The notes under the pieces were generated by a model. That model saw only the letters and a list, made by a program, of their open reading frames with translations, was not told where the DNA came from and did not search any database. Positions 1 through 64,000 of a stretch of DNA of 64,000 nucleotides are shown here, piece after piece. Source of the DNA: Phycisphaerae bacterium (GTDB lineage: Bacteria; Planctomycetota; Phycisphaerae; Phycisphaerales; UBA1924); NCBI GenBank assembly GCA_030432255.1, contig JAUIHS010000005.1:124001-188000 (forward strand). Direction: 5' to 3'. Position 1 is the stretch's first letter. Each line of letters begins with the position of its first letter. The position numbers and the translations under genes are program-made.

Positions 1-1
1 G

Positions 2-343
2 GCCGAACTCATCGACTGCAAGCTCATCGCCGAAGCCGCCAACGCCCCCACCACACCGGCGGGCGAGCGACTGCTCCTCGAACGCGGCATCGAGATCCTC
101 CCCGCAATCCTCTGCTCCGCAGGCGGCGTCACCGTCTCCTACTTCGAGTGGATTCAGAACCGCTCCCAGGTCTACTGGGACGCCGAACGGGTCGACGAAG
201 AACTCAACCGCCACATGGTCCTCGCGGCCCGGCGCGTCCAACTCGCCCGACATCGCTACAACGTCGACCTCCGCACCGCCGCCTACATCGCCGCACTCGA
301 CGCCATCGGCAAGGTCTACAAGCTTCGCGGCATCTTCCCGTAA
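2..343 (+). CDS. Glu/Leu/Phe/Val dehydrogenase, C-terminal part (5' end outside window)
   Basis: The reading frame is open from base 2 to a TAA at 341 and gives 113 residues. It contains the signature of the Rossmann domain of hexameric glutamate dehydrogenases: IAEAANAPTTP, then LPAILCSAGGVTVSYFEW. These enzymes interconvert glutamate and 2-oxoglutarate with NAD(P)H in the cytosol. The tail LRTAAYIAALDAIGKVYKLRG is the usual C-terminal helix, so the 3' end is complete. Only the missing N-terminal part could separate glutamate from leucine dehydrogenase. The NAPTTPAG and SYFEWIQN wording favours glutamate dehydrogenase. A strong terminator follows 24 bases after the stop. Confidence 0.9.
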   Translation, partial: AELIDCKLIAEAANAPTTPAGERLLLERGIEILPAILCSAGGVTVSYFEWIQNRSQVYWDAERVDEELNRHMVLAARRVQLARHRYNVDLRTAAYIAALDAIGKVYKLRGIFP

Positions 344-366
344 ATCGACGACACAACCACGCACAC

Positions 367-393
367 AAGGGACGCTCTCAGGCGTCCCTTTTT
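367..393 (+). terminator. Rho-independent terminator after the dehydrogenase gene
   Basis: A perfect 9-bp stem (AAGGGACGC / GCGTCCCTT, loop TCTCAG) runs straight into a T run on the plus strand. It ends the dehydrogenase transcript and lies 30 bases beyond the stop of the convergent regulator gene. Confidence 0.85.
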
Positions 394-422
394 CATGGGC
401 ACTTCCCGGTTGTACCGCCGTG

Positions 423-998
423 CTATCGCTTGTCGAGCGAGGAGATCGCTTCGCGCAACCCATCCCCTTCGGGGCTCAGGATCTCGCTCGCGAGTCGCTC
501 CAGCGTGCCCACAAAGTCCAGCATCGCATCAAGACGCTCGTTGTGCAGAGCCATCGCTTCCACTGCATCAGGCGCTGCAGCGCGCGATTTCCCATCGCTC
601 ACGCCCGTCATGTCCCGGATGTCATAGAGCGAGGCGATCAGCGGGTCGATCTCACGCTTCTTCCGCTCCCGGGCGATCGTCTTGAACATGGCCCAGACGT
701 CGGACACCGCCTCGAAGTACTCCTTGCGATCACCCCTCTTGTGAACGCGCGAGATGATGCCCCAATCCTGAAGCGCCCGCAGACTCATCGAGGCGTTGCC
801 GCGGCTGATCTCGAGGCGCTCCATCACGTCATCGGTGCACAGGGCTTCACCGGAGATGTAGAGCAGCGCATGGACCTCGGCCATGGTCCGACTGATACCC
901 CAGGCACTGCCCATCTTGCCCCACGCCGCGATGAAGCGATCGCGGGCCGCCTCAATCTCATCGTGCGACAACGCGCCATCCGGACTGCTCAAGAGCAT
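423..998 (-). CDS. GbsR/MarR-family winged-helix transcriptional regulator
   Basis: This is a 191-residue cytosolic DNA-binding protein. The segment GISRTMAEVHALLYISGEAL, followed by a helix-turn-helix around RLEISRGNASMSLRALQDWG and the wing RVHKRGDRKEYFEA, is typical of the GbsR branch of MarR regulators. In Bacillus these control choline and glycine betaine genes. The start at 998 is preferred because the conserved region begins soon after it and a GGAGGGG stretch lies 11 bases upstream, with AAGGAG directly adjacent. The 33 codons before it in the same frame look non-coding. It is divergent from the thiamine gene. Its target and ligand cannot be read from the sequence. Confidence 0.8.
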   Translation of the reverse strand: MLLSSPDGALSHDEIEAARDRFIAAWGKMGSAWGISRTMAEVHALLYISGEALCTDDVMERLEISRGNASMSLRALQDWGIISRVHKRGDRKEYFEAVSDVWAMFKTIARERKKREIDPLIASLYDIRDMTGVSDGKSRAAAPDAVEAMALHNERLDAMLDFVGTLERLASEILSPEGDGLREAISSLDKR

Positions 999-1286
999 CT
1001 CCTTTCCATCCCCTCCACAATACGCACGCGGGACGCGATTCGCGAACGCACGACGTTGTCGCACCCGATGCGATCCAAAAAAGAACGCGGCGAGCAACCA
1101 AGGGTCGCATCGCCGCGCTTCCGGGGGGCTGGTTAGGGCGGTAAATAATCACCGCGAGGGTACAATAGCACAAGAATGCGGCCCCGTCCGGCCCTTGTCA
1201 ACTTTTTTGTACGCAATCTTCACGTATTGCCACCCGTTGCGGGTGAGTCATACAGCCCATGCCCATATGCGGACCCAACGACCCGA

Positions 1287-2339
1287 ATGACCCGAATCCA
1301 CCGCCTACTCGATGCCAATGCCAACCGTGCCCGCGAAGCCCTGCGGGTCCTCGAAGACGCCGCCAGATTCCTCCTCAATGACGCGGAAACCGCAGGGAAG
1401 CTCAAGGCCCTCAGGCACGAACTCAGCGAGACCCTGAGCACAAATCCGGGGACGCGCGGACTGGCCGAACGAGATACCCGGGGCGATGTCGGCACCCGGA
1501 TCGCCGCCACCGGCGAGTATGAGCGGACCTCGCCCCGAGAGGTCGTGGCAGCCGCCGGCAAGCGACTCGGTGAGGCCCTCCGAGTCCTCGAGGAATTCAG
1601 CAAGCTCAGGTCGGAAAGCACCGCTGCAACGATCGAGTCAATCCGCTACCGAGCGTACGACCTCGAGGCCTCACTCGTGCTGGCGCTCAGTGCCGCTGGC
1701 CGGCAGTGGCGCCTCTGCGTGCTCCTCACCGAGGCCCTCTGCACCCACATGGACTGGAGAGACGTTGCCCGCGCCGCCGTCGCCGGAGGCGCCGACTGCC
1801 TGCAACTCAGAGAGAAGGACCTGCCCGATAGCGACCTCCTCAACCGCGCCCGCGACCTCGTCGAACTCGTGGCGGACAATGCCGAGGTCATCATCAATGA
1901 CCGAATCGACATCGCGCTGCTGAGCGGAGCTGATGGCGTCCATCTCGGACAGGACGATCTCACCGTGCGCGATGCCCGGCGGCTCGCCGGTAACACGCTC
2001 ATCGTTGGTCTCTCCACCAGCTCGGTCGAACAGGCGCATGCGGCCGTCCGGAGCGGCGCCGACTACATCGGCGCCGGGCCGATGTTCCCGACCACCACCA
2101 AATTCAAGGAGGACCTCGCCGGACCCGAGTATCTCGCACAACTGGAGGCATCCGACCCACCGTTCAACACGCCGTACCTCGCCATTGGCGGCATTACGCC
2201 CGACAACATGGCACCGTTGGCGGAGGTCGGCTGCCGGGGTGTGGCCGTCTCCAGTGCGGTGTGCGGAGCACGTGATCCCGAGGCGGTCTGCCGCGACCTG
2301 ATCGCGGGCCTGCGACGCCCGACACCGACCCGGGATTGA
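1287..2339 (+). CDS. thiE: ThiD2-ThiE fusion: HMP-P kinase-like domain plus thiamine-phosphate synthase
   Basis: This 350-residue protein has two parts. Residues 1 to about 125 (RIHRLLDANANRAREALRVLE...) match the ThiD2 family, an alternative hydroxymethylpyrimidine-phosphate kinase often fused to ThiE. From about residue 145 the ThiE barrel follows: LLTEALCTH, LQLREKDLPD, VIINDRIDIALLSGADGVHLGQDDL, IGAGPMFPTTTK and AIGGITPDN. ThiE joins HMP pyrophosphate to thiazole phosphate to give thiamine phosphate. ATG 1287 is chosen because it directly precedes the conserved ThiD2 start; the upstream extension is low-complexity. No TPP riboswitch signature was seen in the leader. The ThiE assignment is firm; the kinase role of the N-terminal half is inferred from the family. 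Confidence 0.9.
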   Translation: MTRIHRLLDANANRAREALRVLEDAARFLLNDAETAGKLKALRHELSETLSTNPGTRGLAERDTRGDVGTRIAATGEYERTSPREVVAAAGKRLGEALRVLEEFSKLRSESTAATIESIRYRAYDLEASLVLALSAAGRQWRLCVLLTEALCTHMDWRDVARAAVAGGADCLQLREKDLPDSDLLNRARDLVELVADNAEVIINDRIDIALLSGADGVHLGQDDLTVRDARRLAGNTLIVGLSTSSVEQAHAAVRSGADYIGAGPMFPTTTKFKEDLAGPEYLAQLEASDPPFNTPYLAIGGITPDNMAPLAEVGCRGVAVSSAVCGARDPEAVCRDLIAGLRRPTPTRD

Positions 2340-2353
2340 ACCCAAGCGACAAC

Positions 2354-2375
2354 GCCCGACCCATCAGGGCCGGGC
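2354..2375. terminator. Stem-loop between convergent genes
   Basis: GCCCGACCC and GGGCCGGGC form a 9-bp stem with one mismatch around the loop ATCA, between the thiE stop and the stop of the convergent secreted-protein gene. No clear T run follows on either strand, so terminator function is only plausible. Confidence 0.35.
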
Positions 2376-2422
2376 GCTGTCCGCGTTGACACACATGTCG
2401 CTATCTGCACCTGGTGGTGCGA

Positions 2423-4123
2423 TCAGCTGCAGATGTGGCCCCAGTTCGCAAGAACGATGTTGAGGTCATCGAAGTCGGTGTCACCATCGAAGTCGGCGTC
2501 GCCGCCCGTACCCACGGGTCCGGTGGTGTCCCACTCGGCCAGCACGATGTTCAGGTCGTTGAAGTCGACGACTCCGTCACCATTCACATCACCCTCGCAG
2601 AAGGGCGGAAGCGTCGCGACGACGACCGCCGTCGTCCCGTCCGTGCACTCGACTCGCAGCGCAACCTGGCCCATGTCGTTGAAGCCCTTCGCCCGACCGG
2701 ATTCCGTGCCGCGGCCGCTGGTGAACCGGAAGTCCTCGACCCAGCGTCCGAGCCCGTCACCCAGCTTGATGTAGCCACCTTCGCGGATGATCAGGTGCAT
2801 GGTGCCGTCGGCATCCCGCGCCCAGAGGCCACGATCGTTGTCGGCATTGATGCCAGGGCCCCGAATGCCTGCTTCGAAGTAGACGCGTCCACTGTCCGCA
2901 AGATGCTCACCGAACGCGAAGTCAAGGTCGGCGAACTCGATGTCGTGCCACAGACCGTAGGGCTGGTCACCCTCCTGAACGACCACTTCCTGATTGCCGT
3001 CGGGGTTGATGACGATGATCGCGGTGTCGTTGGTCTCGTCCACGCCGGGCCCCTCGAAGACCGCGCGAAGCAGCGTGTCGCCGGAGGCATTGGTGGTGAT
3101 GCTGTTCTCGTCGAAGTCGGTGTAGGTTCCGAGGGGACCATCCTGGGTGACCCATGCAAGAGGCTGCACAGCGCCGCCTTCCCAGTTCCAGAACGCCTTG
3201 ATCCAGCTCTGCCCGTGACTCACGGCCTTGTAGAACGACATGCCGTCGTTGTACGTGGAGATGCGGGACACACCGTTCGTGTACGGCGTTGCAAACGGGG
3301 AGATGTGGGTGGCATTCGCAACGTTGGTCATGAGCCCGGGGTAGCCGGTCCAGATGCTCCAGTTGGAACTGGTCGCACCGGTGAGCTGAGAGTCGAACAT
3401 GACCTCGCTGGTGTCGGTGATCTGCGGCACGCCCCAGGCGATACCGAAGGTCGTTCCGGGGATGCCGGGAGCAGCCGCTCCTTCACGATGAACCTGGCTG
3501 AGGCCACCGAACCACTCGAAGACCACCGCCGCGTTGTTCGACTCGTTGATGCCGGCACCCTCAAGGGTGGCCCGCATGGCGACCCGACCGTCGTGATTCA
3601 TGGCGATGCCCTCGTAGACCTCTTCAACGGTCGCACCGTTGATGCCGGGGATCGAGTCACCGGGAAGGAGCACCGACTCGAGCACGCCGTTGTCCGACTT
3701 GAAGGCGCCGAGTCGAGACTCGGGCAGCCCGCCGCCGTAGACATTGCTCGCGAATCCGAGCACACCATCGTCACCGACGATCGCATTGGCATGCAGCCAG
3801 TAGAAGTGCGAGAAGAGCTGGCCGTTCCCACCGGGGACGATTCCGTTCTCGATCACCGCAATCTCGATGGACTGGGGATCATCCATCGCCGTCGCCCAGA
3901 GGCCGGTCGGACCGAAGATCCCATTCGTGCGGCCCGCGAAAGCGACCCGGCCGTCGCGGCCGATCGTCGGCGTACCGAGTTGCGTGAACTGCCCACCAGT
4001 ACCCGGGGCGTTGTTCCACTTCCGGATGATCTCTCGGAACTGTGCCGTATCGCCGGCGGCAGAGCCGGCAACGGTCATCAGGGCGGCAAGGGCACCAACA
4101 GTAAGCGTCGTAGAGCGTGACAT
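2423..4123 (-). CDS. Secreted NxxGxxAF-repeat protein with C-terminal dockerin-like module
   Basis: The 566-residue product starts with a signal peptide (MSRSTTLTVGALAALMTVAGSAAG). Its body holds recurring units such as IGRDGRVAFAG, DGVLGFASN, NHDGRVAMRA, SGRVYFEAGI and NDMGQVALRV, each followed by a GxGxxxxND-type turn. This is the pattern of the tandem NxxGxxAF choice-of-anchor surface proteins. The last 57 residues are a dockerin-like module with two DxNGDGxxDFxDLN loops bracketed by a cysteine before the first loop and one near the C-terminus. AGGAG lies 9 bases before the ATG. It probably acts outside the cell or on the envelope; no enzymatic motif is visible. It is divergent from the M16 peptidase gene. 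Confidence 0.85.
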   Translation of the reverse strand: MSRSTTLTVGALAALMTVAGSAAGDTAQFREIIRKWNNAPGTGGQFTQLGTPTIGRDGRVAFAGRTNGIFGPTGLWATAMDDPQSIEIAVIENGIVPGGNGQLFSHFYWLHANAIVGDDGVLGFASNVYGGGLPESRLGAFKSDNGVLESVLLPGDSIPGINGATVEEVYEGIAMNHDGRVAMRATLEGAGINESNNAAVVFEWFGGLSQVHREGAAAPGIPGTTFGIAWGVPQITDTSEVMFDSQLTGATSSNWSIWTGYPGLMTNVANATHISPFATPYTNGVSRISTYNDGMSFYKAVSHGQSWIKAFWNWEGGAVQPLAWVTQDGPLGTYTDFDENSITTNASGDTLLRAVFEGPGVDETNDTAIIVINPDGNQEVVVQEGDQPYGLWHDIEFADLDFAFGEHLADSGRVYFEAGIRGPGINADNDRGLWARDADGTMHLIIREGGYIKLGDGLGRWVEDFRFTSGRGTESGRAKGFNDMGQVALRVECTDGTTAVVVATLPPFCEGDVNGDGVVDFNDLNIVLAEWDTTGPVGTGGDADFDGDTDFDDLNIVLANWGHICS

Positions 4124-4374
4124 GAGGTTGTTCTCCTGCGGCTTGGCCGCAAATTAGGTAGATGTAGGGAGTGCCTGACCATGCAGCACGACATGCGTGC
4201 CTCCGGTCGTACCTGCTCTGCGCCGGATGCCGAGATCTCGCACCCATCGGCAAACATTTTTTGAGACCCGGTGCAAGATCCGCTCCGGGCGATACGCATA
4301 CGGGCACGACTCTTCTCCCCATCAACGACGCTGTGCCGGTCCTGTTCCCCTCGATGGGCTGCTAAGCTTCCTGC

Positions 4375-5595
4375 ATGGCAGTGACATTCGAAAAAGCGAC
4401 GCTCGATAACGGTCTGACCATCATCAGCGAGACGAATCCCGATGCCCACACCGCAGCGTGCGGCTTCTTTGTCCGCACCGGCGCGCGGGATGAGGCTCCG
4501 GTCGTGATGGGCGTTTCGCATTTCCTTGAACACATGATGTTCAAGGGCACAGACCGGCGCACCGCCGATGACGTCAACCGCGAGTTCGACGAGATCGGTG
4601 CGAACTACAACGCCTACACCGCTTCCGAACTCACCTGCTTCCACGCCACAGTGCTGCCCGAGCACCTGACGCAGGCGGCGGACATCCTCGGTGACATTCT
4701 CCGCCCCGCGCTCCGCCAGGAAGACTTTGATACCGAGAAGAGCGTCATCCTCGAAGAGATCGCCATGTACAAGGACCACCCTTTCTGGGTCCTCTACGAG
4801 CGCGCGATGGAGGAGTACTACGGCGAACACCCCCTCGCCCACCGGGTCCTCGGTACCGATCAGACCATCACCGACCTCAGCCGCGATCAGATGCAGACGT
4901 ACTTCGATGATCGCTACTCAAGCGACAACACCGTCATCGCGCTCGCCGGCCGCCTTGATTTCGACGCCTGTGTGAAACAGTTCAATGATCTCTGCGGCCA
5001 CTGGAGCCGCACCGGTGCTGTCCGTGACGGCAAGCGCCCGCAACCCCACGACCGCGAATTCACGATCAACGACGATCGCGTCAACCGCGCGTACATCCTT
5101 CAGGTCAGCCCGGGGCCCTCGATCCAGGATGACACCCGATATGCCGCGATGATGCTGGGCAAGGTCCTGGGCGACCCGGGCAACTCGCGCCTCCACTGGG
5201 CACTCATCGAGACCGGCATCGCGGAGGACTGCCAGGCCGCGTACGACCCGCGCGATGGTTGCGGTGACTACTACATCTACGCATCCGGCGAACCTGACCG
5301 TGCCGACACCATCTGGGCCGCGGTGCAGAAGGAAGTCGACAGCCTCGTGGACTCCCTGACTCTCGACGATCTTGAACTGCTCCGCAACCGACTGGCCACC
5401 AGCGTCACACTGGCCGGCGAGCGTCCCGGCGGCCGCATGCAGCGCCTCGGTCGCCTCTGGACCTACCTCGGCGAGTACACCCCGCTGGAGGAAGAACTCG
5501 CCCGGATCAATGCCGTCACCCTCGACGACCTTCGCGCGGTCTACCAGCAGTACCCCTTCTCACCGAAGACCCTGGGCCGCATGCTGCCGGCATAG
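4375..5595 (+). CDS. M16 family zinc peptidase (pitrilysin/processing-peptidase type)
   Basis: The 406-residue protein carries the inverted zinc motif HFLEH (His49, Glu52, His53), with the downstream ILEEIAMY acidic cluster (Glu127/128) expected to give the third ligand. The N-terminal LDNGLTIISE strand and the GVSHFLEHMMFKGT block are typical of the single-module M16B group. The second half (residues 210-400) has the usual inactive companion fold, including LRNRLATSV and LGEYTPLEEELARINAVT. No signal peptide is seen, so it is probably cytosolic. No good ribosome binding site precedes ATG 4375, but the conserved start leaves little alternative. Substrate unknown. Confidence 0.92.
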   Translation: MAVTFEKATLDNGLTIISETNPDAHTAACGFFVRTGARDEAPVVMGVSHFLEHMMFKGTDRRTADDVNREFDEIGANYNAYTASELTCFHATVLPEHLTQAADILGDILRPALRQEDFDTEKSVILEEIAMYKDHPFWVLYERAMEEYYGEHPLAHRVLGTDQTITDLSRDQMQTYFDDRYSSDNTVIALAGRLDFDACVKQFNDLCGHWSRTGAVRDGKRPQPHDREFTINDDRVNRAYILQVSPGPSIQDDTRYAAMMLGKVLGDPGNSRLHWALIETGIAEDCQAAYDPRDGCGDYYIYASGEPDRADTIWAAVQKEVDSLVDSLTLDDLELLRNRLATSVTLAGERPGGRMQRLGRLWTYLGEYTPLEEELARINAVTLDDLRAVYQQYPFSPKTLGRMLPA

Positions 5596-5614
5596 AGTCG
5601 CGCCCGCCCGACGC

Positions 5615-8600
5615 TCACTGCAGACAGTCCGATCCCCACTCCTCGAGCAGGATGTTCAGATCGACGAAGTTCACCGCGCCATCACCATTGAAGTCAGCGC
5701 CCGGCCCGGCTGAGCCCCACTGCTCCAGCAACTCGTTGAGATCAACAAAGTCCACGGCGCCATCGCCATTCGCATCTGCTGTGACCTGGCAGACAGGGAT
5801 GAGGTTGCCGGGCACATCGACGGTGCCATCAAGCGTGAGCGTGCGGTAGTACACACGATGTCCGTCGGTGATGAGGCTCCCTGTCGACGTGATCTCCAGA
5901 TGATCCACGTAGACAGCATGCAATGAGAGCGCCGTTTCACTGTTCGAGGAGGATGAGCAGCTGCTACTCAGCTGGAGTGCATCGGCCACTCGAAGCGTCC
6001 CCAACGGAAAGCGACCCGGCAATGTGCGATCGAACCCTGTCGGATCAGGGCCGATGTCTTCCTGCATGGGGATGAAGACGCCGGATGCCGTGACCTCGGT
6101 TGTGGCAAGATCAAACCGCTCGCTCGCGTCGATGCCTGCATGAAACTCGCCGTCAATCCGCATCGCGCCCTCCGGCAGCGCCAGCGTCGCCCATGGCGCC
6201 ATCTCGAACGCGCCCATCACAACCAGGTCCTCAAGCCCCGATCCACGAGCACCTCCTTCAGCAAGCACCACCGAGCCGTCACATGACAGGCCGTAGTTGA
6301 ACGTCAGTTGGCCCGAGGCGATATCAATGCGCCCCTGATTGCTCGCCGGACCATTGATCATCATCGGGCCCTCGACCAGGATGCGACCCATGTTGTGAAG
6401 AGACGTCAGGAGATCTCCGTGCCCACGCATGCTGCTGAGATTCACGAGTGACTCATCATTGCCGATCGACCCGCCGTTCAGCGTCATCGGCCGTCGATTG
6501 GTCATGCACAGACCATGAATGATCTGAGCGCCATCCTCAATCACACACGGCGCATCGGTCCGGATGTGGACCTTGACGGATCCGGTGTTACCGGAGACCG
6601 CATCCACGAGCCCGTCGCCGTTGAGATCCGAACCGAACCCCGAGAGCGTGGAACCCGGCGCATCACCCGCCTGCGCACCGACAACGCGAGTGAAGGCTGG
6701 AGGCATCGCACCATCGCTCTCGTAGATGACAATCCGGTCGCCGGTCTGGTACCCGCACACAAGATCCAGATCGCCATCCATGTCCGCATCAACCGCATTC
6801 ACTCCCCCGGTCGTGAAGGCATGGTCGGACGACACCTCGTGCTCCGTGAACTCGAAGAACTGGCTGTACTCATACCAGCGAATCCGGCCCGAACCGATGC
6901 CGATGATGTCCCGATCACCATCTGAATCAAGATCGGCAATCCCGATGGACCCATGACCAACGCTCGGAATCGTCACCTGGTGAATGAAGTAAGGCGGATC
7001 GATGGTGCGCCGGAAGATCTTGTACTCACCGAACTGGTCAGCCACCACCAGGCTCGGTGCCGGGGAGAGAGGAGTGAAGACACAGAACTGAACGACCCGT
7101 GGAAAGTAGAAATCACCATCCAGGATGTTGGCTGTGAACGTCGGATCCGAGCCCCCGTTGTTCCGATACCAGCGTATGTGATCAACCAGCGCTGGAGCGG
7201 CGGCAAAGACATCGAGATCACCATCCCGATCCGCATCGCCAACACAGATCGACTGAGATCCCGACACCACACCCTGCTCCACAACGCGAACCGAAAAACT
7301 CGGTGGCGACTGCCCATCATTCTCGTGCCAGGCAATCGTCGAGCCAAAGGTCGAGAGAATGTCCATCAGACCATCACCGTTCATGTCGCCCGTTGTGATC
7401 GACAACACCTCATGGGTCACGCCCGGCAGAACGTGCTCAGTGAAACTCGGCTCAAACGCACCATCATTCTCGTACCAACGCAATCCCGAACCGCCACCCG
7501 CCACCAGGTCCTGGTCGCCATCCCCATCCAGATCCACGGCACGAACCATGTTCGCATCCATCGTGGCCGATACCACCTGCGTATCCATCGACCAGGCGCC
7601 CGGATCAACGTCTATGTCTCCGTTCCCACCAAGAAATGCGCCAGCCTCAACCACGATCCCTCCTCTCAGGTCCAGACGCTCGGGGCCAACAATGTCCATG
7701 GATCCTCCACTTCCCACCTGCAACAATCCCGTGCGCGTCGACTCGAACGACTCAGCAATCACCAGGGATGTCGCGCCAGCCGGAGCCGTCAGCGCGCCGG
7801 CCACGGACATGGAGCCCGCCCCTTCTCGCAACAGAACCTCCGCGGCACCGTAGGACATCGTCTCTCGCGGCAGAACCTCGAACGTCGCACCGTCTGCCAG
7901 CACGCACATCCCACCCACTGGTTGTGCCACGTCGTGTGACGCTTCCAGATGCACGTCCAAGCCCATGAAATCGATGTCGGCCTCCGTCGACGCCAGGCTG
8001 CCCGCCCGCAGTTGATGACCCGAAGCCGCAGCGGCGAATGCCGAGGCGAACGATGCATGCTGCGTCGACGTCGTTCGATTCGTCACAACCGGAGTTGGAT
8101 CAGGAATGCCCGCGCTCCAGTTGACCGTACCTGCGGAACCCGTGCCGAAGACAACATCCGTCACCCCATCGCCGTTGAGGTCCGTGGCAAAGACGGACGC
8201 CATGCTCCCCGCCGTCGATGCCGACGCCGACAGCACGAATCGTCCCGGATCCGACGCATCATTCTGAAGCAGGTCCACGACCGTACCCGAAGCCACCGCC
8301 AGATCGCGGTCACCGTCAGCATCGAGGTCCGCGGCGAAGAGACTCGCTAGCGGGTAGTTCCCGATGTCGTGCGGGCTGAACGTGGGTGTCACACTGCCAT
8401 CACTCTCGTACCACTTCGCAACGGGAGACGCCACTGAGCTGATCGCGAGATCAGTGTTCTCATCACCGTTGAAGTCAGCCGCGAAAATGCCGGTGATCTG
8501 AGCCTGGCCCACGTCGATGCTATTGAACGCAAAGGTGGGAACAGCCGCGCCGTCGTTCTCAAGCCAGACGGCGCCGTTGGACTCACCCAGCAAGTCGGTG

Positions 8601-9244
8601 TCGCCATCTCCATCGATGTCGGCTGCGTGATGGATCAGCCCACCCAGAGCGATCTGGGGCGTGAAGGTCGGAACTGATCCACCGCTGCTCTCGAACCAGA
8701 GACTGGTTCCAATGACATCAGAGATCACGTCAGGGAAACCGTCGCCGTTGACATCCGCCACGAAGCAACTCCGGCGCCCAAGCGACGGAGCCGCGATGTC
8801 ATTCGGAACAAACGAACCGGGACTGGCATCGAGGTTCTCAAACCAGCGCAATCGGCCGCCCACCAGTTCGATGTTCAAGCCGTTGAAGATCAGTTCGCCC
8901 GGTTCGGCCACAACAAGATCCGTATCGCCGTCGCCATCCATGTCCGCGGCAAACACCGAGGGCACATCCCACAGACCGCTCGCGATGATGTGATGCGTGA
9001 ATCCCGGTGTCTCATTGCCGTCATTCTCATGCCAGCGCACCGTACCGTCCCACCACGCGGACACGAGATCGACGGCGCCATCACCGTTGACATCCGCGGG
9101 GAAGACCTGCGCGCTGCCGGAAGCCCCCGTAAAGATCGTCGTCGGAGCCGAGAGGTCGACCCAGGCGGAGGCGCTGCCGCCGACGCTCAGTGTGGCAAGC
9201 AGGGTCACAGTGTGGAACAGTGAGGATTGGTAACAGTTCGGCAT
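5615..9244 (-). CDS. Large secreted FG-GAP/VCBS-repeat protein with dockerin-like C-terminus
   Basis: This 1209-residue exported protein starts at the ATG at 9244, which has AAGGAG six bases upstream and begins a signal peptide (MPNCYQSSLFHTVTLLATLS...). Two blocks of FG-GAP-like repeats (about residues 35-370 and 560-890) carry many copies of DxNGDGxxDxV calcium loops with WYENDG or WFESSG strands, as in VCBS propeller-like proteins. Between and after them are parallel-beta-helix-like stretches. The last 60 residues form the same cysteine-bracketed two-loop dockerin module as its neighbour at 2423-4123. It is probably a surface or extracellular matrix protein; no catalytic residues recognised. 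It converges on the M16 gene with a 19-bp gap. Confidence 0.88.
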   Translation of the reverse strand: MPNCYQSSLFHTVTLLATLSVGGSASAWVDLSAPTTIFTGASGSAQVFPADVNGDGAVDLVSAWWDGTVRWHENDGNETPGFTHHIIASGLWDVPSVFAADMDGDGDTDLVVAEPGELIFNGLNIELVGGRLRWFENLDASPGSFVPNDIAAPSLGRRSCFVADVNGDGFPDVISDVIGTSLWFESSGGSVPTFTPQIALGGLIHHAADIDGDGDTDLLGESNGAVWLENDGAAVPTFAFNSIDVGQAQITGIFAADFNGDENTDLAISSVASPVAKWYESDGSVTPTFSPHDIGNYPLASLFAADLDADGDRDLAVASGTVVDLLQNDASDPGRFVLSASASTAGSMASVFATDLNGDGVTDVVFGTGSAGTVNWSAGIPDPTPVVTNRTTSTQHASFASAFAAAASGHQLRAGSLASTEADIDFMGLDVHLEASHDVAQPVGGMCVLADGATFEVLPRETMSYGAAEVLLREGAGSMSVAGALTAPAGATSLVIAESFESTRTGLLQVGSGGSMDIVGPERLDLRGGIVVEAGAFLGGNGDIDVDPGAWSMDTQVVSATMDANMVRAVDLDGDGDQDLVAGGGSGLRWYENDGAFEPSFTEHVLPGVTHEVLSITTGDMNGDGLMDILSTFGSTIAWHENDGQSPPSFSVRVVEQGVVSGSQSICVGDADRDGDLDVFAAAPALVDHIRWYRNNGGSDPTFTANILDGDFYFPRVVQFCVFTPLSPAPSLVVADQFGEYKIFRRTIDPPYFIHQVTIPSVGHGSIGIADLDSDGDRDIIGIGSGRIRWYEYSQFFEFTEHEVSSDHAFTTGGVNAVDADMDGDLDLVCGYQTGDRIVIYESDGAMPPAFTRVVGAQAGDAPGSTLSGFGSDLNGDGLVDAVSGNTGSVKVHIRTDAPCVIEDGAQIIHGLCMTNRRPMTLNGGSIGNDESLVNLSSMRGHGDLLTSLHNMGRILVEGPMMINGPASNQGRIDIASGQLTFNYGLSCDGSVVLAEGGARGSGLEDLVVMGAFEMAPWATLALPEGAMRIDGEFHAGIDASERFDLATTEVTASGVFIPMQEDIGPDPTGFDRTLPGRFPLGTLRVADALQLSSSCSSSSNSETALSLHAVYVDHLEITSTGSLITDGHRVYYRTLTLDGTVDVPGNLIPVCQVTADANGDGAVDFVDLNELLEQWGSAGPGADFNGDGAVNFVDLNILLEEWGSDCLQ

Positions 9245-9364
9245 GGGTCGCTCCTTCCAACCAAGACACGAAAGCGGGATCTGATGGATCCTCCATTCCG
9301 TGATGCGCAGAGCAACCAGCACACTCCTAAGGATTTTGAACGAAATTCCACGCCACCGGGGGAC

Positions 9365-9964
9365 TCAGGCCTGCTCAAGCGTGCCATCCACGGCCGCCCG
9401 CACCTTCTCGATGACTTCCGCCATCTCGGAGTGGGCCGTACTCATCGAAACCCGGTACTGACGCAGCAGCACCGGAATCGACAGCAACATCAGCGGGATG
9501 TACCAGGCGTACGTCACCCATGACGCAGACGGATACCACCCGAAATACGTCTCCAGCATCGAATGGGTCAGCCACGCACCGGGCCAGGTCGCAAGGATGA
9601 AGACCACCGCAATGACCACCGGCATCTTCTTCCGCAGCCGAGACGTGAAGACGATTCGCGTCCGGTCTCCCTCACGCTGCACCACGCCCGTCAGTTCGCG
9701 ATCGTAGTGCAGGCCGAAGACATCAGCAGCAAACCGCCCTGCCCCCGAACCATCCGGCCGGACTTCCTGAAGCCGGCGAAATCCCGGCAGGCGCCCTCGC
9801 CGCGAGAGCGTGGACAACCCTTCAAGAACCTCAGCGGGCTGCTTCGTGGTGACGACCGACGGCGGCGCATCGAGAGCCCACGTCGGCCCAGCGCGTTCCG
9901 CTTCGTTATCGGACTCCCGCTCGCCGGTTGGCGGTGGCGTCACCCCAGTTCCTGATGCATTCAT
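9365..9964 (-). CDS. Hypothetical protein with two C-terminal membrane segments
   Basis: The 199-residue product has a polar N-terminal half without recognisable domain, then two hydrophobic segments (VVIAVVFILATWPGAWL and TYAWYIPLMLLSIPVLL) separated by a short aromatic loop, and a cytosolic tail of about 35 residues. The ATG at 9964 is preferred because GGAG sits six bases before it; the frame remains open upstream, but that part has no protein-like character. The hydrophobic pair with a positive REGDRTRIVFTSRLRKK stretch before it suggests an inner-membrane protein. Function is not recognised. It is divergent from the gene at 10088. Confidence 0.65.
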   Translation of the reverse strand: MNASGTGVTPPPTGERESDNEAERAGPTWALDAPPSVVTTKQPAEVLEGLSTLSRRGRLPGFRRLQEVRPDGSGAGRFAADVFGLHYDRELTGVVQREGDRTRIVFTSRLRKKMPVVIAVVFILATWPGAWLTHSMLETYFGWYPSASWVTYAWYIPLMLLSIPVLLRQYRVSMSTAHSEMAEVIEKVRAAVDGTLEQA

Positions 9965-10087
9965 GCAACACTCCGACTCTCGGATGTTGACGCGGATCCA
10001 CGCGGCCCGGCGTACCATATCGCACATCGGCTGTTTCGAGGGCCCTTTCATCTCTGGCATGCCTCGTGCAGCAGTGTTTTTCAGACG

Positions 10088-10612
10088 ATGACCCGTAAGA
10101 CCTCGACATCTGGGACAGGCTCTGGACCGACTGGAGGAGATCGGTCCGGACGCCTGCACCTTGAGAATGCCCGACGAATCGCCGGGACCTCGCCGCTGTC
10201 ACGGCGCATGACCCGCGAAGACGTCCGACGAGCCAACCGGGCCGCCGCCGCCATGACCAACGAGGACGCCCGCCTCATCATGGCCGCTCGGGTCTCCGAA
10301 TCGCTCCAGGGTGGCCGTGCCGCGATCCTGCGCCCCGAACGACGCATGAGCCTGATGCGCCTCGCAACCCGACTCGGCATCCGAGCCTTCGACGCCAACC
10401 TCATCATCGCCATCGTGCAGGACAGCGCGCGTCGCGGCGAGACGATGGAAGACATCGAGGCGGAATCGCGTCTCACCCCCATCCCCCACCCGGCGCTCGC
10501 CGCAAGCCGGCGCCGCTCGCGCCGCTTCTGGAGTCGCGTCCGCACGATCGTCGCCGCCGCGTGCATCGCCGGCGTCGCGATCGTCTGGTTGACGAACTGG
10601 CTGGTGGGGTAG
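10088..10612 (+). CDS. Hypothetical protein with a single C-terminal membrane anchor
   Basis: The 174-residue product is rich in Arg, Ala and Glu and predicted helical (MTREDVRRANRAAAAMTNEDARLIMAARVSESLQ...), ending in one hydrophobic segment, IVAAACIAGVAIVWLTNWLVG. This is the layout of a tail-anchored membrane protein. No domain is recognised and no clear ribosome binding site precedes ATG 10088; a later ATG at 10208 is an alternative start. The codon pattern (third-position G/C) and the clean C-terminal anchor argue that it is real. A heptamer repeat begins just after its stop. Confidence 0.55.
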   Translation: MTRKTSTSGTGSGPTGGDRSGRLHLENARRIAGTSPLSRRMTREDVRRANRAAAAMTNEDARLIMAARVSESLQGGRAAILRPERRMSLMRLATRLGIRAFDANLIIAIVQDSARRGETMEDIEAESRLTPIPHPALAASRRRSRRFWSRVRTIVAAACIAGVAIVWLTNWLVG

Positions 10613-10620
10613 GGATTGGG

Positions 10621-10664
10621 CTTCTGGCTCCTGGCCAAGCTCCAAGCTCCAACCTCCAAGCTCC
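10621..10664 (-). repeat. Degenerate 7-bp tandem array, GAAGCNN-type family
   Basis: Read on the plus strand the array is CTTCTGG, CTCCTGG, a CC break, then AAGCTCC, AAGCTCC, AACCTCC, AAGCTCC. On the minus strand the units are GGAGCTT- and CCAGAAG-like, the same vocabulary as the larger array at 16795-16885. It fills most of the 70-bp gap between two genes, starting 9 bases after a stop codon. Confidence 0.75.
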
Positions 10665-10682
10665 CGAAGCTACACTAACTCC

Positions 10683-11156
10683 ATGCCACTCATCGACACC
10701 GGAAAGAAAGCGCCGCTCTTCACCCTCAAGGACCAGGCCGGCGCGAAGCATGCGCTCAAGGACTACCTCGGCCAATGGGTCGTCCTCTTCTTCTATCCCA
10801 AGGATGACACCTCAGGATGCACAAAGGAAGCATGCGGCTTCCGAGATGCGCTTCCCGACTTCCAGGGACTCGACGCTGTCGTCCTCGGCTGCTCGCCCCA
10901 GGAGGTCAGGTCCAAGGAGAAGTTCGCGGCCAAGTACGACCTCAACTTCCCCATCCTCGCCGATGACGACGCGAAGATCTGTGACAAGTACGGCGTGTGG
11001 CAGGAAAAGTCGATGTACGGGCGCAAGTACATGGGCGTAGTCCGCACCACTTACCTCATCGACCCCGGAGGCAAAGTCGCCGAACGCTGGGACAAGGTCA
11101 AAGTCCCCGGCCACGTCGAAGCCGTGCGCGATCGAATCAGCACCGAACAGGGCTGA
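10683..11156 (+). CDS. bcp: Bcp-type peroxiredoxin (thioredoxin-dependent thiol peroxidase)
   Basis: The 157-residue protein has the PrxQ/Bcp signature FFYPKDDTSGCTKEACGFRD, with peroxidatic Cys46 and resolving Cys51 five residues later. VVLGCSPQEVRSKEKFAAKY and TTYLIDPGGKVAERWDKVKV complete the thioredoxin fold. It reduces hydrogen peroxide and organic hydroperoxides in the cytosol using thioredoxin. The length is normal. It stands alone between two heptamer repeat arrays, in the same direction as the anchor protein upstream and convergent with gpsA. Confidence 0.95.
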   Translation: MPLIDTGKKAPLFTLKDQAGAKHALKDYLGQWVVLFFYPKDDTSGCTKEACGFRDALPDFQGLDAVVLGCSPQEVRSKEKFAAKYDLNFPILADDDAKICDKYGVWQEKSMYGRKYMGVVRTTYLIDPGGKVAERWDKVKVPGHVEAVRDRISTEQG

Positions 11157-11191
11157 GTTCCGATTCGTGTCGGCTCGCCAAAGGCAACAAA

Positions 11192-11247
11192 CCCAACCCC
11201 CAACCCCCAACACCCAACACCTGACACCCAACCCCAAACCCCGAACT
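11192..11247 (+). repeat. Degenerate 7-bp tandem array, CCCAACC-type family
   Basis: Eight consecutive heptamers in perfect register: CCCAACC, CCCAACC, CCCAACA, CCCAACA, CCTGACA, CCCAACC, CCAAACC, CCGAACT. The array fills the gap between the convergent bcp and gpsA genes and its last base coincides with the last base of the gpsA stop codon. Confidence 0.85.
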
Positions 11248-12263
11248 CACCCAATCCGCTCCGCTTTCGGATCCCGGCTCATCAACTGCGCAATCGCTTC
11301 AGCCGGCGACAGACCCTCATACAACACGCCGTGCACCGCCAAGACGATGGGCATGTCGATGCCGCGATCGGAGGCCAGGCGCGCCACGGCACGCGTTGTT
11401 GCAACCCCCTCCACGACTGACTTCGTGCGCTCGAGATACCCCTCCAGCGTCTCACCACGCCCCAGCGCTTCGCCGCAGGAACGATTGCGCCCCTCCGGAC
11501 TGAAGCACGTCGTCGCGAGGTCACCCACACCGGCAAGCCCGAAGAACGTCTCCGCCCGCGCCCCCATCGCCACGCCGAAGCGCACCACCTCCGCAAGGCC
11601 ACGCGCCAGCAGCGCCGACTTCGCGTTGCAACCTGCCCCCATCCCGTCCACGATCCCCGCCGCCAGCGCGATCACGTTCTTCAAAGCGCCCGACAACTCC
11701 ACACCAACCGGGTCGTCGTGTGTGTAGATCCGCAGCCACGGCGTCGTGAAGATCGACTGCATCAACTCAGACAACTCCGCATCCGCGCTCGCCGCCAGCA
11801 GCGTCGCCGGCAACTCACGCGCCAGTTCCGCGGCGATCGTCGGCCCGCTCAGCACACCCAGCGAGCCCACCTCCGGGAGGACATCCGCGATGATCTCGGT
11901 CGGCCTCAGCAGCGTGTCGATCTCAACCCCCTTCGCGACACTTGCGCACGGCACGCCTGCCCCGATATGGGGAGCAAGGCGCTTCAGCACCGCGCGGATG
12001 AACTGGGTCGGCGTCGACACGATCAGCAGTTCCGCGCCCCGCAGAGCCTCGGCATCGTCACCCGTGCAGACAACCTCCGCCGCCAGTTCAAACCCTGGCA
12101 GCCGTTCCGGCCGCCTGGTCTGTGCGAGCGATCGGGCCGATTCAGAGTCGTGACTCCACAGCACCACGCGGGGTACGCCGGCAACCCGCACCAGCACATC
12201 GGCCAGCACCAGTCCCATCTGGCCATCACCCAGCAGCGCAATCGAACTCGGACGTCGGGACAC
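11247..12263 (-). CDS. gpsA: NAD(P)-dependent glycerol-3-phosphate dehydrogenase
   Basis: This 338-residue cytosolic enzyme makes sn-glycerol 3-phosphate from dihydroxyacetone phosphate for phospholipid synthesis. The N-terminal nucleotide-binding motif is GDGQMG (fits GxGxxG). Further family blocks are VASVAKGVE, LSGPTIAAELAREL, VGVELSGALKNVIALAAGI with the catalytic lysine, NAKSALLARGLAE and GLAGVGDLATTCFS. The length fits the family. It is transcribed alone, divergent from the metal ATPase, and its stop codon touches a heptamer array. Confidence 0.95.
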   Translation of the reverse strand: MSRRPSSIALLGDGQMGLVLADVLVRVAGVPRVVLWSHDSESARSLAQTRRPERLPGFELAAEVVCTGDDAEALRGAELLIVSTPTQFIRAVLKRLAPHIGAGVPCASVAKGVEIDTLLRPTEIIADVLPEVGSLGVLSGPTIAAELARELPATLLAASADAELSELMQSIFTTPWLRIYTHDDPVGVELSGALKNVIALAAGIVDGMGAGCNAKSALLARGLAEVVRFGVAMGARAETFFGLAGVGDLATTCFSPEGRNRSCGEALGRGETLEGYLERTKSVVEGVATTRAVARLASDRGIDMPIVLAVHGVLYEGLSPAEAIAQLMSRDPKAERIG

Positions 12264-12489
12264 GTGGACTCACCTCACTCGGCACGCGTAGAATGGCGGT
12301 GGCGATGATCCGATCGAAAACCGAATCTGACAAAGGAACCGCTCGCCCCTTTCTGCCGTAAGGCATGGGGAGACTCGTGGTTGTGCAGGAAGGCGTACTA
12401 TATCGGGTTCTTCGCGGCGAACGACCGTCCCGCGACGACGCCGGGGCCCAGCACGGAATCAGTACACCGGGGATGTGACGGAGACGTTG

Positions 12490-14541
12490 ATGTCGCAGGA
12501 CAACGACACGAAGAAGACAGGCAAGCACGATCACGATCACGGCGGGCAGCACGCCGGCAGCATGGAATGTTGCGCCCACCATGAGGTCAGCGGCGAACGC
12601 TGGATCATGCTCAGCATCATCGGCGGCCTGCTGGTCTTCATCTCAACCCTCTCCCGATGGTTCGACATCGGCTCGCAGGAGATCAGCCAGATCCCCGCGA
12701 TCTTCGGTGCCATCTTCCTCGGCGCTCGACTCGTCTACGCCGCCTACAAGGAAGTCGTCTCCGGGCGCGCCGGCAGTTCGACGCTCGCCGCCATCGCCAT
12801 CATCGCCGCCATCGCCATCCAGAAGTACGAAGCCGCCGGCTACCTCGCCTTCATCCTGCTCGTCTTTGACCAGGCTCTCCGCCGTACCGCGTGGGGCGCC
12901 CGCCGCGCCATCGAGGACCTTGTCGGTCTGACTCCTGACATCGCGCGCATCATTGAGAGCGGAGTCGAGCGCGAGGTCGGTCTCGAAGAAGTGAAGGTCG
13001 GCATGACGGTGCGCGTCCGCCCCGGCGAGAATCTGCCCGTCGACGGCGTCATCTCCGACGGTCGATCCATGATCAACCAGGCCAGCCTGACCGGCGAGGC
13101 CGCTCCCGTCGAGGTCGAAACCGGCTCACAGGTCTACGCCGGTACCACCAACATCACGGGCAACATCGACCTCCAGGTCACCGGCGTCGGTGAGGACACC
13201 ACCATCGGCAAGGTCGCTGAACTCATCAATGAAGCCGAGTCCACGCGCACGCCGCGGCAGGCCCTGATCGAACAGGTGGCCCGCTACTTCGTACCCGTCG
13301 CGATCGGCATCTCGTTCCTCGTCTGGTACCTCTCAAGAGACGTCGAGAGCGCCATCAGCGTGCTTGTCGTGACGTGTCCCTCCGCACTCCTCATCTCAAG
13401 CCCGACGGCGATGATGGCTTCCTTTGCAGCCGCCGCCCGCCTCGGCATCCTGATCAAGCAGACGCAGTACCTTGAGGCCGCCGCCAACGTCGACACCATC
13501 GTCTTCGACAAGACCGGCACGCTCACAACCGGACGCTTTGCTGTCTCACGTCTCTCGCCCGCCGATGGCATCGAAGGTGCGATACTGCTGCAGGCCGCCG
13601 CGGACGCCGAGCAGCATTCCAACCACCCACTGGCCAAGTCCATCATGCAGACCGCCGAGTCGGCGCGCATCAAGCCGGTCGAGACGGAGAACTACGAGGA
13701 GATCCACGGTCACGGCGTGCGCTCGCAGAGCCCCCATGGTGAACTTCTTGCCGGGCGCTCTTCCTGGCTCCGCAAGATCAACCCCGATATCGCCGGACAG
13801 GTCGCCACGGTCGAGAGTCGCATCGAGGGGATGTCCGGCGTGCACGTGATGCGCAACGGCGAGTACCTCGGCGCCGTCGGACTCGAAGACAAACTCCGCT
13901 ACAACGCCCGCGCCGTCGTCGACCGCGTACGCGAACTCGGTGCCCGGCGACTCCTCGTCTTCACCGGTGACCGCCTCGCCGTCGCCAAGCGCGTCGGATC
14001 GGCAGTCGGTGTCGATGCGGTCGAAGCCGAGTGCCTCCCGGAAGAAAAGCACAGCCTCGTGACCGAACTCTCCGACCAGGGACGCCATGTCCTCATGGTC
14101 GGCGACGGCATCAACGATGGACCATCACTCGCCGCCGCCGACGTCGGCGTGGCCATGGGCCTCTCCGGCTCCGACATCGCGACCAACTCCGCGGGTATCG
14201 CGCTGATGAATGATGACCTCAGCCGCATCCCATTCCTCATCATGCTCGCACGCCGTACCCGCATGATCATCGCGCAGAACATCGCGATCTCCATCATCAT
14301 CGCGCTCATCGGACTCATCGTCGCCGCCACCGGGGCCATCAACATCGGTATCGCGGCCTTCTACCACTTCTTCGGTGACGTCTGCGTCCTCGGCAACAGC
14401 TTCCGACTCATCCGCTTCGGTGAGGATTTCGCCGCCCAGGAGAAGTACGCCGCCTCCAGCGCCGCACGGGACGCTCAGCGACAGGGCACCGGGCGCGCCG
14501 GATCCGCCCGCATCGCCCGCCCCGGGACCTCCGCCGCCTGA
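12490..14541 (+). CDS. P1B-type heavy-metal translocating ATPase with CPS transport motif
   Basis: The 683-residue membrane pump has a short His- and Cys-rich N-terminus (HDHDHGG, MECCAHH) but no HMA domain. Catalytic motifs are TGEA (Thr201-Ala204), the transport-site motif Cys296-Pro-Ser, the phosphorylation site DKTGT (Asp340), the His379-Pro380 pair of P1B ATPases, and GDGINDGP (from Gly538). Eight membrane segments are visible; the last carries FFGDVCVLGN, where Zn/Cd exporters have a conserved Asp. CPS replaces the usual CPC, SPC or TPC, so the metal is uncertain; zinc or cadmium export is the best guess. ATG 12490 is chosen over 12475 because the His-rich tail starts there. No metal-responsive regulator is adjacent. 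Confidence 0.88.
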   Translation: MSQDNDTKKTGKHDHDHGGQHAGSMECCAHHEVSGERWIMLSIIGGLLVFISTLSRWFDIGSQEISQIPAIFGAIFLGARLVYAAYKEVVSGRAGSSTLAAIAIIAAIAIQKYEAAGYLAFILLVFDQALRRTAWGARRAIEDLVGLTPDIARIIESGVEREVGLEEVKVGMTVRVRPGENLPVDGVISDGRSMINQASLTGEAAPVEVETGSQVYAGTTNITGNIDLQVTGVGEDTTIGKVAELINEAESTRTPRQALIEQVARYFVPVAIGISFLVWYLSRDVESAISVLVVTCPSALLISSPTAMMASFAAAARLGILIKQTQYLEAAANVDTIVFDKTGTLTTGRFAVSRLSPADGIEGAILLQAAADAEQHSNHPLAKSIMQTAESARIKPVETENYEEIHGHGVRSQSPHGELLAGRSSWLRKINPDIAGQVATVESRIEGMSGVHVMRNGEYLGAVGLEDKLRYNARAVVDRVRELGARRLLVFTGDRLAVAKRVGSAVGVDAVEAECLPEEKHSLVTELSDQGRHVLMVGDGINDGPSLAAADVGVAMGLSGSDIATNSAGIALMNDDLSRIPFLIMLARRTRMIIAQNIAISIIIALIGLIVAATGAINIGIAAFYHFFGDVCVLGNSFRLIRFGEDFAAQEKYAASSAARDAQRQGTGRAGSARIARPGTSAA

Positions 14542-14644
14542 GACCGGAATCGTCGCCGCCTCGCAGACGCGATCGGGTATGCTGATTGTCCCGCGATAAC
14601 CATCCATGGATCCATCGGCAGCCGCGGGACGGAGAGCCTGCCCC

Positions 14645-15058
14645 GTGAACGACGACCGCTACCTCGATGAGCCCAACGAACGGGCCATGGATCACTTCCG
14701 GCGCATGACCGAGAGCGTCGGCGTCAAGCGTTTCGCGGCGTCGCTCGACCTCTCCACCCGCCAGGTCAATCGAATCCTCGCCGGTGCGCAGCCCAACCCG
14801 GTCGCACGCCTGCTCCAGTGCCTCAATTCCTGTGATCCGACGGTGGGTGACGCCACCCTTGACTTCCTCTGCCAGGAGATGGGCGGCTACTTCGTGCGCG
14901 AGGACGGCACCATGGATTCGGCTTCATCGAATGCCGTCAAGGAATGTGCCGAAGCCATCGCCGCCATTTCGGACGGCGAGATCACCGAGATCGACCAGCA
15001 GGAGATCCGGGAAGCCATCAGCGCCCTGATCGCGCTCTCCAATCACACCCGCTCATGA
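14645..15058 (+). CDS. Small phage-CII-like helix-turn-helix protein
   Basis: The product is 137 residues from GTG 14645, chosen because GGAGAG lies eight bases upstream; an ATG at 14606 in the same frame lacks such a site. The order of segments (MDHFRRMTESVGVKRFAASLDLSTRQVNRILAGAQPNPVARLLQCL..., then a small domain with GGYFVRED, then acidic helices EIDQQEIREAISALIAL) resembles the P2-like CII regulatory family. The stretch FAASLDLSTRQVNRILAG reads as a helix-turn-helix. It probably binds DNA. There are no other phage genes nearby, so this is likely a domesticated chromosomal form. Similarity was judged by eye only. Confidence 0.6.
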   Translation: MNDDRYLDEPNERAMDHFRRMTESVGVKRFAASLDLSTRQVNRILAGAQPNPVARLLQCLNSCDPTVGDATLDFLCQEMGGYFVREDGTMDSASSNAVKECAEAIAAISDGEITEIDQQEIREAISALIALSNHTRS

Positions 15059-15185
15059 CTGCGGGATGTTCGCCGCCGCGAACGCGTGTTGACTGGCGTG
15101 AGGCATCGTCGGTCGCTTGTTCCTGATCGGTGGTCCCTTCCGCTAGAATGAGCCCATCGCCTCGCCACCTCTGAGGGAGAACGGA

Positions 15186-15806
15186 ATGACTTACGAGTAC
15201 GACGACACCTCCAACCCGCCTGAGTTCGGCGCACCCGTGGAGCAGGACTGGAACGAATACGAACCAGCGATCGCACCCGGCTGGCCGAAGGGCATCGGGA
15301 TCACCAGCATCGTGCTCGGCTCGCTCGGACTGACGTGTGGTGGGTTCAACATCGTCGGCTCAGTCTTCTCGGAGAAGTTCCTCGAGATGGCCGCCCAGGG
15401 ACAGGACTGGGAGTTCAGTCCGATGACACAGGTCGGACCACTCGACTATGCCAACCTCGGCCTCACCATTGTCGGGTCGCTCGTACTGCTTATTGCCGGC
15501 ATCATGACGACGATGCGATCGCTGAACGGTCGTTACCTGCACCTGTTCTACGCAGTCCTCAAGTTCGCATTGATGGCCTTCGGAATCTGGCTCTTCCTCG
15601 ACAAGCGAACCGCGCACCTGCAATGGGCCGAGACGCAGCCCGCCGACAATCCCTTTGCTGCCCCCGGCCAGGCGACGCAGGCCCTTGTCGGCGCCGCAAT
15701 CGGTCTCGCCATCGGCTCCATCTGGCCCCTCTTCTGCCTGATCTGGTTCGGATTCGTCAAGACATCGCGCGAAGACTTCACCGGCGGCGCTGACGCCCCA
15801 CTCTGA
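15186..15806 (+). CDS. Hypothetical four-helix membrane protein
   Basis: The 206-residue product has an acidic N-terminal tail of about 30 residues, then four hydrophobic segments: GIGITSIVLGSLGLTCGG, ANLGLTIVGSLVLLIAGIMT, LFYAVLKFALMAFGIWLFL and LVGAAIGLAIGSIWPLFCLIWFG (abridged). GGGAG lies six bases before the ATG. No known domain was recognised. It is followed in the same direction after 23 bases by another membrane protein, which suggests one transcription unit and a shared membrane role. Confidence 0.75.
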   Translation: MTYEYDDTSNPPEFGAPVEQDWNEYEPAIAPGWPKGIGITSIVLGSLGLTCGGFNIVGSVFSEKFLEMAAQGQDWEFSPMTQVGPLDYANLGLTIVGSLVLLIAGIMTTMRSLNGRYLHLFYAVLKFALMAFGIWLFLDKRTAHLQWAETQPADNPFAAPGQATQALVGAAIGLAIGSIWPLFCLIWFGFVKTSREDFTGGADAPL

Positions 15807-15829
15807 CAGTCAATCGACTCTGAAGGCCA

Positions 15830-16675
15830 ATGGAGCAGCCACCACCCCCGAAGGACGTTGGACCGCCGCGGCAGCCCGACCTGTTCTGCGCTGAATGCGG
15901 CTACGACCTCGCAGGACTCGACCTCAGCGGCGACTGCCCCGAGTGTGGTGCTCTCATCGCCCGGTCCCTTGAACGGACGCTCGGCAATGCCAGCGACGAC
16001 TACCTTGGCAAGCTCTCCTTCGGCCTGCTCATTGTCCTGGTCGTCACACTCGTCTCCATCGTCAACCAGATCGCCCAGATCGCCGTTTCCATCGCATCCG
16101 CATTCGCAGCCGGCGTTGGCGGCGTTCCTCTGAAGTACGCAGACCTCGCATTGAGCCTCCTCGGCATCACGACCATATTCCTGGCCGGTGTCGGACTCTA
16201 TGGCTGGTGGCTCTTCACGACTCGTGACCCGGGACTGACGGGACGCCACGATGGGACGACTGCCCGCCGGATCGTCCGCATCTCGATCATCATCACGACT
16301 GTGATCACAGTCGGATCCGCCTTGAACCAGGTCTTCGTGCCGATGAACGCGTATGCAGGTGCGACCACATTCAATGCAATCATCGTGGGCGCCATCGTGC
16401 TGAGTATCTTCTCGATCGGGGCCTGGGTCGCGCAGTATCTCGCAACGATGCTCTATATCCGATGGCTCGCCGACCGCGTCCCCGATGTTCCCATCGCGAA
16501 TCAGACCCGGCTCTACATCTGGCTCCTGCCGGTCCTCTATGTCGTCGGTTTCGCATGCGCGGGGATCGGTCCGATCATCTCGCTCATCATCTACGTGATC
16601 TTCCTCTTCCAGGTGCGCGCGATGATCGAACGCGTCCGGGCCGCCGGCCCGACGCCTCGACCGGAAACGGCATAA
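15830..16675 (+). CDS. Zinc-ribbon multi-pass membrane protein
   Basis: The 281-residue protein begins with a proline-rich tail and a four-cysteine zinc ribbon, FCAECGYDLAGL...GDCPECGAL (Cys residues near positions 21, 24, 36 and 39). This type is common as an N-terminal tag on planctomycete membrane proteins. Five hydrophobic segments follow (for example FGLLIVLVVTLVSIVNQIA, IVRISIIITTVITVGSAL and IGPIISLIIYVIFLFQVRAM). It is probably an inner-membrane protein with a cytosolic zinc ribbon. The function is unknown. It lies 23 bases after the preceding membrane protein, probably co-transcribed. Confidence 0.8.
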   Translation: MEQPPPPKDVGPPRQPDLFCAECGYDLAGLDLSGDCPECGALIARSLERTLGNASDDYLGKLSFGLLIVLVVTLVSIVNQIAQIAVSIASAFAAGVGGVPLKYADLALSLLGITTIFLAGVGLYGWWLFTTRDPGLTGRHDGTTARRIVRISIIITTVITVGSALNQVFVPMNAYAGATTFNAIIVGAIVLSIFSIGAWVAQYLATMLYIRWLADRVPDVPIANQTRLYIWLLPVLYVVGFACAGIGPIISLIIYVIFLFQVRAMIERVRAAGPTPRPETA

Positions 16676-16794
16676 GCCCGCCCCACGCGCACAAACACGT
16701 GAAGCGGAGTGAGAGGGAGGGTCGGTGACGGACCGTGACCAGCCACCGACAGACACCATGGCGCAAACCACCACCCGGAAGTGCCATCAAGGTG

Positions 16795-16885
16795 GAGGCT
16801 TGAAGCTTGAAGCCGAGAGCAAGAAGCAAGAAGCAAGAAGCCAGAAGCCAGAAGCTGGAGGCTTGAAGCTGAAAGCTGAAAGCCA
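16795..16885 (+). repeat. Long degenerate 7-bp tandem array, GAAGCNN family (13 units)
   Basis: Thirteen heptamers run without a register break: GAGGCTT, GAAGCTT, GAAGCCG, AGAGCAA, GAAGCAA (twice), GAAGCCA (twice), GAAGCTG, GAGGCTT, GAAGCTG, AAAGCTG, AAAGCCA. The AGC core is nearly invariant while positions 6-7 vary. It lies in the 291-bp gap between the convergent zinc-ribbon and MshEN genes; nothing else was recognised in that gap. Confidence 0.9.
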
Positions 16886-16967
16886 AAACGCAAAGCGGCA
16901 TGCAGGCTCAACAAAGCCCGCATGCCGCGACTCGGAGAGGAATGAAACGGTCAGGTCAGGTCCATCC

Positions 16968-17471
16968 TCACGCCATCAGTTTCCGGAAGGGATCGCCGTT
17001 CACATCATCCGGGCCCAGACCGCCCAACGGGTAACACCACGCCAGCGCCTCGCCAAGCAGACCCTCACTCGTCAGAACAACATCCGCGGGCGCCGTCAGA
17101 CACTGCGACACAAACCGCATCGCACGCGCCAGGTACGGCGGTGATGTCGCCACCGTGAGCACCTCACGCTCAAGACGAAGCGGAATCACCTTGAATTGCC
17201 ACGCCTGGCGACGAGTCACATACACCAGGGTCGACTCCTCAATGCCCTCCTCGAAAATGTCGACGCGACCGCTGACCGCCGCGAACTGCTCAGCCCACGC
17301 GGCCTCCACATCATGAGGTGGCACACCGAAGATGCGCTCCGCGAGAAGACCGAAGGGCCGGTGCTCCTCCTGCTGGACCTCGAGGATGTGCGCGACCTGT
17401 GACTCTGTCAGCAGGCCCCGGGATACGAGCACTTCTCCAAGCCGCGGCGGGCGGCACGAATCCTGATTCAT
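16968..17471 (-). CDS. Stand-alone MshEN (type II secretion ATPase N-terminal) domain protein
   Basis: The 167-residue product matches the N-terminal domain of GspE/MshE-type ATPases: RLGEVLVSRGLLTESQVAHILEVQQEEHRPFGLLAERIFG is the usual helical start, and the second half (YVTRRQAWQFKVIPLRLEREVLTVATSPPY) is the MshEN core. MshEN domains can bind cyclic di-GMP. The ATPase part is absent, so this is a free-standing domain. AGGAG lies eight bases before ATG 17471; the long upstream extension in frame is not protein-like. No secretion genes are nearby, so a role as a small c-di-GMP sensor or adaptor is inference. Confidence 0.75.
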   Translation of the reverse strand: MNQDSCRPPRLGEVLVSRGLLTESQVAHILEVQQEEHRPFGLLAERIFGVPPHDVEAAWAEQFAAVSGRVDIFEEGIEESTLVYVTRRQAWQFKVIPLRLEREVLTVATSPPYLARAMRFVSQCLTAPADVVLTSEGLLGEALAWCYPLGGLGPDDVNGDPFRKLMA

Positions 17472-17694
17472 GCGACTCACTCCTGATCGGCCATCGACAC
17501 GACGACCCCGCCCCCTCATCGACCACACTCCGGGGAATCCCCAGTTCGAGGAGTGCTCAATCGGCCTGGGTCGGCCAACCAGACGGCCCATTCCCCCCGA
17601 CCGCCAGACCCGCTGTCCCTGAACATGCCTGAACCCGAACGCGGCATTGCGGTAGGATTCTCCGGACCCACACACCCCGAGATTGAGACCGAGA

Positions 17695-18714
17695 ATGAGT
17701 GACGCCCCCCAGATCCACGAGAGCGAGGCCCTCCAGCGCCTCGCCAACCGCTACGCCACGCTCACCGAACAGATCCGGAAGGTGATCGTGGGCCAGCACG
17801 ACGTCGTCGAGCAGTTGCTCGTCGCGTTCTTCTGCCAGGGGCACACGCTGATCGTCGGCGTTCCCGGACTGGCCAAGACGATGCTCATCCACACGCTTGC
17901 CCAGTCTCTCCACCTGGACTTCAAGCGGATCCAGTTCACCCCCGACATGATGCCGAGTGACATCATCGGCGCCGAACTGATTCACACCGACCCGAACACC
18001 GGCGATCGGTCCCTCCGCTTCTCACCCGGTCCGATCTTCGCCAACATCGTCCTCGCCGACGAGATCAACCGGACACCGCCCAAGACGCAGGCCGCGCTTC
18101 TTGAGGCGATGGCCGAGCGCCAGGTCTCCGTGGGCGGCGTCACCCGCAAACTCAACCCGCCCTTCCTGGTCGTCGCGACGCCGAACCCGATCGAACAGGA
18201 AGGGACGTATCCCCTCCCCGAAGCTCAACTCGACCGCTTCATGTTCGGCCTCCGCATCGGATATCCGAAGCCCGCGGAGGAACGCCTCATCGTCTCCCGG
18301 AGCGAGGAGATCATGGCCAACGCCGAACGCGTCCAGGCGCTCTTCGACGGCAGTGAACTGGTGGCGCTCCGCAAGGCGATCGGCAAGATCCCCGTCAGCG
18401 ACCACATCGTCGACTATGCGGTCGCCCTCACCCGCGCCACCCGGCCAACCGATGAAGCATGCCCCGAGAAGATCAGGCCCTATATCGCCTGGGGCGCCGG
18501 CCCCCGCGCTGGACAGGCGCTCCTCCTCGCCGCACGTTGCTTCGCGGCTCTCGAAGGCGCCCCGACACCCAACGCCCAGCACATCCAGCGACTCCTCCCC
18601 GCGGTGCTCCGCCACAGGCTGGTCCTGAATTATGCCGCCAGTGCGGAGGGAATCGATGTTGAGCAGATCATTGGAACTCTGATCCGCGATGTGCGTCAGC
18701 CTGCCTACACATAG
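17695..18714 (+). CDS. MoxR-family AAA+ ATPase
   Basis: The 339-residue cytosolic ATPase has Walker A GVPGLAKT (residues 55-62), Walker B IVLADEINR (Asp122-Glu123) and the MoxR hallmark RTPPKTQAALLEAMAERQVSVGG, followed by ATPNPIEQEGTYPLPEAQLDRFM. MoxR proteins act as chaperones with partner VWA proteins in maturing or regulating complexes. Here the usual downstream DUF58 and VWA genes are missing and an FHA protein follows instead. ATG 17695 is chosen by homology; the ribosome binding site is weak. Confidence 0.93.
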   Translation: MSDAPQIHESEALQRLANRYATLTEQIRKVIVGQHDVVEQLLVAFFCQGHTLIVGVPGLAKTMLIHTLAQSLHLDFKRIQFTPDMMPSDIIGAELIHTDPNTGDRSLRFSPGPIFANIVLADEINRTPPKTQAALLEAMAERQVSVGGVTRKLNPPFLVVATPNPIEQEGTYPLPEAQLDRFMFGLRIGYPKPAEERLIVSRSEEIMANAERVQALFDGSELVALRKAIGKIPVSDHIVDYAVALTRATRPTDEACPEKIRPYIAWGAGPRAGQALLLAARCFAALEGAPTPNAQHIQRLLPAVLRHRLVLNYAASAEGIDVEQIIGTLIRDVRQPAYT

Positions 18715-18889
18715 GCCCGTCCAGAGAACCGGAAGGCATCGACAGGGGAATCGCCAGCCTGACTGCATTTCGGCACCACATTCTCAGAAGAAGAATTGAG
18801 CCGATCAGTTCCCCGATTCCTGGACGAGTTGAGGCCCCGGCGGCGTCATAATGGAAGGGCCCGTTCCGGACAACAGAGGAGGTGTCTTC

Positions 18890-19288
18890 ATGTATGAAGT
18901 GGCCATCATCGCGAAGGATGGACGGGTCGTCAGACGCTATGAACTGTCCGGAGAACGACCGACCGTGATCGGACGAGGCCGCGACTGTGACATCCAGATC
19001 GCCATCGCCACCGTTTCGAGGAAGCACGCCCAGGTGACCCCGCAGCACAGCAGGGAGGGCTTCATCTTCCGGGACCTTGGCTCCACCCACGGCTGCTACG
19101 TGTCGGGGCGGCGTGTTCGGGAGATAAACGTATCCGGTGGCCTGGAGGTGCAGATCGGCCCCGCGACCCTCCGCTTCGAGAATCTGGCGAGCCGGATCGG
19201 TGCCGAACTGGACCGGGCCTTCGGGGAGGATGAGGCGGGGATTCCCGGCGAGGAACAGGCGGGGTCCATGGACGACACCATGATCTGA
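18890..19288 (+). CDS. FHA-domain protein
   Basis: The 132-residue product is almost entirely one forkhead-associated domain: VIGRGRDCDIQI, VSRKHAQV and DLGSTHGCYVSGRRV contain the Arg, Ser-Arg-x-His and Asn/His positions that read phosphothreonine. In the last block the usual Asn is His (THG), a common variant. GAGGAGG lies seven bases before ATG 18890, which decides the start. It is cytosolic and probably binds a phosphorylated partner. The MoxR gene lies 175 bases upstream in the same direction; no Ser/Thr kinase is in the window. Confidence 0.88.
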   Translation: MYEVAIIAKDGRVVRRYELSGERPTVIGRGRDCDIQIAIATVSRKHAQVTPQHSREGFIFRDLGSTHGCYVSGRRVREINVSGGLEVQIGPATLRFENLASRIGAELDRAFGEDEAGIPGEEQAGSMDDTMI

Positions 19289-19569
19289 GATCAGGGCAAA
19301 GTCCAATAATCACCACGGAACAGGCTCCCAGGACCCTGTTTTCAGGGTGGCAGCGGGCCGGGAACTGTTTGAAAAAGATCAGAATCCAGTGAACTTCGTG
19401 CGACGGGGCTCGTATATTGAGGTAGCAGCAAAAGCATTCCGACTCGCAAGTGCAATGACGTATCTCTCTCCTCCAGCGGACCGGAGTCTCACGACTCCGG
19501 CCCGCTTGTTTTTACGCCGCTCGGAATCCCGACCGCACGCGTCCGAGAACCTCCGCTTAACCTGTCCGA
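19289..19569 (+). other. 281-bp spacer holding a hairpin and a strong terminator
   Basis: No open frame of note. A small hairpin (ACCCTG-TTTT-CAGGGT) lies near 19333-19349, and a strong terminator (19476-19513) sits only about 55 bases before the transporter gene rather than just after the FHA stop. The layout suits either a long 3' UTR, a small RNA ending at the terminator, or an attenuated leader of the transporter. Confidence 0.4.
19476..19513 (+). terminator. Rho-independent terminator upstream of the transporter gene
   Basis: A 13-position stem (GCGGACCGGAGTC with GACTCCGGCCCGC, one A-C mismatch, loop TCAC) is followed by TTGTTTTT on the plus strand. It lies 187 bases after the FHA stop and 57 bases before the CNT start. 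Confidence 0.85.
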
Positions 19570-20856
19570 ATGCTGACCGGACTCATCGGAATCGGTGTCT
19601 TCGTGCTCGCTGCGTGGGTGCTCTCTTCCGACCCCCGCCGCGTCCCCTGGCGACTGGTCTTCACCGGCATCGCGCTCCAGTTCGTCCTTGTCGTCCTCCT
19701 CCTCAAGGTCCCCTTGGTCAACCACGGCTTCGAGTGGGTCGCCACCGTCGTCACCGGGATCATCGCGCAGGCCGACGCCGGCATCGTCTTCGTCTTCGGA
19801 CCCGCCCTCGCCGATCCCACCGGACCTGCCGGCTGGGTCTTCGCCATCCGCGCGCTTCCCGTCGTCATCTATTTTTCCTCCCTGATGGCCATCCTCTATT
19901 ACCTCGGCATCATGGATCGCGTGATCGCCGCGCTCGCATGGATCCTCCGACGCACACTGCGCGTGACCGGCGCCGAGGCGCTCGCCATGGCCGCCAATGT
20001 CTTTGTGGGTCAGACCGAAGCGCCGCTCACCGTGAAGCCCCTCATCGAGAAGATGACGCGCGCACAACTCATGACGCTCATGGTCGGCGGCTTCGCCACC
20101 ATCGCCGGCTCCGTGCTGGCCGCCTACGTCAGCATGCTCGCCGGTGCCGACGAAGACCGCGCCATCACGCTCACCATGCACCTCATCGCCGCCAGCATCG
20201 CATCGGCACCAGCAGCGTTCGTCATGGCACGCATCCTCGTCCCCGAAACCGAAACACCTCCCCCCGAGCACGCCTCCGACATCCGTGTCGATCGCAAGGC
20301 CGATCACACCAACGTGCTCGACGCGGCGGCCTCCGGCGCCATCGTCGGTCTGAAACTCGCGCTGAACATCGGCGCCATGCTGATTGCCTTCGTGGGTCTG
20401 ATCGCGCTGGCGAACTGGGGCCTCGATGCGCTCACCCTGCCACTGCATCGCATGGAGTTGATGAGCGCTGACCAGTCGCTCTCGATCGAGGGCATCCTCG
20501 GATGGATCTTCGCACCCCTGGCATGGACCATGGGAGTTCCGTGGGACGAGGCGGGCATCGTCGGCTCTCTGATGGGCCAGAAGATCACGGTGACCGAGTT
20601 CATCGCCTATCAGAACCTGGCGCCACACATGACGGGTGACGGTGGCGCCGTCCTTCTCTCAGAGCGATCACAGACGATCTGCGCCTTCGCCCTCTGCGGC
20701 TTCGCCAACCTGCCCTCCATCGCCATCCAGATCGGCGGCCTCTCCGCACTGGCCCCCGGTCGGCGCCAGGACTTCGCACGCCTCGCCTTCAAGGCCATGA
20801 TCGGCGGCGCCTTCGCAAGCTGGATGACCGCCTGCATCGCGGGAATCTTCGTGTAA
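19570..20856 (+). CDS. CNT-family concentrative nucleoside transporter (NupC-like)
   Basis: The 428-residue inner-membrane protein has about ten hydrophobic segments. Diagnostic is AMAANVFVGQTEAPLTVKPLIEKM, the CNT nucleoside-binding loop, followed by the second half FIAYQNLAPHM...ICAFALCGFANLPSIAIQIGGLSALAPGRR. Bacterial CNT proteins import nucleosides with protons or sodium. The length fits NupC. The short N-terminus starts right at the first membrane segment, so ATG 19570 is accepted despite a weak ribosome binding site. The upstream terminator may allow premature-termination control. Confidence 0.92.
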   Translation: MLTGLIGIGVFVLAAWVLSSDPRRVPWRLVFTGIALQFVLVVLLLKVPLVNHGFEWVATVVTGIIAQADAGIVFVFGPALADPTGPAGWVFAIRALPVVIYFSSLMAILYYLGIMDRVIAALAWILRRTLRVTGAEALAMAANVFVGQTEAPLTVKPLIEKMTRAQLMTLMVGGFATIAGSVLAAYVSMLAGADEDRAITLTMHLIAASIASAPAAFVMARILVPETETPPPEHASDIRVDRKADHTNVLDAAASGAIVGLKLALNIGAMLIAFVGLIALANWGLDALTLPLHRMELMSADQSLSIEGILGWIFAPLAWTMGVPWDEAGIVGSLMGQKITVTEFIAYQNLAPHMTGDGGAVLLSERSQTICAFALCGFANLPSIAIQIGGLSALAPGRRQDFARLAFKAMIGGAFASWMTACIAGIFV

Positions 20857-20928
20857 GCCTCTGGCAACCCGACATCGGGCACAACGGAGCAGAAGCTCAT
20901 CAATCTCACGCCGAAGGCGCTCAACCCC

Positions 20929-20963
20929 GATTGCCGGATGCCGGATGCCGGATGCCCAATGCC
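20929..20963 (+). repeat. Degenerate 7-bp tandem array, NNATGCC family
   Basis: Five heptamers in register: GATTGCC, GGATGCC, GGATGCC, GGATGCC, CAATGCC. The array lies between the convergent transporter and rtcB genes and ends four bases from the rtcB stop codon. A related array is at 46630-46658. Confidence 0.85.
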
Positions 20964-20967
20964 GAAC

Positions 20968-22341
20968 CTACCCGCCCTCCGGCGCCATCTTCACGATCCG
21001 GGGCATGAAGCGCGCGAGCGGGTCGATGAGGTCCGCCTGGGCAGCGATCACTTCGTCGATGTTCTTGTACGCATGCGGTGACTCGTCCAGCCCGGCCGAG
21101 AGCAGCGTGACACCCCGCTCCTCGAGGTGCGCCTTGAGGTGACTCCACCGGATCGTTGACTTCGCCTTCTTGCGCGACAGGCGACGTCCCGCGCCGTGCG
21201 ACGCCGAATCCAGACCCGTCGAACTGCCCCGGCCCCGAACCAGGTACCCCGGGTCCGCCATGGACCCCGGGATGAAGCCGAGAACGCCCTCGCCCGCGGG
21301 CGTCGCTCCCTTGCGATGCACGATCACATCGCGCCCGTCATGCTGCTCACGCCACGCAAAATTGTGGTGGTTCTCCACCTGCAGCAGAGTCGCACCTCCG
21401 ACGGCGCCAGTGATGCTCTCATGGATCACGTGATGGTTGGCAGAGGCAAATCGCCCCATCAGTTCCATGGCTTCCCAGTACTCGGCACCGTCGTCGTCCA
21501 TGGACAGCCACGCCAGGTGTCGAAGTTCCTTCGGCAACCCCGGGTGCCGATCCATCGCGAGGTTCGAGTAATGGGTAGCAACGGTTGAACCCGGGCCGCG
21601 GGAACCGGAGTGTGACAGCAACGCCAGATACGTCCCCGGCGGGACACCCAGGTCATTCTCACCGAACTCCATTTCTCCGAACTCAACGAAGTGGTTCCCC
21701 GAACCACTCGTACCCAACTGACGCCACGCCTTGTCCTTCACCTGCGCGGTCACCGGCGTCACGCTCCAGTCCTCGTCCATCACTTCGTGCCACGGACCGC
21801 CATCCGTCCACTGGGCGCCGACACCGAAGCGCGTGTTGTCCTCCAGCACCCGCTTCAGATCATCCGCCATGACAGCCATGCGACCCGACGGGATGTCCAA
21901 CACCGTCAGCATCACGCGGCACGCAATATCAACACCCACCGCGTACGGAATGACGGCGTTGTCCGTCGCCAGCACGCCGCCAATCGGAAGGCCGTAGCCA
22001 ACGTGCGCATCAGGCATGAGCGCCGCGCCCACCGAAATCGGAAGCCGACACGCATGGCGCATCTGTTCGTGCGCCTTGGGATCAATCTCGTCGCCCCACA
22101 CCGCGTAATCCAGATCCTCACGCAACGCCACCGGAGCCGGACGGCTGATCAACGCCGCGGCCACATCCCCGAAGATCGGATCCTGCGTGTAGTCGTCAGG
22201 GTTGTTCAGCAACCGCTTGATCGCCTGGCGGACTTCGTTCTTCTTCCAGCCATCGGAATAGGCCGCTTCGCACGCGGCGAGAGCGGCCTTGATCGCGGGT
22301 CCCTGCCCCATACCCAGGTTGACCAGTTCACGTCCCTTCAT
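20968..22341 (-). CDS. rtcB: RtcB-type RNA-splicing ligase
   Basis: The 457-residue protein has all RtcB landmarks: MPDAHVGYGLPIGGVLAT, VGVDIACRVM (Asp and Cys metal ligands), GSGNHFVE, HSGSRG, HHNFAW, HRKGATPA and DSASHGAGR, where the His (about residue 382) takes the GMP adduct. RtcB joins 2',3'-cyclic phosphate or 3'-phosphate to 5'-OH RNA ends with GTP and manganese. ATG 22341 is used; a GTG three codons earlier is possible and neither has a clear ribosome binding site. No archease or RtcR is nearby, so here it stands alone as in many bacteria where it repairs RNA. Confidence 0.95.
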   Translation of the reverse strand: MKGRELVNLGMGQGPAIKAALAACEAAYSDGWKKNEVRQAIKRLLNNPDDYTQDPIFGDVAAALISRPAPVALREDLDYAVWGDEIDPKAHEQMRHACRLPISVGAALMPDAHVGYGLPIGGVLATDNAVIPYAVGVDIACRVMLTVLDIPSGRMAVMADDLKRVLEDNTRFGVGAQWTDGGPWHEVMDEDWSVTPVTAQVKDKAWRQLGTSGSGNHFVEFGEMEFGENDLGVPPGTYLALLSHSGSRGPGSTVATHYSNLAMDRHPGLPKELRHLAWLSMDDDGAEYWEAMELMGRFASANHHVIHESITGAVGGATLLQVENHHNFAWREQHDGRDVIVHRKGATPAGEGVLGFIPGSMADPGYLVRGRGSSTGLDSASHGAGRRLSRKKAKSTIRWSHLKAHLEERGVTLLSAGLDESPHAYKNIDEVIAAQADLIDPLARFMPRIVKMAPEGG

Positions 22342-22383
22342 GGTGGACACTGTAGCGTCACACCGGGAGCGAGAACGTGCGGT

Positions 22384-23232
22384 TCACTCCAATTCCCGTA
22401 CTGCCACGCTCACCACGATCGTTTCGCCGGTCGCCATACCATCCACGACCGCCACAACCGTCGCCCGCTGCTTCGACAGCACGATGGACGAGTTCACCAT
22501 GCGTTCCGTCGTGACCGGGAGGTCAAGCTTGGACTGTCCCGTCCCGCCATCTTCGATCCGGACTTCCCGAACAGCACCGCGCACCTGCACCTCGTGCCCG
22601 GATGCACCCCCCGGCGCCGGACCAACGGTCACCTTCAGATCCACGCCATCGCTCGCTGTGCCGATCGTGGGGTCATAGCCCAGCGTGTGCGCACCCACGA
22701 CCGGCACACTCTCCTGGACAAAGCTGAACTTGGTGGTCGAGGCGAATCGCGTCGGCTGACCACTGATTGCCACCTGGCGCGCCCGGAAGAGAATATTCAG
22801 CCCACTCAGCGTCACCTGCGTCCCGATCCCCGGCGCATTCTCGCTGCCCGCTATGAAGCAGACCACGTCCACCTCGAAACGCCGGCTGTACAGCGCCTCA
22901 ATCTGGTCGAGGTATGAACGGAACGCGGCGTGACTCTCCTCCGTTCCGTCAACGATGAAGATCGTGTCGAAGAGCATCGTGTCATATGACATGTCAACGG
23001 CCATCGACAGCCGATCCATCAGTTCGTTCAACACGACCTCCGGCTCATTCGCGCCGGTATCAAGCATGGCATTGAGCCCGCGGAGGTCGTACACCACCGA
23101 GTACACTTCACCCGGCTCGTCCTCGGTCCCAACCAATGACGTGGTGGCTGAGGTCATGAGCGCCATCGGAGGCGCAAACGGACCGCATGTTGCTGCGGCG
23201 AGAGAGGTCGCCGCGATGATGGGCATGATCAT
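22384..23232 (-). CDS. Secreted protein of unknown function, third gene of ECF sigma operon
   Basis: The 282-residue product has a signal-like N-terminus (MIMPIIAATSLAAATCG). It then alternates short hydrophobic strands and polar turns, including FDTIFIVDGTEESHAAFRSYL and a C-terminal part VLSKQRATVVAVVDGMATGETIVVSVAVRELE. That second half reads like the beta-rich domain of secretins of type II secretion, but the match is weak. AAAGGAG lies seven bases before the ATG. It is 29 bases downstream of the anti-sigma gene, so it is probably co-transcribed and may be an envelope partner or output of that signalling pair. No enzyme motif seen. Confidence 0.7.
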   Translation of the reverse strand: MIMPIIAATSLAAATCGPFAPPMALMTSATTSLVGTEDEPGEVYSVVYDLRGLNAMLDTGANEPEVVLNELMDRLSMAVDMSYDTMLFDTIFIVDGTEESHAAFRSYLDQIEALYSRRFEVDVVCFIAGSENAPGIGTQVTLSGLNILFRARQVAISGQPTRFASTTKFSFVQESVPVVGAHTLGYDPTIGTASDGVDLKVTVGPAPGGASGHEVQVRGAVREVRIEDGGTGQSKLDLPVTTERMVNSSIVLSKQRATVVAVVDGMATGETIVVSVAVRELE

Positions 23233-23261
23233 GTTGATGCTCCTTTCAGATCTTCGTTGAT

Positions 23262-24095
23262 TCAGCTCACGGGCTCACCGGGACCGGTCGACACCGCCAG
23301 CCCGCTCTTTCGCATCCAGCCATGGAGCGATTCCCTCGCTCCCAGTTGCCGGATCACGTCTTCAAACTCATCCCGGATGCTCTCGTCCTTCGAGAGCAGC
23401 GCCAGCCGGTCGAACGTCTCGACCAGGAATCGCTGGTCCACCGCCCACGCCCGGCACACTTCAAGTTGATCGCGAGGCGACAGGCCGTTCAGAACCAGAT
23501 CGGCCGTCCGCGCCGATGCCAGCGCCTGCCCGATCAGGCGGCACGCTCGATCACGCTCCTCACCCTGTGCGCCCTCGATCAGTTCCAGCGCGCCCGAAAC
23601 GTCGCCATGCGCCAGCGACCGGCGCAACTCACCCACATCCAGAACCGCCTCCGGCGTGACCGGCGACGCCTGCCGGATCACCTCGGCTTCAGCAATCCTC
23701 GGAACACGCGACTGACCCAGGGAGATGCGGAATACTTCGACCACGCGGCCGCCTTCCGATGCCGCGGGCACACCACCCCCGACGATCGCAGGACCCACCG
23801 GCTCCGGAACCACGGGATCACCACCGCGCCACAGCGCCACTGACACAACCGCCAGGAGCACCACCGCAGCGGCGGCCACCACAGAACGACGCACTTCATG
23901 TGTTGGCGGAGCAACTTCCGACCGCAGCGCATCCTGCAGCGCCCGGTCCATCTGCCGAACCGAATCCAGTTGCGAGCGCAAGCTGGCGGAAACTCGCAGC
24001 GCCTCACTGAGTGCAGCGGCCCTCTCGGAATCAAGGTCACCGTCGAGATAGCGTTCCAGTTCCGAGTCCGTCCAGCGTTCGTTGATACTGCTCAT
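23262..24095 (-). CDS. Membrane anti-sigma factor-like protein
   Basis: The 277-residue protein begins with a cytosolic sigma-binding region (RWTDSELERYLDGDLDSERAAALSEALRVSASLRSQLDSV), then one membrane segment near residues 70-90 (SVVAAAAVVLLAVVSVALW) and an extracytoplasmic helical domain of about 180 residues. The HxxxCxxC zinc site of ZAS anti-sigma factors is absent. Its start codon overlaps the stop of the sigma gene (ATGA), so the two are translationally coupled, which supports the pairing. The envelope part is helical and repeat-like (LRRSLAHGDVSGALELIEGA), so it may sense a protein partner. Confidence 0.85.
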   Translation of the reverse strand: MSSINERWTDSELERYLDGDLDSERAAALSEALRVSASLRSQLDSVRQMDRALQDALRSEVAPPTHEVRRSVVAAAAVVLLAVVSVALWRGGDPVVPEPVGPAIVGGGVPAASEGGRVVEVFRISLGQSRVPRIAEAEVIRQASPVTPEAVLDVGELRRSLAHGDVSGALELIEGAQGEERDRACRLIGQALASARTADLVLNGLSPRDQLEVCRAWAVDQRFLVETFDRLALLSKDESIRDEFEDVIRQLGARESLHGWMRKSGLAVSTGPGEPVS

Positions 24096-24607
24096 GTCAT
24101 CTCCCCTGCTTCCCGTCGAAGTCGCGCACGGGCGGCGTGAATGAGGGACCGCACGTTCCCCACATCACACGCCATCACCTCCGCGATCTGCTCGTAATCC
24201 AGATCCTCGATCAGCCGAAGCACGATCGCCATGCGCTGCCGGGGCGGCAACCGATCGATCGATGCATGAATCCGCTCCAGCCGCTCGCGCCGCTCCATAT
24301 CGTCAACATCCACATGCCAGCGGGTGCACATGAACGCCCGCGCCACCACACGCCGGACACGCCGACGCATGGAGCGCTGCTCATCCAGCCACAGACGAAG
24401 AAGCGTCCGCCGCGCGTAGCCGATGTTCCCCACCTGCTCAGGCGCCCTCGTCATCAGACGCACCACGGTCTGCTGAACCAGGTCCGCGGCATCCTCCGCG
24501 TTCCGGGTCAGGCCGACAGCAGCCGGACGCAACCGCCGAGCCAGCAATTCCCATTCACTACTGGGATTCTCATGCTCCGGTCCGTGATGCATCATCCGCT
24601 GTTCCAT
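24092..24607 (-). CDS. ECF-family RNA polymerase sigma factor
   Basis: The 171-residue protein has region 2 (LRPAAVGLTRNAEDAADLVQQTVVRL, then YARRTLLRLWLDEQRSMRRR) and region 4 (IDRLPPRQRMAIVLRLIED and the helix-turn-helix YEQIAEVMACDVGNVRSLIHAARARL) of small extracytoplasmic-function sigma factors. It directs RNA polymerase to a small regulon. ATG 24607 is chosen, with AAGG four bases upstream; the 28 codons before it are unlike protein. It is the first gene of a three-gene unit with the anti-sigma protein and a secreted protein, and divergent from the subtilase. Confidence 0.92.
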   Translation of the reverse strand: MEQRMMHHGPEHENPSSEWELLARRLRPAAVGLTRNAEDAADLVQQTVVRLMTRAPEQVGNIGYARRTLLRLWLDEQRSMRRRVRRVVARAFMCTRWHVDVDDMERRERLERIHASIDRLPPRQRMAIVLRLIEDLDYEQIAEVMACDVGNVRSLIHAARARLRREAGEMT

Positions 24608-24936
24608 GGGGCCTTGCTCTCTATAGTTCAGACGCCGCCGGATTGGCAGCGTCAAAGGCCATTTCGGGATTGGGCGACTCTCGGACCTCAAAAAACCCGA
24701 ACAACCTCCTTTCCGCAGCTCGTGGATCAGCGGTTCCAGTTAATGGCCTCCCCGAACGCACGATGAATGCTTGCGTCACCCGGTCTCAGCCGCGAATCTG
24801 GAGATGTGTCCCGGGTCCCGACCGTTCGGACCCGAAGAGAGAGTGTGGATCGGATACCGCCACCTTCCGTGTCGATGATCCGTCAGGTACCCCAGAAGAC
24901 CGCGCAATCCGTGCGGCCAGTGGAGGATGTACATCA
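24608..24936. other. Divergent intergenic region between sigma operon and subtilase
   Basis: This 329-bp region carries the start signals of both units. A 7-bp stem (CGGGTCC / GGACCCG, 24812-24834) lies in the subtilase leader, and GGAGG at 24922 serves the subtilase start. No sigma70-type promoter with good spacing was found on either strand, which would fit ECF-type promoters, but no repeated ECF box could be confirmed by eye. Confidence 0.4.
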
Positions 24937-27900
24937 ATGATCAGTGGAATGACCAAGAGCGCCCGCGTGCTGTCCGGTGCAGCGCTGCTGACCCTCGTTG
25001 CCGGCACCGCCTCAGCCCAGGTGGCATGGCGCTCCGGCGCCGAAGCCCGCATCGAGCGGATGGACCAGAACACCGCACAGATGGCACTCGACAGCCTCGC
25101 CGCCCGCAAGCAGGCCCGGCGCGTCGTCATCCAGTTCGGCGAACCCATCACGCCCCAGCGGCGCGCCGCCCTCGAGGAAGCCGGCGTCCGCCTGCTGAGT
25201 TCGCTCGGCAACCATGCCTACTTCGCCAACGTCGCTGAAGAAGCCAGGACCGACCGTGCGATGAACGCGGCGACCGTGATCTCGGTCCGTGCCATCGAGC
25301 GTCAGTGGAAGCTGCACCGCGCCTACGAGGCGGGCGATATTCCGCCCTTCGCGATCGTCGATGCAGCCGGCGACTCGGGCGACGGCTCCGATCCGATCGT
25401 GGCGGCGTACGTCATGTTCCATCGCGATGTCGACCTCGCGGTCGCAGAGCGCCTCGTCGCCGGCTACGACGCATTCGTCCGCGACTCCCTTGAGACGGCC
25501 AACAGCCTGGTGATCGAACTCCCGGCCAGTCAGATCAAGTCACTGGCGGAGGATGACTCGGTCCAGTGGCTGGAGCCCCCGCTTCCGAAGTGGGACTCGA
25601 TGAACGACAGCAACCGCTCCCTCGTCCAGGCAGACACGCTGCACACGGCCCCGTACAACCTCAACGGCTTTGGCATCAAGGTCATGGTGTATGACGGCGG
25701 CACGGTCCTGAGTTCCCACGAGGACTTCCAGGATCTGCTCCAGGGCAACCGCGCGATCGTCCGTGACTCCGCCGGACTGAGCACACACGCGACCCACGTG
25801 GCCGGCACCATCGCCGGTGACGGGTCCGCATCCGGCGGCACCTACAAGGGCATGGCTCCGGCCGCCCGCGTCGAGAGCTACGGGTTCGAGTACTCCGGCT
25901 CCGACGTCTTCCTCTACCAGAACCCCGGTGACCTTGAGTCCGACTACAACGAGGCCATCAATACCTACAACTGCGATATCTCCAACAACTCCATCGGCAG
26001 CAACATCGCACAGAACTTCTTTGACTGCGCCTACGAAGGTGATTACGGCGTCTGCTCCACCGTCATCGACTCCATCGTCGGTGGCTCTCTCGGAGACCCC
26101 TTCCGAATCGTCTGGGCCGGTGGCAACGAACGCGGCAACGGGCGCTGCGGTACCGGTTTCGAAACCGTGCCCCCACCCTCGACCGCCAAGAACCACTGCT
26201 CAGTGGGTGCGCTCAACTCGAACGATGATTCCATCACGTCCTTTACCAGTTGGGGCCCCACCGACGACGGTCGCATGAAGCCCGACGTCTCCGCGCCCGG
26301 TTGCCAGTCCAACGATGACGGCGGCGTCACCTCCGCATCCACCAGCGGCGGCTACACAACCTTCTGTGGCACGTCGATGGCCTCCCCCACCGTCTGCGGC
26401 ATCGGCACCCTGCTGCTCCAGGATTTCCGGGCTCAGTTCCCCGGTCAGCCCGACTTCCGCAACTCCACGCTGCGGGCGCTGCTGGCGCACAACGCCGCGG
26501 ACATCGATGACTTCGGTCCGGACTACCGCACGGGCTACGGCTCGGTGCGTGCCCATGACACCGTCGACTTCCTCCGCACCGGTAACTTCCTCGAAGCCGC
26601 CGTCGGACAGGGTGGCGCGTTCGTCGCCGCCGTGACCGTGGACCCCGGTGACCCCGAACTCAAGATCACCATCGCCTGGGATGATGTTCCCGGTGTTCCC
26701 AACACCTCACCCGCGCTCGTCAACGACCTCGACCTCGTCGTCCGCGACCCGCTCGGCACCCAGCATCACGTCTGGACGCTCAACCCGGGCAGCCCGGACG
26801 ACCCCGCAGTCCGCACCCAGGCCAACCACCTCGACAACATCGAGCAGGTCTTCGTCTCCAGCCCGATGGCCGGTGAATGGTCCGTCGAGATCGTCGGCTT
26901 CGATGTCCCCGAAGGCCCCCAGTCCTTCTCGGTGACGTCAAGCGGTGCACTGACCGCCATGAGCATCGCCCTCGACTCCGCCCTGCCGACCCTCGTCGCA
27001 CCGGGCGATCCCACCACGCTCACCGTCAGCATCGATACGCTCAACCAGTCCGTGGTCGGCGGGTCCGAGACCTTCTCCTACCGCTTCGACGGCGGAGCCT
27101 TCACCACCGTGGCCCTTACGCCCCTCGGCGGTGGCGAGTATGAAGCCACGCTCCCCGCGGCGAACTGCGACGATACCCCCGAGTTCTACTTCTCGGCCTC
27201 CGGTTCGGTCACAGGTGCCGCGACCGATCCCCCTGGCGCTCCAGCGAGCACCTACGGCTTGACCGTCGGCGAAGAGACGGTCGCCTTCGAGGATGACATG
27301 GAAGCTGACAACGGCTGGACCCTCGGTGTCGCCGGCGACGATGCCACCACCGGCGTCTGGACCCGAGTTGATCCCAACGGCACCACCGCCCAGCCCGAAG
27401 ATGACCACACGTCCGGCATGGCCTTCGATTGCTATGTGACGGGTCAGGGTTCCATCGGCGGTGGCGTCGGTGAGAACGACGTCGACGGTGGCTCCACCAC
27501 GCTCGTCACTCCGGTCATCGACCTCAGCGGCGGCGACGCCACCATCAGCTACTGGCGCTGGTACTCCAACAACGCCGGTGCCAGCCCCGGTGCGGACACC
27601 TTCGTGATTGACATCTCCAACAATGGCGGGGGATCCTGGACCAACGTCGAGACGCTTGGCCCGACGGGCCCGGACACCATCGGCGGCTGGAACTTCCACA
27701 GCTTCACCGTCTCCGATTTCGTCGCACCCACCGGAAACGTCCAGATGCGCTTCATCGCTTCCGACCTTGCCGATGGCTCCATCGTTGAGGCGGCGATCGA
27801 CGACTTCTTCGTCAGCAGCGTGGACTGCACGCCCGTCGTCCCGACGTGCATCGCGGATGTCGACAGCAGCGGCACGGTGGACTTCGACGACCTGAACGTC

Positions 27901-28023
27901 ATCCTCGCCAACTGGGCCGCCTCCGGCGCCACGTTCGCACAGGGTGATGTGACCGGCGACGGGAACGTCAACTTCGACGACCTGAACGCCCTGCTCCTCG
28001 AGTGGGGAATGCTCTGCAACTGA
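24937..28023 (+). CDS. Secreted subtilase (S8) with beta-sandwich domains and dockerin-like tail
   Basis: The 1028-residue exported protease starts at ATG 24937 with GGAGG ten bases upstream and a signal peptide ending near GTASAQ. A prodomain-like region (RVVIQFGEPITPQRR...) is followed by the S8 catalytic domain: Asp253 in YDGGTV, His284 in THATHVAGTIAGDG and Ser480 in CGTSMASP. After it come a jelly-roll P-domain-like part with NDLDLVVRDPLG, an Ig-like part and a MAM/choice-of-anchor-like domain (FEDDMEADNGWTLG). The last 60 residues form the cysteine-bracketed two-loop dockerin module. It probably digests external protein or processes surface proteins. It is divergent from the ECF sigma operon, which may regulate it. 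Confidence 0.93.
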   Translation: MISGMTKSARVLSGAALLTLVAGTASAQVAWRSGAEARIERMDQNTAQMALDSLAARKQARRVVIQFGEPITPQRRAALEEAGVRLLSSLGNHAYFANVAEEARTDRAMNAATVISVRAIERQWKLHRAYEAGDIPPFAIVDAAGDSGDGSDPIVAAYVMFHRDVDLAVAERLVAGYDAFVRDSLETANSLVIELPASQIKSLAEDDSVQWLEPPLPKWDSMNDSNRSLVQADTLHTAPYNLNGFGIKVMVYDGGTVLSSHEDFQDLLQGNRAIVRDSAGLSTHATHVAGTIAGDGSASGGTYKGMAPAARVESYGFEYSGSDVFLYQNPGDLESDYNEAINTYNCDISNNSIGSNIAQNFFDCAYEGDYGVCSTVIDSIVGGSLGDPFRIVWAGGNERGNGRCGTGFETVPPPSTAKNHCSVGALNSNDDSITSFTSWGPTDDGRMKPDVSAPGCQSNDDGGVTSASTSGGYTTFCGTSMASPTVCGIGTLLLQDFRAQFPGQPDFRNSTLRALLAHNAADIDDFGPDYRTGYGSVRAHDTVDFLRTGNFLEAAVGQGGAFVAAVTVDPGDPELKITIAWDDVPGVPNTSPALVNDLDLVVRDPLGTQHHVWTLNPGSPDDPAVRTQANHLDNIEQVFVSSPMAGEWSVEIVGFDVPEGPQSFSVTSSGALTAMSIALDSALPTLVAPGDPTTLTVSIDTLNQSVVGGSETFSYRFDGGAFTTVALTPLGGGEYEATLPAANCDDTPEFYFSASGSVTGAATDPPGAPASTYGLTVGEETVAFEDDMEADNGWTLGVAGDDATTGVWTRVDPNGTTAQPEDDHTSGMAFDCYVTGQGSIGGGVGENDVDGGSTTLVTPVIDLSGGDATISYWRWYSNNAGASPGADTFVIDISNNGGGSWTNVETLGPTGPDTIGGWNFHSFTVSDFVAPTGNVQMRFIASDLADGSIVEAAIDDFFVSSVDCTPVVPTCIADVDSSGTVDFDDLNVILANWAASGATFAQGDVTGDGNVNFDDLNALLLEWGMLCN

Positions 28024-28056
28024 TATCCAGAGTTCATCCATCACACGGATCTTCAG

Positions 28057-28092
28057 GGAGCCGGCCTCACAGAGGTCGGCTCCTTTTCTTTT
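28057..28092 (+). terminator. Rho-independent terminator after the subtilase gene
   Basis: The 12-bp stem GGAGCCGGCCTC / GAGGTCGGCTCC (one G-T wobble, loop ACA) is followed by TTTTCTTTT. It lies 33 bases after the stop. Confidence 0.92.
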
Positions 28093-28379
28093 CGGGCTCC
28101 TCACATGTGCGTGCCCCCTCCCGGGATGGGGCGGGCCTGCGCCGCCTGCTGGTGACCCTGACACGCAGAAAACCGGCTCCCCGCCACCCGATCGACGTGA
28201 ATCAGGTCGATATCACTCGCATGCCGGCATCTTTGCGCCTGCATCCATGCACATCCGGCGACCCGCGTGGCGGTGGCCTTGTCGGGCCGCGTGTGGTCAT
28301 CTACACTCGTGCATTCGCCTCCTTTCATTCGTCCATCCGGATGAATGGAAGATTGCTCTGACCACGGAGATCCCATCCA
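28093..28379 (+). other. metK upstream region
   Basis: Together with the terminator before it, this is a 356-bp gene-free stretch. It holds an inverted repeat ATCGAC-N9-GTCGAT at about 28190-28212 and a likely promoter at 28279-28307. No SAM-I, SAM-II or SAH riboswitch core was recognised in the roughly 65-base leader. Confidence 0.4.
28279..28307 (+). promoter_or_regulatory. Probable sigma70-type promoter of metK
   Basis: TTGTCG and TACACT are separated by exactly 17 bases, each matching 4 of 6 consensus positions. The start point would be near 28314, giving a leader of about 65 bases. Confidence 0.45.
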
Positions 28380-29552
28380 ATGTCCTACCTTTTCACTTCC
28401 GAATCCGTCTCCATGGGCCACCCCGACAAGGTCGCGGATCAGATTTCCGACGCCGTACTGGATGCCATGCTCGCCGAGGACCCGGACAGCCGTGTCGCCT
28501 GCGAGTGCCTGGTCTCAACGGGAATGGCCGTGATCTCCGGTGAGGTCACCACCAAGGCGTATGTCGAAATCTCCGACCTCGTTCGTGAGACCATCCGACG
28601 CATCGGCTACACCGATGCCCACATGCGCTTCGATGACGAGTCCTGCGCCGTGCTGGTCAGCCTCAAGCAGCAGTCCCCGGACATCGCCGCTGGGGTCGAC
28701 CGCGAAGGCGCCGGTGACCAGGGCATGATGTTCGGATTCGCCTGCCGCGAGACGGAGGAACTCGACCCCGGCACCTTCATGCCGCTCCCGATTCACCTCT
28801 CGCACCGACTCGTCGAGCGCCAGGCCGAAGTGCGCCGCTCCGAGCAGATCGCCGCACTCCGCCCGGACGCCAAGAGCCAGGTCACCGTCGAGTACGACGA
28901 CAACAACGTCCCGCAGCGCGTCACCGCCGTCGTCCTCTCGACGCAGCACGGCCCCCAGTGGTCGTCGAGCGATGAACAGGCCAAGCTGCGCGATCTCGTT
29001 CGGCAGGACATCATCAAGCCCACCCTCGGTGACCGCTGGTGGAACGACGACATCCAGGTCCACATCAATCCCACCGGTATCTTCGAGATCGGAGGACCTC
29101 ACGGTGACGTCGGGCTCACCGGACGCAAGATCATCGTCGACACCTACGGCGGCCGAGGCCGCCACGGTGGAGGTGCCTTCTCCGGCAAGGACCCGACCAA
29201 GGTCGACCGTTCCGCCGCCTACATGGCGCGCTACATCGCCAAGAATGTCGTCGCCGCCGAACTCGCTGACATCTGCGAGGTGCAGCTCAGCTACGCCATC
29301 GGTGTCGCCGAACCCGTCAGCATCAACGTCGACTGCAACGGGACCCACAAGGCAGACGAGGACAAGATCGCGGCAGCCATCAGGGACATCTTCGAACTGA
29401 CGCCACGTGGCATCATCGAAGCCCTCGGACTGCGCAAGCCGATCTTCTCCGCCACCGCAACACACGGCCATTTCGGTCGCACACCTGAGGGCGACCACTT
29501 CACCTGGGAGCGGCTCGACAAGGTCGATGCCCTCCGCAACGCGGTGAGTTGA
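28380..29552 (+). CDS. metK: S-adenosylmethionine synthetase
   Basis: The 390-residue cytosolic enzyme makes SAM from methionine and ATP. It shows [21 protein letters not shown] at the N-terminus (ATP-binding HPDK), [12 protein letters not shown] (methionine and ATP site), the P-loop-like [19 protein letters not shown] and the C-terminal FGR motif in [11 protein letters not shown]. The length equals the usual 380-400 residues. No strong ribosome binding site is seen (CACGGAGATCCCATCCA before the ATG includes GGAG at a 9-base distance). The next gene begins two bases after its stop, suggesting co-transcription. Confidence 0.97.
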
Positions 29553-29554
29553 TC

Positions 29555-30418
29555 ATGTGTTGCCGGCGCATTGCGTTCGCTCTCCTCCTCGGCATGAGTG
29601 TGCTTCCGCTGGTCAACTGCCAGGCCATCCGCGACCTGCACGAAGTCGTTGCTTCTTCGGATCGTCCGGAGATACGCCTGCACAATGTGCAGCTTCGTGG
29701 CCTCACGCTCAGCGGCGCCACACTGGACTTCGATGTTGAGGTGCTGAATCCGTACGACGTCGCTCTACCTCTGCTCGATGCCTCCTACAACCTTGCCTCG
29801 AAGGGCGACCCCTTCCTGACCGGTGAAGCCGAACTGGAACGCCTGATCCCCGCATCGGGTTCATCACGCATGACGCTCCCTGTCACAGTCACCTTCGCCG
29901 GACTCCTCGATGCGCTCAAGGGTGTGCAGCCGGGCGCAGTCATTCCGTACAGCGCCGGACTCGACTTCTCCGTCGATGCGCCCGCAATCGGACGAATCGG
30001 TATCCCGGTCAGGCATCGCGGCGAGTTGCCCGTCCCCACCCCACCCACCGTGGAACTGGGTCATATCGAGTGGACAGAGATCGGGCTCTCGAACGTCGGC
30101 GCCAGATTGACCCTGAACGTCACCAATCTCAATGACTTCCCGGTCGACCTCGAGGATCTCGGAATCAATCTCGCTCTCGCGGGAACAAGCGTCGCGGACG
30201 CCGGGATCAAGCGCAGGACACAACTCACTTCCGGCCGCGAAGCGACTCTCGAGATCCCGATCTCCTTCTCCCCCAACGAAGTCGGCCTGGCGGTCCTGAG
30301 CATCGTGCGGGGAAGCGAAGCGTCCTATGACCTCCGCGGCACGCTCGAGGGCACCACCCCCTTCGGCCCGCTGCAACTCCCCTTCGAGAAGAGCGGCCGC
30401 ACGAGCCTGAGTCGCTGA
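29555..30418 (+). CDS. Exported LEA14/WHy-domain protein, possibly a lipoprotein
   Basis: The 287-residue product has a signal peptide (MCCRRIAFALLLGMSVLPLVNC) whose LVNC could be a lipobox, although Asn at -1 is atypical. The mature part contains two Water-stress-and-Hypersensitive-response domains of about 110 residues each: VQLRGLTLSGATLDFDVEVLNPYDVALPL and IEWTEIGLSNVGARLTLNVTNLNDFPVDL show the paired LNPY/NLND motif. Such proteins are linked to desiccation tolerance in plants and some bacteria. ATG 29555 is used, with GGTGAG seven bases upstream; TTG 29549 is an alternative. It follows metK by two bases and converges on the unknown operon downstream. Confidence 0.8.
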   Translation: MCCRRIAFALLLGMSVLPLVNCQAIRDLHEVVASSDRPEIRLHNVQLRGLTLSGATLDFDVEVLNPYDVALPLLDASYNLASKGDPFLTGEAELERLIPASGSSRMTLPVTVTFAGLLDALKGVQPGAVIPYSAGLDFSVDAPAIGRIGIPVRHRGELPVPTPPTVELGHIEWTEIGLSNVGARLTLNVTNLNDFPVDLEDLGINLALAGTSVADAGIKRRTQLTSGREATLEIPISFSPNEVGLAVLSIVRGSEASYDLRGTLEGTTPFGPLQLPFEKSGRTSLSR

Positions 30419-30427
30419 GCCCTGAGA

Positions 30428-32644
30428 TCAGTGCGAGAAGCGATATCCGTTTCGGGTATGGAGCTTCCAGCCCTCAATGTCGTTGGGATTCGAACCGCCC
30501 TGCCAGGGTCCACCTCGATCACCCCACCGCCGCTTCCAGAACTTGCCCTTCGTCGGCCCCGGTGGATTGTCAGTCTCGCGGAGCATGAACAGGCTTCCGA
30601 TGGTTTCCAGATCGATCCGACGGTGCCCCCAGTGACCACCGAATCGGAGCACAATCTCGCGCGACCTGTGAGCGTTGCGTTCTGACTCTTCAGCCCATTC
30701 CAGAGGAACCGGAAGTCCCTTTGAGAACTCACCAAGATTCGGAATGGCATGTTGCCAGGTTGGCCACGCGATACCCTGGCCGGCATGACTCGAAACAACC
30801 TGGTCTTCATCGGAGATCTTCTTCTGGATCGGGCCGACACCGGCATTGACCAGGAAGCGTTCATTGAGTCCGATCCCGTCACGCCGAGGCCACCCTTCTT
30901 CGCCGCCGTGCCCCGCATTCGGCCACGGCTCATTCGACCCCCACTCGAGATAGACAAGCGGATGCACGTCGCCTGCCGCGGTCCGGTGGTACTCCAGCGA
31001 CTCCGGGAGGATGAAGATCTGGCGACCATGGTTGTGGTAGATCGCGTGGACAAGGTGAGGAACATGAGGCTTCGCGACATTGATGCAAAGATCGATACAG
31101 AGCCAGTCACCCTCATGCGATCCCGCTCGCTGATCCTCCACGGCCGGGTTCTTGTACGTCGCGCTCTCGTTCCACGTCAGGAAGACAAAGTACTGCACTG
31201 ACAACAGGTGCTGGTGGTCCGTGAAGGGGCGCCAGACGCGCGCAAAGAGACCATCACCCGCATCTGCCGCGGCATCCCAACCCCCGCTGTTGCCTTGCCA
31301 CCACAACTCCGGTTGGCTCTCGAGCGTGAGGGAGATCAGGTCATGATCAGCGCGAGGAATGTCATAGAGAAGCGAAGGCTTGACGGGCCGCTGTGTGCGG
31401 AAGTCTTCACCAAGTCCCCTGAATCTACCACGGACCGACTCGAACCGATCAGTCAGTTGCATCGCCTCTCGCGGATTCAGTCTGTAGAGGTCCGGATCCA
31501 GGTCCCCCTTTCTCTCGGGTCTCAGAACCACATTCGACTCGGTCGCGAACCAGTAGGGATCGCATGGCACACCAACTCGATCAGCCGTGCCGTGCTCAAT
31601 GGGCCGGTCCAGAACGATCAGCGGTGCAAATGCATCAATGAGATGACGCTCCAGCTGATCATCGATCTTGTCAACGTCCTCGTCGACAAACCCATCAGTC
31701 GCCTCCGGGATCGACCGACCCGCGCCCGGGATGGCCTCTCGAACGACCACCTCCAGAATGAGCTCATTGCGATCGACTCGAGAACGCAGAACCTTCAGCT
31801 CCGCGCCTACCGCGTCGATCTCACGTTGCAGCGACTTCGTCGCAGCGGTGACCTGTGATCGGATGCGCGAATCGATCGATTGATCGAGGGCGATGATCCT
31901 GATGATCATCTCGCGGCGAAGATCCCTGAGTTCCTCACGAAGCCGACTGAGGTCATCCGTCGTCCGTGCCTCGAGCGCTCGGACGGCCTGGGCATTCACC
32001 CAGTGCGACTCCCGTGCCCATGCCCTCGCATCCGGGAATCTGATCACACCATTGCCGTCTTCGGAATAGATTGCTGAAGCGACCCTCGAAGAACTCAGGT
32101 GGTACACCCTCAGGAACCACGCTTCGAGATCTGCGCGCTCCTCGACTGGCGTTTCCATGATGAGAAGTGTCCCGATCAACCGAACGTCCAGAAGGCTGCC
32201 AGCATCCAGTTCTGCATCAGGCACGGGGGCCACGCTCTGGACGAACTCCATCATTCCGGCCAGGAGCATCGGTTGATACGCCTTTGGCCGGGCATTCACG
32301 TAGGTCTCGAGAAGTTCGAACCGCGCCGGGGTGGAACCCCATCGGGTTGCTTCGATCACACATACGATCGCCGACGCCTCTGCAGCCGGGCGGTCAGGAC
32401 TCGGGACGGCTTCGAGCACGGCATCGACGTCGCGAAGGAACACATCCATCGCTCCTGATGGACCGACTCCACGAGTCTGTTCGCCCTCATCAATGAGACG
32501 GCCAACGTCACGAGCTTTGTAGGCCTGCTGGATAGCAAGTACAGCCGCAGCCGGCGACAGCGTCGTCTCAAGTTTCGCCAGACCATCCGCGCACGCGGAA
32601 CAGAGCAGGACAATTGCCAGTGTGCTCCTGTATATGATGTTCAT
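30428..32644 (-). CDS. Exported protein with coiled coil and Vps62-like C-terminal domain
   Basis: The 738-residue product has a signal peptide (MNIIYRSTLAIVLLCSACADG), possibly a lipoprotein signal. A helical region and a coiled coil follow at about residues 225-300 (LSRLREELRDLRREM..., LQREIDAVGAELKVLRSRVD). The C-terminal 390 residues (FAPLIVLDRP..., VQYFVFLTWNES, AGSHEGDWLCIDLCI, HNHGRQI, HPLVYLEWGSN) resemble the Vps62/DUF946 family, of unknown biochemistry. Its ATG overlaps the stop of the upstream gene (TGATG), so the pair is translationally coupled. Nothing points to a pathway. The Vps62 likeness was judged by eye from the EGDW and H-rich blocks. Confidence 0.75.
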   Translation of the reverse strand: MNIIYRSTLAIVLLCSACADGLAKLETTLSPAAAVLAIQQAYKARDVGRLIDEGEQTRGVGPSGAMDVFLRDVDAVLEAVPSPDRPAAEASAIVCVIEATRWGSTPARFELLETYVNARPKAYQPMLLAGMMEFVQSVAPVPDAELDAGSLLDVRLIGTLLIMETPVEERADLEAWFLRVYHLSSSRVASAIYSEDGNGVIRFPDARAWARESHWVNAQAVRALEARTTDDLSRLREELRDLRREMIIRIIALDQSIDSRIRSQVTAATKSLQREIDAVGAELKVLRSRVDRNELILEVVVREAIPGAGRSIPEATDGFVDEDVDKIDDQLERHLIDAFAPLIVLDRPIEHGTADRVGVPCDPYWFATESNVVLRPERKGDLDPDLYRLNPREAMQLTDRFESVRGRFRGLGEDFRTQRPVKPSLLYDIPRADHDLISLTLESQPELWWQGNSGGWDAAADAGDGLFARVWRPFTDHQHLLSVQYFVFLTWNESATYKNPAVEDQRAGSHEGDWLCIDLCINVAKPHVPHLVHAIYHNHGRQIFILPESLEYHRTAAGDVHPLVYLEWGSNEPWPNAGHGGEEGWPRRDGIGLNERFLVNAGVGPIQKKISDEDQVVSSHAGQGIAWPTWQHAIPNLGEFSKGLPVPLEWAEESERNAHRSREIVLRFGGHWGHRRIDLETIGSLFMLRETDNPPGPTKGKFWKRRWGDRGGPWQGGSNPNDIEGWKLHTRNGYRFSH

Positions 32645-34428
32645 CAGCGCACCACCTGCCCGTCCTCGCCCAACGCAAGAAACACAATCAGCTGACCCTC
32701 GCGATCAAGCTCGTCGAGGTCGGACACGAACCTGGTCCAGTGTCCGCGCCGAGCATGCCCGATGATGGAGTCAGTTGAACTTCCCTTTCCTCGAATGCCG
32801 AACTGCTTGAGTTGTTGGGGCATGAAACCGGCACGCAACCCCGCCGCAAACAGCCGATCAAACTCGCGGTCTTCGTGTGCCTGCCAGCGATCGTGAATCT
32901 CGACAGTGGGAACCACACTCGGACGCCTCGTCGTGAGAATCTCCGCTGCGCTCCTGAGCAGAGACTCACAATGATCGAAGAGCCCAAGCGCCGCAGCAGC
33001 GTCCACGGATTGACATGACGTGAGCAGGCTCCACTCCGGCCAGACCATGCCCGAATCCTCAAGGAAGGCCGCTGCGTTCTCGGGAGACTGCTGGAGCAAC
33101 GCGATGTACAGGAGTGACTCCGCGGCGTCCCGGTTGCGTCTGGGCCTCTCAAAGATATGTTCATCCCCCACAGCTACCGCAAGTTCGGTGCTGCCCATTT
33201 CGTCGATCACAGCGCGTGCATCGTCAAAGCTTCCCTGGAGAATGTGCTGCTGGATCAGCAACATGTAGGCGAGCGCGGAGAAGTGGGTGTAGTCATTCAT
33301 TTCGTTCGAGAAGCCGTGTGCAAGTGATGCCTTCGCTGCTTCCCGCGCATCTCTGAGGACCTCGAGAATCTCGGCTTCGGACTCCGTACCGCGCAGCAAT
33401 GCGCGGAGGTAGGCCGTACGCGCCAGGGATCTTGGCTTGCATTGAGCCGCCCACCGTTCAGACTCCGCGTCAATGAACGCTTGCTTCTCTTCCTTGCTCC
33501 GCCATGGTCTGCCCCTCGGACTCTCCCCATACAGGGGCTCCAGACGTTGAGCATGCCAGGCACGCCCCATCTCCTGACGGTCGACCGCCTCTGCCCTCGC
33601 AAGGAAGCCGAACCGCCGGTCAGACCGCTCCTTCGAAGACCCGATTGCAGCCGAAGCCAGTTCATGCCAACCCAACGCCCGCTCCTCGAGCAACCGTGCG
33701 TCAAAATCAAGCTCCTGTCCGGCAATTGCCTTCCAGAGCCAAAGCCCACGCTCTGCCATCCTCCTGTGCTCTGCCTGGTCTGGCGGTCTGCGGTCACGCT
33801 TGCGTCGCTTCTCTATCAGATTCCGGAGATACCGCTCACTGGTGGCTCGTGATCGCCCCTCGAAGAGGGCCGCGACCGTCTTGAGCTGATCCTCCGACAA
33901 CTCGGCAAGACGCGACACGGGAAGGTCCAACTGAAAAGCGCCCGGCAGCAGAGCCGCGGGGTGGAGGGATGATGCTTCGATGAACTTGAGCGCGGATTGA
34001 TAATCCGCAGCGTCCATCAGGAGCGTCATTGCACCGACCTCTGATCGACCTGTCTCGAGCGATGCCGCCGCCGCCCGCTTTGCCCAGTACGGAGTTGACT
34101 TCACCGCCGACTCGAGACTGAGCTTGAACTCGGAAACATCACTGAGCAGCTCCTCAATCTCCCGCAGGGAGGCATCTTCAGAAACCGCTGCAGAGCGATT
34201 CGACAACTCGATAACCCGATCGTCACCCGCAACCATGCGAGCAAGAGACTGAGTGTCGGCATCCCAGGCTTCTCTGAGTGTCTTCAGAAGGTCCTGCTTG
34301 CTTGTCAACTCCCACGCTTCAAGTCTGCGACTCGTGTCGCTTTCCTGACTGAACACTGGAGATGAGCCGGCGAAGCTCATCGCAAGCACGATCACCGCGC
34401 CATGCATCAACTTAACATTCGTCGTCAT
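32644..34428 (-). CDS. Large exported helical protein of unknown function
   Basis: The 594-residue product starts at ATG 34428, with GGAGG five bases before it, and has a signal peptide (MTTNVKLMHGAVIVLAMSFAGSSPVFSQ). The mature protein is almost all helical, rich in Glu, Arg and Ala, with TPR- or Sel1-like helix pairs (YWAKRAAAASLETGRSEVGAMTLLMDAADYQSALKFIEA; EVLRDAREAAKASLAHGFSNEMNDYTHFSALAYMLLI, each quoted in part). No domain was recognised with certainty. It is coupled to the Vps62-like gene by a TGATG overlap, so the two exported proteins are made together and probably act together in the periplasm. Confidence 0.75.
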   Translation of the reverse strand: MTTNVKLMHGAVIVLAMSFAGSSPVFSQESDTSRRLEAWELTSKQDLLKTLREAWDADTQSLARMVAGDDRVIELSNRSAAVSEDASLREIEELLSDVSEFKLSLESAVKSTPYWAKRAAAASLETGRSEVGAMTLLMDAADYQSALKFIEASSLHPAALLPGAFQLDLPVSRLAELSEDQLKTVAALFEGRSRATSERYLRNLIEKRRKRDRRPPDQAEHRRMAERGLWLWKAIAGQELDFDARLLEERALGWHELASAAIGSSKERSDRRFGFLARAEAVDRQEMGRAWHAQRLEPLYGESPRGRPWRSKEEKQAFIDAESERWAAQCKPRSLARTAYLRALLRGTESEAEILEVLRDAREAAKASLAHGFSNEMNDYTHFSALAYMLLIQQHILQGSFDDARAVIDEMGSTELAVAVGDEHIFERPRRNRDAAESLLYIALLQQSPENAAAFLEDSGMVWPEWSLLTSCQSVDAAAALGLFDHCESLLRSAAEILTTRRPSVVPTVEIHDRWQAHEDREFDRLFAAGLRAGFMPQQLKQFGIRGKGSSTDSIIGHARRGHWTRFVSDLDELDREGQLIVFLALGEDGQVVR

Positions 34429-34758
34429 GAGGACCTCCGGAGTCTGAAGTTGTCTCGTTGGCTGATACTGGATGCTATATCTGCTGCACGGGGAATCAAC
34501 CGGGCCGCCCGTAGGAAATGGACCCGAGCGATCTGACCGGGCATGGGACATCATCAGAACCAATGATCTGCCTGGCCCCCGCCCGCAAGTCACCTGCCCC
34601 GCGGGCGATGTCCGTTTATGCCGGTTGTGCGGGATGAACACGAACTCCCGATCCACAATCGGAAACTGCATGCTTCCAGACTCTGCTTATTGATTCGAGT
34701 CTTGACCTGCGAGGTGAACCTCCTCGTCGCTCTGCTCCCTCCCACACTGGAGACGTCC
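34429..34758. other. Divergent intergenic region, 330 bp
   Basis: It separates the exported two-gene operon (minus) from a PEP-CTERM gene (plus). GGAGG for the minus start and GGAG for the plus start are visible at its ends. TATAGC-like and TTGACC-like words occur but not with convincing promoter spacing. No repeat, RNA gene or further coding sequence was recognised. Confidence 0.4.
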
Positions 34759-35385
34759 ATGCGCACATCACGGACCTCGCTGATCACCGCAGTTCTCATG
34801 GCCTCCTGCGTCGGCTCTGCGTCACATGCCGCGATCGTTGGGCCTGGAGATGTGACGCCGACTGTGACGGAGGGGTTCGAAGATTTCAGCTACGGGTACC
34901 ACAGCGACCCGCTGAGTGTCTTCGATGGACTCGCCACGATCACCGGCGAGAGCGGCAACGGGGTGATCGTGGCGCGTTCCTGGCACTACAACGGTGTGGT
35001 CACGCCTCATGCCGAAGCGAAGTTCATCGGCAGCCCGGGCCAGCCCGTTCGGTACCGCTTCAGCATGCCCATGAACTACTTCGGTGGCTACTTCGCAACC
35101 AATTCGGATACCGCCGATGGCTTCATCGATTTCTTCGACGAAGAGGGCGCACTGATCGCCTCCGAGGCGCTGACAGCCTCGCGTGCCATGGATGACGGGA
35201 CGCCGTGGGACTGGAACGGGTTCTTCCTCGACTCCCCGTTCAGTGAAGCCGTCGTTCGCGGCAATAGCGAGACGGGTGGCTTCGTGATGCAGGACAGCCT
35301 CGAGGTTCGGGTGGCGGTACCCGCGCCTGCTTCCCTCGCGCTCGCCGCGGGGGCTGGCCTCCTCGCCGCCCGCCGCCGGCGCTGA
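34759..35385 (+). CDS. PEP-CTERM-type secreted protein
   Basis: The 208-residue product has an N-terminal signal peptide (MRTSRTSLITAVLMASCVGSASHAA), a beta-rich body of about 155 residues (TEGFEDFSYGYHSDPLSV..., GYFATNSDTADGFIDFFDEEG) and a C-terminal sorting tail VPAPASLALAAGAGLLAARRRR. The tail is the planctomycete variant of PEP-CTERM, expected to be recognised by an exosortase. GGAG lies six bases before ATG 34759. The body resembles PEP-CTERM proteins with a carbohydrate-binding-like jelly roll, but no ligand can be named. It is convergent with the next PEP-CTERM gene. Confidence 0.82.
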   Translation: MRTSRTSLITAVLMASCVGSASHAAIVGPGDVTPTVTEGFEDFSYGYHSDPLSVFDGLATITGESGNGVIVARSWHYNGVVTPHAEAKFIGSPGQPVRYRFSMPMNYFGGYFATNSDTADGFIDFFDEEGALIASEALTASRAMDDGTPWDWNGFFLDSPFSEAVVRGNSETGGFVMQDSLEVRVAVPAPASLALAAGAGLLAARRRR

Positions 35386-35393
35386 CGCGCCAA

Positions 35394-35423
35394 TGAAAAG
35401 GGCACCCCATTGCTGAGGTGCCC
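35394..35423 (-). terminator. Terminator between convergent PEP-CTERM genes
   Basis: GGGCACC and GGTGCCC form a 7-bp stem around a 10-base loop. On the minus strand the stem is followed by CTTTTCATT, so it mainly serves the gene at 35450-36226; it may also stop plus-strand transcripts. Confidence 0.75.
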
Positions 35424-35449
35424 TGCATTCAATCAGTTGATGTCGTGAC

Positions 35450-36226
35450 TCAGCGACGACGGCGGAAAGCGGCCAGGCCGCCGCAGCCGATCATGGCCAG
35501 CGTCGAGGGCGCCGGGATCGTGATGTAGTCGACAAGATTACGAAGCAGCTGCTCGTTGTCGAGCGCGCTGAGCGGGAAGTCGGAGCCGGTGCCGTCGTCC
35601 TTCAGGAACGACTGATCACCGACAAAGGCCACGTTGCCGGCGCCGCCCATGCCGTCGTTGACGGCAAGGAAGTCCTCGCCGGTCGCAACGAGATCAATGG
35701 CTGTGCCCGAAACGGCAACTGTCCGGTTGAAGTCGATGCCGACCTGCGAGAGGCCCATCGTCACGGGGTGGGCGACGAAGTCGGACACCACAATGCCGGC
35801 GGCGTTCGAGGCAGAGCCGGAGAACGTACCACCGAGAGGACCGGTGATCGCATTCATGTTGCCGATGTTCGCATCGGAGGCGCCGCCACCCTCACCGAGT
35901 GAGAGCATGCCCCGACCACCCGCAACAAAGTTGCTGATCGCGGCCATCTCAGAAGCGGAGTACAGGCCGCTGCCGTTGTACGGATTCATAGTGATGATGG
36001 CATCAATGCCCGCGAGGTTGCCGCCGTCGTACGAGGTCAGCGGGACGATGGTGTGGCCCATCGACATGAGGACCGAGCGAAAGTCGTCGTAGTCGCCGCC
36101 GGTGGCGAGGTAGTCAGATGCGTCGAAGCCGTTGCGGCCATCGACACCAATTGTCGCGGCATTCGCCGTTCCGAGGCCAATGACGGACATCACAGCAACT
36201 GCACCGATAGTGCGCACAGAACTCAT
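35450..36226 (-). CDS. PEP-CTERM protein with glutamine-amidotransferase-like (DUF4350-type) fold
   Basis: The 258-residue product starts at ATG 36226 with AAGGAG six bases upstream and a signal peptide (MSSVRTIGAVAVMSVIGLGTANA). The mature domain (FRSVLMSMGHTIVPLTSYDG, LAGIDAIITMNPYNG, MAAISNFVAGGRGMLSLGEGG) follows the class I amidotransferase-like fold used in DUF4350 and IFT52-type domains, without a catalytic Cys. The C-terminus IPAPSTLAMIGCGGLAAFRRRR is the sorting tail. It is likely a surface-attached, non-enzymatic binding protein. Confidence 0.82.
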   Translation of the reverse strand: MSSVRTIGAVAVMSVIGLGTANAATIGVDGRNGFDASDYLATGGDYDDFRSVLMSMGHTIVPLTSYDGGNLAGIDAIITMNPYNGSGLYSASEMAAISNFVAGGRGMLSLGEGGGASDANIGNMNAITGPLGGTFSGSASNAAGIVVSDFVAHPVTMGLSQVGIDFNRTVAVSGTAIDLVATGEDFLAVNDGMGGAGNVAFVGDQSFLKDDGTGSDFPLSALDNEQLLRNLVDYITIPAPSTLAMIGCGGLAAFRRRR

Positions 36227-36403
36227 GCGTTTCTCCTTGTTCTCCTGAAACTCCAATTTGCTCCCGCCCCTGTGCGGGGGCGTTCGACTGTGCAAGTCGA
36301 TAACAGGGTCTAATCTAACCCCGTGAGGATGGGAAACAACCCGTACAAGGGAGTTTTTTGCACCCGAACGGCGCGCACGACGGTCCAGATAGCTTGAGAA
36401 GAG

Positions 36404-37921
36404 TTATCGGACGACATCGCCCTGGGCCAATTCTTGCTGATCGACCGGCTGCGGCTGAGGGGAGTCAGCCTCCGCAGGATGTCGCGCTGCCGCCTCGGAC
36501 GCATCCCGCAGTCCCCGCAGCATGCCTCTGAAGACCACGCCGTGAAGCGGCAGGACCATGTACCAGTAGAGGAGCCCAAGCAGGCCGCGAGGCTTGAACC
36601 GCGCGATCTGCGACAGGCTCGTCTCGCCCCCTTCCGTGTCCTCCAACTCGAACTCCAGCATCGCGACACCGGGAAGACGCATCTCAGCGCGCAACTGCAG
36701 CAGACGATCGCGGTCAATCGCAGTCACACGCCAGAAGTCCAGCGTGTCACCAAAACCGATCGACTGCGGGTCACGCCGGCCTCGACGCAGACCCGGACCG
36801 CCGACCAGTCGGTCCATCAGGCCGCGAACCGCCCACAGCCAGTTCGCCGCGTGATACCCCTCGCGCCCACCAAGCCTGCACACCGTGCGGAAGACGACCT
36901 CACGCGGTGCATTCACATCGATCGTCCGTCGATCCATGAAGACCGTGCCCCCCGCCCAGTCGGGATCACCGGGGATCGGTCCGGCATCCGACCACGTCGT
37001 CTCAACCGCACTGTCTTCGAGTCGCACCAGCGCCGCACGGATCCCCTCCTCCACCGTGAACAGATGCTGTGGCATCAACCGGGCCGCATCATCGTTCTCA
37101 CACACCACCCGATTGCGAAGTCCCTCAGCGAGCGGCCGCGCAATGCGGTGGCTCAGCGGCGTCACAAGATGAATCCACCAGGAACTGAGACGGGGCGTCA
37201 ACACCGGCACCGGGATGATCCACCGGCGGGGCAGCCCTCGCACCTTCTCGAATGTCCGAATGAGTTGGTGATACGTCAGCACATCCGGGCCGCCGATGTC
37301 GAGCGTGCGGCCGATCGTCTCCGGCGTGTCAAGACACTGAATGAGATACGCGAGCACGTTGCGAATGGCAATCGGCTGGCACTCCGTCCGCAGCCACCGC
37401 GGCGTAATCATCACGGGCAGATGCTCGATGAGGTAACGCAGAATCTCGAATGACGCCGATCCCGATCCGATGATCATCGCCGCCCGCAGCACGGTCACCG
37501 GCACGGGTGTCGATGCGAGCGCCGACTCCACTTCACGCCGCGACCGCAGATGCTCGCTCAGATCGTCACCCGTCTCCCCCAGGCCGCCGAGATAGATGAT
37601 CCGCTCCACACCCGCCTGCGATGCTGCATCTGCAAAACCCTGCGCCAGGCGCCGATCGCGCTCGCGGTACTCTTCATTCGCGGCGATCATGGAGTGCACG
37701 AGGTAGTACGCAGCGCTGCACCCCTGCATGTGCGTCGCAAGGTCCGGCGCTGCAACATCCGCCTCGACGATCTCGACATTCGGATGATCAGCCCAGGCAC
37801 GGGCGCGAACCTTGGCGGCGGAGCGCGCGATGCACCGCACCCGATCGCCTCGCTCGAGAAGCCGCGGCACAAGTCGCCCGCCGATGTATCCGGTCGCGCC
37901 GGTCACAAGAACAGTGGCCAT
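36404..37921 (-). CDS. SDR-type NAD(P)-binding protein fused to DUF2867
   Basis: The 505-residue protein starts with an extended/atypical SDR domain: MATVLVTGATGYIGGRLVPRLLERG with the TGxxGxxG motif, then IIYLGGLGETG and VTVLRAAMIIGSGSASFE. About residue 340 onward is DUF2867 (FMDRRTIDVNAPREVVFRTV..., RLPGVAMLEFELED, ARFKPRGLLGLLYWYMVLPLH), a SRPBCC-like domain seen fused to such SDRs. The pair probably acts on a quinone- or lipid-like substrate at the membrane; this is inference. ATG 37921 matches the domain start but lacks a ribosome binding site, so translation may be leaderless. The groEL terminator lies just upstream. Confidence 0.85.
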   Translation of the reverse strand: MATVLVTGATGYIGGRLVPRLLERGDRVRCIARSAAKVRARAWADHPNVEIVEADVAAPDLATHMQGCSAAYYLVHSMIAANEEYRERDRRLAQGFADAASQAGVERIIYLGGLGETGDDLSEHLRSRREVESALASTPVPVTVLRAAMIIGSGSASFEILRYLIEHLPVMITPRWLRTECQPIAIRNVLAYLIQCLDTPETIGRTLDIGGPDVLTYHQLIRTFEKVRGLPRRWIIPVPVLTPRLSSWWIHLVTPLSHRIARPLAEGLRNRVVCENDDAARLMPQHLFTVEEGIRAALVRLEDSAVETTWSDAGPIPGDPDWAGGTVFMDRRTIDVNAPREVVFRTVCRLGGREGYHAANWLWAVRGLMDRLVGGPGLRRGRRDPQSIGFGDTLDFWRVTAIDRDRLLQLRAEMRLPGVAMLEFELEDTEGGETSLSQIARFKPRGLLGLLYWYMVLPLHGVVFRGMLRGLRDASEAAARHPAEADSPQPQPVDQQELAQGDVVR

Positions 37922-37973
37922 GTGCGAGTATAGGCGAGCGGTCGGCAGTCGAATTCGGGACATCCGGGCGCAG

Positions 37974-38006
37974 AGAAAAGCCCGGAGACACATACCTCCG
38001 GGCTCT
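37974..38006 (-). terminator. Rho-independent terminator of the groES-groEL operon
   Basis: On the minus strand AGCCCGGAG and CTCCGGGCT form a 9-bp stem, followed by TTTTCTC. It lies about 50 bases after the groEL stop. Confidence 0.85.
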
Positions 38007-38055
38007 GATGATTCAACTCGCTGCGACCGGGCTTCGGCCGCTTGCAGTCCGGGAC

Positions 38056-39690
38056 TTAGTAGTCGAAGTCGTCCATGCCGCCGCCGGCACCGGCGCCCGC
38101 CTTCTTCTCCTTCAACTCGACGATCGCGGCGTCGGTCGTCAGCAGCAGGCCAGCGATCGAACCGGCATTCTGCAGCGCGACGCGCTCAACCTTGGTCGGG
38201 ACGATCACGCCCATCTTGACCAGGTCGCCGTACTCGTGCGTCAGGGCGTTGTAGCCGTACGCGGCCTTGCCGTCCTGCTCCACGTTGTGCGCGATGACCG
38301 AGCCGTCGAGGCCGCAGTTCTTGGCGATCTGCTTGATGGGAGCGGTCAGGGCGCGATCGATGATGTCGATGCCGATGCGCTCGTCGCCGACGGCCTTGTC
38401 ACGCAGCGCGGCAAGGGCCTTGCGGGCACGGAGCACGGCGACGCCACCACCGGGAAGAACACCCTCTTCGACGGCCGCACGGCAGGCGTGCAGGGCATCC
38501 TCGACGCGGGCCTTCTTCTCCTTCATTTCGACTTCCGTCGCAGCGCCGACGTTCACCTGGGCAACACCACCGGCGAGCTTGGCAAGGCGTTCCTGGAGCT
38601 TCTCGCGATCGTAGTCAGAGGACGTGGCATCGATCTGATGCTTGATCATGTCGATGCGTCCCTTGATCTGAGCGCTCGTGCCGGCGCCTTCGACGATCGT
38701 GGTCGCGTCCTTGTCGATCGTGATCTTCTTGGCACGTCCAAGCTGCTTCAGTTCGAGCTTCTCGAGGTCGATGCCGAGTTCCTCCATGACGACGTCGCCG
38801 CCGGTGAGGACCGCGATGTCCTGGAGCATCTCCTTGCGGCGATCGCCGAAACCGGGAGCCTTGACGGCACAGATCTTGAGCACGCCGCGAAGCTTGTTGA
38901 CCACGAGGGTCGCGAGCGCCTCGGACTCGACGTCCTCAGCGATGATGAGGAGGGCCTTGCCCGCCTCGGCGACCTTGGTGAGGATCGGGATGAGATCCTT
39001 GGCGGTGGTGATCTTCTTCTCGTGGATGAGGATGTAGCAGTCTTCGAGTTCGCACTCCATGGCCGCGGTGTCGGTCACGAAGTGTGGGCTGAGGTATCCC
39101 TTGTCGAACTGCATGCCTTCGAGGAGTTCGACCTCGGTCTCGAGCGACTGGCCTTCCTCGACGGTGATGACGCCATCCTTGCCGACCTTCTCCATCGCTT
39201 CAGCGATGATCTTGCCGATCTGCTCGTCCTGGTTGGCGGAGCAGGTACCGACCTGGGCGATCTGCTCGGAGGAGGAGACCTTCTTGGACATCTTGCCGAG
39301 TTCAGCGACGATGCCACCGATGGCCTTGTCGATGCCGCGCTTCACCTGGTTGGCATTGGCGCCGGCGGTGATGTTCTTGAGACCTTCCTTGAAGATCGCC
39401 TCGGCGTAGATGGTGGCGGTGGTGGTTCCGTCGCCGGCGTCCTTGGAGGACTTGCTGGCAACTTCCTTGACCATCTGGGCGCCCATGTTCTCGTAGGCGT
39501 CGTCCAGTTCAATCTCCTTGGCGACGGAGACGCCGTCCTTGGTGACGGTCGGAGCGCCGAAGGACTTCTCAAGGACCACGACGCGACCTGACGGGCCGAG
39601 GGTCACCTTGACCGCGGCGGCGAGCTTCTCAATGCCGCGGAGCATCTTCTCACGGGCATCGACATCAAATGCAATCTGCTTGGCAGCCAT
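38056..39690 (-). CDS. groL: 60-kDa chaperonin GroEL
   Basis: The 544-residue protein is a group I chaperonin that folds proteins in an ATP-driven ring with GroES. Landmarks are [83 protein letters not shown] and [22 protein letters not shown] 39690 fits the family start and has AAGGAAAG six bases upstream; nine further codons in frame are not conserved. The C-terminal tail is short ([13 protein letters not shown]) rather than a long GGM repeat. It is the last gene of the operon. Confidence 0.97.
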
Positions 39691-39739
39691 GCTGTTCTTT
39701 CCTTTGTCCCATGACATGTCGGGACGATTGAGTTCGTAC

Positions 39740-39949
39740 TTATCCGATCTTCACCCACGCGACCCGGGTCGCATCGATGATGTAGACGTGTTTGCCATCC
39801 GAGACCTTGACGAGTCCGTCATCCTCCGCGGGAATGAGGATGGCGTTCTGCACCACGCACGAGGGCGCATCGCAGAAGACGAAGGCGGCGTCGCGTTCGC
39901 TGTTGAGCTCACCCAGCGCCTGGCGGAGTTCATCGTTCGTCATGGACAC
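39740..39949 (-). CDS. Small uncharacterised protein inside the groES-groEL operon
   Basis: The 69-residue product ([21 protein letters not shown]..., [45 protein letters not shown] in parts) begins with a short amphipathic helix and continues as a compact beta-rich domain with two cysteines. AAGGAG is six bases before GTG 39949; ATG 39943 is an alternative start. It sits 17 bases after groES and 49 bases before groEL in the same direction, so it is part of the chaperonin transcript. No family was recognised. A regulatory or co-chaperone role is only suggested by position. Confidence 0.75.
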
Positions 39950-39966
39950 GGTCGGCTCCTTCCCGG

Positions 39967-40275
39967 TCAGTCGACGATGGCGAGGATGTCGCTCTCGGAC
40001 ATGATCAGGAAGTTGTCGTCATCCAGCTTCACTTCGGTACCGGCGTAGCTCGAGAAGATCACGCGATCGCCGGCCTTGACGGTCAGCGGGGTGCGATCAC
40101 CGCTGTCGGTGTTGAGCGTGCCGTTCCCCACCGCTTCGATCACGCCCGACTTCGGGGTGTCCTTCGCGGACTCGGGCAGGTAGATGCCGGACTCCGTCCG
40201 ATCCACGGCCTCATCACGACGAACGATGACCTTGTCACCGAGGGGCCGAACCTTGATCCGGGTCTTTGTTGCCAT
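39967..40275 (-). CDS. groS: 10-kDa co-chaperonin GroES
   Basis: The 102-residue protein has the GroES core: [35 protein letters not shown] (abridged), the mobile loop [21 protein letters not shown] and [37 protein letters not shown] in parts. It caps the GroEL ring. GGAG lies about 10 bases before the ATG. No CIRCE element (TTAGCACTC-N9-GAGTGCTAA) is visible upstream, so HrcA control is not supported here. Confidence 0.96.
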
Positions 40276-40296
40276 TGCTCTGAATCTCCATTCACG

Positions 40297-40316
40297 GGGT
40301 CGCCAACACGCGACCC
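40297..40316. promoter_or_regulatory. Inverted repeat in the groES leader
   Basis: GGGTCGC-CAACAC-GCGACCC is a perfect 7-bp inverted repeat 22-41 bases upstream of the groES start. It could be a regulator operator or an mRNA hairpin. It takes the place where CIRCE would be expected. Confidence 0.5.
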
Positions 40317-40343
40317 GCTCTGAGGTGTATCGGTACGGTCAAA

Positions 40344-40844
40344 TCACATGCAGCCGGTGGCATCTGGCCACCGGTCGGCGTAATGACGCCGCAGAACGCG
40401 GCGCATGGTTTCCAGGACGAGTTCGAGCTTCACGGGACGCTCGATGACCGCGAAAGCGCCGGCGCGAAGCGCCGAGGCCGTCTCACGGACGTTGTCGCGG
40501 CGGGTCTTCCGACGCTTCACCACCACGGTGGGCGGCGGCGTCTCCAGTCGGTTCAGAAGATCGAGAATGCGGGCACCGCCCTCTTCGGAGCACCCGTCGC
40601 GCTCGTCATCAGAGAGAGGAACGCAGAGGTCCACCACGGCGATGTGAATCCGCTCCCGCCGGATCAGGTCGGCGGCACTGGCGGCGCTGTCGGCCCGCAG
40701 CGATCGCACGCCGAGCGGATCGAGCATCCGGGGCAGCAGGTCTGCCCAGGACTCTTCCCGCCAGCCGCCATAGGACAGCAGGAGGTTGAGCCGTTCGGGC
40801 CCCGCGTCGTCAGGTCGGCCGGGTTGGGAGCGCAGATGCACCAT
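40344..40844 (-). CDS. Degenerate response-regulator receiver-like protein upstream of groES
   Basis: The 166-residue protein has a CheY-like layout: LNLLLSYGGW, a strand-helix pair, HIAVVDLCVPLSDDE with the putative phosphoacceptor Asp, TVVVKRRKT and AGAFAVIERPVKLELVLETMRRVLRRHY. The conserved Lys-Pro of receivers is Arg-Pro here, and the acidic pair in the first loop is missing (LLLSYGG), so phosphorylation may be lost. There is no output domain. ATG 40844 is used; an ATG at 40880 is possible. It lies 68 bases upstream of groES in the same direction and may share its transcript or act as a regulatory neighbour. Confidence 0.7.
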   Translation of the reverse strand: MVHLRSQPGRPDDAGPERLNLLLSYGGWREESWADLLPRMLDPLGVRSLRADSAASAADLIRRERIHIAVVDLCVPLSDDERDGCSEEGGARILDLLNRLETPPPTVVVKRRKTRRDNVRETASALRAGAFAVIERPVKLELVLETMRRVLRRHYADRWPDATGCM

Positions 40845-41054
40845 CACACCCAGGGACAGGCAAAGTGCGGGCCAATCCATTCAAAGCCATAAACCACTTG
40901 CAGCAAGCCACTTAGCCAGGGTGTCGCGGCTGCCAAACTGTCACGAACGGGCCGGGAGCGGACGAGGGGTGTCAGAGTGGCAGTCGACGGGTGATGAGCT
41001 GAGTTCCTCTGAGTGACAGGCCGCAGGCCATCCACCCCGGAGCCGGGTGCCCGA

Positions 41055-41093
41055 AAAAGAAAAGGACGCCGCCTGAGATTCAGACGGCGTCCT
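41055..41093 (-). terminator. Rho-independent terminator of the 999-residue protein gene
   Basis: On the minus strand AGGACGCCGTCTGA and the partner AGGCGGCGTCCT form a long stem with a short loop, followed by TTTCTTTTTC. It starts about 43 bases after the stop at 41136. Confidence 0.9.
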
Positions 41094-41135
41094 GGGACCC
41101 TTGTCATCCCGAACGGGATGCGAGGTACGAGATGG

Positions 41136-44135
41136 TTATGGCAGGCAGGAGGTGTTCCACGCGGCGAGGACCGTGTTCAGGTCGTCGAAGTTCACGACGC
41201 CGTCACCGATCGGGCCACCGGGGTTGTACGGAGACACGTCGCCCATGGTGCCCTGCGGCACGGACATGTTCCAGTTGGCAAGCACCTCGTTGAGGTCGTC
41301 GAAGTTGACGACCAGGTCGCCGTTGGCATCGCCTTCGCAATCCGGGGCCGGAGCGGTGCAGTCATCCGGGGCGGACACGCTGCTGCTGCCGGTCATGGGA
41401 TCGTAGGTGAAGTACTGGAGACCCTGGTGATCGTTGAAGTCCACGTCACGCACCTCGCCGAGGTTGTCGACGCAGGTGTGCTGGGCGGTCTGGTTGGACA
41501 CGGTGTCGTGGAACTCGCCGGTGATGAACGCGGCGACCTTGATCTCATCCATACCATTCCAGCCAAGCGCTGTGAGCGGGATGCAGAACTCGATACCAGT
41601 ATCAACCGTAGCCGGATCGGTGCCGCCACCATCGTAGTGGTTCATGGAACCGAGGACACCAGCGGTGTTGCTGTTATTGATGTCCAGCTGCGCGAGAGGC
41701 GAGCCAGCGTCGCCGCCACTGAGGGCACCGAGGCCACCGGTGATGCCCTGACCCATGAAATAGCCTTCGCCGGGATCAACACCATCGGGACGCAGACGGA
41801 CATAGTTGATGTAGACGTTCGCCTGACCCAGATCGAAGTTGCCGGTCTTGATACCGACCCAGTAGTCCGGATCGAAGCCGGTGTCGAAGGTCAGACCGTC
41901 GTTGAGAACAACGACCATCGGGTTCTTCGGATCAGAGTCGTCAATGAAGGTCACCGGGCCACCCATGCGATCGAGAGCGCCGGAGTCGACCTTGACGTTG
42001 CCTTCGTTCTCGGGCGTCGCGGGATCGTCGTACAGAAGCGTGTTCTGACCGGAGCCCGGGATGGTGTCGAAGAAGATCTGAAGAGCGGTGAAGTCAGTGG
42101 CGAGGTTGCCGGCGATGAAGAAGCAGGCGTTGGAGCCTTCGACGCGGGCGTAGATCGCATCGATCTCGTTGCCGTTGCCGAATGCCGCGGTCGCATCATC
42201 ATTGTCACCGAAACCAACGACCGGCTCGTAGACGCCGTCCACGGCGCCGGCGCTCTTGGCCACCTGCTCGCCGATGCGGCCACCATTGCCGCCGCCATCG
42301 GTCAGAAGCTCAGCACCCTCGGCGAAGTGCTCGATGGTGCCTTCGTTGTCACCGGTGCCGTACACGACCACGTAGTCGGCTTCGAAGCCGGTGTCGAACG
42401 TGAAGCCGTCGGGGCCGCCGAGGCCGTTGTTCAGACGACCACCGTCGATGCCGGCGTTGTCGCCGCGAAGGTCATTCTGACCACCCGTGGTGGTATCGAA
42501 GAAGCACATCAGACGGTTCCAGTCGTGGATGTTGCCAGCCACGAAGACGTACAGGGCGGGATCGCCGTCCTTGAGACCCACGGTGGCGTACACGGCGCAC
42601 ATCTCGGAGCCGTCAGCCGTATCGGGATCGCTGTCCGAGTTGTCGGAGAAGGACGTGCCGTTGGTCGTGTTGACCCACAAAGCGGTGCCGTACGCGGCCA
42701 CATCCAGCGAACCGTCGATCGTGATGCCCGGGTTGGTGGGCGAGCCGGGAACACTGACGGTCACGAACTGGTTACCGTCCCAGTCGTTGAGGTCAACTTC
42801 CTTGGCGGGGAACCCGAGGCTGCCCGGGTCGGGCGTGCCGACGGAGGTGAGGCCGCCGGTGCACTGGTTGGACATGAAGTCCTGAGACTGACCGACCAGG
42901 AAGGCGCACATGTCGATGTCGACAGCGCCGAGGTTCATGACGTCGTACTTGATGCTCTCAAGATCAACAACGAACTCGATGCCGGTGGTCACGGTCGCGG
43001 GGTCGGTCACATCCGCCTCGCTGCCGGCGCCGCCCTGCGGGCTGCGGCCGGCCACGCCGCCGAGGTTGCTGTTGTTGCAGTCCACCATGATGGTGCCGCC
43101 ATTCTGCGGACCGGGGGCATTGATCGGGCCAAGCAGCTTGTTGCCACCGCCGACGAAGCCGCCCGGAGCACCACCGAGGCTGCCGATGGCTGCCGCGTCG
43201 AGGTAGTGATCGGGGTTGGTGGCGCCGATGGTGTAGCTCATCCAGTAGTCGGCCGCGAAGCCGGAATCGAAGGTGAGCCCGTTCATGTTGACGCCGTCGT
43301 CGCCCATGCGGTTGAGGCCGCCGAAGCCGACGTCGGAGTTGTCGCCGCGAAGCTTGTTCTGCCCGCCGGACGCGACATCGAGGAAGAGTTCGAACTTGCG
43401 GAAGTCGGAACTGAGGTTACCGGCGATGAAGACATAGAGGATGTCGGTGGTTTCATCGACGTAGGCGTAGATCGCGCTCAGTTCTGAGCCGTTGGCGGTG
43501 TGCTGATCGGAGTCGGTGTTATCACCGGCGGAGGTGCCGATGGTCTGAGTCCAGAGCGCGGCGGGGTAATGCCCGTCGAGGGTACCGTCAACGGTCGCGG
43601 CCATGCTGGGTCCGCCGTTGGGATTGACGGAGACGTACTGGAGTCCGGGGAACCCGTTGAAGTCGATATCGCGCGGTTCGCCGAGTGCATCCTGTTCAGC
43701 GCCGAAACCGCCGACGACCTGGTTGGAGACGTCATCGTGGAATTCGTTGTTGAGGATACCGGCGATCCGGATGAACTCGCTTGGCCCGGCCTGGAAGCCG
43801 ACTTCATCGAGGTCGATGGCGTACTCGATACCGGTGGTCACGCTTCCGGGTCCGACTTCACCCATGATGGGGAAGGGGTCGCTGACGGTGGTGCCGGCAT
43901 CGAAGCCGCCCTTGCCACCGACGTTGCTGTTGTCGGAGTCGAAGGTGCCGTCGATGATGGCTCCGTCGAGGAAGTCGATGACATTGGACTTCTGCACCAT
44001 CAGCGGGCCGTCGTAGCTCTCCGGCCCGGAGAAGATGCCGTCCTTCTCGCCGTCGACGATGACGATGGCAAAGGCGCTGGTACCGGCCAGGAGGCACGGC
44101 AGGCACGCCCCTTTGAGGACAGTCTTGATACTCAT
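41136..44135 (-). CDS. Large secreted repeat protein with dockerin-like C-terminus
   Basis: The 999-residue product has a signal peptide (MSIKTVLKGACLPCLLAGTSAFA). Its body contains homologous blocks of about 150 residues: each has DGxLDxxxYxxALWxxT, then DNxDSDxxTAxGSE, a YVFIAGN strand and a GGQNxLRGDN or similar turn. Two are complete (about residues 180-330 and 470-600) and a third is partial (640-760). Each alternates with a TGIEFxxxLxxxG...Fxxgxxxdxxsnq block. The last 70 residues form the cysteine-bracketed dockerin-like module. It is likely a surface-layer or matrix protein; no catalytic motif. Upstream lie a promoter and two LacI-type palindromes, suggesting control by nutrient or sugar status. 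Confidence 0.87.
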   Translation of the reverse strand: MSIKTVLKGACLPCLLAGTSAFAIVIVDGEKDGIFSGPESYDGPLMVQKSNVIDFLDGAIIDGTFDSDNSNVGGKGGFDAGTTVSDPFPIMGEVGPGSVTTGIEYAIDLDEVGFQAGPSEFIRIAGILNNEFHDDVSNQVVGGFGAEQDALGEPRDIDFNGFPGLQYVSVNPNGGPSMAATVDGTLDGHYPAALWTQTIGTSAGDNTDSDQHTANGSELSAIYAYVDETTDILYVFIAGNLSSDFRKFELFLDVASGGQNKLRGDNSDVGFGGLNRMGDDGVNMNGLTFDSGFAADYWMSYTIGATNPDHYLDAAAIGSLGGAPGGFVGGGNKLLGPINAPGPQNGGTIMVDCNNSNLGGVAGRSPQGGAGSEADVTDPATVTTGIEFVVDLESIKYDVMNLGAVDIDMCAFLVGQSQDFMSNQCTGGLTSVGTPDPGSLGFPAKEVDLNDWDGNQFVTVSVPGSPTNPGITIDGSLDVAAYGTALWVNTTNGTSFSDNSDSDPDTADGSEMCAVYATVGLKDGDPALYVFVAGNIHDWNRLMCFFDTTTGGQNDLRGDNAGIDGGRLNNGLGGPDGFTFDTGFEADYVVVYGTGDNEGTIEHFAEGAELLTDGGGNGGRIGEQVAKSAGAVDGVYEPVVGFGDNDDATAAFGNGNEIDAIYARVEGSNACFFIAGNLATDFTALQIFFDTIPGSGQNTLLYDDPATPENEGNVKVDSGALDRMGGPVTFIDDSDPKNPMVVVLNDGLTFDTGFDPDYWVGIKTGNFDLGQANVYINYVRLRPDGVDPGEGYFMGQGITGGLGALSGGDAGSPLAQLDINNSNTAGVLGSMNHYDGGGTDPATVDTGIEFCIPLTALGWNGMDEIKVAAFITGEFHDTVSNQTAQHTCVDNLGEVRDVDFNDHQGLQYFTYDPMTGSSSVSAPDDCTAPAPDCEGDANGDLVVNFDDLNEVLANWNMSVPQGTMGDVSPYNPGGPIGDGVVNFDDLNTVLAAWNTSCLP

Positions 44136-44156
44136 GGAATCTCTCTCAATCTGGGT

Positions 44157-44185
44157 TTATCAGATGCCTATTCACACGCGTGCAA
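44157..44185 (-). promoter_or_regulatory. Candidate promoter of the 999-residue protein gene
   Basis: On the minus strand TTGCAC and TGATAA are separated by 17 bases. Transcription would start near 44150, about 15 bases before the ATG, which leaves just room for the GAGAGA ribosome binding site. Confidence 0.4.
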
Positions 44186-44242
44186 CGCCTCGGGACGACG
44201 TTGCGCTTCGAGATCTCTGCTTCCCCCCGGCCCATTCTTCCT

Positions 44243-44258
44243 GGTAAAGCGCTTTACC
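44243..44258. promoter_or_regulatory. LacI-family-type operator, copy 1 (perfect palindrome)
   Basis: GGTAAAGCGCTTTACC is a perfect 16-bp palindrome with central CG, the form bound by LacI/GalR-family repressors. Its centre is about 115 bases upstream of the start codon of the secreted-protein gene. The surrounding 306-bp region (44136-44441) has no gene; it holds the promoter, both operators and the TGGGTCAGA element. Confidence 0.7.
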
Positions 44259-44321
44259 CTTCCGGAGAGCCAGCCGCATCACCCCCGATTTCACTCGGCC
44301 GAATCCGCCGGTACACACTCT

Positions 44322-44337
44322 GGTAAAATGTTTTACC
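44322..44337. promoter_or_regulatory. LacI-family-type operator, copy 2
   Basis: GGTAAAATGTTTTACC shares both GGTAAA/TTTACC arms with copy 1, with the centre TG instead of CG. The two centres are 79 bp apart, about seven and a half helical turns. The arms do not recur elsewhere in the window as far as was seen. Confidence 0.7.
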
Positions 44338-44390
44338 CATGCACAGAATAACCCGGATTCAACCCCCGCGGCAAGACCCATCCGCGCAAA

Positions 44391-44429
44391 TTCTGACCCA
44401 ACCCTTTCCCAAAAATAAAGTCTGACCCA
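44391..44429 (-). repeat. Short element with paired TGGGTCAGA words
   Basis: On the minus strand TGGGTCAGA, CTTTATTTTT, GGGAAAGGGT and again TGGGTCAGA follow one another. The two identical 9-mers are 29 bp apart. GGGTCAGA-CTTTATTTT words are familiar from REP-like elements linked to REP-associated transposases in other genomes (from memory); no transposase is present here. It lies between arfB's stop and the operator pair. Confidence 0.45.
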
Positions 44430-44441
44430 GCTTCCGGCCCC

Positions 44442-44888
44442 TCACTCTGAATCGGGCGGCCGACGACGACGCTTCAACGCACTTCGACGGCTCTTCGCCT
44501 CCAGGCGACGCTCCACCGACCCCCGTGAGGGACGCGTCGCGATCCGACGCTTCGGCTCCGCCATCGCCCGCACCAGCATCTCCCGAAGCAACTCAAGGCA
44601 ACGCCCACGGTTCCGATGCTGACTGCGCGACTCCTCATTCGCAATGATCAACTCACCCTCCGACGTGATCCGACCTCGCTCGTGACGCCGAAGGCGGGCC
44701 ATCGCGCTCTTCGCCAGCGGGATCTCGGACAACGCCAGACGCAACTCCATTCGGGTCGCCACCTTGTTCACGTTCTGACCACCGGGCCCCGAACTCCGGG
44801 TCGCCTTGAAACGCAACGAAGCCTCGGGAACGCGGACGCCCGGCGCAATCTCAACACCACCTGGTTGGGTTCCGCCTTCTTCCGTCAT
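44442..44888 (-). CDS. arfB: Peptidyl-tRNA hydrolase ArfB-type release factor
   Basis: The 148-residue protein has the class I release-factor catalytic loop RSSGPGGQNVNKVATRMELR with the GGQ motif, no codon-recognition domain, and a long basic C-terminal tail (EPKRRIATRPSRGSVERRLEAKSRRSALKRRRRPP in parts), the layout of ArfB/YaeJ. ArfB rescues ribosomes stalled on mRNAs without a stop codon; the tail enters the empty mRNA channel. ATG 44888 is adopted. It is divergent from the outer-membrane protein gene. Confidence 0.93.
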   Translation of the reverse strand: MTEEGGTQPGGVEIAPGVRVPEASLRFKATRSSGPGGQNVNKVATRMELRLALSEIPLAKSAMARLRRHERGRITSEGELIIANEESRSQHRNRGRCLELLREMLVRAMAEPKRRIATRPSRGSVERRLEAKSRRSALKRRRRPPDSE

Positions 44889-44939
44889 GACATCCTCACT
44901 CGCCGTGACCCGACGCAGCCGTTACTCTCCCTGACTCCA

Positions 44940-45809
44940 ATGACCCCCAATAACGCCGGGATCAACCACGTGACAAGATCAACACTCCTGCCACTCGCCA
45001 TTCTAGCCCCACTCGTCGGCAGCACCGCCGCCGCCGCAGAGGACCCCGCGGAGACCCCGTTCACACTCGAAACCCCCTGGACCGTGCGCATCGAACCGGT
45101 GCTCTGGTACCCCGGACTTCGAGGCGACATCTCGTTCGCCGGCGGAGGAGATTCCGAGGACAACGCATTCGAAGTTGAGGACATCGATCTCGACGAAAAC
45201 GAGATCGCCCCCGCAGCCCGCGCTGAGATCCGCTGGGACCGGTGGTTTGTCAGAGCATCGGGGTTCACTTTCAACGCGGATGAGACCGGACGAGCGGGCA
45301 AGGCGGTGGACGCCGGTGCACTCGCGATCCCCCGCGGCACCCTCGTGGACTTTGACCTCTCCTATTCGTCCTTTGAGATCTCGGCGGGCCACCGCCTCTG
45401 GGACCGCACCCTCGGCGCCGGCGGCGACGACCAGGTCGGTTTCAGTTTCGACCTGTACGGTGGCCTCCGGTACTACGAGGTTGACCTCGACCTGGAGACC
45501 GCGGGTGGTTCGGTATCCGGTGACGGAAGTTGGATCGAGCCGATGATCGGTATCCGCCTCGGTCTGGAGATCACCCGGGACTTCTCGATTGATCTGAATT
45601 CGGACTTCGGTTTCTGGGACGCCGGCGATGATGCTTCCTCGTCGTGGAACATCGAGGCCGGTTTCCGCTGGGAACTGCACGAGAATGTTGATGTGCGACT
45701 CGGGTTCCGGCACCTGTCCACGGACCTCTCCGAGGGATCGGGGAGCGATGAGTTCATCTTTGACAACGCACTGGCCGGACTGGCGCTGTCTGTCGGGATC
45801 AGGTTCTGA
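44940..45809 (+). CDS. Putative outer-membrane beta-barrel protein
   Basis: The 289-residue product has a signal peptide (STLLPLAILAPLVGSTAAAA) and then alternating strands with aromatic girdle residues: WTVRIEPVLWYPGLRGDISF, AEIRWDRWFVRASGFTFNAD, FDLSYSSFEISAGHRLWD, VGFSFDLYGGLRYYEVDLDLE, PMIGIRLGLEITRDFSIDLN, WNIEAGFRWELHENVDVRLG and LAGLALSVGIRF with the terminal Phe. This is the pattern of a small outer-membrane barrel. The start is uncertain: ATG 44940 is used, GTG 44970 is possible. It is followed after two bases by rsmD. Confidence 0.8.
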   Translation: MTPNNAGINHVTRSTLLPLAILAPLVGSTAAAAEDPAETPFTLETPWTVRIEPVLWYPGLRGDISFAGGGDSEDNAFEVEDIDLDENEIAPAARAEIRWDRWFVRASGFTFNADETGRAGKAVDAGALAIPRGTLVDFDLSYSSFEISAGHRLWDRTLGAGGDDQVGFSFDLYGGLRYYEVDLDLETAGGSVSGDGSWIEPMIGIRLGLEITRDFSIDLNSDFGFWDAGDDASSSWNIEAGFRWELHENVDVRLGFRHLSTDLSEGSGSDEFIFDNALAGLALSVGIRF

Positions 45810-45811
45810 CC

Positions 45812-46447
45812 ATGATTCGGATCATCACTGGAGAGTTCAAGGGAAGGCGGCTGGAGACGCCGCGAGACTCTTCGAAGACTCGCCCGCTCCCCGACCGGGT
45901 GCGAACGGCCATCTTCAATATGCTTGCGGGTCACTGCGAGGGCTACGCATTTCTTGATGTGTTCGCAGGCACGGGCTGCTTCGGTCTTGAGGCCATTTCG
46001 CGTGGTGCATCGGAGTGCGTATTCGTCGAACGCGACCGGCACATCGCGGGCATCCTGCGTCGCAACATCGAATCGCTGGGCGCCGGGGATCGCGCCTCCC
46101 TGGTGCAGGCAGATGCGCTGGGGCTGACCGTGCTGTCCCGCTGCCCCCGTCCCGTTCACGTGATCAACTTCGACCCGCCGTACCCCATGGTGCAGGATCC
46201 AGCACAGCGGGCGCAGGTCTTTGAGCAGTTCGTGAGACTGACGGAGTACCTCGATGCGGACGGCTTTGCATTGCTGAGAACGCCGCACCCCTTCTATGAG
46301 CCTCGCGCTGAGGACGAACCGGTCAGCACTCGGATCGAGGTGGACATGACGTTGCCCGGTCTGCTTGGTCCGGAGACGCATGCCTACGGGAGCACGGCGG
46401 TGCACTGGTACGCGAGGGCTCAGGATTCGTCGGCGGATTCGGCCTGA
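45812..46447 (+). CDS. rsmD: 16S rRNA m2G966 methyltransferase RsmD
   Basis: The 211-residue SAM-dependent methyltransferase begins with RIITGEFKGRRLETP, the RsmD signature, then RPLPDRVRTAIFNML and the SAM-binding FLDVFAGTGCFGLEAISRGA. The catalytic motif is NFDPPY. It methylates G966 of 16S rRNA on the assembled 30S subunit. Length is near that of known RsmD proteins (about 190-200). It is two bases downstream of the barrel gene, probably one transcript, and its 3' end overlaps the convergent small gene by 28 bases. Confidence 0.93.
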   Translation: MIRIITGEFKGRRLETPRDSSKTRPLPDRVRTAIFNMLAGHCEGYAFLDVFAGTGCFGLEAISRGASECVFVERDRHIAGILRRNIESLGAGDRASLVQADALGLTVLSRCPRPVHVINFDPPYPMVQDPAQRAQVFEQFVRLTEYLDADGFALLRTPHPFYEPRAEDEPVSTRIEVDMTLPGLLGPETHAYGSTAVHWYARAQDSSADSA

Positions 46448-46614
46448 TCCGGCTGCGTCGGTGTGGTGTCGTCAGGTGATTCGAGCCTGGGCGGTCCGCC
46501 CTGCTTGAGTTCCACGAGGTCGACCCCGATGACGAGCAGCATGCCGATCCATGCGACAACCAGGGTGATGATGACCCAGCGTGCGACTCGCCGGCGTTGT
46601 TGCGGGGTGGACAT
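46420..46614 (-). CDS. Small single-pass membrane protein
   Basis: The 64-residue product has a basic N-terminus (MSTPQQRRRVARW), one hydrophobic segment (VIITLVVAWIGMLLVIGVDLV) and a short acidic, proline-rich tail. The ATG at 46614 is preferred over 46674 because the upstream 20 codons coincide with a heptamer repeat. Its 3' end overlaps rsmD by 28 bases on the other strand. Function unknown; small but plausible because of the clean membrane-protein layout. Confidence 0.5.
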   Translation of the reverse strand: MSTPQQRRRVARWVIITLVVAWIGMLLVIGVDLVELKQGGPPRLESPDDTTPTQPDQAESADES

Positions 46615-46629
46615 GATGCGCTCATTGTA

Positions 46630-46658
46630 GGCATTCGGCATTGAGGCATTCGGCAATG
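46630..46658 (-). repeat. Degenerate 7-bp tandem array, NNATGCC family
   Basis: On the minus strand: CATTGCC, GAATGCC, an extra T, CAATGCC, GAATGCC. It shares the ATTGCC/AATGCC/GRATGCC vocabulary with the array at 20929-20963, in the opposite orientation. It lies between a terminator and the small membrane-protein gene. Confidence 0.75.
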
Positions 46659-46683
46659 AGCGAGTGACCGCCACGCCCCCATA

Positions 46684-46724
46684 CCAAAACAGCGAGCCAA
46701 CTCAAGATTGAGCGGCTCGCTGAG
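46684..46724 (-). terminator. Terminator of the PEP-CTERM pair
   Basis: AGCGAGCC and GGCTCGCT form an 8-bp stem around a 15-base loop that itself pairs partly (CTCAA..TTGAG). On the minus strand GTTTTGG follows. It lies 45 bases after the stop at 46769. Confidence 0.7.
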
Positions 46725-46768
46725 GAAAAGGCTGAGATGAAGGTCGGCGTTTGAGATCCGCCGAAGGA

Positions 46769-47305
46769 TCAGCGTCGACGACGGAGGCCGGCGACACCCG
46801 CAAGACCGGCGATCGCAAGCGTGCCGGGTGTGGGAACGTTCGGCTCGAATTCCATCTCGAACAGCTTCATGTGGGGCGTCAGGATCGTGAACGTGAAGCG
46901 CACGACTTCGCCCGTCTCGTACTCACCGGGCGCGAATTCCCAGAAGAGGTTCTTGTCGTCATCGAAGGTGTAGGAACCGACATCGGAGCCGGACTCCTGA
47001 GCGGTGGGGATCACCGTCATGTCGAAGACGATCGACTCGAACTCACCGGGACCGTAGGTCTCATCCGGATGGGGGTTGATCTTGATGTTCATGGACGCGA
47101 GATCGAGACCGACGAAGTTGGTCACGTCGAAGGTGTTATCAACAACACCGTCATCAGCGCCGCGATCACCAAAGCCCGGGAACGCAACGCGAACGGGCGA
47201 AAGATCGTTGAACTGCACCGACTCGTTCCAGGAGGTCGCACCGTGAGCGATGGAACCACCGGCGGCCAGTGCTGCAGCAGCAATGAGCATCTTGGCTTGG
47301 GACAT
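46769..47305 (-). CDS. PEP-CTERM secreted protein, paralogue 2 of a tandem pair
   Basis: The 178-residue product starts at ATG 47305 (GAGGAAGAG upstream) with a signal peptide (MSQAKMLIAAAALAAGGSIAHGA). The body holds NFVGLDLASMNIKINP, YGPGEFESIVFDM and FTFTILTPHMKLFEMEFEP, all shared with the next gene upstream. The tail VPTPGTLAIAGLAGVAGLRRRR is a PEP-CTERM sorting signal. It is likely a beta-sandwich surface protein anchored or processed by an exosortase. It is separated from its paralogue by 117 bases with two hairpins. Confidence 0.82.
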   Translation of the reverse strand: MSQAKMLIAAAALAAGGSIAHGATSWNESVQFNDLSPVRVAFPGFGDRGADDGVVDNTFDVTNFVGLDLASMNIKINPHPDETYGPGEFESIVFDMTVIPTAQESGSDVGSYTFDDDKNLFWEFAPGEYETGEVVRFTFTILTPHMKLFEMEFEPNVPTPGTLAIAGLAGVAGLRRRR

Positions 47306-47328
47306 TCTTTCTCTTCCTCTCATAAATT

Positions 47329-47402
47329 CCGGTCTCGCCGCGGCGAGCGCGACGAGACCGGGTCTTTTCCTTGGCCGCGAAGTGAGACACTTACACTTCG
47401 CG
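47329..47402 (-). other. Two tandem hairpins between the paralogous PEP-CTERM genes
   Basis: Stem 1: CGCGAAGTG / CACTTCGCG (47376-47384 with 47394-47402), 9 bp. Stem 2: CCGGTCTCG / CGAGACCGG (47329-47337 with 47353-47361), 9 bp. Neither has a good T run, so they may act as 3'-end stabilisers, partial terminators or processing sites setting different levels of the two proteins. Confidence 0.55.
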
Positions 47403-47422
47403 ATGATTCCGGCTCAACCGCT

Positions 47423-47947
47423 TCAGCGGCGGCGACGGCGAGCGGTCATGAAGAGACCGACGCCAGCGAGGGTCGCGGCACCCGGGGTTGGGATGACGGG
47501 ACGGATCGCGAGATCGAAGAGCTGGATATCGGGGTTCAGGATGGTGAAGGTGAAGGTGTGAGTTTCACCGGCGTCGAAGCGAGCAGACGGGAAGTCGAAC
47601 TCGAGGGTCTGCTGATCGACGGTGAGCATCTCGGTCGCGGGAGCGATCGTGGTGCTGCGGGGCGACATGTCATCGAACTTGATCATGTCGAATTCACCGG
47701 GGCCGTACGACTCGTAGACGGAGGGGAGGATCTCGAAGTCCAGCCCGATCCAATCCACACCCGTGAAGTTGGTCATCTCCAGGGAGACGTGGATGGGGTT
47801 CGGAACGCCGAGCGTGTAGGTGGCAACCACCTGATCGCCCATGTTCATGGCGTTGTAGGACATGTTCCAGTCCACCTCAGCAGAGGCGGTACCGGCGAGA
47901 GCGCTCACGGCGCCAAGAGCCGCAGCCGTCATCACAAATGGCTTCAT
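47423..47947 (-). CDS. PEP-CTERM secreted protein, paralogue 1 of a tandem pair
   Basis: The 174-residue product starts at ATG 47947 with GAGGAG six bases upstream and a signal peptide (MKPFVMTAAALGAVSALAGTASA). The body contains NFTGVDWIGLDFEILP, YGPGEFDMIKFDDM and FTFTILNPDIQLFDLAIRP, matching the next gene position by position. The tail is VIPTPGAATLAGVGLFMTARRRRR. The duplication is old enough for most surface residues to differ. The role is unknown. Confidence 0.82.
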   Translation of the reverse strand: MKPFVMTAAALGAVSALAGTASAEVDWNMSYNAMNMGDQVVATYTLGVPNPIHVSLEMTNFTGVDWIGLDFEILPSVYESYGPGEFDMIKFDDMSPRSTTIAPATEMLTVDQQTLEFDFPSARFDAGETHTFTFTILNPDIQLFDLAIRPVIPTPGAATLAGVGLFMTARRRRR

Positions 47948-48139
47948 ATCTTTCTCCTCACATTCCCTGTGAACTAACCTGCGCGCCACCCCGGCCGTCT
48001 TGTGCGGAGACGGATACGGAGATACTTCGAGCGGGCAGGAGCGAACCCGAAGTGGGTGCGCATAACCTTCTCTCAGTGACATAACTACATGTGAGCTGCG
48101 TGGTGCAGACTCCATCACCCTGTGCGTGGTGACGTTCTC

Positions 48140-48167
48140 AAGATAGCACAAGGAGATCCGAGTGCAA
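48140..48167 (-). promoter_or_regulatory. Candidate promoter for the PEP-CTERM pair
   Basis: On the minus strand TTGCAC and TATCTT are 16 bases apart, giving a leader of about 185 bases. A perfect TTGACA further upstream has only a poor -10. The rest of the 308-bp gene-free stretch 47948-48255 shows no other feature. Confidence 0.35.
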
Positions 48168-48255
48168 TACCTGACGCGCTGAATTCTCAGAGTTTAATCG
48201 CGAACTTCCGGACAATCCGACCGCCCTAAGCCTCTGTCAACGCAGAAGTAGGGTC

Positions 48256-49086
48256 TCAGGAGCGATAACGGGGGGCATTGGGGTCCCTGGAAATTTCCAG
48301 ATGGCGGCCGTGAACGCCTTCCTGAACCCGCTCAAGGAAGTCGCAGAGCCGACGAACCGCCCTGGACTGGTGCGGGTCCGCACGCAACTGGTAGATCGTC
48401 GTCTGGATCGAGGCCTCGGGATTCCGATAAATCGCCTTGAACGCCACACGAAGCCGCTCAATCTCATCCACCGCCCAGCGCCGACGCATCAGGGCCGTCG
48501 TGTTGACTTTCCGGACCTCGGCCGGAGCACCCTCAACAACCAGGTACGGCGGTACGTCCTTCGTGATCCGGGCCATCCCGCCCACGAACGACAGCGTCCC
48601 CACCGTCGTGAAATGATGAATGCCCGCGCCCCCACCCAGCGTCACGCCGTACTCGATCAGACAGTGGCCGCCGATCATGCAGCCATTCGCGATCACCACC
48701 TCATCCTCAATCGTGCAGTCGTGGGCCACGTGTGTGCCCACCATCAGAAGGCAGTCGCTTCCGATGACCGTGCGGCCGCCCCCGAACTCCGTCCCCCGAT
48801 GGACCGTCACATGCTCACGGATCTTGTTGCGATCCCCGATGATCAGCGAGGTGTCAAAACCCTTGTATTTCAGGTCCTGCGGCTCGGCGCCGAGGACCGT
48901 GAAGGGATACACAACATTCTCAGTGCCAATCTCCGTGGGGCCCTGAACAGTCACATGATTGTGCAGAACCGTCGATGCACCCACCCGGACGTGAGCGCCG
49001 ATCACGCAGTACGGCCCGATCTCAACACCGGTATCCAGATCCGCCTTCGGATGGACAACCGCCGTGGGATGGATCCTGACTGGCAT
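48256..49086 (-). CDS. lpxA: UDP-N-acetylglucosamine acyltransferase LpxA
   Basis: The 276-residue protein is a left-handed beta-helix acyltransferase, the first enzyme of lipid A synthesis. It shows HPTAVVHPKADLDTGVEIGPYCVIG hexapeptide repeats, VYPFTVLGAEPQDLKYKG, REHVTVHRGTEFGGGRTVIG and GTHVAHDCTIEDEVVIANGC in parts, containing the catalytic His. The C-terminal helical region (MRRRWAVDEIERLRVAFKAIYR) is also typical. ATG 49086 leaves four bases to the preceding lpxC-fabZ stop. It is the last gene of the lpx operon. Confidence 0.95.
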   Translation of the reverse strand: MPVRIHPTAVVHPKADLDTGVEIGPYCVIGAHVRVGASTVLHNHVTVQGPTEIGTENVVYPFTVLGAEPQDLKYKGFDTSLIIGDRNKIREHVTVHRGTEFGGGRTVIGSDCLLMVGTHVAHDCTIEDEVVIANGCMIGGHCLIEYGVTLGGGAGIHHFTTVGTLSFVGGMARITKDVPPYLVVEGAPAEVRKVNTTALMRRRWAVDEIERLRVAFKAIYRNPEASIQTTIYQLRADPHQSRAVRRLCDFLERVQEGVHGRHLEISRDPNAPRYRS

Positions 49087-49090
49087 GGGA

Positions 49091-50428
49091 CTACTGCTGC
49101 TCCGCCTCAACCATCATGAACTTCACCCGGGCTTCAGCCACGAGATCCCCCGCCACGAATGCGCGGCATTGTACGTCGCCGAAGCGAGAACTGGCCCGGA
49201 TCGCCTCAGATTCGAGGATCAACTGGTCTCCGGGGGTCACAGCCTTACGCATCTTCACACCGTCCAGGCTCAGGAGAACCGCAATCTTGCCGGTCCGCTC
49301 CAGTTTGTGACTCAGCATGAGTCCCGCAAGCTGACACATCGCTTCGACGATCAGCACTCCCGGCATGATCGGCGTTCCCGGGTAATGACCCTGAAAAAAG
49401 GGTTCGTTGATGCTGACGTTCTTCACCCCAACAGCACGGACATCATCCTCGATCTCGATCACACGATCGACCAGGATCATCGGGTAACGATGAGGCAGCA
49501 GACGCATGATCGACCGGATGTCCATCGCCGGTGTCACCGCCTTCGCGGCGGCCCGATTCTGCTCCTCGTGCTCGAGAAGGCGACGGGCCATCTGATGATT
49601 CAGGGCGTGACCCGAGCGAACGGCGACAATCCGACCCGAGATCGGACGCCCGGCCAGCGAGAGGTCGCCAAGCAGGTCGAGGAGTTTGTGCCGGACCGGC
49701 TCGTCGGTGAAGCGGTAGGCATTCTCGACCGGGCCACCATCCCCGATCACCAGCATCTCCTTCGCCGTCAGGTGGCGAAAGAGGCCCTGGTCCCACATCG
49801 CCCGGGCATCGTGTTCCGTCGAGAACGTTCTTGCCGGGGCAATCGTCTGGCCATAGTCATTACCGAGGTGCCACGAACACGTCTGACGCGGGATCGGCGA
49901 GCGGTCCCCGTAGTCAAGGACGTACATCATCTCCATCGCATCCGCATCGGTGGGCATGACGGTCAGCATCGCCTGGCCGTCGCGGACCATGATCGGCTCC
50001 GTCACCACGATGGGCGTGCGATCCGCTTCCTGCACCGTCGCACCGACCGCCTGAAGCTGCTCCGCAAAGGGAAGAGCGGAGCCGTCTCCCGCAGGCAACT
50101 CAGCCGCATCCAGTTCGACCACCGCATTGTCGATCCCCAGCCCGGCGAACGCGGAGAGGCAGTGCTCCACAGTCTCGACGACCGCATTGCCGACCTGCAG
50201 GACCGTTCGACGCGGCCGCGGGACGACATGGTCGACGTGCGCCGGTACATCCGGGCTGTCCGGAAGGTCGGTCCGACGAAAGACGATCCCGGTATCCACG
50301 GGCGCGGGCTGAATCCGCATGTGCACCGGCTGTCCGGAGAAGAGCCCTTCACCGTTCAGTTCGACCGGACCGGCAACGGTGCGCTGGCGACGCAGGAGTC
50401 CGGGGCTTGAAGTCTCAGTCGTCACCAT
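49091..50428 (-). CDS. lpxC-fabZ: LpxC-FabZ bifunctional protein
   Basis: The 445-residue protein is a fusion. Residues 1 to about 290 are LpxC, the zinc UDP-3-O-acyl-GlcNAc deacetylase that commits to lipid A: VEHCLSAFAGLGIDN, RHKLLDLLGDLSLAG and SGHALNHQ supply the zinc and catalytic residues. From about residue 300 comes FabZ, a 3-hydroxyacyl-ACP dehydratase: IMRLLPHRYPMILVDRV, then FFQGHYPGTPIMPGVLIVEAM with the active-site His and Glu. AGGAAGGA lies seven bases before ATG 50428. It overlaps the lpxD stop region by 14 bases, so translation is coupled. Confidence 0.96.
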   Translation of the reverse strand: MVTTETSSPGLLRRQRTVAGPVELNGEGLFSGQPVHMRIQPAPVDTGIVFRRTDLPDSPDVPAHVDHVVPRPRRTVLQVGNAVVETVEHCLSAFAGLGIDNAVVELDAAELPAGDGSALPFAEQLQAVGATVQEADRTPIVVTEPIMVRDGQAMLTVMPTDADAMEMMYVLDYGDRSPIPRQTCSWHLGNDYGQTIAPARTFSTEHDARAMWDQGLFRHLTAKEMLVIGDGGPVENAYRFTDEPVRHKLLDLLGDLSLAGRPISGRIVAVRSGHALNHQMARRLLEHEEQNRAAAKAVTPAMDIRSIMRLLPHRYPMILVDRVIEIEDDVRAVGVKNVSINEPFFQGHYPGTPIMPGVLIVEAMCQLAGLMLSHKLERTGKIAVLLSLDGVKMRKAVTPGDQLILESEAIRASSRFGDVQCRAFVAGDLVAEARVKFMMVEAEQQ

Positions 50429-51476
50429 GCCCACGTCCTTCCTCTTTCCGGGCGATCCTCTTCAGACCCCGCAGCAGCTTTGGAAGCTCCGAGATAGCTG
50501 CGATCCGCCGCAATGCCTCACGATGAGGACACGCCGGATGTCCGAGCCACGTTGCTCCTGCCGGTACATCGTCCATCACCCCCGAACCGGCTCCAATTCG
50601 TGCGCCGCGGCCAATACGAAGGTTGTCTGCGACGGCGACCCGTCCCCCGAGTGTCACGCCATCCTCGATCACCACGGAGCCCGCCAGGGCTGTCGCGCCG
50701 CAGATGATGCAGCATCGCCCGATTCTCACGTTGTGCCCGATCTGACACAGGTTGTCGATCTTGGTTCCATCCCCGATCACGGTCGGCCCGAACTTTCCGC
50801 GATCGATCGTGGTATTCGCCCCGATTTCGACTCCGTCTCCGATGATGACGTTTCCCGCGTGCGGGATCTTGCGAATGCCGGGGCCATTGGGATCGGGCCG
50901 GTAGCCGAAGCCATCAGCACCGATCACGACGCCGGGGTGCACCAGGGTGCCTCTCCCGATCCGGCAACGGTCCATCACGATCACGCCCGGCCGAAGTTCG
51001 GCGCCGTCGGAGATGGTGACCTCGGCGCCCAGGATGGCGCCGGGATGCACGACCGCCCCCGCGCCGATTCGCGCCCCCGGACCGATCACCACCCCGGCTC
51101 CAACGGCGGCTGTCGGATCAACGTCAGCATCGTCGGCGACAATCGCGTGGGTGTGAACTCCGGGAGCCGGCCCGGAGATCGGGGGCGTGGCCCGTTCCAG
51201 CAGTTCGAGCATGGCCAGATCGGCGTCCGCGACAACGATGAGCGTCTTTTCGTCGGGGAGCGACGCTTCGATGTCCGCGGCGTCTGCCTCCGCGATGAGT
51301 GCCACGGGCACGGAAGACTCCAACCAGGCGCGCGCGTACCGAGGGTCGCGGATGAATGTGAGGGTCTCGTTGTCACCATGCTCAACGGCATCGAGCCTGG
51401 TAATCAGACGAGCACCATCACCCACGAGCCTTGCGGCGAGGGATTCGGCAATGGACGCGGCGGTTTCCGGCTTCAT
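50415..51476 (-). CDS. lpxD: UDP-3-O-acylglucosamine N-acyltransferase LpxD
   Basis: The 353-residue protein has an N-terminal uridine-binding domain (TRLDAVEHGDNETLTFIRDPRYA in part) and a beta-helix of hexapeptide repeats. VIGADGFGYRPD and IDNLCQIGHNVRIGRCCIICG (in parts) are diagnostic and include the catalytic His. It adds the second acyl chain pair in lipid A synthesis. A C-terminal helical part ends in LPKLLRGLKRIARKEEGRGHGDD. Its ATG overlaps the stop of the upstream Skp-like gene (TAATG). Confidence 0.95.
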   Translation of the reverse strand: MKPETAASIAESLAARLVGDGARLITRLDAVEHGDNETLTFIRDPRYARAWLESSVPVALIAEADAADIEASLPDEKTLIVVADADLAMLELLERATPPISGPAPGVHTHAIVADDADVDPTAAVGAGVVIGPGARIGAGAVVHPGAILGAEVTISDGAELRPGVIVMDRCRIGRGTLVHPGVVIGADGFGYRPDPNGPGIRKIPHAGNVIIGDGVEIGANTTIDRGKFGPTVIGDGTKIDNLCQIGHNVRIGRCCIICGATALAGSVVIEDGVTLGGRVAVADNLRIGRGARIGAGSGVMDDVPAGATWLGHPACPHREALRRIAAISELPKLLRGLKRIARKEEGRGHGDD

Positions 51477-52108
51477 TACTGTCCGGCGCGGTACTGGTTG
51501 TTCATCATTTCGGCGACGAACATGCTGATGTCGGCATCGGGACAGGCGTAGATGATGCGACGACCGACGATGGCGGCCTGAAGCTGGTTTCCGGAGATTT
51601 CGTCGATCGGGATCTCGACGTTGCTGTCATCGTTCATGACGATGCAGGTGCCCTCGCGATCAGCGTATTCGCCGGTGGCGGCCACGATCTTCTGGAAGAG
51701 CTCCATGTGCATGATCTTGCGGCGCTCGTCGGCGAGGGCGCGGGCCAGTTGGGCCTCACCCTCGATCTTGAGTTGGAGTCGGACGATCTGGTTGCGCTTG
51801 TTCTTGAATTGCTGGGAGCCGGCCTGAAGGAGCTTGAGGTCTTCGCGGGCCTGCTCCAGTTCCGCCTCGTAAGCCCGGACGCCGTTCTCCAACTCCGTGA
51901 AGAACGCCTTGAGCTCAGTCTCGCGTGCCACGCGCTCGTCGAGGTTGTCCAGCACCTTGTTGATGTCGATCGTCGCAACTTCGCCGGGAGCGAGGTTCAG
52001 GGTCGCGTTGCTCGCCTCGGCAGTCGGGGCACCCATGCGCCAGATGCCGGCGCCCGCAAAGACGATCGCGCCGATGAGCACGGCGCGCCAGATTCGTTCG
52101 GTCCGCAT
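51476..52108 (-). CDS. OmpH/Skp-family periplasmic chaperone
   Basis: The 210-residue protein has an uncleaved or cleavable N-terminal hydrophobic segment (AVLIGAIVFAGAGIW), a strand with VATIDINKVLDNL (Skp starts with a similar strand), and a long helical hairpin (residues 60-140, ELKAFFTELENGVRAYEAELEQAREDL in part). The closing part carries YADREGTCIVMNDD strands as in OmpH proteins. Skp holds unfolded outer-membrane proteins. GGAG lies seven bases before ATG 52108. It heads the skp-lpxD-lpxC/fabZ-lpxA operon, the same order as in many didermic bacteria. Confidence 0.85.
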   Translation of the reverse strand: MRTERIWRAVLIGAIVFAGAGIWRMGAPTAEASNATLNLAPGEVATIDINKVLDNLDERVARETELKAFFTELENGVRAYEAELEQAREDLKLLQAGSQQFKNKRNQIVRLQLKIEGEAQLARALADERRKIMHMELFQKIVAATGEYADREGTCIVMNDDSNVEIPIDEISGNQLQAAIVGRRIIYACPDADISMFVAEMMNNQYRAGQ

Positions 52109-52210
52109 GTCAGATCTCCAGGGTGGCGCCGGATCGCGGCGGTGACCGCCCGGCGTCAGATGTCGATGAATCGCCCAACCTCAGGGCGGCGCAGAATCGC
52201 CGCCGCGCAG

Positions 52211-52239
52211 AGTATAGCTAAGTTAGCGATCACTGAACA
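52211..52239 (-). promoter_or_regulatory. Candidate promoter of the lpx operon
   Basis: On the minus strand TGTTCA and TATACT are 17 bases apart, with a start point about 95 bases upstream of the Skp-like gene. The -10 matches well, the -35 poorly. Confidence 0.35.
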
Positions 52240-52244
52240 CTGAA
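52231..52244 (+). repeat. Two-unit heptamer repeat CACTGAA
   Basis: CACTGAACACTGAA is two exact 7-bp units, 30 bases past the sucD stop. It is too short to be significant alone but fits the heptamer arrays elsewhere in the window. One further CACTGAA occurs near 53344, in the sucD upstream region. Confidence 0.4.
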
Positions 52245-52273
52245 TGCGGGGTGTGACTCTGCGGAATCTTGGG

Positions 52274-53245
<972 letters not shown>

Positions 53246-53583
53246 GGCGTAGTCTCGGTCTCTGGTGGTTTCGGGTGAATCTGGCGGCAGGATAGTCCGT
53301 CGGCTGGGGGGCTGCCATCCGATGGCCTGGCCGCCGGGCACAACACTGAATTCTCATCGGGTCACCGGCCCGACCAGTTTGGCGAGATCAGCCGCATCTG
53401 CGAGGCAGAAGGGCCGCACGATCTCGCGTGGGATGCATTCAGAGGACGTGAACCTGCCGCCAGGTCCTCACCGTGGTTCGACACCAGCGTCCCATCGCCA
53501 TGACCGCCCGGTATACTTGCCCCTTCGCTCGCGGCTGGTGGGACGTGCCGCGATGTCAGACCCTTCGACCAGGAGTAGCGCTC
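53246..53583. other. Divergent intergenic region, 338 bp
   Basis: It separates sucD (minus) from the gene at 53584 (plus). A TATACT at 53513-53518 could be the -10 of the plus gene, but its -35 (GTCCCA at 17 bases) is poor. An AGGAG serves the plus start. No further coding sequence, repeat array or RNA gene was recognised. Confidence 0.4.
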
Positions 53584-54702
53584 ATGCGTGCGATCGTCAC
53601 CGGCCAGGTTGGCATGGACAAGAAGCAGTACCTGCAGGGCGTGGTGGACTTCGCCGGCCAGCAGGGCGAAAGCATTGAGCTCTACAACATCGGCGACATG
53701 ATGTATGCGGAGGGCCGCGACGTTCGTCCGGGGCGGATCCTTGACCTGCCGTGGTCGCGTCTCAACTCGCTCCGCCGGGCCGCCTTCAAGGACGTGCTTG
53801 CGGAGTCGAAGGGTCAGGAGAATGTGATCGTCAACACGCACGCCACGTTCCGCTGGCGACACGGCCTCTTCTCGGCGTTCGACTGGGACCAGATCGAAGC
53901 CTTCGAACCGGACATGTTCGTGTGCCTCGTCGACAACATCGAGGTAGTGCACCACCGTCTGCATGGTGAGCATGAGATCGATGCGACACTGAAGGACTGC
54001 ATGGTGTGGCGCGAAGAGGAGATCCTCGCGACCGAGATGCTGGCGCATGCGATGCGGAAGCCCTTCTACATTCTCAGCCGCGGCCGGCACAACATCACCA
54101 CGCGCACGGGCTTCCGGCTGATCGCTCGTCCGGACATGAAGAAGGTGTATCCCTCCTTCCCGATGAGCCACGTGGTGGACATGCCTGACGTCCTCAAGGA
54201 GATCGAGGACTTCCGCGGCGCACTCGCCGATCACTTCGTGACGTTCGATCCTGCTGACGTGGATGAGAAGTTGCTGCTGGACAACGCGATCGCCGCGGCG
54301 AAGGAAGGCCAGGACTTCCTGGACTACGAGCCTCATGCCTACGGCGGCAGCCGGGGCATGCCGACGCTTCGGGTGAAGGTGCGCGAGGTTCTGGACATTG
54401 CGGGGGACGTTGACGGCCAGATCTACATGCGTGACTTCAAGTTGATCGACCAGTCGGACATGATCGTGAGCTACGTGCCGGAACTGCCGGGCGGCGTGCC
54501 GGGTCTGTCCTCGGGCGTTGAGCGCGAGTTGCAGCATGCGTTCGAGCACACGAAGGAAGTCTACATCGTGTGGAAGCCGGAGAAGAACCCATCACCCTTC
54601 ATCACGGAGACGGCGAGCAAGGTCTTCCGTTCGGTCGAAGAGTCACTGGAATTCTTCGAGAAGGAAGGCATGTTCGTGCAGACGAATCTGTTCGGGCAGT
54701 AG
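53584..54702 (+). CDS. Degenerate P-loop NTPase-like protein with C-terminal nucleoside-deoxyribosyltransferase-like domain
   Basis: The 372-residue protein begins MRAIVTGQVGMDKKQYLQ, which follows the adenylate-kinase-type P-loop strand but has GQVGMDKK where GxxGxGKS/T is expected. The N-terminal 190 residues (ENVIVNTHATFRWRHGLF, FVCLVDNIEVVHHRL) look like an archaeal-type nucleotide kinase fold. The last 90 residues (DGQIYMRDFKLIDQSDMIVSYVPE, SSGVERELQHAFEHTKEVYIVW in part) resemble the nucleoside 2-deoxyribosyltransferase/TIR-like fold. AGGAG lies eight bases before ATG 53584. A role in nucleotide metabolism or signalling is inference. The DUF3592 gene follows after three bases. Confidence 0.7.
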   Translation: MRAIVTGQVGMDKKQYLQGVVDFAGQQGESIELYNIGDMMYAEGRDVRPGRILDLPWSRLNSLRRAAFKDVLAESKGQENVIVNTHATFRWRHGLFSAFDWDQIEAFEPDMFVCLVDNIEVVHHRLHGEHEIDATLKDCMVWREEEILATEMLAHAMRKPFYILSRGRHNITTRTGFRLIARPDMKKVYPSFPMSHVVDMPDVLKEIEDFRGALADHFVTFDPADVDEKLLLDNAIAAAKEGQDFLDYEPHAYGGSRGMPTLRVKVREVLDIAGDVDGQIYMRDFKLIDQSDMIVSYVPELPGGVPGLSSGVERELQHAFEHTKEVYIVWKPEKNPSPFITETASKVFRSVEESLEFFEKEGMFVQTNLFGQ

Positions 54703-54705
54703 GGC

Positions 54706-55770
54706 ATGGGATTCGCGAAGGGGCGGCGTAAGAGGACTTCCGGCGTTAATGCTGATAACCAGCCTGGATTCATGGTGCTTTTCACCCTGGGCTGGATATT
54801 CATTGCGCTTGTCTTTGACATCGCCATCTCCCTGTTCGTCGTCACAGAAGTCAGGACACTGACCTGGGACGAGACGAGCGGTGTTGTTCGCAGCAGTCGC
54901 GTCGAGACGAGCAACTCCTCAGCCGGAATCAAGTACTCATTCGCAGTGACATACGGATATGAAGTTGAGGGAGAGAGATACGTCGGCCAGCGGTATCGCG
55001 TTTCATCGATGACCAGTTCCGACAAGAAGCGGCCGCAGGCGCTGGCCGATGCGCACCCCGTCGGCCGTGAGGTCATCGTCTATTACGCCCCCGATCAGCC
55101 GGAGCGATCCGTGCTCGAGCGCGGCATCAGTCCCATGACCTGGGCTCTCTTCCTTTTTCTTTCCCCTTTCAACGCCGTCGCCATCACGCTGATCTGTATC
55201 ATCCTGGGCCTCCGCAGATTCGGGCCGGATCGCCCCTATCCGATCCGCCGGGTGACTACGGATCCCGGTCGGATCGAGATCACATATGCTCGCTCCTCCC
55301 TGGCCATTTACGGCGCGTACCCGTGGCTCTTTCTCGGGCTCCCATTTGCGCTCGGCGGGCTGGTTGCAGCATTTGCTGCCGACCCCAAGTTGGCCACGAC
55401 CAGCATTCAAGGTGCGCTTGCAGTGCTCATTCTGAGTTCCGCAGGGACGCTGCTTGTTGCCACCGTGCGCCGCTGGCACATCGGTACCATCGTCATCGAC
55501 GTCAGTGAGCGGCGCGTGCGAGTCCCGGGAGAGCCGCCGATCGAGTTTGATGCAATGGAAGGCGTCAACTCACTGCAAGTGCCATTGGACGGGCTTGCGT
55601 CTACAGATGCGATGCCCGCTTCCGATGTGGTCCTTCGGCTTCGCCGCGATGGCAGGACCATCACTTGTCCGCTGTTTGAGAACCAGTCTCCATCTCGTGC
55701 GGAAGAGTTGGTGGAGTGGACGAAGACACTCCTCATGGAAAACGGGGCGATCGAAGCGCGAGTCCACTGA
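54706..55770 (+). CDS. DUF3592 membrane protein
   Basis: The 354-residue product has an N-terminal membrane segment (MVLFTLGWIFIALVFDIAISLFVV in part), a DUF3592 extracytoplasmic domain (TSGVVRSSRVETSNS..., YGYEVEGERYVGQRYRV, VGREVIVYYAPDQPERSVLERG), then further membrane segments near residues 145-165, 205-225 and 230-250, and a cytosolic beta-rich tail. DUF3592 proteins are widespread and of unknown function. It starts three bases after the previous stop, so the two are co-transcribed. A strong terminator follows. Confidence 0.83.
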   Translation: MGFAKGRRKRTSGVNADNQPGFMVLFTLGWIFIALVFDIAISLFVVTEVRTLTWDETSGVVRSSRVETSNSSAGIKYSFAVTYGYEVEGERYVGQRYRVSSMTSSDKKRPQALADAHPVGREVIVYYAPDQPERSVLERGISPMTWALFLFLSPFNAVAITLICIILGLRRFGPDRPYPIRRVTTDPGRIEITYARSSLAIYGAYPWLFLGLPFALGGLVAAFAADPKLATTSIQGALAVLILSSAGTLLVATVRRWHIGTIVIDVSERRVRVPGEPPIEFDAMEGVNSLQVPLDGLASTDAMPASDVVLRLRRDGRTITCPLFENQSPSRAEELVEWTKTLLMENGAIEARVH

Positions 55771-55780
55771 ACACTCGCAA

Positions 55781-55820
55781 ACGGACGCGCCTCCGTGGGA
55801 AGCGCGTCCGTTGTTGTTTT
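55781..55820 (+). terminator. Rho-independent terminator after the DUF3592 gene
   Basis: ACGGACGCGC and GCGCGTCCGT form a perfect 10-bp stem with an 11-base loop, followed by TGTTGTTTT. Confidence 0.9.
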
Positions 55821-55839
55821 GGCGTTGCGTGAGGCTGAC

Positions 55840-56091
55840 TCAGGCGCGGCGGCGGCGGAGACCGGCGATGCCGGCGAGGCCGAGCAGGGCGGCGGCGCCG
55901 GGGGCGGGCACGATGCGGCCGGGGCTGCCGATGAGGGCGTACTCTCCGGAATCGCCCGCGGCGGTGGGAGCGGTGTACGCGCCGTTCACGCCGCTGACGG
56001 ACTGCAGGTTGCCGGGGAAGTTGCCCGCATTGGGATCCCATGTCCAGGTGGAGCCGAGCGTCGCGCGCGTACGTACCGAGACTCGGACTAC
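55840..56091 (-). pseudogene. 5'-truncated PEP-CTERM gene remnant
   Basis: A minus-strand frame without any ATG encodes about 84 codons ending in TGA at 55842-55840. The protein reads VRVSVRTRATLGSTWTWDPN, then VSGVNGAYTAPTAAGDSGEY and a perfect sorting tail VPAPGAAALLGLAGIAGLRRRR. That is the last beta-strand region and PEP-CTERM tail of a secreted protein, but the signal peptide and most of the body are missing. It abuts the intact HD-hydrolase gene, where the same frame turns into nonsense. It is best explained as a deletion remnant; fusion to an unusual start (GTG internal) is less likely. Confidence 0.75.
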
Positions 56092-58424
56092 TGCGCCACG
56101 GCGGTCGTGGTGTCCTTGTCGGACTTGTCCGCCTTGTCCTTCTCAGACTTCTTCTTCTCGGGGTACGCGATGCGGCCGTGGTACATGGAGCACAACTGCT
56201 TCGCGACGACTTCCTCGATCACCTTGATCTCGGCGAGCGTCAGCGATGACTCATCGAACTGCCCGTCGAGCAGGCGACGCCGCGCCAGTTCCGTCACCAG
56301 CGCCTGGATGCGCGCCGGGGTGGGGTCCGTCATGGCCCGGGTGGCTGACTCGACGGCATCGCACAGCATGAGAATGGCGACCTCGCGGGTGCGCGGGCGC
56401 GGACCCGGGTAGCGATACTCGATCTCGGTGGGCGCATCACGCGAGTTGTCCTCATCCGCCTGCTTGCGCGCCTGGTCGTAAAAGTACTCGACCAGCGTGG
56501 TGCCGTGGTGGGCCTCGATGTAATGGTGCAGGGAGCGGGGAAGCCCGTACTCCCGCGCAATCTCCATGCCGTCCTTGACATGTCCGACGATCACGAGCAG
56601 CGACATGGCCGGCGACAACTTGGCGTGTCGATTCTGGCCGCGACTCTGATTCTCGACGAAGTAGTCGGGCTTGTTCATCTTGCCGATGTCGTGGTAGAGG
56701 GCGCCGACATAGGTGTGACGTGCATCCGCGCCGATGGCATCGGCGGCTGCTTCGGCGAGAGAAGCGACGTTGAGGGAGTGGCTGTAGGTGCCGGGTGCGC
56801 GCTGCTGGAGTTCGCGCAGGATGGGCTGGCGGGAATCGCGCAGTTCTGTCAGCGTCATGCCGGTCGTGATGTCGAAGAGACGTTCGACGTAGGGCAGGAT
56901 CACGAGCACCGCCACACCGGCGAGGAAACCGCCGAAGCCCGCCTGGATGCTCTGCTTGAAGGTGTCGACCAGGATGCCGTCCACCAGTGGCAGCGTCACG
57001 ATGGACGTGACGATCAGCGCCACGGCGGCGGCCGCCCCGGCGAGCAGGGCACCGAAGATCATGTCGCGCCGGTCGCGGATCTCGTGGAAGCGCCACGCTC
57101 CCACCGCCGCTGCGGTCAGTCCCACCGCGAAGCCGGCCATGGGCAGCGAGAGCGCGAGGGCCACGAACATGGCCTGCGTCACGGCCAGTGCAAATGCGAA
57201 GCGCCGGTCGTACGCGATGACACCGATCATCGCCACGAACGCCGTCGGACCCGTCACCCCGAACCAGAGCACCGCCGGATACGTCATCGCCAGCCAGCAG
57301 GCGCCGATGGATGAACCGGCGAGCAGACCCGCGATCATGCCGAGTCGCCATGGACGCCGGAGGATGCGCGGGTAATAGAAGCGCATGTAGCCGCCGAGGA
57401 TCGCGGCGGCGAGCGCCGATGTCAGCAGTGCGCCGAGCATCCGCTCCCAGTACTGCTCCGAGGTGCGCGCCTTGATGTATTCGTCGTGCTCCTGGCGGGC
57501 GAGCATGGCATTCGCACCCGTGAGGCGGTCACCCGCGACGTAGATGATGTCACCGGGGTGATATGTGATAGGTCTCGGCTTCACAGCCTGGGCCCGCGCC
57601 TCGCGTTTGGCCTCCGTCGCCTCGAGGTTGAAGATGTGCGTGGGCTGCTCTTCGAAGGTCAGGCGATGCAGGATGATCTCGAAATGGTTGCCGTTGAGCC
57701 TGTGCTCATTGGCGATGCGCTCGATGCGCTTGCGGAAGTCCGGGGCGGCGAGGCTGATCGCGGCGTTCTTCACCACGTAGATGCTCTCGCGTTCAGGCTC
57801 GACGAGTTCGAGGGTCTGCGGCCCGCTCGTCATCACTTCCTGATGCCGCTCGGCGATGAGAATCGGATCCCGTTCGATGATCTGGGTGATGAACCGCCCG
57901 ACATCGCGTTTCCAGTTGGCGAGGTCGCTCTCCACCGCGGCAATCGTGCGCAGCGACTGGAGTTTCTCCTCGTCCAGCCCGAAGGTCTCACGGATATCTG
58001 TGGAGACGACTTCGAGTGACTCGGCGTTGGCGAGCGCTTCTGGAAGTGACTGAAGTTCCTGGCGAAGCGCTTCGATCCAACTGGTATTGAGGTCGAAGAC
58101 CCACGGCGTCTCGTTGCGCTTCTCGCGCCGGATGATCTCGGTCCCCTGCTCGTCATGCACCGTGAACTCAACGCGCACGGCACGGGTCTCGTGCATCACG
58201 CGCCCGGGTGAGAGCAGCAGTGCATCTTCGGTGAAGAAGAAGATGAACGACAGCAGCACGACGAACAGACCACCGATCACCACGTCCGGCAGGAACGCCG
58301 GTTGATGCACAACCTTGCGCAGCTGCGCGGTTCGGTCAGGGCGAGTGACAGTACGACGGACGGAGCCGCGACGAGCGGACGGTCTGGAACCGCCTCGAAC
58401 CAGTCTCATGAGACGCTGGATCAT
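56088..58424 (-). CDS. 7TM-HD domain phosphohydrolase (PgpH-like c-di-AMP phosphodiesterase)
   Basis: The 778-residue membrane protein has an N-terminal membrane segment (FLPDVVIGGLFVVLLSFIFFF), a large extracytoplasmic 7TMR-HDED domain (about residues 75-330), seven membrane segments (about 340-520) and a C-terminal HD domain: YSHSLNVASLAEAAADAIGA, VGALYHDIGKMNKPDYF and YIEAHHGTTLVEYFY supply metal-binding His and Asp residues. This layout is that of PgpH, which hydrolyses cyclic di-AMP. ATG 58424 overlaps the PhoH stop (ATGA). A phoH-pgpH pair is a known arrangement, and ybeY usually follows. Here ybeY is absent and a PEP-CTERM remnant follows instead. Confidence 0.92.
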   Translation of the reverse strand: MIQRLMRLVRGGSRPSARRGSVRRTVTRPDRTAQLRKVVHQPAFLPDVVIGGLFVVLLSFIFFFTEDALLLSPGRVMHETRAVRVEFTVHDEQGTEIIRREKRNETPWVFDLNTSWIEALRQELQSLPEALANAESLEVVSTDIRETFGLDEEKLQSLRTIAAVESDLANWKRDVGRFITQIIERDPILIAERHQEVMTSGPQTLELVEPERESIYVVKNAAISLAAPDFRKRIERIANEHRLNGNHFEIILHRLTFEEQPTHIFNLEATEAKREARAQAVKPRPITYHPGDIIYVAGDRLTGANAMLARQEHDEYIKARTSEQYWERMLGALLTSALAAAILGGYMRFYYPRILRRPWRLGMIAGLLAGSSIGACWLAMTYPAVLWFGVTGPTAFVAMIGVIAYDRRFAFALAVTQAMFVALALSLPMAGFAVGLTAAAVGAWRFHEIRDRRDMIFGALLAGAAAAVALIVTSIVTLPLVDGILVDTFKQSIQAGFGGFLAGVAVLVILPYVERLFDITTGMTLTELRDSRQPILRELQQRAPGTYSHSLNVASLAEAAADAIGADARHTYVGALYHDIGKMNKPDYFVENQSRGQNRHAKLSPAMSLLVIVGHVKDGMEIAREYGLPRSLHHYIEAHHGTTLVEYFYDQARKQADEDNSRDAPTEIEYRYPGPRPRTREVAILMLCDAVESATRAMTDPTPARIQALVTELARRRLLDGQFDESSLTLAEIKVIEEVVAKQLCSMYHGRIAYPEKKKSEKDKADKSDKDTTTAVAQ

Positions 58425-59524
58425 TCTGACCCGTTCACCTCGTGGGGCACGGAGGGCGCATCGATCCACGCCTTCGTGCGGATGGAACTCTCATCCCGTT
58501 CGTTGGCATACGCCTGGATGATGCGCTGGACGAGGTCGTGGCGCACCACATCCTCTCTCTCGAGCGGTCGGATCGCGACACCGGGCGTTCGGCGCAACCG
58601 GCGCACGGCATCAATCAGTCCGCTCTGGGTCGGGTCCGGGAGGTCGATCTGCGTGGGATCGCCCGTGATGATCATCTTGGAGTGCTGGCCCATGCGAGTC
58701 AGGAACATCTGCATCTGGCCCCGCGTCGTGTTCTGCGCTTCGTCAAGGATGATGACCGCGTTGTTCAGCGTGCGGCCGCGCATGAAGGCGAGGGGGACGA
58801 CCTCGATGACATCGCTGCCCATGAAACTGCGCAGGGTGGCGAAGTCCATCATGTCATGCAGGGCATCGAGAAGGGGACGCAGGTACGGGTTGACCTTGGC
58901 GAACTGGTCACCGGGAAGGAAGCCGAGTTTCTCGCCCGCTTCGACGGCGGGTCGCACGAGCACCGCCTTCTGGACCCGACCGCTTCGCAGCATGTGCACG
59001 GCGGCAGCGACGGCGAGGTAGGTCTTTCCAGTCCCGGCCGGCCCGACGCCGAAGGCCAGGTCGTGATCGCGGATCGCATCGAGGTAAGCGCGCTGGTTGG
59101 CCGATTTCGCGACGATGCGCCGGCCCCTCGTGTAGACCTCCAGGTGATCGACCCACGGCACGTCGTGCGTCCCGTTGGGGAGGAACTCGCCGGACTCGAC
59201 GCGTCGGCCGGCATCGGCGACGGCATCGCGGAGTTCCTGGAGGGAGAGGGAGCGCCGACGTCGGGCGGCGGCGATGAGGTGATCGACGACGAAGCGAGCC
59301 GCCTGCACCGCGCCCTCTTCACCATCCAGACGTATGATCCCATCGCGCGAGGAGACCTTGACGTCGAAGGACTCGCGGATCATTTTGAGGTTGCGCTCCG
59401 CCGGGCCGAGCACCATGACGGGGTCGGCAGACTCCGGCAGGCGGACGAGGGCCTCAAGTCTCGGCGCTGACCGCACTTCGGGCGTCGGGGGCGCTTCGTG
59501 ATGGACGGGAGAACGTGAACTCAT
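58421..59524 (-). CDS. PhoH-like ATPase
   Basis: The 367-residue cytosolic protein has an N-terminal KH-like region (PAERNLKMIRESFDVKVSSRDGIIRLDGEE in part) and the PhoH P-loop domain: FGVGPAGTGKTYLAVAAAV, LVRPAVEAGEKLGFLPGD, IILDEAQNTTRGQMQMFLTRMG in part, and ITGDPTQIDLP. PhoH2-type proteins couple ATP hydrolysis to RNA work. ATG 59524 is chosen because the conserved part starts 25 residues later; the 177 upstream codons in frame are antisense to another gene. It overlaps the pgpH-like start (ATGA). Its start codon also overlaps the start of a divergent frame. Confidence 0.93.
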   Translation of the reverse strand: MSSRSPVHHEAPPTPEVRSAPRLEALVRLPESADPVMVLGPAERNLKMIRESFDVKVSSRDGIIRLDGEEGAVQAARFVVDHLIAAARRRRSLSLQELRDAVADAGRRVESGEFLPNGTHDVPWVDHLEVYTRGRRIVAKSANQRAYLDAIRDHDLAFGVGPAGTGKTYLAVAAAVHMLRSGRVQKAVLVRPAVEAGEKLGFLPGDQFAKVNPYLRPLLDALHDMMDFATLRSFMGSDVIEVVPLAFMRGRTLNNAVIILDEAQNTTRGQMQMFLTRMGQHSKMIITGDPTQIDLPDPTQSGLIDAVRRLRRTPGVAIRPLEREDVVRHDLVQRIIQAYANERDESSIRTKAWIDAPSVPHEVNGSE

Positions 59525-60014
59525 GACCTGCCATTGTACCTCCGGCCGCCTGCACCAGCGCACCTCTTCGACAACTCCTGGTCGGATTGTGGGCGGGTTG
59601 TGTCTCGCCATGGCCGCTGCCCTGTCCACATGCTGGGTTTTCTCGGGCTGTTCATCGGGTGGATCGGGGACAGGGCATGCCGAAACACTCCAATCCATAG
59701 GATTTCGGGACCAGGGGGCCGCGGGCCGGGGACAGCTCGCCAACCTCGACGCCGCCGTGCGGTTCGCGGCGGGCCGGCACAGCCTCGCCGTCACGTCCAT
59801 CAGCGATATCGATGACACGCGTCTGTACGAGTTGCTCTCGATCCGGGATGAGCCCTGCTGGGTCCGGGTGGACGGTCTTGCAGGTCTTCGAGCGGGACCG
59901 ATGGGAGAGGTCACGGTGCGCTGTCGAATCGGACGCTTCGGCGATCCGGGCCGCGAAGCGCAATTCGAACGGGCGATTGCGGCGCGGCTGGCCGACAAGG
60001 CCGCCGGTGGCTGA
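59523..60014 (+). CDS. Putative small lipoprotein
   Basis: The 163-residue frame contains a hydrophobic segment ending in a lipobox-like FSGC (IVGGLCLAMAAALSTCWVFSGCSSGG in part) and a mature domain of about 120 residues (IGFRDQGAAGRGQLANLDAAV, SISDIDDTRLYELLSI). The start is uncertain: ATG 59523 keeps an arginine-containing n-region but overlaps the PhoH start codon (CATG); GTG 59589 and ATG 59610 give short n-regions. No clear ribosome binding site exists for any. If real it is an envelope lipoprotein of unknown role. Its codon use is like that of its neighbours. Confidence 0.55.
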   Translation: MTCHCTSGRLHQRTSSTTPGRIVGGLCLAMAAALSTCWVFSGCSSGGSGTGHAETLQSIGFRDQGAAGRGQLANLDAAVRFAAGRHSLAVTSISDIDDTRLYELLSIRDEPCWVRVDGLAGLRAGPMGEVTVRCRIGRFGDPGREAQFERAIAARLADKAAGG

Positions 60015-60077
60015 GGTGGCCGAGTAGAGTATCCGGCTTCAGTCCCCGCTCCCACGAGTCGAAATCAAGGTTCGAAT

Positions 60078-61304
60078 ATGGAAACGTCGTACCCCCTGCA
60101 CAAGATCAAGGTGGTCCTTCTCGAAGGGATCCATGCCCGTGCGGCCGCCGCGCTGAGCGACGCCGGCTACACGGTGGAGACCCACGACGGCGCCATGACC
60201 ACGGATGAACTCCTGGAGCATGCGTCCGATGCGCACCTGATCGGGATCCGCTCGAAGACGAAGCTGACGCCGGAGTTCCTCGGCGCGGCCTCCCGGCTGT
60301 GGGCGGTGGGTTGCTTCTGCATCGGGACGAACCAGGTGGACCTGGAGTCGGCTGCGGGACACGGGATCACCGTCTTCAACGCGCCCTTCTCAAACACGCG
60401 GTCGGTTGCAGAAAAGACGATCTGCGAGATCATCGGACTGCATCGAAATCTGTTCGACCGCAGCGCATCGATGCATCGAGGCGAGTGGATGAAGTCCGCC
60501 CGGGGCGCACACGAGATCCGGGGGCGGACCCTCGGGATTATCGGGTACGGCCGGATCGGCTCTCAGGTGTCCGTCCTCGCGGAGGCGATGGGGATGCGCG
60601 TGCTGTACTACGACAAGGTCGACTGCCTCCCCATGGGCAACGCGACGCGCGTGATGTCGATCGATGAGATCCTCGACCACTCCGACGTCGTCACACTGCA
60701 CGTCCCGGCGACTGACGACACGAGCATGATGATCGGCGCGACGGAACTGAAGCGCATGAAGCCGTCGGCATACCTCATCAACAATGCACGCGGATCCGTC
60801 GTGGATATTGAGGCCCTCGCAACAGCGATGAAGGCGGGCGAGATTGCGGGTGCGGCGGTCGATGTCTTCCCATCCGAACCGAAGACCAACGACGAGCGTT
60901 TCCAGAGCCCCCTGTGCGGTGTGCCCAACGTCGTACTGACGCCGCACATCGGCGGCTCCACGGAAGAGGCGCAGCGCAACATCGCCGAGGAAGTCGCCGG
61001 CAAACTGGTCAAGCTCATGAACAACGGTTCGACGACGGGTGCGGTCAACGTACCGCAGGTTGAACTGCCGGTACTCCACGACTCGCATCACCGCATCCTG
61101 CACTTCCATGAGAACGTGCCCGGTGTGCTGAGCCGGCTGCACAACATGCTCGCGGAACTGGGCGTGAACATCGCTGCGGAATACCTGCACACGGACCCGC
61201 GTCACGGCTACGTGATCATCGATGTGGCCTCGACGAATTCCGAGTCGGTGAAGGAAGGCCTGAAGCAGATTCCGGGCACGGTCCGTGTCCGGACGCTGTG
61301 GTAG
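60078..61304 (+). CDS. serA: D-3-phosphoglycerate dehydrogenase
   Basis: The 408-residue enzyme catalyses the first step of serine synthesis. It has the E. coli-type layout: substrate domain, Rossmann motif GRTLGIIGYGRIGSQV, the catalytic Arg in NNARGSVVD, Glu in VDVFPSEP and His in LTPHIGGSTEEAQ, followed by an ACT domain (RILHFHENVPGVLSRLHNMLAE in part) expected to bind serine as feedback inhibitor. The length is close to the 410 residues of E. coli SerA. It converges on a secreted-protein gene with one base between the stops. Confidence 0.95.
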   Translation: METSYPLHKIKVVLLEGIHARAAAALSDAGYTVETHDGAMTTDELLEHASDAHLIGIRSKTKLTPEFLGAASRLWAVGCFCIGTNQVDLESAAGHGITVFNAPFSNTRSVAEKTICEIIGLHRNLFDRSASMHRGEWMKSARGAHEIRGRTLGIIGYGRIGSQVSVLAEAMGMRVLYYDKVDCLPMGNATRVMSIDEILDHSDVVTLHVPATDDTSMMIGATELKRMKPSAYLINNARGSVVDIEALATAMKAGEIAGAAVDVFPSEPKTNDERFQSPLCGVPNVVLTPHIGGSTEEAQRNIAEEVAGKLVKLMNNGSTTGAVNVPQVELPVLHDSHHRILHFHENVPGVLSRLHNMLAELGVNIAAEYLHTDPRHGYVIIDVASTNSESVKEGLKQIPGTVRVRTLW

Positions 61305-61305
61305 T

Positions 61306-62277
61306 TCACTCGCAGGCTGTCCCCCACGCATCGAGCATGAGGTTGATGTCCGCGAAGTTGACGAGTCCATCGCCGGTGACGTCGGCGCCGGTCCCCGGTT
61401 CCACGGCGGTCCCCCAGAAGGCGAGGATCAGGTTGAGATCCGAGAACGTGACCGCGGCATCACCATCCGCATCACCCGCACAGCGCATCGGGTCCGGGGT
61501 GATGCGGCCGGCAAGATCCGCGACGCCCGTGCTGATGACCGGAGCGATGTTGCGATAGAGGCGCAGGACCTCGAAGCCATGCCGCGTCCGCACCCACCCG
61601 GAGTCAAGTTGCTGACCGGAGTCCGCGTAGAAGAGATGATCATCTCCGATGGCATGAATCGAGGCGCACAGGCCCGCTGTCCGCATTCCGGTCATCAGTG
61701 ATGCGAACTGGAGTCTTCCGGTCGTGATCTCGAGAGAAAAGAGGTCGTCGCCGTTGCTGACCCAGGCACCGCCGTCCGCATCGAAGGCGATGTCGCACGC
61801 CGGGTCCGGAATGAGCGGGCTTCCGCCCAGCGTCAGTGGAATCACCTCAACCACACCGGCATCGGAGACGTCAATCGTCAGCAATCGCCCCGCGTTGACA
61901 TCCAGCGCCCACAGGGCGCCCGAGGTGTCGAATGCTCCGCCGCGGATCGTCCGCCCGGCGAGTTGCGTCCCGATCCGAGTCGCGGCCGCCGTCTCTCGAT
62001 CGATCGACACCAGGCGCGAGCCGGTCGGTGTCAATTCAAAGCCGAAGAGTTCATCTGATGCATTCATGGCGAGGCCGTCGATATCGACCGGCGCCCCTGC
62101 CACTGTGAGCAGACCCACCAGGCTCATCTGCGTGCCGTCCTCGCGGCACGCAAACAGGTAGCCCGGCGCGCTCGATGGATCACCCGGCGCCGACTTGACC
62201 CCGTAGATGGAACGAGCCGCCGTCATCGGCGCGCACCACATGCACGCGCACATCACCACCAGAAAGATCTTCTTCAT
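61306..62277 (-). CDS. Secreted beta-propeller-like protein with dockerin-like C-terminus
   Basis: The 323-residue product starts at ATG 62277 with GGGAGA eight bases upstream and a signal peptide (MKKIFLVVMCACMWCAPMTAA). Repeated strands such as ELFGFELTPTGSRLVSIDRET, GALWALDVNAGRLLTIDVSD and GAWVSNGDDLFSLEITTGRL give a propeller-like body. The last 60 residues are the cysteine-bracketed module with two DxDGDAAVTFSDLN/DVTGDGLVNFADIN loops. It is the fifth such protein in the window. It probably acts on the cell surface or outside; no catalytic residues recognised. Confidence 0.85.
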   Translation of the reverse strand: MKKIFLVVMCACMWCAPMTAARSIYGVKSAPGDPSSAPGYLFACREDGTQMSLVGLLTVAGAPVDIDGLAMNASDELFGFELTPTGSRLVSIDRETAAATRIGTQLAGRTIRGGAFDTSGALWALDVNAGRLLTIDVSDAGVVEVIPLTLGGSPLIPDPACDIAFDADGGAWVSNGDDLFSLEITTGRLQFASLMTGMRTAGLCASIHAIGDDHLFYADSGQQLDSGWVRTRHGFEVLRLYRNIAPVISTGVADLAGRITPDPMRCAGDADGDAAVTFSDLNLILAFWGTAVEPGTGADVTGDGLVNFADINLMLDAWGTACE

Positions 62278-62370
62278 GTCAATGGTCTCCCGGAAAGGAA
62301 TAGGCCCCAGAACAGGCTGCAGTGTACCCTGTAGGTGCACGCTACGGAAGAACCAATCGGAGAAGAACGC

Positions 62371-63213
62371 ATGCTTCGTGGAACATGTCGCATGATGATC
62401 ATGGTCGTCGTCGGGTTCCTGTCCGCCACGCCGGTCACCGCGCAACAGCAGGACGTCAACCGGACGACGATTGTCGACTGGGACATCACCGGTACGCTTC
62501 AGAAGCTGGATGAGCTGCCAGAAGCCGCGGCTCTCGACGTCATCGATATTCCTGACGAGGAACGCAATGCGGCCCGGGCGGTCCTGGATCGTCGACGCGC
62601 CGAAACGCAGCGCAGCGTGCGGACCCACATGCGCAGGGCGGTCGATCTGCTTGAAGCCGCCCGAACCGCTGACGAGTCCGACGATGAGACCGATGCCGCT
62701 GCCCTGCGCGAGGAAGCGGACGCCTTCCGCGAGCGGCTTCGGCACGGCTCGCACACCACCCAGCTCGTCGACATGATCGGTCAGGAGGTCTCGGCGGATG
62801 CTGCCCGCGCCCTCCGCGCCGAAGTGCGGGCGTACTGGCGCGCCGTCGTCAAGGATGCCCGCCTGATTCCGGCGCCGAACGAGACCTACATGGACGCCCG
62901 CGACGAAGCCATCGCGAGGGAACAGGATCGCCTCCTCGTCGTGGAGATCGACTCCGTCATCGACGAGTACGCGGCGACACTATACAAGGCCGGCACGGAA
63001 CTTTTCGACACACTGGAACTCAACAACGATCAGCGCGCGACGATTGACGCCATCTTCGCCGAGGCGCCGGAACCGGATCTCACGGTTGCACGGCGCGACC
63101 AGCAGCGGGACCAGTACGTCCGGACCTTCACAGCCCTGGAGGACCGTCAGTCGCAGCAGGCGTTCATCGCCCGCCTGACCGATCTCATGGAAGTCGCTTC
63201 GGAAGAACGATGA
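62371..63213 (+). CDS. Secreted helical protein of unknown function
   Basis: The 280-residue product starts at ATG 62371, with GGAGAAG six bases before it, and has a signal peptide (MLRGTCRMMIMVVVGFLSATPVTA). The mature protein is nearly all helical and strongly charged (EERNAARAVLDRRRAETQRSV, DETDAAALREEADAFRERLRH, YMDARDEAIAREQDRLLVVEID). It may be a Spy/CpxP-like periplasmic protein: the segment LELNNDQRATIDAIFAEAPE resembles the LxxxQ...I motif of that type, but the match is weak. It is divergent from the secreted propeller gene and convergent with lysS. Confidence 0.7.
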   Translation: MLRGTCRMMIMVVVGFLSATPVTAQQQDVNRTTIVDWDITGTLQKLDELPEAAALDVIDIPDEERNAARAVLDRRRAETQRSVRTHMRRAVDLLEAARTADESDDETDAAALREEADAFRERLRHGSHTTQLVDMIGQEVSADAARALRAEVRAYWRAVVKDARLIPAPNETYMDARDEAIAREQDRLLVVEIDSVIDEYAATLYKAGTELFDTLELNNDQRATIDAIFAEAPEPDLTVARRDQQRDQYVRTFTALEDRQSQQAFIARLTDLMEVASEER

Positions 63214-63219
63214 CGTGAC

Positions 63220-64000
63220 TCACGCTTCCGGGCGCATCATCGGGAACAGGATGACATCGCGAATTGTGCGCTGGTTCATGAGCAGCATGCACAGGCGGTC
63301 GATGCCCAGACCCATACCACCTGTCGGCGGCATCCCGACCTTCAGCGCGCTGATGAAGTCGTCATCGAACGACCTGAAGGTGGATTCCTCGTCATCAATC
63401 CCCGCAAGTTGTTCACGGAACTTCGATTCCTGCACATCCGGGTCATTGAGTTCCGTGTAAGCGGGCCCGATCTCCATGCCTCCGATGAAGATGTCCCATC
63501 GCTCCGCGAGCGCGATATCGCCCGCGCACACCGCGTTGCCGTCGTCGTCGATCTTCGGGCGGGTCAGCGGTGAAAGGGCCGCGGGGTAGTCGAAGACGAA
63601 CGTCGGCTTCTCCGGATCGATCGTCGCCTCTGCGACTTCTTCGAAGAGTTCGTTGACGACGAGGATGTCGTCCATGCCTTCGTGCTTGAGTCCGCGCCGC
63701 TTCGCCTCCTCGCGCGCCCGATTGACATCAGACATCGGGAAGCCGCACGCCGACTCAAAGAGCTCCGCGAAGGTGACGAGGCGGAAGGGTGTTCCGTAGT
63801 CGATCTCAAGGTCATTGAAGGGCAATCGGAGAGGCTGCCCCTCCGTCCACCCGTCCGGAAGCAGGCCTCGGGACTCGCCCACATGGACCGCCGCATCGCG
63901 CACCAGCGCCTCGGTGAGTTCGCGCATCGTCTCGTAGTTGCCGTACGCCTGGTACAACTCCAGCGACGTGAATTCCGGATTGTGGCTCTTGTCCAGCCCC
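63220..64000 (-). CDS. lysS: Lysyl-tRNA synthetase (class II), C-terminal part (5' end outside window)
   Basis: The open frame runs to the window end. It shows LDKSHNPEFTSLELYQAYGNY, the class II LysRS signature, then WDIFIGGMEIGPAYTELNDP and motif 3, PPTGGMGLGIDRLCMLLMNQ, with the ATP-binding Arg. The enzyme charges tRNA-Lys in the cytosol. About 260 residues are present, ending in RDVILFPMMRPEA, so the 3' end is intact. In TELNDP an Asn takes the place of the Cys common in bacterial forms (NELCDP or NELNDP both occur). It is convergent with the helical secreted protein. Confidence 0.95.
   Translation of the reverse strand, partial: GLDKSHNPEFTSLELYQAYGNYETMRELTEALVRDAAVHVGESRGLLPDGWTEGQPLRLPFNDLEIDYGTPFRLVTFAELFESACGFPMSDVNRAREEAKRRGLKHEGMDDILVVNELFEEVAEATIDPEKPTFVFDYPAALSPLTRPKIDDDGNAVCAGDIALAERWDIFIGGMEIGPAYTELNDPDVQESKFREQLAGIDDEESTFRSFDDDFISALKVGMPPTGGMGLGIDRLCMLLMNQRTIRDVILFPMMRPEA

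Follow-up and report, generated by a model that had tools for sequence, protein, structure and literature searches.

An excess of heptameric repeats in bacterial genomes has been known since 2007 and, as far as the available text of PMC4692102 goes, its cause is unsettled. In two Xanthomonas genomes, according to that text, the heptamer repeats are on average 28 nt away from their 5' neighbour and 160 nt away from the ORF that follows, and they form 70-75 inverted pairs per genome. A second group of repeats, the GTAG REPs of Di Nocera and co-workers, is described in the accessible parts of PMC3733652 as lying near the 3' ends of ORFs, with termini that often supply the TAG stop, and as forming HH dimers. 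The Xanthomonas GGGAATC heptamers and the GTAG-REPs are the closest precedents for the arrays reported here, and the parallel with known heptamer repeats that a first, sequence-only reading of this DNA had drawn holds. Among literature titles and abstracts, a coverage that lies mostly outside subscription papers, we found none joining heptad arrays with GTAG elements. The grammar of the present arrays, their GTAG edge and their place and direction relative to stop codons make the heptamer excess testable: could such repeats be mobile REP-like elements with expandable arms? If this were true, they would provide a family for watching tandem growth within dispersed elements, as well as a process by which stop codons are written and the codons ahead of them perhaps shifted.

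The window, a stretch of 64,000 nt from one contig of a Phycisphaerae bacterium, was analysed (Table 1). Its focal array had been described as an uninterrupted register of thirteen heptads lying between two convergent genes, which we confirm: the units read TGGAGGC, TTGAAGC twice, CGAGAGC, AAGAAGC three times, CAGAAGC twice, TGGAGGC, TTGAAGC and TGAAAGC twice, and the flanking genes are 15830-16675 on the plus strand and a minus-strand gene ending at 16968. The focal array is atypical in that its edge is without GTAG and the nearer stop, that of the minus gene, is 84 nt away (70 nt from the scored segment, which reaches 16897). By eye, a GCGGCATGC...GCATGCCGC stem lies between that stop and the array. 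Four companion gaps had been thought to keep a strict period of 7; three of them hold true period-7 arrays, whereas the fourth alternates units of 7 and 8 nt. One of the three, the gap at 10621-10664, is indeed built of heptads but by eye forms an inverted pair, a G-rich arm followed by a C-rich one, rather than a single array. The exclusion of a CRISPR explanation stands, since the units are 7 nt long and spacers are absent, against the 24-48 bp repeats with unique spacers of CRISPR. Rfam gave no gathering-level match in the window and none at 20840-20980 even with E-values up to 1. The window also contains an RsmD-like gene (45812-46447) whose NCBIfam match stops at residue 126 of 211, leaving the C-terminal stretch unmatched.

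Table 1. Coordinates of arrays, edges and associated features; positions are those of the window unless a genome or locus is named.
Feature	Coordinates	Strand	Remarks
GTAG	10609..10612	+	TAG is the stop of gene 10208-10612 (sequence, gene call)
Short G-rich heptad run, first arm	10618..10634	+	After the stop of gene 10208-10612 (by eye)
C-rich heptad array CCAAGCT, second inverted arm	10635..10664	+	
G-rich array, gpsA sense	11192..11246	-	Starts at the base following the gpsA stop (gene 11247-12218, minus)
Focal array	16793..16883	C-rich strand on +	13 heptads, unbroken register
Element A copy	20875..20956	-	Heptads, CGCC-UUC-GGCG hairpin, GAGC-UUCU-GCUC hairpin; top-scoring of at least 75 genome copies
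GGCATCC/GGCATTG heptad array	20932..20966	-	Sense for RtcB-family gene
GTAG	20968..20971	-	TAG is the stop of RtcB-family gene 20968-22350
GTAG	46627..46630	+	Edge of the 46630 array (sequence)
GGCATTC-type units, spacing alternately 7 and 8 (period 15)	46630..46658	+	Outside the 86 counted arrays
Y1_Tnp genes, own genome, two	G000:C115:122113-122454 (L283); G000:C19:19912-20256 (L282)		
Palindrome mosaics	L041:11908-15432; L038:16105-16271; L047:10060-10140; L072:2136		

When the window was scanned at periods 4-30, 4 segments passed at period 7, along with its multiples 14, 21 and 28; three other tracts passed, at 12785 (period 9/18), 2467 (period 18) and 46629 (period 15). The wider sample covered 864 kb of the genome (19%), namely the window and 40 stretches of 20 kb picked regardless of arrays. 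Here the expectation that 7-nt arrays are commoner than those of other periods was borne out, with 68 segments at a score of at least 15 for period 7 against a maximum of 7 for any period that is not a multiple of it (period 8, followed by periods 3 and 15 with 6 each). Periods 14, 21 and 28 gave 39, 14 and 9 segments. When the first 20 stretches were each subjected to one mononucleotide shuffle, no period-7 segment remained. Given this period spectrum and the zero in shuffles, the arrays are not chance tracts. In stretches from 20 related genomes (343 kb, of which three stretches were placed on a pattern hit and one consisted of N only), period 7 yielded 7 segments, period 8 also 7 and period 9 yielded 8. 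Further, the pattern GAAGCNN repeated three times occurs at 75 places in the own genome and in 5 of 60 relatives, a set that includes no same-genus genome, at one place each. These pattern counts support the arrays being lineage-specific. The analyses below use the 86 arrays that score at least 13 in the 864 kb, which extrapolate to about 450 in the whole genome.

We fitted the 86 arrays to a single 7-column profile with phase and strand left free, and obtained the C-strand consensus WSCYNVM, in which column 3 is C at 96%. The log-likelihood of this grammar was -3088 (best of 12 starts), compared with -3462 to -3647 for three random-word sets and -3674 to -3735 for four column-permuted sets, controls that had fewer starts (3 and 4 each, respectively). 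In 11 of the 86 arrays, units standing in register diverge from one another at no fewer than 4 of the 7 positions, and words interconvert in the arrays that were written out, as in L072, where TCCCTGA turns into TGCCCAA in phase. Because the fit beats its controls and because units differ and interchange in register, the word families are best treated as one, and the sequence-only reading's several unrelated heptamer families do not survive. A CC rule for each unit was considered and dropped, as 86% of units obey it against 83% under independent columns, which adds little beyond the columns themselves. Word similarity did not depend significantly on neighbourhood (0.5-5 kb), the observed value being attained in 30 of 500 permutations.

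The arrays tend to occupy a particular place and direction. Gene calls came from a small dicodon model that had been trained on the own genome (660 genes, coding fraction 0.84), and the intergenic position proposed for the arrays applies to 76 of the 86, with 9 overlapping a called gene and 1 at an edge; looser handling of overlaps makes 82 arrays placeable. Among these, 57 have a co-oriented upstream gene on their G-rich strand at a median distance of 6 nt from the stop, and 47 start within 25 nt past a stop with the G-rich strand as the mRNA sense, where 2000 draws within the same gaps gave a null mean of 14.2 and a maximum of 25. Stop-proximal array-gene pairs number 49 in G-sense and 6 in C-sense, and 3 of the 6 C-sense arrays are also counted as G-sense because they are close to two genes. 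Over the 40 nt that follow stops, identity is 0.348 at lag 7 and 0.27-0.29 at lags 4-6 and 8-11; ahead of starts, lag 7 gives 0.280. Within the window, two profiles support the positions of the stops, that of GpsA extending to residue 321 of 323 and that of the RtcB family to 453 of 460. Of the 49 array genes, 10 more, with mixed functions, were tested; all 10 carry Pfam domains, and in 3 of these genes the match comes within 30 residues of the C-terminus. We rejected an extension of the arrays into coding ends, since lag-7 identity there (0.290) does not stand out: the other lags, multiples of three excluded, span 0.263-0.291. One perfect 99-nt (CCCAACA)n array was seen within a called gene (L071:2772-2870), possibly a false gene call.

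For 47 of the 86 arrays, the downstream flank resembles that of at least one other array, compared with 9 of 86 array-free gaps, a control that is imperfect in that its 86 sequences are clipped at genes and are set against 172 array flanks; flanks were clustered by single linkage, and residual heptads may account for part of the links. An iterated profile search seeded with the flank of the array at 20932-20966 recovered 42 copies, some of them partial, of a dispersed element in the 864 kb, here called element A. In order, it consists of GGCATTC-type heptads, GGGGTTGA, a CGCC-UUC-GGCG hairpin, about 10 variable nt and a GGAGC-UUCC-GCUCC hairpin, beyond which the sequence is unconserved. Among 28 aligned copies, both sides have changed in 6 cells of the first hairpin, 5 at one of its three pairs and 1 at another, and only 1 change is confined to one side, while the second hairpin is invariant and covariation is thus uninformative for it. 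Genome-wide there are at least 75 copies, a number that is a floor because every scored candidate (75 of 75) matches model R1. Forty of the 75 pair into 20 inverted doublets with the hairpins inside and the heptads outward, none showing the reverse arrangement, and 15 of the 20 spacers measure 2-9 nt. Of the 42 copies in the sample, 27 follow a co-oriented stop at a distance of no more than 60 nt, and GTAG stands up to 80 nt upstream of 15, where about 4 are expected. Element A adjoins only 19 of the 86 arrays. Model R1 has weak matches in 27 of 60 relatives, at 34.1 bits or less compared with 46.3-86.6 bits in the own genome, and these may be hairpin-only or chance matches.

GTAG is the top 4-mer at the gene-side edge, found in 27 of the 86 arrays where 2.8 are expected (p = 1.7e-19). 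Taken over a slightly different span it occurs in 29 arrays from all five word classes, 22 of them without element A, and it is missing in 57, the focal array included. In the GGTGGCT/GGTAGCT class, where 7 of 16 arrays have GTAG, the unit can itself hold these letters; excluding this class leaves 22 of 70. Arrays away from stops have GTAG as well (7 of 37). TAG is the stop codon of 28 of 48 array genes but of only 113 of 612 other genes, in a genome whose commonest stop is TGA (474 of 660 genes). Together, the anchoring at stops, the polarity, the GTAG edge, the hairpin element and the doublets, all of which had escaped the sequence-only reading, point towards a REP-like dispersed element rather than a bare simple repeat, and show the arrays to be more orderly than that reading had them.

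Other dispersed palindromes (CCTGGGGTTTCACCCCAGG; CACTGCTC...GAGCAGTG) were observed to make up mosaics together with hairpins of the types GTGCGAAGCACG and CCTGTCCTTCGGACAGG; palindromes of the first type are found beside the Y1 genes too. For two further palindromes, B and C, profile searches with short queries returned 1 and 0 copies and simple patterns 14 and 18 matches on both strands. The own genome has two Y1 transposase genes, one of them 1.5 kb left of the window. Both lie amid CCTGGGG...CCCCAGG-type palindromes, not heptads, and one heptad array is about 1.4 kb from one of the two. Across ten genomes including the own, a heptad array was near 5 of 34 Y1 loci (about 3 kb around), which does not exceed the background level. 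Y1 genes are present in 46 of the 61 genomes, among them the own one, and so do not follow the distribution of the arrays. Judged from the form of the elements, mobilisation may be by a RAYT-like enzyme.

The reading that we prefer, and to which we assign about an even chance, is that the arrays are arms of small REP/REPIN-like dispersed elements at gene ends, lengthened by 7-nt slippage. Such elements would copy themselves to new gene ends, possibly by single-strand transposition with a Y1/HUH enzyme acting in trans, and their heptad arms would grow by slipped copying in 7-nt steps. The other word families would be sister elements of element A, and the transcribed element may serve, or be tolerated, as an mRNA 3' end. 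It is unlikely that the arrays are instead pure STRR-type simple repeats, born by 7-nt slippage at many independent, least-constrained sites with no dispersed element involved. The earlier proposal that the units evolve by point change and unit duplication is upheld, with 127 of 299 adjacent unit pairs identical and changes at every position (118 transitions and 90 transversions in pairs with 1-2 differences), and this, like the heptamer excess already reported for bacteria (available text of PMC4692102), fits simple repeats. However, independent births would not yield one grammar, one orientation, a GTAG edge and common flanks.

Stop anchoring and polarity would equally be expected if the arrays were selected mRNA 3'-end signals, terminators or exonuclease barriers that arose by slippage in situ and needed no mobility. 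A significantly complementary downstream arm accompanies 10 of 44 testable arrays at p<=0.01 and 14 of 44 at p<=0.05, and inverted heptad arms occur in the genomes G061-G063 (see below), both in line with such signals. Yet 30 of the 44 have no significant partner, so that we rejected the hairpin as a general principle in the own genome. Over the 90 nt that follow stops, array genes (41) and array-free genes (281) have equal fold energy, giving no sign of extra RNA structure, and no obvious U-tract followed the arrays in 24 cases inspected by eye. We regard selected 3'-end signals as an unlikely origin of the arrays.

Array genes also carry a compositional signature around the stop, rich in G and poor in C, which sets in within the coding sequence. 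In 30-nt bins from -150, their GC skew is -0.02, 0.05, 0.08, 0.19 and 0.48 before the stop and 0.42, 0.35, -0.01, -0.12 and 0.01 after it, whereas in other genes it stays within 0.04 of 0 except for the last coding bin (0.14), with 0.02 just after the stop. The frequency of C at third positions of the last 5 codons is 0.09 in array genes and 0.33 in others. The strong excess of G over C at synonymous sites in the last 60 nt before array-gene stops is not clearly 7-periodic. This coding-end skew is not accounted for by insertion of an element, and its source might be a nucleotide-level pressure around the stop. It is what one would look for if R-loop or G-quadruplex zones, driven by a G-rich sense strand, caused transcription-linked change with heptads as a by-product, but we hold this to be very unlikely, as it leaves period 7, GTAG, element A and the doublets unaccounted for and as GGCTTCT and GGCATTC, judged from their sequence, are poor G-quadruplex formers.

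Similar arrays occur in other lineages. The exact 21-mer (AAGCCAG)3 is found in at least 119 stretches from many phyla, in which gene finding is poor (coding 0.39-0.72 by group) and orientation tallies are weak; stop-adjacent arrays in this mixed set show both orientations, 8 on the G-strand and 10 on the C-strand. Adjacent inverted array pairs number 7 among 19 arrays in the Phycisphaerae genome G063, 6 among 36 in the Phycisphaerales genome G061 and 4 among the 86 of the own genome, and in the Acidobacteria genome G062 there are 9 among 27 arrays (8 among 25 without a duplicate locus). An array length of 33 nt recurs in 9 of 19 arrays of G063 and 10 of 36 of G061. In G062 (L243:13570-13658, L232:267-1388, L192:1952-2031) we observed repeated near-perfect hairpins whose (AGAAGCC)n arms are mostly 31-33 nt. 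Of 149 Lysobacteraceae genomes, 46 contain the pattern (GGGAATC)3, two of them at more than 200 places, and 103 lack it. One GGGAATC-bearing member, G086, has 14 arrays in 400 kb, 12 of them intergenic, and none of these 12 lies within 25 nt after a stop. Extending the dispersed-element reading, we tentatively suggest, as a possibility with less than even prospects, a class of dispersed elements in which a phase-locked heptad arm takes the place of the REP palindrome, in the order GTAG, heptads and small hairpins, often in head-outward doublets and landing on stops, with counterparts in distant lineages and the Xanthomonas heptamers included. As part of that suggestion, the counterparts would be the inverted (AGAAGCC)n arms, commonly 31-34 nt, around a short loop in G061, G063 and G062.

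Compared with known systems, the arrays resemble cyanobacterial STRR in being tandem 7-nt intergenic units at several loci. They resemble the Beggiatoaceae TAACTGA direct repeats as intergenic heptamers spread across one genome and through scattered lineages; unlike the present arrays, TAACTGA is one exact word, in that genome mainly upstream of starts (available text of PMC4679880), and it falls outside WSCYNVM. With the Xanthomonas GGGAATC and Nostoc GGGGATT repeats they share G-rich, degenerate and mostly intergenic heptads, and the C-strand words of these two repeats, TCCCGAT and TCCCCAA, fit WSCYNV and WSCYNVM, whereas neither a GTAG tag nor a hairpin element is described for these heptamers in the accessible parts of PMC4692102. 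Unlike those of the own genome, the arrays of the sampled Lysobacteraceae genome G086 are not stop-anchored, and G086 does not reproduce the proximity of Xanthomonas repeats to their 5' neighbour (28 nt in the same text). The GTAG-REPs, as presented in the accessible parts of PMC3733652, are palindromes of 20-40 bp with one stem-loop of 6-13 bp; here, in contrast, the body is a heptad array, followed in element A by two short hairpins (3-5 bp, with 3 and 4 pairs in the consensus) in place of the single stem-loop. Unlike GTAG-REP/REPIN systems, the two Y1 genes of the own genome are not flanked by arrays, and we found no associated RAYT. Element A doublets put the heptad end outward where GTAG-REP dimers put their tags outward (PMC3733652, in part). 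A GTAG edge, often giving the TAG stop as in GTAG-REPs, is seen in about a third of the arrays and missing from most. As in the GTAG-REP/REPIN systems of that source, however, the elements are dispersed and mostly intergenic, tend to sit at gene 3' ends, form head-outward inverted dimers (element A) and are patchy among phyla.
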